DNA of 8,144 nucleotides from Pseudomonadota bacterium. GTDB lineage: Bacteria; SAR324; NAC60-12. How positions within the stretch are numbered: the stretch's first letter is position 1; every line of letters starts with the position of its first letter. Positions 1 to 8,144 of the stretch are shown here, piece after piece. Both the position numbers and the translations under genes were made by a program. The stretch lies in contig JACNKY010000249.1 of assembly GCA_014381795.1 (NCBI GenBank), positions 1 to 8,144 on the forward strand, given 5' to 3'. The notes beneath the pieces were generated by a model that did no database searches, was not told where the DNA came from, and saw only the letters and a list, made by a program, of their open reading frames with translations.

Positions 1-491
1 CAAAGTCCAACACAATTTTCATTTTTATCAACCAGCTTCGTTCAAAAATTGGTGTGGTTTTTGGAAATCCGGAAACAACCACAGGCGGTAATGCACTCAA
101 ATTTTACTCCAGTGTACGTCTTGATGTTCGACGTGCGAGTCAGATTAAGAGCGGAGACGAAGTAACAGGTCACAGAATGAAAATCAAGATTGCAAAAAAT
201 AAATTGGCGCCACCGTTTCGTATTGCCGAAGTTGATTTAATCTATGGGGTTGGAATATCCAAAATTGGTGTCCTGCTTGATTTAGCCGTGAATGCGGAAA
301 TTGTGCAAAAAAGCGGGACCTGGTTCTCCTACGAAAAAGAGAGGTTAGGTCAGGGGCGAGATAACTCCATCAAGTTTTTGGAAGAAAACCCCGAAATTGC
401 TGAAACCATCAACCTTAAAGTACGCGCTTTGCACAATCTTGATCCTGCGCAGAATAGTCAGCCAGTGGAAGAAACTGCTGATGAGGAATGA
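1..491 (+). CDS. recA: RecA recombinase, C-terminal part (5' end outside window)
   Basis: RecA is the ATP-dependent strand-exchange protein of homologous recombination and the co-protease that triggers the SOS response. The reading frame is open from base 3, so the gene enters from the left edge; the GTG at 54 is an internal valine, not a start. About 162 residues are visible, a little under half of a normal RecA. They begin in the ATPase core with the strand [12 protein letters not shown], which contains the conserved NQ of the allosteric switch glutamine. The L2 DNA-binding loop with [16 protein letters not shown] follows, then the C-terminal domain with [14 protein letters not shown] and [15 protein letters not shown]. 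The protein ends in an acidic tail (EETADEE), typical of RecA. The TGA stop overlaps the ATG of the selU gene (ATGA). The upstream promoter and any LexA box are outside the window. Family assignment is essentially certain. Confidence 0.97.
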
Positions 492-1579
492 CTGATAACG
501 ACTATTTGACAGCTCAGTCAAAGCCGTTTTCTAAAAGAATGGAGGACTTTCTCAAAGGCGGCTTTCCTGCATTATCAGTGGAGGAAGCTCTTACAGAGAG
601 CATGCTTTTGCTGGATGTGCGGACTGCCGAGGAGTTTGCAAAAGGCAGTATTCCCGGTGCCAGGAGTTTTCCGCTTTTTGATGATTTGGAACGTGCGGAA
701 ATTGGTACAATCTACAAACAAGTTGGTCGGGATGCCGCCGTTGTGAAAGGACTGGAGTTTTTTGAACCGAGACTTCAGCAGTTTTTATTAACGCTTTCTG
801 CAATAAAATCTCAGCAACTCGTTGTATATTGTGCCCGTGGCGGGATGAGATCCGCTTCGGTGGTCAGGCTCCTACAGGAAAACGGATTCAGTGTTTCTCA
901 AATGCAAGGAGGTTATAAATATTATCGGCAATTTGTTCTGAGGCAACTTGAAAATCCAGTTCCCCCGCTCATTGTGCTGCATGGAAAGACTGGTGTTGGA
1001 AAGACATTACTCCTAGAAAAACTTCCGGATCATTTGGATCTGGAAGGTCTGGCGCAACACCGCAGTTCCCTGTTTGGCGCTATTCACAAAATTCCCCGGA
1101 CTCAGAAAGATTTTGAAGCGTTGCTGGTTCAAAAATTGAGTGAACTGCCTGAGGATCTTTTTCTTTTTGTTGAAGGCGAAAGCCGAAAAGTTGGACAGGT
1201 TTTTATTCCGCAGACTTTTGCAAATGCGATGAAGAGTGGAAAGCTGGTGCTACTGAGTGCTGAATTGGAAACCAGAATCAGCCGTATAGTTGAAGAGTAT
1301 AATATTTGTGATGCAAAGAGTATTCAGCAAATTGACTCAATTTTGCAATCACTGAAAGTGGCGCTCGGCAAAGTTAAAGTCGAACAATTACGGCTGTGGC
1401 TGAAACAAGGTAAAATTGAAAACATAGTGCACATGCTTTTAGTAGACTACTATGACCCACGTTACCAGCATGCAATGAGCGGCTATGACTTTGCACTGGA
1501 ACTTTCTGCGGAAGACTTGAGTCAGTCCGCCGAGGAACTGATTACTTTTCGTAATCAAATGATTGAGAGCTATTGTTAA
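488..1579 (+). CDS. selU: tRNA 2-selenouridine synthase (rhodanese + P-loop)
   Basis: SelU (MnmH, formerly YbbB) replaces sulfur by selenium in the wobble 2-thiouridine of tRNAs for Lys, Glu and Gln, using selenophosphate and passing through a geranylated intermediate. The 363-residue length matches the E. coli enzyme (364). An N-terminal rhodanese domain spans about residues 25-152, with [10 protein letters not shown], the [10 protein letters not shown] segment and catalytic Cys115 in [15 protein letters not shown]-loop domain follows, with Walker [10 protein letters not shown] at 165-173, the family motif [11 protein letters not shown] at 184-194, VEGESRKVG at 228-236 and YYDPRY at 321-326. 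The start is the ATG overlapping the recA stop. GAGGA directly abuts this ATG, too close for a normal Shine-Dalgarno, so translation is probably coupled to recA. SelD, which supplies selenophosphate, is not in the window. The family call is very secure; co-expression with recA is inference. Confidence 0.95.
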
Positions 1580-1630
1580 TAGTTTGTTAACAATGAATGA
1601 CTTCAATTCATATAAACATTTGTTATTATT
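1580..1630 (+). other. Intergenic gap between selU and the TPR gene
   Basis: This AT-rich spacer contains the perfect palindrome TTGTTAACAA (1584-1593), then a weak inverted repeat ATGAAT/ATTCAT (1593-1598 and 1606-1611), then the TATAAA of a candidate promoter. No GC-rich hairpin followed by a T-run is present, so no factor-independent terminator for selU is seen. No Shine-Dalgarno-like sequence precedes the ATG at 1631. Confidence 0.6.
1587..1616 (+). promoter_or_regulatory. Candidate sigma70-type promoter for the TPR gene
   Basis: TTAACA at 1587-1592 matches the -35 consensus TTGACA in five of six bases. TATAAA at 1611-1616 matches the -10 consensus in five of six, with an 18-base spacer. 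Transcription would begin near 1622-1625, only a few bases before the ATG at 1631 and about 20 bases before the alternative ATG at 1646. The -35 box lies inside a 10-bp palindrome that could be an operator. This is a prediction from sequence only, and AT-rich DNA gives such matches by chance. Confidence 0.45.
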
Positions 1631-4315
1631 ATGAATTTTCTTAAAATGAGAAAAATTTTTTCAATAATACTCTTGATTCTGATTATATGTTGTCAGCCAG
1701 TGAGCGGATTTTCAGAAAGTAGTAGCAGCACCCTTGAGGTAAAGACACATTATGGCACATTCCCGCTACCTGTTCCAACTCTTCGTTTACCTGAACTACC
1801 TGAACTACCATTAGTCTCTGTTACTGAGACAGCATATCCTGAACTTCCAGATTGGAATTACCCTCGTTTTATTCCGGATGATCCCAGCTGGCTTGACCGT
1901 TCAGGAAAATTTTACAAAGAAGGCATAGTTCATTTGTTTCGTGGCGACTTGAATGTAGCGCTTAAGAGATTCCAGACAGTTACTGATGACTATCCGGAAA
2001 CACCCTGGTTTACTCCGTCATGGTTTTGGTTGGGGCAAATAATGGCAAAGCAGAAAAAATATGCTCAAGCAGAAAAATTGTTAACATTATTTCTGGATTC
2101 ACTTGAACAGAACAAGAACTCTAATCTTTATGTTGATTTAAGAGATTTCAGTCGTTACAGCTTGGCGTGGCTGGCTGTTAAGCAAAAAAAATATGAAGAA
2201 GCATTGGAGGTAATTAATAAACATGAGGCAGAAATCAGTATTAAAAAAATCCGGATACAACTTCTATATTTGAAATACCTGACTTATGTAAAATTGAAGA
2301 AAAGCGACCAAATATTTTTCTTGCTTGAAAGAATGACTCAGCAATTTAAATATGATTTTGAGCACGTAGTACGCCTCGCGGAATATTATTTTGTGGAAAA
2401 TAGATGGCAGGAACTAGCAGATCTAGTTGCTGATAAAGCTGCTAAGCCAGAGTTTTACAATGACCTTCAAATGGAGCATTTCTTCTGGCTTGGTGCAGTT
2501 GCTGAGATGAGTTTGAAACAGTGGTCTCAAGCAAAAAAAACATTGGAGTCTCTGGAGGAGTTCGGTGTCAGGAATCCTGATCAGCTTGCACGGGCCTGGT
2601 TAAGAATGCATTTAGAAGCCGGACAATATGAGCAGGCTTGGGAAAAATGGCAGGTAATAAATGATGATCTCCTCCGTGAACAATCCCTACGTGAATTAAT
2701 GCACCATGCAGCAAAAAGTGAGAATTATAAGTTTTTGCTCAAGAAACAGCCGGGATTGAAGTCAGTGGCTAAATCATGGGATGCCTGGCAAGCTGAAATG
2801 GAACTGATCTATGCTTATCTCTACTTAAGTATGGGCCATAGAGAAAAGTCAAAACAGTGGCTGCAATGGTCATTTAAACACTCATTGGATACAGCAAATG
2901 AACAGACATCGTTAGTTGTTATTGAGGAAAGTATTTACCTCAGAACTGTGATTAAGCTTCTGGCTGCGGAGTACAGCAAAGCATTTCAGGACTTAAAACT
3001 GCTTCTTGAAGATTATTCCAACTCTGCGCGTCTGTCGGATTACTATTTTTGGTATGGAGTCATGCTGTATGAAATAGCTAAAAGACCCAAAGATGCTATC
3101 ATGGCCATGCGTCAGGTTGATCAACAGGGTGAGCGGGACGATGACCGCTGGTATCTGCTTGGCAAGGTAAATCATGATCAGCAAAAATGGAACCCTGCGA
3201 TTTCTGCTTTTACTAACCTGAAAAAGCTGCATCCCACTTCTGAATTCTTGGAAGAAGGACTTTATTTACAGGCCCAGTCATACTTCGAACAAAAAAAACA
3301 AAATTCAGCTTTAGAAATCTTAAATGAACTTCGCAGCACTTTCGATCCGCTGAAAAAGCCTGTCAGAGAAATTCATTTAAGAGTCCGAATTCTTATTGCG
3401 ATGCAAAGGTATGAGCAAGCTGATGATGTGTTACAGCGCAAAATTGTGCAGTATTCTGACTTCTCACTGATTAAGCTGAGGGTGGAAGTGCTTAAGCATA
3501 TTAAAGATCCCCGGAGAATACTCAGTGTGACGGGAATCGGCCTTGGACTTTCAACCAGTGAAGATCACGGATTTCTCTTCTTTCATCGTGCAAATGCACT
3601 ATATGATACGCAAAAATATGATGAAGCTGTCACCTATTATAATTTAGCCTTAAAAAATCCTCCAGAAGGCAGTGAGAGGGTTATCCGTTACAGAATCCTT
3701 AAAATTCAGTATGAGCTAGCCCGTATTCCCGAAATGTTGAAAGGTGCTGAGAAGTTTCTGCAGCAAAGCAAGGATGATACTTACAGCTTCGAAATTCTGC
3801 ATTTACTCGGAAATTATTTTATGGAGCGGAAACAAAAGGAAAAGGCTGCCCCTTATTTAAATCAACTGGTTGTCAATTATAAAAAATCGGTACGTCAAGA
3901 GGAGCTTGAGCCGGAAAAAAGAGTTGAGCAGATTATACTGATAGGTGAACTTTACAACGAGTTAGCGAAATATGAGATGGCTGAACGTTGGCTGAACCAG
4001 GCACTAAAATCAATGGAAACAGTACAGGATGGCCGAAAGAAATGGCAGCTGCATATCCTCAGGGAAAAAGGTCTGTCACTTTTTGAGCAGGATAAACACT
4101 CACAGGCGCTCGCTGCAAATCTGAAAGTATTATATCTGGACCGTGGTTTGTCTGAACAAAAAAGCTATGCTCTTAATTTGAGGATTGCCTCAAGTTATGC
4201 TCAGCTTAAACGCAGCAATGATGCGAGGGCGATTTACCGTAAAATGTTAAAAAAATTTAAAAGCGCAGAACTTCAAAAGGAAGTTGAAAAACTACTGAAC
4301 AACTTGACTCAGTAA
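1631..4315 (+). CDS. Large exported TPR-repeat protein of unknown function
   Basis: The 894-residue product begins with a Sec-type signal peptide: basic MRKIF at 6-10, hydrophobic core at about 10-20, and likely cleavage after VSG (residue 26). Cysteines 20-21 do not sit in a normal lipobox, because the preceding residue is not Gly/Ala/Ser, so a lipoprotein is possible but unlikely. Residues 44-75 are proline-rich with repeated PEL units (LPELPELP, then YPELPD), suggesting an extended linker. From about residue 93 to the end it is nearly all helical TPR-like repeats. The clearest are near 93-121, 130-158, 175-200, 505-535, 541-571, 646-676, 767-795 and 846-876, with typical G/A-x-x-Y...A...F/L patterns. 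No catalytic domain or other membrane segment is seen. The likely location is periplasm or outer-membrane face, acting as a protein-assembly scaffold (inference). Neither start (1631, or 1646 at Met6) has a Shine-Dalgarno. I do not recognise a specific family. Confidence 0.88.
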   Translation: MNFLKMRKIFSIILLILIICCQPVSGFSESSSSTLEVKTHYGTFPLPVPTLRLPELPELPLVSVTETAYPELPDWNYPRFIPDDPSWLDRSGKFYKEGIVHLFRGDLNVALKRFQTVTDDYPETPWFTPSWFWLGQIMAKQKKYAQAEKLLTLFLDSLEQNKNSNLYVDLRDFSRYSLAWLAVKQKKYEEALEVINKHEAEISIKKIRIQLLYLKYLTYVKLKKSDQIFFLLERMTQQFKYDFEHVVRLAEYYFVENRWQELADLVADKAAKPEFYNDLQMEHFFWLGAVAEMSLKQWSQAKKTLESLEEFGVRNPDQLARAWLRMHLEAGQYEQAWEKWQVINDDLLREQSLRELMHHAAKSENYKFLLKKQPGLKSVAKSWDAWQAEMELIYAYLYLSMGHREKSKQWLQWSFKHSLDTANEQTSLVVIEESIYLRTVIKLLAAEYSKAFQDLKLLLEDYSNSARLSDYYFWYGVMLYEIAKRPKDAIMAMRQVDQQGERDDDRWYLLGKVNHDQQKWNPAISAFTNLKKLHPTSEFLEEGLYLQAQSYFEQKKQNSALEILNELRSTFDPLKKPVREIHLRVRILIAMQRYEQADDVLQRKIVQYSDFSLIKLRVEVLKHIKDPRRILSVTGIGLGLSTSEDHGFLFFHRANALYDTQKYDEAVTYYNLALKNPPEGSERVIRYRILKIQYELARIPEMLKGAEKFLQQSKDDTYSFEILHLLGNYFMERKQKEKAAPYLNQLVVNYKKSVRQEELEPEKRVEQIILIGELYNELAKYEMAERWLNQALKSMETVQDGRKKWQLHILREKGLSLFEQDKHSQALAANLKVLYLDRGLSEQKSYALNLRIASSYAQLKRSNDARAIYRKMLKKFKSAELQKEVEKLLNNLTQ

Positions 4316-4359
4316 TGTTAGCGTAATAATATTTGCAGGATTTCTCACTTCCTTTGAAA

Positions 4360-4368
4360 TGATACTAT
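4360..4368 (+). promoter_or_regulatory. Weak candidate extended -10 element
   Basis: TGATACTAT fits the extended -10 pattern TGn followed by TACTAT, which matches TATAAT in four of six bases. There is no convincing -35 at 16-18 bases upstream. It lies within the inverted repeat TGAAAT-gatact-ATTTCA. If real, it would start a leader of about 160 bases ahead of cmk that includes the parS site. It is offered only as the best candidate in the gap. Confidence 0.2.
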
Positions 4369-4512
4369 TTCAGCAAGATTCAGCTGAGCATCATTAATAA
4401 ATAGCTTCCTGTTAAGCAACCTGCCGGTTTAATGAAGAGCTTTACCGGAAAAGAAAAAAAGTGAGTAAAGATGACTATTCAGAGTTTTTTCAAAAAGTAG
4501 TTATTTGTTAAT

Positions 4513-4528
4513 TGTTCCACGTGAAACA
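4513..4528. promoter_or_regulatory. parS site: ParB (Spo0J)-binding centromere sequence
   Basis: TGTTCCACGTGAAACA fits the widely conserved chromosomal parS consensus TGTTNCACGTGAAACA at every specified base. It is a near-perfect 16-bp palindrome around CACGTG; the only broken pair is C4517 against A4524. ParB binds such sites as a dimer, spreads as a CTP-dependent clamp and loads SMC, with ParA segregating the origin region. Most known chromosomal parS sites cluster near the replication origin, so this suggests an origin-proximal locus (inference). The site ends eight bases before the cmk ATG, placing it in the cmk 5' leader. Confidence 0.85.
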
Positions 4529-4536
4529 TAAATATT

Positions 4537-5235
4537 ATGGGTTTTAAAATCATTGCCATTGACGGTCCCACCGGTGTTGGGAAAAGTACAATAGCCCGTC
4601 AACTGGCCGCTAAACTGGATTGTTTGTATGTAGACACCGGAGCAATGTTCCGTTGTCTTGCTTGGAGCTGGGCCGCGCATGGTTGTCAGGAAAGTGACGA
4701 ATCTCTGGAAAAGCTGGGTGATCAAACACGAATAGTTTTTGAACATGAGAAAGTAATTTGCGATGATACAGATGTAACTCAGGAAATCCGCACAGAACGG
4801 ATTTCGGCACAGGCTTCAAAAATCAGCCGCTTTCCCTTGATCCGGGAAGTGATGAAAAAACAGCAGCGGAGTCTGGTTGAAGAAGTGCGAAAATCTTCAA
4901 GTTACAGGGGCGCGGTTTTGGAAGGCAGGGATATTGGCACAGTCGTTTTTCCTGCAGCGGAATTCAAATTTTACGTAGATGCTTCTCCGGAGATTCGCGC
5001 TAAACGCAGGTTGCTGCAATTGCAGGAACGTGGTGAAGGGGGAAATTATGAGGAAATATTATCCGCTCTCCGAAAACGTGATTTTCAGGATCAAAACCGA
5101 AAAATGGCACCACTGAAACCTGCAGACGACGCGATTATTGTCGATACAGGAAAGCTGTGTGCAGACGAGGTTTTGAAACATTTGCTCAACCGTGTGCTAA
5201 ATGAAAAAGAAGTCAGCCAGTCCGGAGTTCAATGA
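4537..5235 (+). CDS. cmk: Cytidylate (CMP/dCMP) kinase
   Basis: Cmk phosphorylates CMP and dCMP with ATP to give CDP and dCDP, feeding nucleotide, phospholipid and CMP-sugar pools in the cytoplasm. The 232-residue length is normal for the bacterial family. The N-terminus carries the P-loop IDGPTGVGKST (residues 8-18), followed by YVDTGAMFR (31-39; the family usually has YLDTGAMYR). The CMP-binding motif EGRDIGTVVFP lies at 129-139, and the lid and C-terminal segment RKRDFQDQNRKMAPLKPADDA at 179-199. Catalytic and substrate-binding motifs therefore look intact. The ATG at 4537 is chosen because the P-loop follows it at the usual distance. No Shine-Dalgarno precedes it; a parS site occupies that leader instead. 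The common aroA and rpsA neighbours are absent here. The next gene follows after 37 bases, suggesting co-transcription. Confidence 0.95.
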   Translation: MGFKIIAIDGPTGVGKSTIARQLAAKLDCLYVDTGAMFRCLAWSWAAHGCQESDESLEKLGDQTRIVFEHEKVICDDTDVTQEIRTERISAQASKISRFPLIREVMKKQQRSLVEEVRKSSSYRGAVLEGRDIGTVVFPAAEFKFYVDASPEIRAKRRLLQLQERGEGGNYEEILSALRKRDFQDQNRKMAPLKPADDAIIVDTGKLCADEVLKHLLNRVLNEKEVSQSGVQ

Positions 5236-5272
5236 ATTTTAAACATCTCAACGTTTTTTTCAAGGTGACGTC

Positions 5273-6463
5273 ATGAAAGCAGTTATTCTCGCGGCTAATC
5301 GCAGTACCCGATTGAGTCCTTTTATTGAAACCCGCTGTAAACCGATGATTCGCATTGCAGGGCAATATATCCTCGAAAATACGATTTGTTACCTCAAGGA
5401 AGCAGGGATTCACGATATAGTACTGGTCGTTAATCATCAGCAGGAAATGATCCGTCAGTATTTCGGCAGTGGACAAACGCTTGGTGTGAACCTTGAGTAT
5501 GTCGTTCAAGATGAACTAAAGGGTATTGGCCACGCACTGAGCCTTTGCCGCTCGTCTCTAGAAAAGAAGCCCTTTTTGCTGGTTTATGGTGATGTAATGA
5601 CGGACAACAACCCATTTTTATCTATACTTCAGACTTACTCTGAAACTGACAGGGAGGTTGCTTTGATTGCGCTGCCTGAGTCTTCAAAAGAATTTGGTAA
5701 TGTCTATCTGGATCACGAAATGAAAATCAGCCGACTGGTTGAAAAACCCCAGGCAAATCAGGCGAATTATGTCTTTGCGGGAATGTTTGTTTTGTTTCCG
5801 AAAATTTTTGAACTATTGGCTGAGAATCAGCATGATATTTCCCGTTGCTATGAGCAAATGATAGCAAGCAGTGGACTTCAGGCATGTTTGTGGGAACAAG
5901 GCTGGATTGATATGATACATCCTTGGCACATTTTGGATGCAAACAGGATGTTGATGAGTTCCTGGAAAACTGCTGAGATAGATTCTACGGTTAAACTTTT
6001 GGGACACGTGCATCTGGAAGGAGCGGTACGTATAGGACCGAATGTCACAATTGAATCCGGAACTGTGCTCAAGGGGCCCTGTTACATAGGTGCCAATTCA
6101 TACGTAGGAAATAATTCACTCATTCGTAATTACAGTGCGATTGGCCCTGATTCGATAGTAGGTTACGGATCTGAGTTGAAAAACTGCGTACTCTTTGGAA
6201 ACAACGATGTCGGCCGCCTTTCTTTTGTTGGGGACAGTGTGTTGGGAGAAAATGTAAAATCAGGTTCAGGACTGACGACAGTTAATCATACTGTAGATTA
6301 TAGTCGGATTAGCTGCAGTTCCAACTCAGATACGGTAGAAACTGGTTTGACGAAGCTGGGGGCATTTATAGGTGACAGCGTGTCCATTGGAGCCCGTCAT
6401 ACTCTCGGCCCAGGCAGCATTGTGGAATCCGGAAAAATCATCGCGGATTGTATTACACTTTAA
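5273..6463 (+). CDS. GlmU-like sugar-1-phosphate nucleotidyltransferase with left-handed beta-helix domain
   Basis: The 396-residue protein has an N-terminal nucleotidyltransferase domain (about 1-230) and a C-terminal hexapeptide-repeat beta-helix (about 234-390), the layout of archaeal-type bifunctional GlmU proteins. Visible features are the signature region at 6-25, QDELKGIGHAL (79-89), metal-binding Asp107 in VYGDVMTD, VEKP (156-159), FAGMFVLFPKIF (168-179) and WIDMIHPWHILDAN (211-224). In the helix domain, VGDSVLGENVKSGSGLTTVN (319-338) parallels the GlmU acetyl-CoA site, including the Asn of TxxN, and KLGAFIGD (361-368) is typical of the archaeal group. The signature reads LAANRSTRL instead of LAAGxGTRL, so two glycines are replaced. 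A clear Shine-Dalgarno, AAGGTGA (5262-5268), supports the ATG at 5273. glmS follows, so UDP-GlcNAc synthesis is the likely pathway, but the sugar and nucleotide are not proven. Other activated sugars are possible. Confidence 0.85.
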   Translation: MKAVILAANRSTRLSPFIETRCKPMIRIAGQYILENTICYLKEAGIHDIVLVVNHQQEMIRQYFGSGQTLGVNLEYVVQDELKGIGHALSLCRSSLEKKPFLLVYGDVMTDNNPFLSILQTYSETDREVALIALPESSKEFGNVYLDHEMKISRLVEKPQANQANYVFAGMFVLFPKIFELLAENQHDISRCYEQMIASSGLQACLWEQGWIDMIHPWHILDANRMLMSSWKTAEIDSTVKLLGHVHLEGAVRIGPNVTIESGTVLKGPCYIGANSYVGNNSLIRNYSAIGPDSIVGYGSELKNCVLFGNNDVGRLSFVGDSVLGENVKSGSGLTTVNHTVDYSRISCSSNSDTVETGLTKLGAFIGDSVSIGARHTLGPGSIVESGKIIADCITL

Positions 6464-6502
6464 TTACAGCATCCTAAATTAAAACCCGCTAAGGCAAAAA
6501 AT

Positions 6503-8144
6503 ATGTGTGGTATCAGTGGCATAGTCCATTCAGAAAATATAGGCAGAAATCTATTTAATTCAATCCGCAATTTGGAATATCGTGGATATGATTCCTGCGG
6601 AATGGCGATGCTGAATGAGGGCGAACTTGATTTACGAAAAAATATTGGAGGAATAGATGAAGTCAACGCCTTGGAAAATTTGGACAAAATGCAGGGCAGT
6701 ATCGGAATTGCTCATACGCGTTGGGCAACTCACGGAGGAGTAACCAAGGAAAACTCACACCCTCATCTTTCTTACAAGCAAGAATTTGTGATTGTACACA
6801 ACGGTATTATTTCAAATTACCAGGAATTGCGTGAACGTTTGATTAGTCAAGATGTTGTTTTTGAGTCATTGACTGATACAGAAGTTTTCGTCAACTTGTT
6901 GGAGGAATCATATGCGGAGCTTAAGGATTTAGAAAGAGCTTTCTTAGCCGCCTTGCAGCAAATAGAAGGTTCATACTCTATTGTGATGCTTTCCACGCAT
7001 GACCCGGAACATCTGTACTGCGTAAAAAAAGAATCTCCATTGTTGTTGGGACTAGGCGAAGGATGTAATTATGTTGGCTCAGATCTCAATGCTTTTTTGG
7101 AGTATACAAGGCAGGCGATTGTTCTGGATGATGGAGAGTATGTCGTCTTAGGTCGTGATGATTACCAAATCCGTAATGTGCAAACCGGTAAAATTGTTGA
7201 AAAAGTGGTTATGCACATTGACTGGGACGTGGAAACTAGCAAAAAAGGAGGGTATTCTCATTACATGCTCAAGGAGATTTTTGATGAACCGCAGACAGTA
7301 CGGCAGGCATTGAAAATTCCAAGGGAACAAATTTCCGGGTTGGCCGAGATGTTTACAGAAGCTTCACGTGGCTACCTGATGGGAGTTGGGACGACTTTCT
7401 ATGTGGCAAATATCAGTCAATATTTTTTTTCCAATCTGGCAGATCGATATTATCCAGCCCTCAGTTCAGACGAGTTTTCGGTAGTTACAGTTGAGTCCGG
7501 GGATCTAGTGCTGGCACTTTCTCAATCAGGAGAGACCTATGATACAAAAACCGCCTTGGGATATGCAAAAACATCCGGAGCGCAAACTGCGGCGGTTGTA
7601 AATGTGATGGGCTCGGCTATCAGTATGATGGTTGATCAAGTGATTATGCAGGGTTCAGGACCGGAAATATGTGTTGTTTCTACTAAAGCGGCCCTCGCGC
7701 AAACTTTCATTATGCTGCGTGTCGCTTTGGAGCTTGGTCTGATGCGTGAGTTTCTTTCACAGGATGTTTATAAAAAACACCAGCAGGATTTGGAGTTATT
7801 TCCGGAAATGATTCAACAGATTCTCAACGAACAATCCGGATTCGTGCGCAACATAGCACGCTCTACTAGTCATGTGGAACATTGGTTATTTCTCGGCTGC
7901 GGTGTTTATTATCCTGTTGCCATGGAATCTGCGCTGAAAATGAAAGAGGTTACTTATAAACATGCGGAAGGAATGCCGGCAGGATTCCTTAAACACGGAA
8001 CACTGTCTATGGTAGAACCAACTCTACACTCCTTGTTTTTTGTGCCACTGCTGGAACAAAAGGTTCTACACGACCGTACACTAATTGCGATGGAGCAAGT
8101 AAAAACTCGGGGAGGAACAGTGATTGGAATCATGTTTCAGGGGG
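6503..8144 (+). CDS. glmS: Glucosamine-6-phosphate synthase, isomerizing (3' end outside window)
   Basis: GlmS converts fructose-6-phosphate and glutamine to glucosamine-6-phosphate and glutamate, the first step to UDP-GlcNAc. The frame is open from ATG 6503 to the right edge, giving 547 codons; a full enzyme has about 600-610. The glutaminase domain starts with nucleophile Cys2 (MCGISGIV), then LEYRGYDSCG (24-33), GIAHTRWATHG (68-78), HNGIISNY (99-106) and TDTE (124-127). HYMLKEIF at 253-260 marks the hinge. SIS domain 1 has GVGTTFY (294-300), SQSGETYDT (340-348) and STKAALAQ (393-400). SIS domain 2 has ALKMKE with catalytic Glu482 (E. coli Glu488), HAEGMPAG and LKHG with His498 (E. coli His504). 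The invariant Cys removes any doubt about the start; a weak AAGG lies eight bases upstream. Variant positions are Thr298, Met375 and Phe495. It follows the GlmU-like gene after 39 bases, probably in one operon. Confidence 0.95.
   Translation, partial: MCGISGIVHSENIGRNLFNSIRNLEYRGYDSCGMAMLNEGELDLRKNIGGIDEVNALENLDKMQGSIGIAHTRWATHGGVTKENSHPHLSYKQEFVIVHNGIISNYQELRERLISQDVVFESLTDTEVFVNLLEESYAELKDLERAFLAALQQIEGSYSIVMLSTHDPEHLYCVKKESPLLLGLGEGCNYVGSDLNAFLEYTRQAIVLDDGEYVVLGRDDYQIRNVQTGKIVEKVVMHIDWDVETSKKGGYSHYMLKEIFDEPQTVRQALKIPREQISGLAEMFTEASRGYLMGVGTTFYVANISQYFFSNLADRYYPALSSDEFSVVTVESGDLVLALSQSGETYDTKTALGYAKTSGAQTAAVVNVMGSAISMMVDQVIMQGSGPEICVVSTKAALAQTFIMLRVALELGLMREFLSQDVYKKHQQDLELFPEMIQQILNEQSGFVRNIARSTSHVEHWLFLGCGVYYPVAMESALKMKEVTYKHAEGMPAGFLKHGTLSMVEPTLHSLFFVPLLEQKVLHDRTLIAMEQVKTRGGTVIGIMFQG

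Follow-up and report, generated by a model that had tools for sequence, protein, structure and literature searches.

The window, by which we mean the whole 8,144-nucleotide stretch analysed, carries the 3′ part of recA, mnmH, a gene for a TPR-repeat protein, a predicted parS site, cmk, a GlmU-like gene and the 5′ part of glmS, in that order and all on the forward strand (Table 1). The predicted parS lies between the TPR gene and cmk, upstream of the latter as the earlier note had placed it; cmk starts at 4537, 8 bp past the site. No terminator-like site was found in the cmk leader, and the three promoter-like matches there, where 1.3 were expected, were uninformative.

Table 1. Features of the 8,144-nucleotide window and the basis on which each was assigned
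Feature	Position	Strand	Basis
recA, 3′ part, frame open from window start	3..491	+	PF00154 and PF21096 on 54-491
mnmH, tRNA 2-selenouridine synthase	488..1579	+	NF008750 355.1 bits, cut-off 241
TPR-repeat protein, 894 aa, upstream of parS	1631..4315	+	Pfam TPR; weak NCBIfam YbgF/BamD-type matches below cut-off
Predicted parS, TGTTCCACGTGAAACA	4513..4528	+	Exact consensus, single exact copy in assembly, kept in relatives
Spacer from parS to cmk start codon, 8 bp	4529..4536	+	Genus alignment
cmk, (d)CMP kinase, 232 aa	4537..5235	+	TIGR00017 219.6 bits, cut-off 135.55; PF02224
GlmU-like sugar-1-phosphate nucleotidylyltransferase/acetyltransferase	5273..6463	+	TIGR03992 291.0 bits, just under cut-off 292.1
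glmS, 5′ part, leaves window	6503..8144	+	MCGISG start by eye; relatives' gene here matches GlmS-like query of G032

The 16-bp motif in the window and the assembly

A pattern search of the window showed that the motif matches TGTTNCACGTGAAACA with 0 mismatches, which bears out the earlier description of a near-palindrome fitting the consensus; the symmetry is imperfect, in that C at position 5 is unpaired with A at position 12. According to the earlier note, this exact sequence occurs in B. subtilis spo0J. When up to 3 mismatches to the consensus were allowed, the sole further match in the window was the same site on the opposite strand, with 1 mismatch. Shuffles of the window, searched with the same 3 mismatches, gave a mean of 0.23 matches, and 12 of 200 contained at least two.

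The organism's own assembly (2,229,927 bases, or 2.23 Mb, in 406 contigs; 75.8% complete) holds a single exact copy of the consensus, the site at 4513-4528, and at this completeness further parS sites may have been missed. From the composition of the window, 0.0056 exact matches would be expected per assembly and 0.00002 per window, in agreement with the earlier claim that a chance match in 8 kb is very unlikely. A reversed-pattern control had no exact match in the own assembly and one, in G010, over 58 genomes. At up to 2 mismatches the own genome gave 7 forward and 7 reverse matches and the reversed-pattern control 4 and 1, which leaves the exact match as the informative one. The second-best site in the genome (1 mismatch; C45:5937-5952) falls within a gene that we read as rpoB and is explained by its codons for VARDT.

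Conservation of the site and its link to cmk

The exact site is present in 34 of the 41 genomes of the window's order and in 47 of the 58 genomes overall; the seven order genomes without it are G002, G003, G009, G022, G026, G035 and G037. Among same-class genomes outside the order, 10 of 11 have the site, one copy each, the remaining one being G049. An even spread of copies, which the earlier note had proposed looking for, was not seen: this assembly, though incomplete, shows one exact copy, and 28 of the 34 site-bearing order genomes likewise show exactly one. Five genomes of the genus g2 (G017, G024, G027, G028 and G030) carry two sites 45 bp apart, and the sixth, G029, carries one exact site with an adjoining one-mismatch copy. 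G023 has a second exact parS, TGTTGCACGTGAAACA, at C117:5264-5279 (L108:5264), on a 7.3-kb contig whose open reading frames look phage-like by eye; it is perhaps the parS of a mobile element.

We detected cmk in 37 of the 41 order genomes (not in G002, G009, G026 or G035), and dropping G003, whose cmk leader reads N, leaves 36 that can be resolved. In 30 of these the site stands less than 300 bp upstream of cmk, as an exact match in 28 and with one mismatch in two. The latter, G022 and G037, carry TGTTTCACGTGAAACG, and the Myxococcus xanthus parS consensus likewise ends in G (PMC7022226; PMC3899335). The six exceptions to the linkage are all six g2 genomes, a single genus with parS elsewhere. 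Within the window's own genus the gap from site to ATG is 6-8 bp in all 14 resolved genomes of 17 (8 bp in twelve, 7 bp in one, 6 bp in one), and position 5 (T or C) is the sole variable position of the site. Mean pairwise identity among these 14 genomes is 0.973 over the 16 site columns versus 0.372 over 60 upstream columns, the latter being a low estimate where indels occur because the columns were compared ungapped. In family f2 the spacing between site and cmk runs from 3 to 257 bp.

As far as contigs reach, recA-mnmH-TPR-parS-cmk-nucleotidyltransferase-glmS forms one block across the family, and g2 has this block minus the site. In G017 and G024, the g2 genomes with cmk and parS on one contig, the parS pair lies about 17 kb from cmk and stands before genes whose names, read from sequence, are an Rrf2-like regulator and iscS/iscU-like genes. 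The loss of the site at cmk in g2, together with the pair near the Rrf2-like/isc-like cluster, is a recent centromere move. The pairs are located on C143 in G017 (L100:1018, 1063) and on C149 in G024 (L101:5315, 5360).

In four genomes of family f3 the lone parS adjoins miaA and not cmk (L103 in G041, L104 in G043, L105 in G046 and L107 in G042), and in three of the four a gene of about 970 aa stands on its other side, with weak TPR-type matches in G042. This arrangement resembles the window layout with a different gene pair; in G041, parS and the initial codons of the longest miaA open reading frame overlap. The window TPR protein and the f3 protein of about 970 aa gave no cross-match at 1e-8 and so are not called homologous. 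In G044 (family f4) parS adjoins neither cmk nor miaA. Given that g2 has cmk without the site and that f3 and f4 have parS away from cmk, neither cmk nor parS requires the other. Among the matches listed for relatives at up to 45% identity, 80 cmk loci had no site within one mismatch of TGTTTCACGTGAAACA.

A candidate explanation of the leader was rejected, namely that at cmk parS takes the place of a ribosome-binding site and g2, without parS there, has one (GGAAGGG). In G007, SD-like cores were found for 15 of 76 ATG-started open reading frames versus 98 of 1000 control ATGs; the absence of such a core at cmk is thus not special, and the Shine-Dalgarno argument was dropped.

Distance from the origin marker

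In the own genome dnaN lies on C165, and the contig carrying parS is the 8,144 bases of the window. We used dnaN-recF-gyrB as the origin marker because in family f1 dnaA and dnaN are on different contigs. Twelve relatives carry dnaN and parS on a single contig; these are the only genomes that give a distance, a sample in which short contigs bias toward short values, and the two lie 24-36 kb apart in 11 of them and about 7 kb apart in one. From the dnaN start, parS is 24.2, 26.2, 30.5, 34.2 and 35.1 kb away in five genomes of the window's genus, 29.5, 30.4, 30.6 and 36.2 kb in four f3 genomes, 28.1 kb in G021, 32.3 kb in G033 (f2) and 6.9 kb, to a one-mismatch site, in G022. Long contigs agree, with 30.5 kb in G005 (863 kb) and 32.3 kb in G033 (982 kb). 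Relative to dnaN, the site lies toward gyrB in all of the 12 except G022, where it is on the opposite side. The G019 contig runs 29.6 kb beyond parS in the direction of recA without a match to dnaN, recF, gyrB or der, so the dnaN-parS distance of this genome is larger.

Over the stretches read, cumulative GC skew reaches its minimum at dnaN or no more than a few kb from it in seven of the relatives profiled (G022, G021, G007, G033, G042, G014 and G016), which bears on the comparison with the skew origin suggested earlier; these minima coincide with changes in gene orientation. Long-range skew on C3 of G005 is weak and noisy, and 18 stretches gave no clean switch; it is weak too in G019, and in G018, G020 and G024 the minimum falls at or near the end of the stretch read. 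Exact DnaA boxes near the skew switches were few and uninformative. The earlier inference that the recA-to-glmS segment is origin-proximal thus holds in 12 of 12 measurable relatives, while the own contig of 8,144 bases is too short to show it. P. aeruginosa tolerates parS within about 650 kb around oriC (PMC5098823), which places the dnaN-parS distances of the relatives within a working range.

We also observed that dnaA and dnaN are on separate contigs in the 13 f1 genomes with both genes, though several of the dnaN contigs extend well beyond dnaN, and that they are neighbours in G032, G033, G041, G042, G043 and G046. It seems that dnaA has left the origin in family f1. G010 has two full-length DnaA matches, at C69:2293-3600 (499.7 bits) and C47:9039-10421 (312.4 bits), possibly through contamination of that assembly.

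Partition proteins and the reading of the site

A ParB homologue, the presence of which the earlier note had set down as a check, is encoded on C379 of the own genome (TIGR00180, 190.3 bits; cut-off 58.45); a second, weak ParB match on C275 falls below the cut-off of that model. The C379 protein has R-Q-L-G at the specificity positions and GERRWRA, of the GERRxR type, as its CTP patch. The R and G of these positions are absolutely conserved in ParBs, and the Noc specificity residues are Q-K-K-R (PMC7383237). Among the 25 ParBs we examined, R and G were found in 21 by script and in 3 more by eye, with that of G033 unparsed. The closest solved structures to the C379 protein are Noc, Spo0J and ParB chains, of which Noc is the best PDB chain, and its best NCBIfam model is also Noc, at 233.7 bits under a cut-off of 315.

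Next to parB stand a tlyA-family gene and one encoding a hydrophobic protein, and no parA; parA adjoins parB in other families of the class (for example G041-G044 and G046). ParA-type (AAA_31) matches in the own genome lie on C403, C66 and C233, and that on C403 is nearest to Soj (PDB 1wcv, 3.4e-37). The ParA-like protein at C66:507-1277 of the own genome (G000; L258) has KGGQAKTT as its P-loop in place of KGGVGKTT, shares 30% identity with the ParA-like protein next to the f2 parS, and is possibly an altered ATPase. All nine cmk-bearing genomes of the sister family f2 have a Soj-like gene that is transcribed away from cmk, the site lying between the two (with one mismatch in G037); the product of the G032 gene matches PDB 1wcv at 1.1e-20. 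As judged from its predicted product, this neighbour is independent support for a role in partition.

Together these data very probably identify 4513-4528 as the single parS of the chromosome, a predicted ParB loading site that marks the origin region for segregation. This reading follows from the exact and single motif, the parS-type ParB gene, the conservation of the 16 bp relative to their flanks and the distance from dnaN in relatives. The chromosomal parS first suggested for this DNA is thereby supported by a ParB in the genome, by conservation in the order and by an origin-near position in relatives. By analogy, a ParB dimer would bind parS, take up CTP and close as a CTP-bound clamp, which would slide into the neighbouring recA-glmS DNA; the ParB patch would then be acted on by a ParA from another locus, possibly together with SMC, so that the replicated origins separate. 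Here we follow the ParABS model of ParB binding, CTP clamp, sliding and ParA-driven separation (PMC7053999; PMC7022226).

The consensus TGTTNCACGTGAAACA is shared with B. subtilis and C. glutamicum (PMC7022226), and like theirs the ParB here has the conserved R and G and the site is origin-proximal in the window's relatives. Unlike these species, which have ten parS each (PMC7022226), the own genome has one exact site, and its parB is not beside parA. Thermus thermophilus likewise has a single chromosomal parS (1/1) in the origin domain, but its consensus differs, TGTTTCCCGTGAAACA; the part of the review consulted states no cmk link for it (PMC7022226). An orphan parB without adjacent parA is also found in S. 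pneumoniae, which has four parS and no parA, whereas the own genome has Soj-like genes elsewhere (PMC7022226). The P. aeruginosa sites parS3 and parS4 resemble the cmk site in being intergenic, just upstream of PA0011 and PA0013, and near oriC (PMC7022226).

Could the site double as an operator, at which ParB loaded 8 bp short of the cmk start codon represses the gene and couples (d)CMP kinase supply to its CTP-dependent clamp? The 6-8 bp spacing throughout the resolved genomes of the genus and the linkage in 30 of 36 order genomes would fit such a role, as would the CTP use of ParB (PMC7053999) and the repression of PA0011 and PA0013 by P. aeruginosa ParB from parS3 and parS4, which has been shown there (PMC7022226). 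We nevertheless consider it unlikely, as all six g2 genomes keep cmk without a site there, four f3 genomes have parS beside miaA, and the f2 spacing is variable. CTP supply, moreover, runs mostly via CTP synthase and not Cmk. In B. subtilis the genes adjoining parS are unchanged on Spo0J loss (PMC7022226). That a lone centromere acts as a CTP-linked switch that damps cmk, and so wires segregation to pyrimidine-nucleotide supply across the order, is a doubtful proposition likewise.

The near-palindrome, standing in a 5′ leader so close to the start codon in the genus, might instead be an RNA hairpin controlling cmk translation; this is very improbable, given that 4 of the 14 genus sites, the window's included, have C at position 5 with no compensating change at 12, which breaks a stem pair, that the same sequence is located away from cmk in g2 and f3, and that scans of the window for Rfam families, like those for tRNAs, gave no match. 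A comparably slim chance attaches to the C379 protein being Noc and the site serving nucleoid occlusion. Noc is paralogous to this ParB and is its best match in both NCBIfam and PDB, but the specificity positions differ from those of Noc, the DNA fits the parS consensus, and the site is single and near the origin. Noc sites, in contrast, are numerous and dispersed over the chromosome. To a chance match, or one forced by coding sequence, we give next to no credence: codons do explain the rpoB-like site, so near-matches can arise in this way, but the present site precedes cmk outside the TPR gene, is expected far less than once per assembly and is conserved while its flanks are not.

Returning to the reading as parS, its placement in the cmk leader was probably inherited from the ancestor of the two families; descent is the simplest account, because the recA-to-glmS block is common across the family, and ParB, if it affects cmk at all, would do so as a side effect of its segregation role. 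The unusual traits of the predicted site are its single copy and its fixed place in a CMP-kinase leader. An origin-near parS and a one-parS chromosome, that of T. thermophilus, were already known; what appears to be new is that two families share the placement at cmk. The literature searched, which comprised titles and abstract openings and lay mostly outside subscription journals, gave no report of a parS at this gene.

Most studied species have several parS sites (PMC7022226), which hampers isolating the role of any one, whereas most of the order genomes sampled show one exact site at one gene. The class keeps a site about 30 kb from dnaN even with a different neighbour, cmk or miaA, and so offers a natural test of whether selection acts on how far parS lies from the origin and not on a given locus. 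With parS in the cmk leader, a link between ParB, which is a CTPase, and a nucleotide kinase is also open to direct test, and an effect of ParB on cmk, if real, would be notable because ParB uses CTP.
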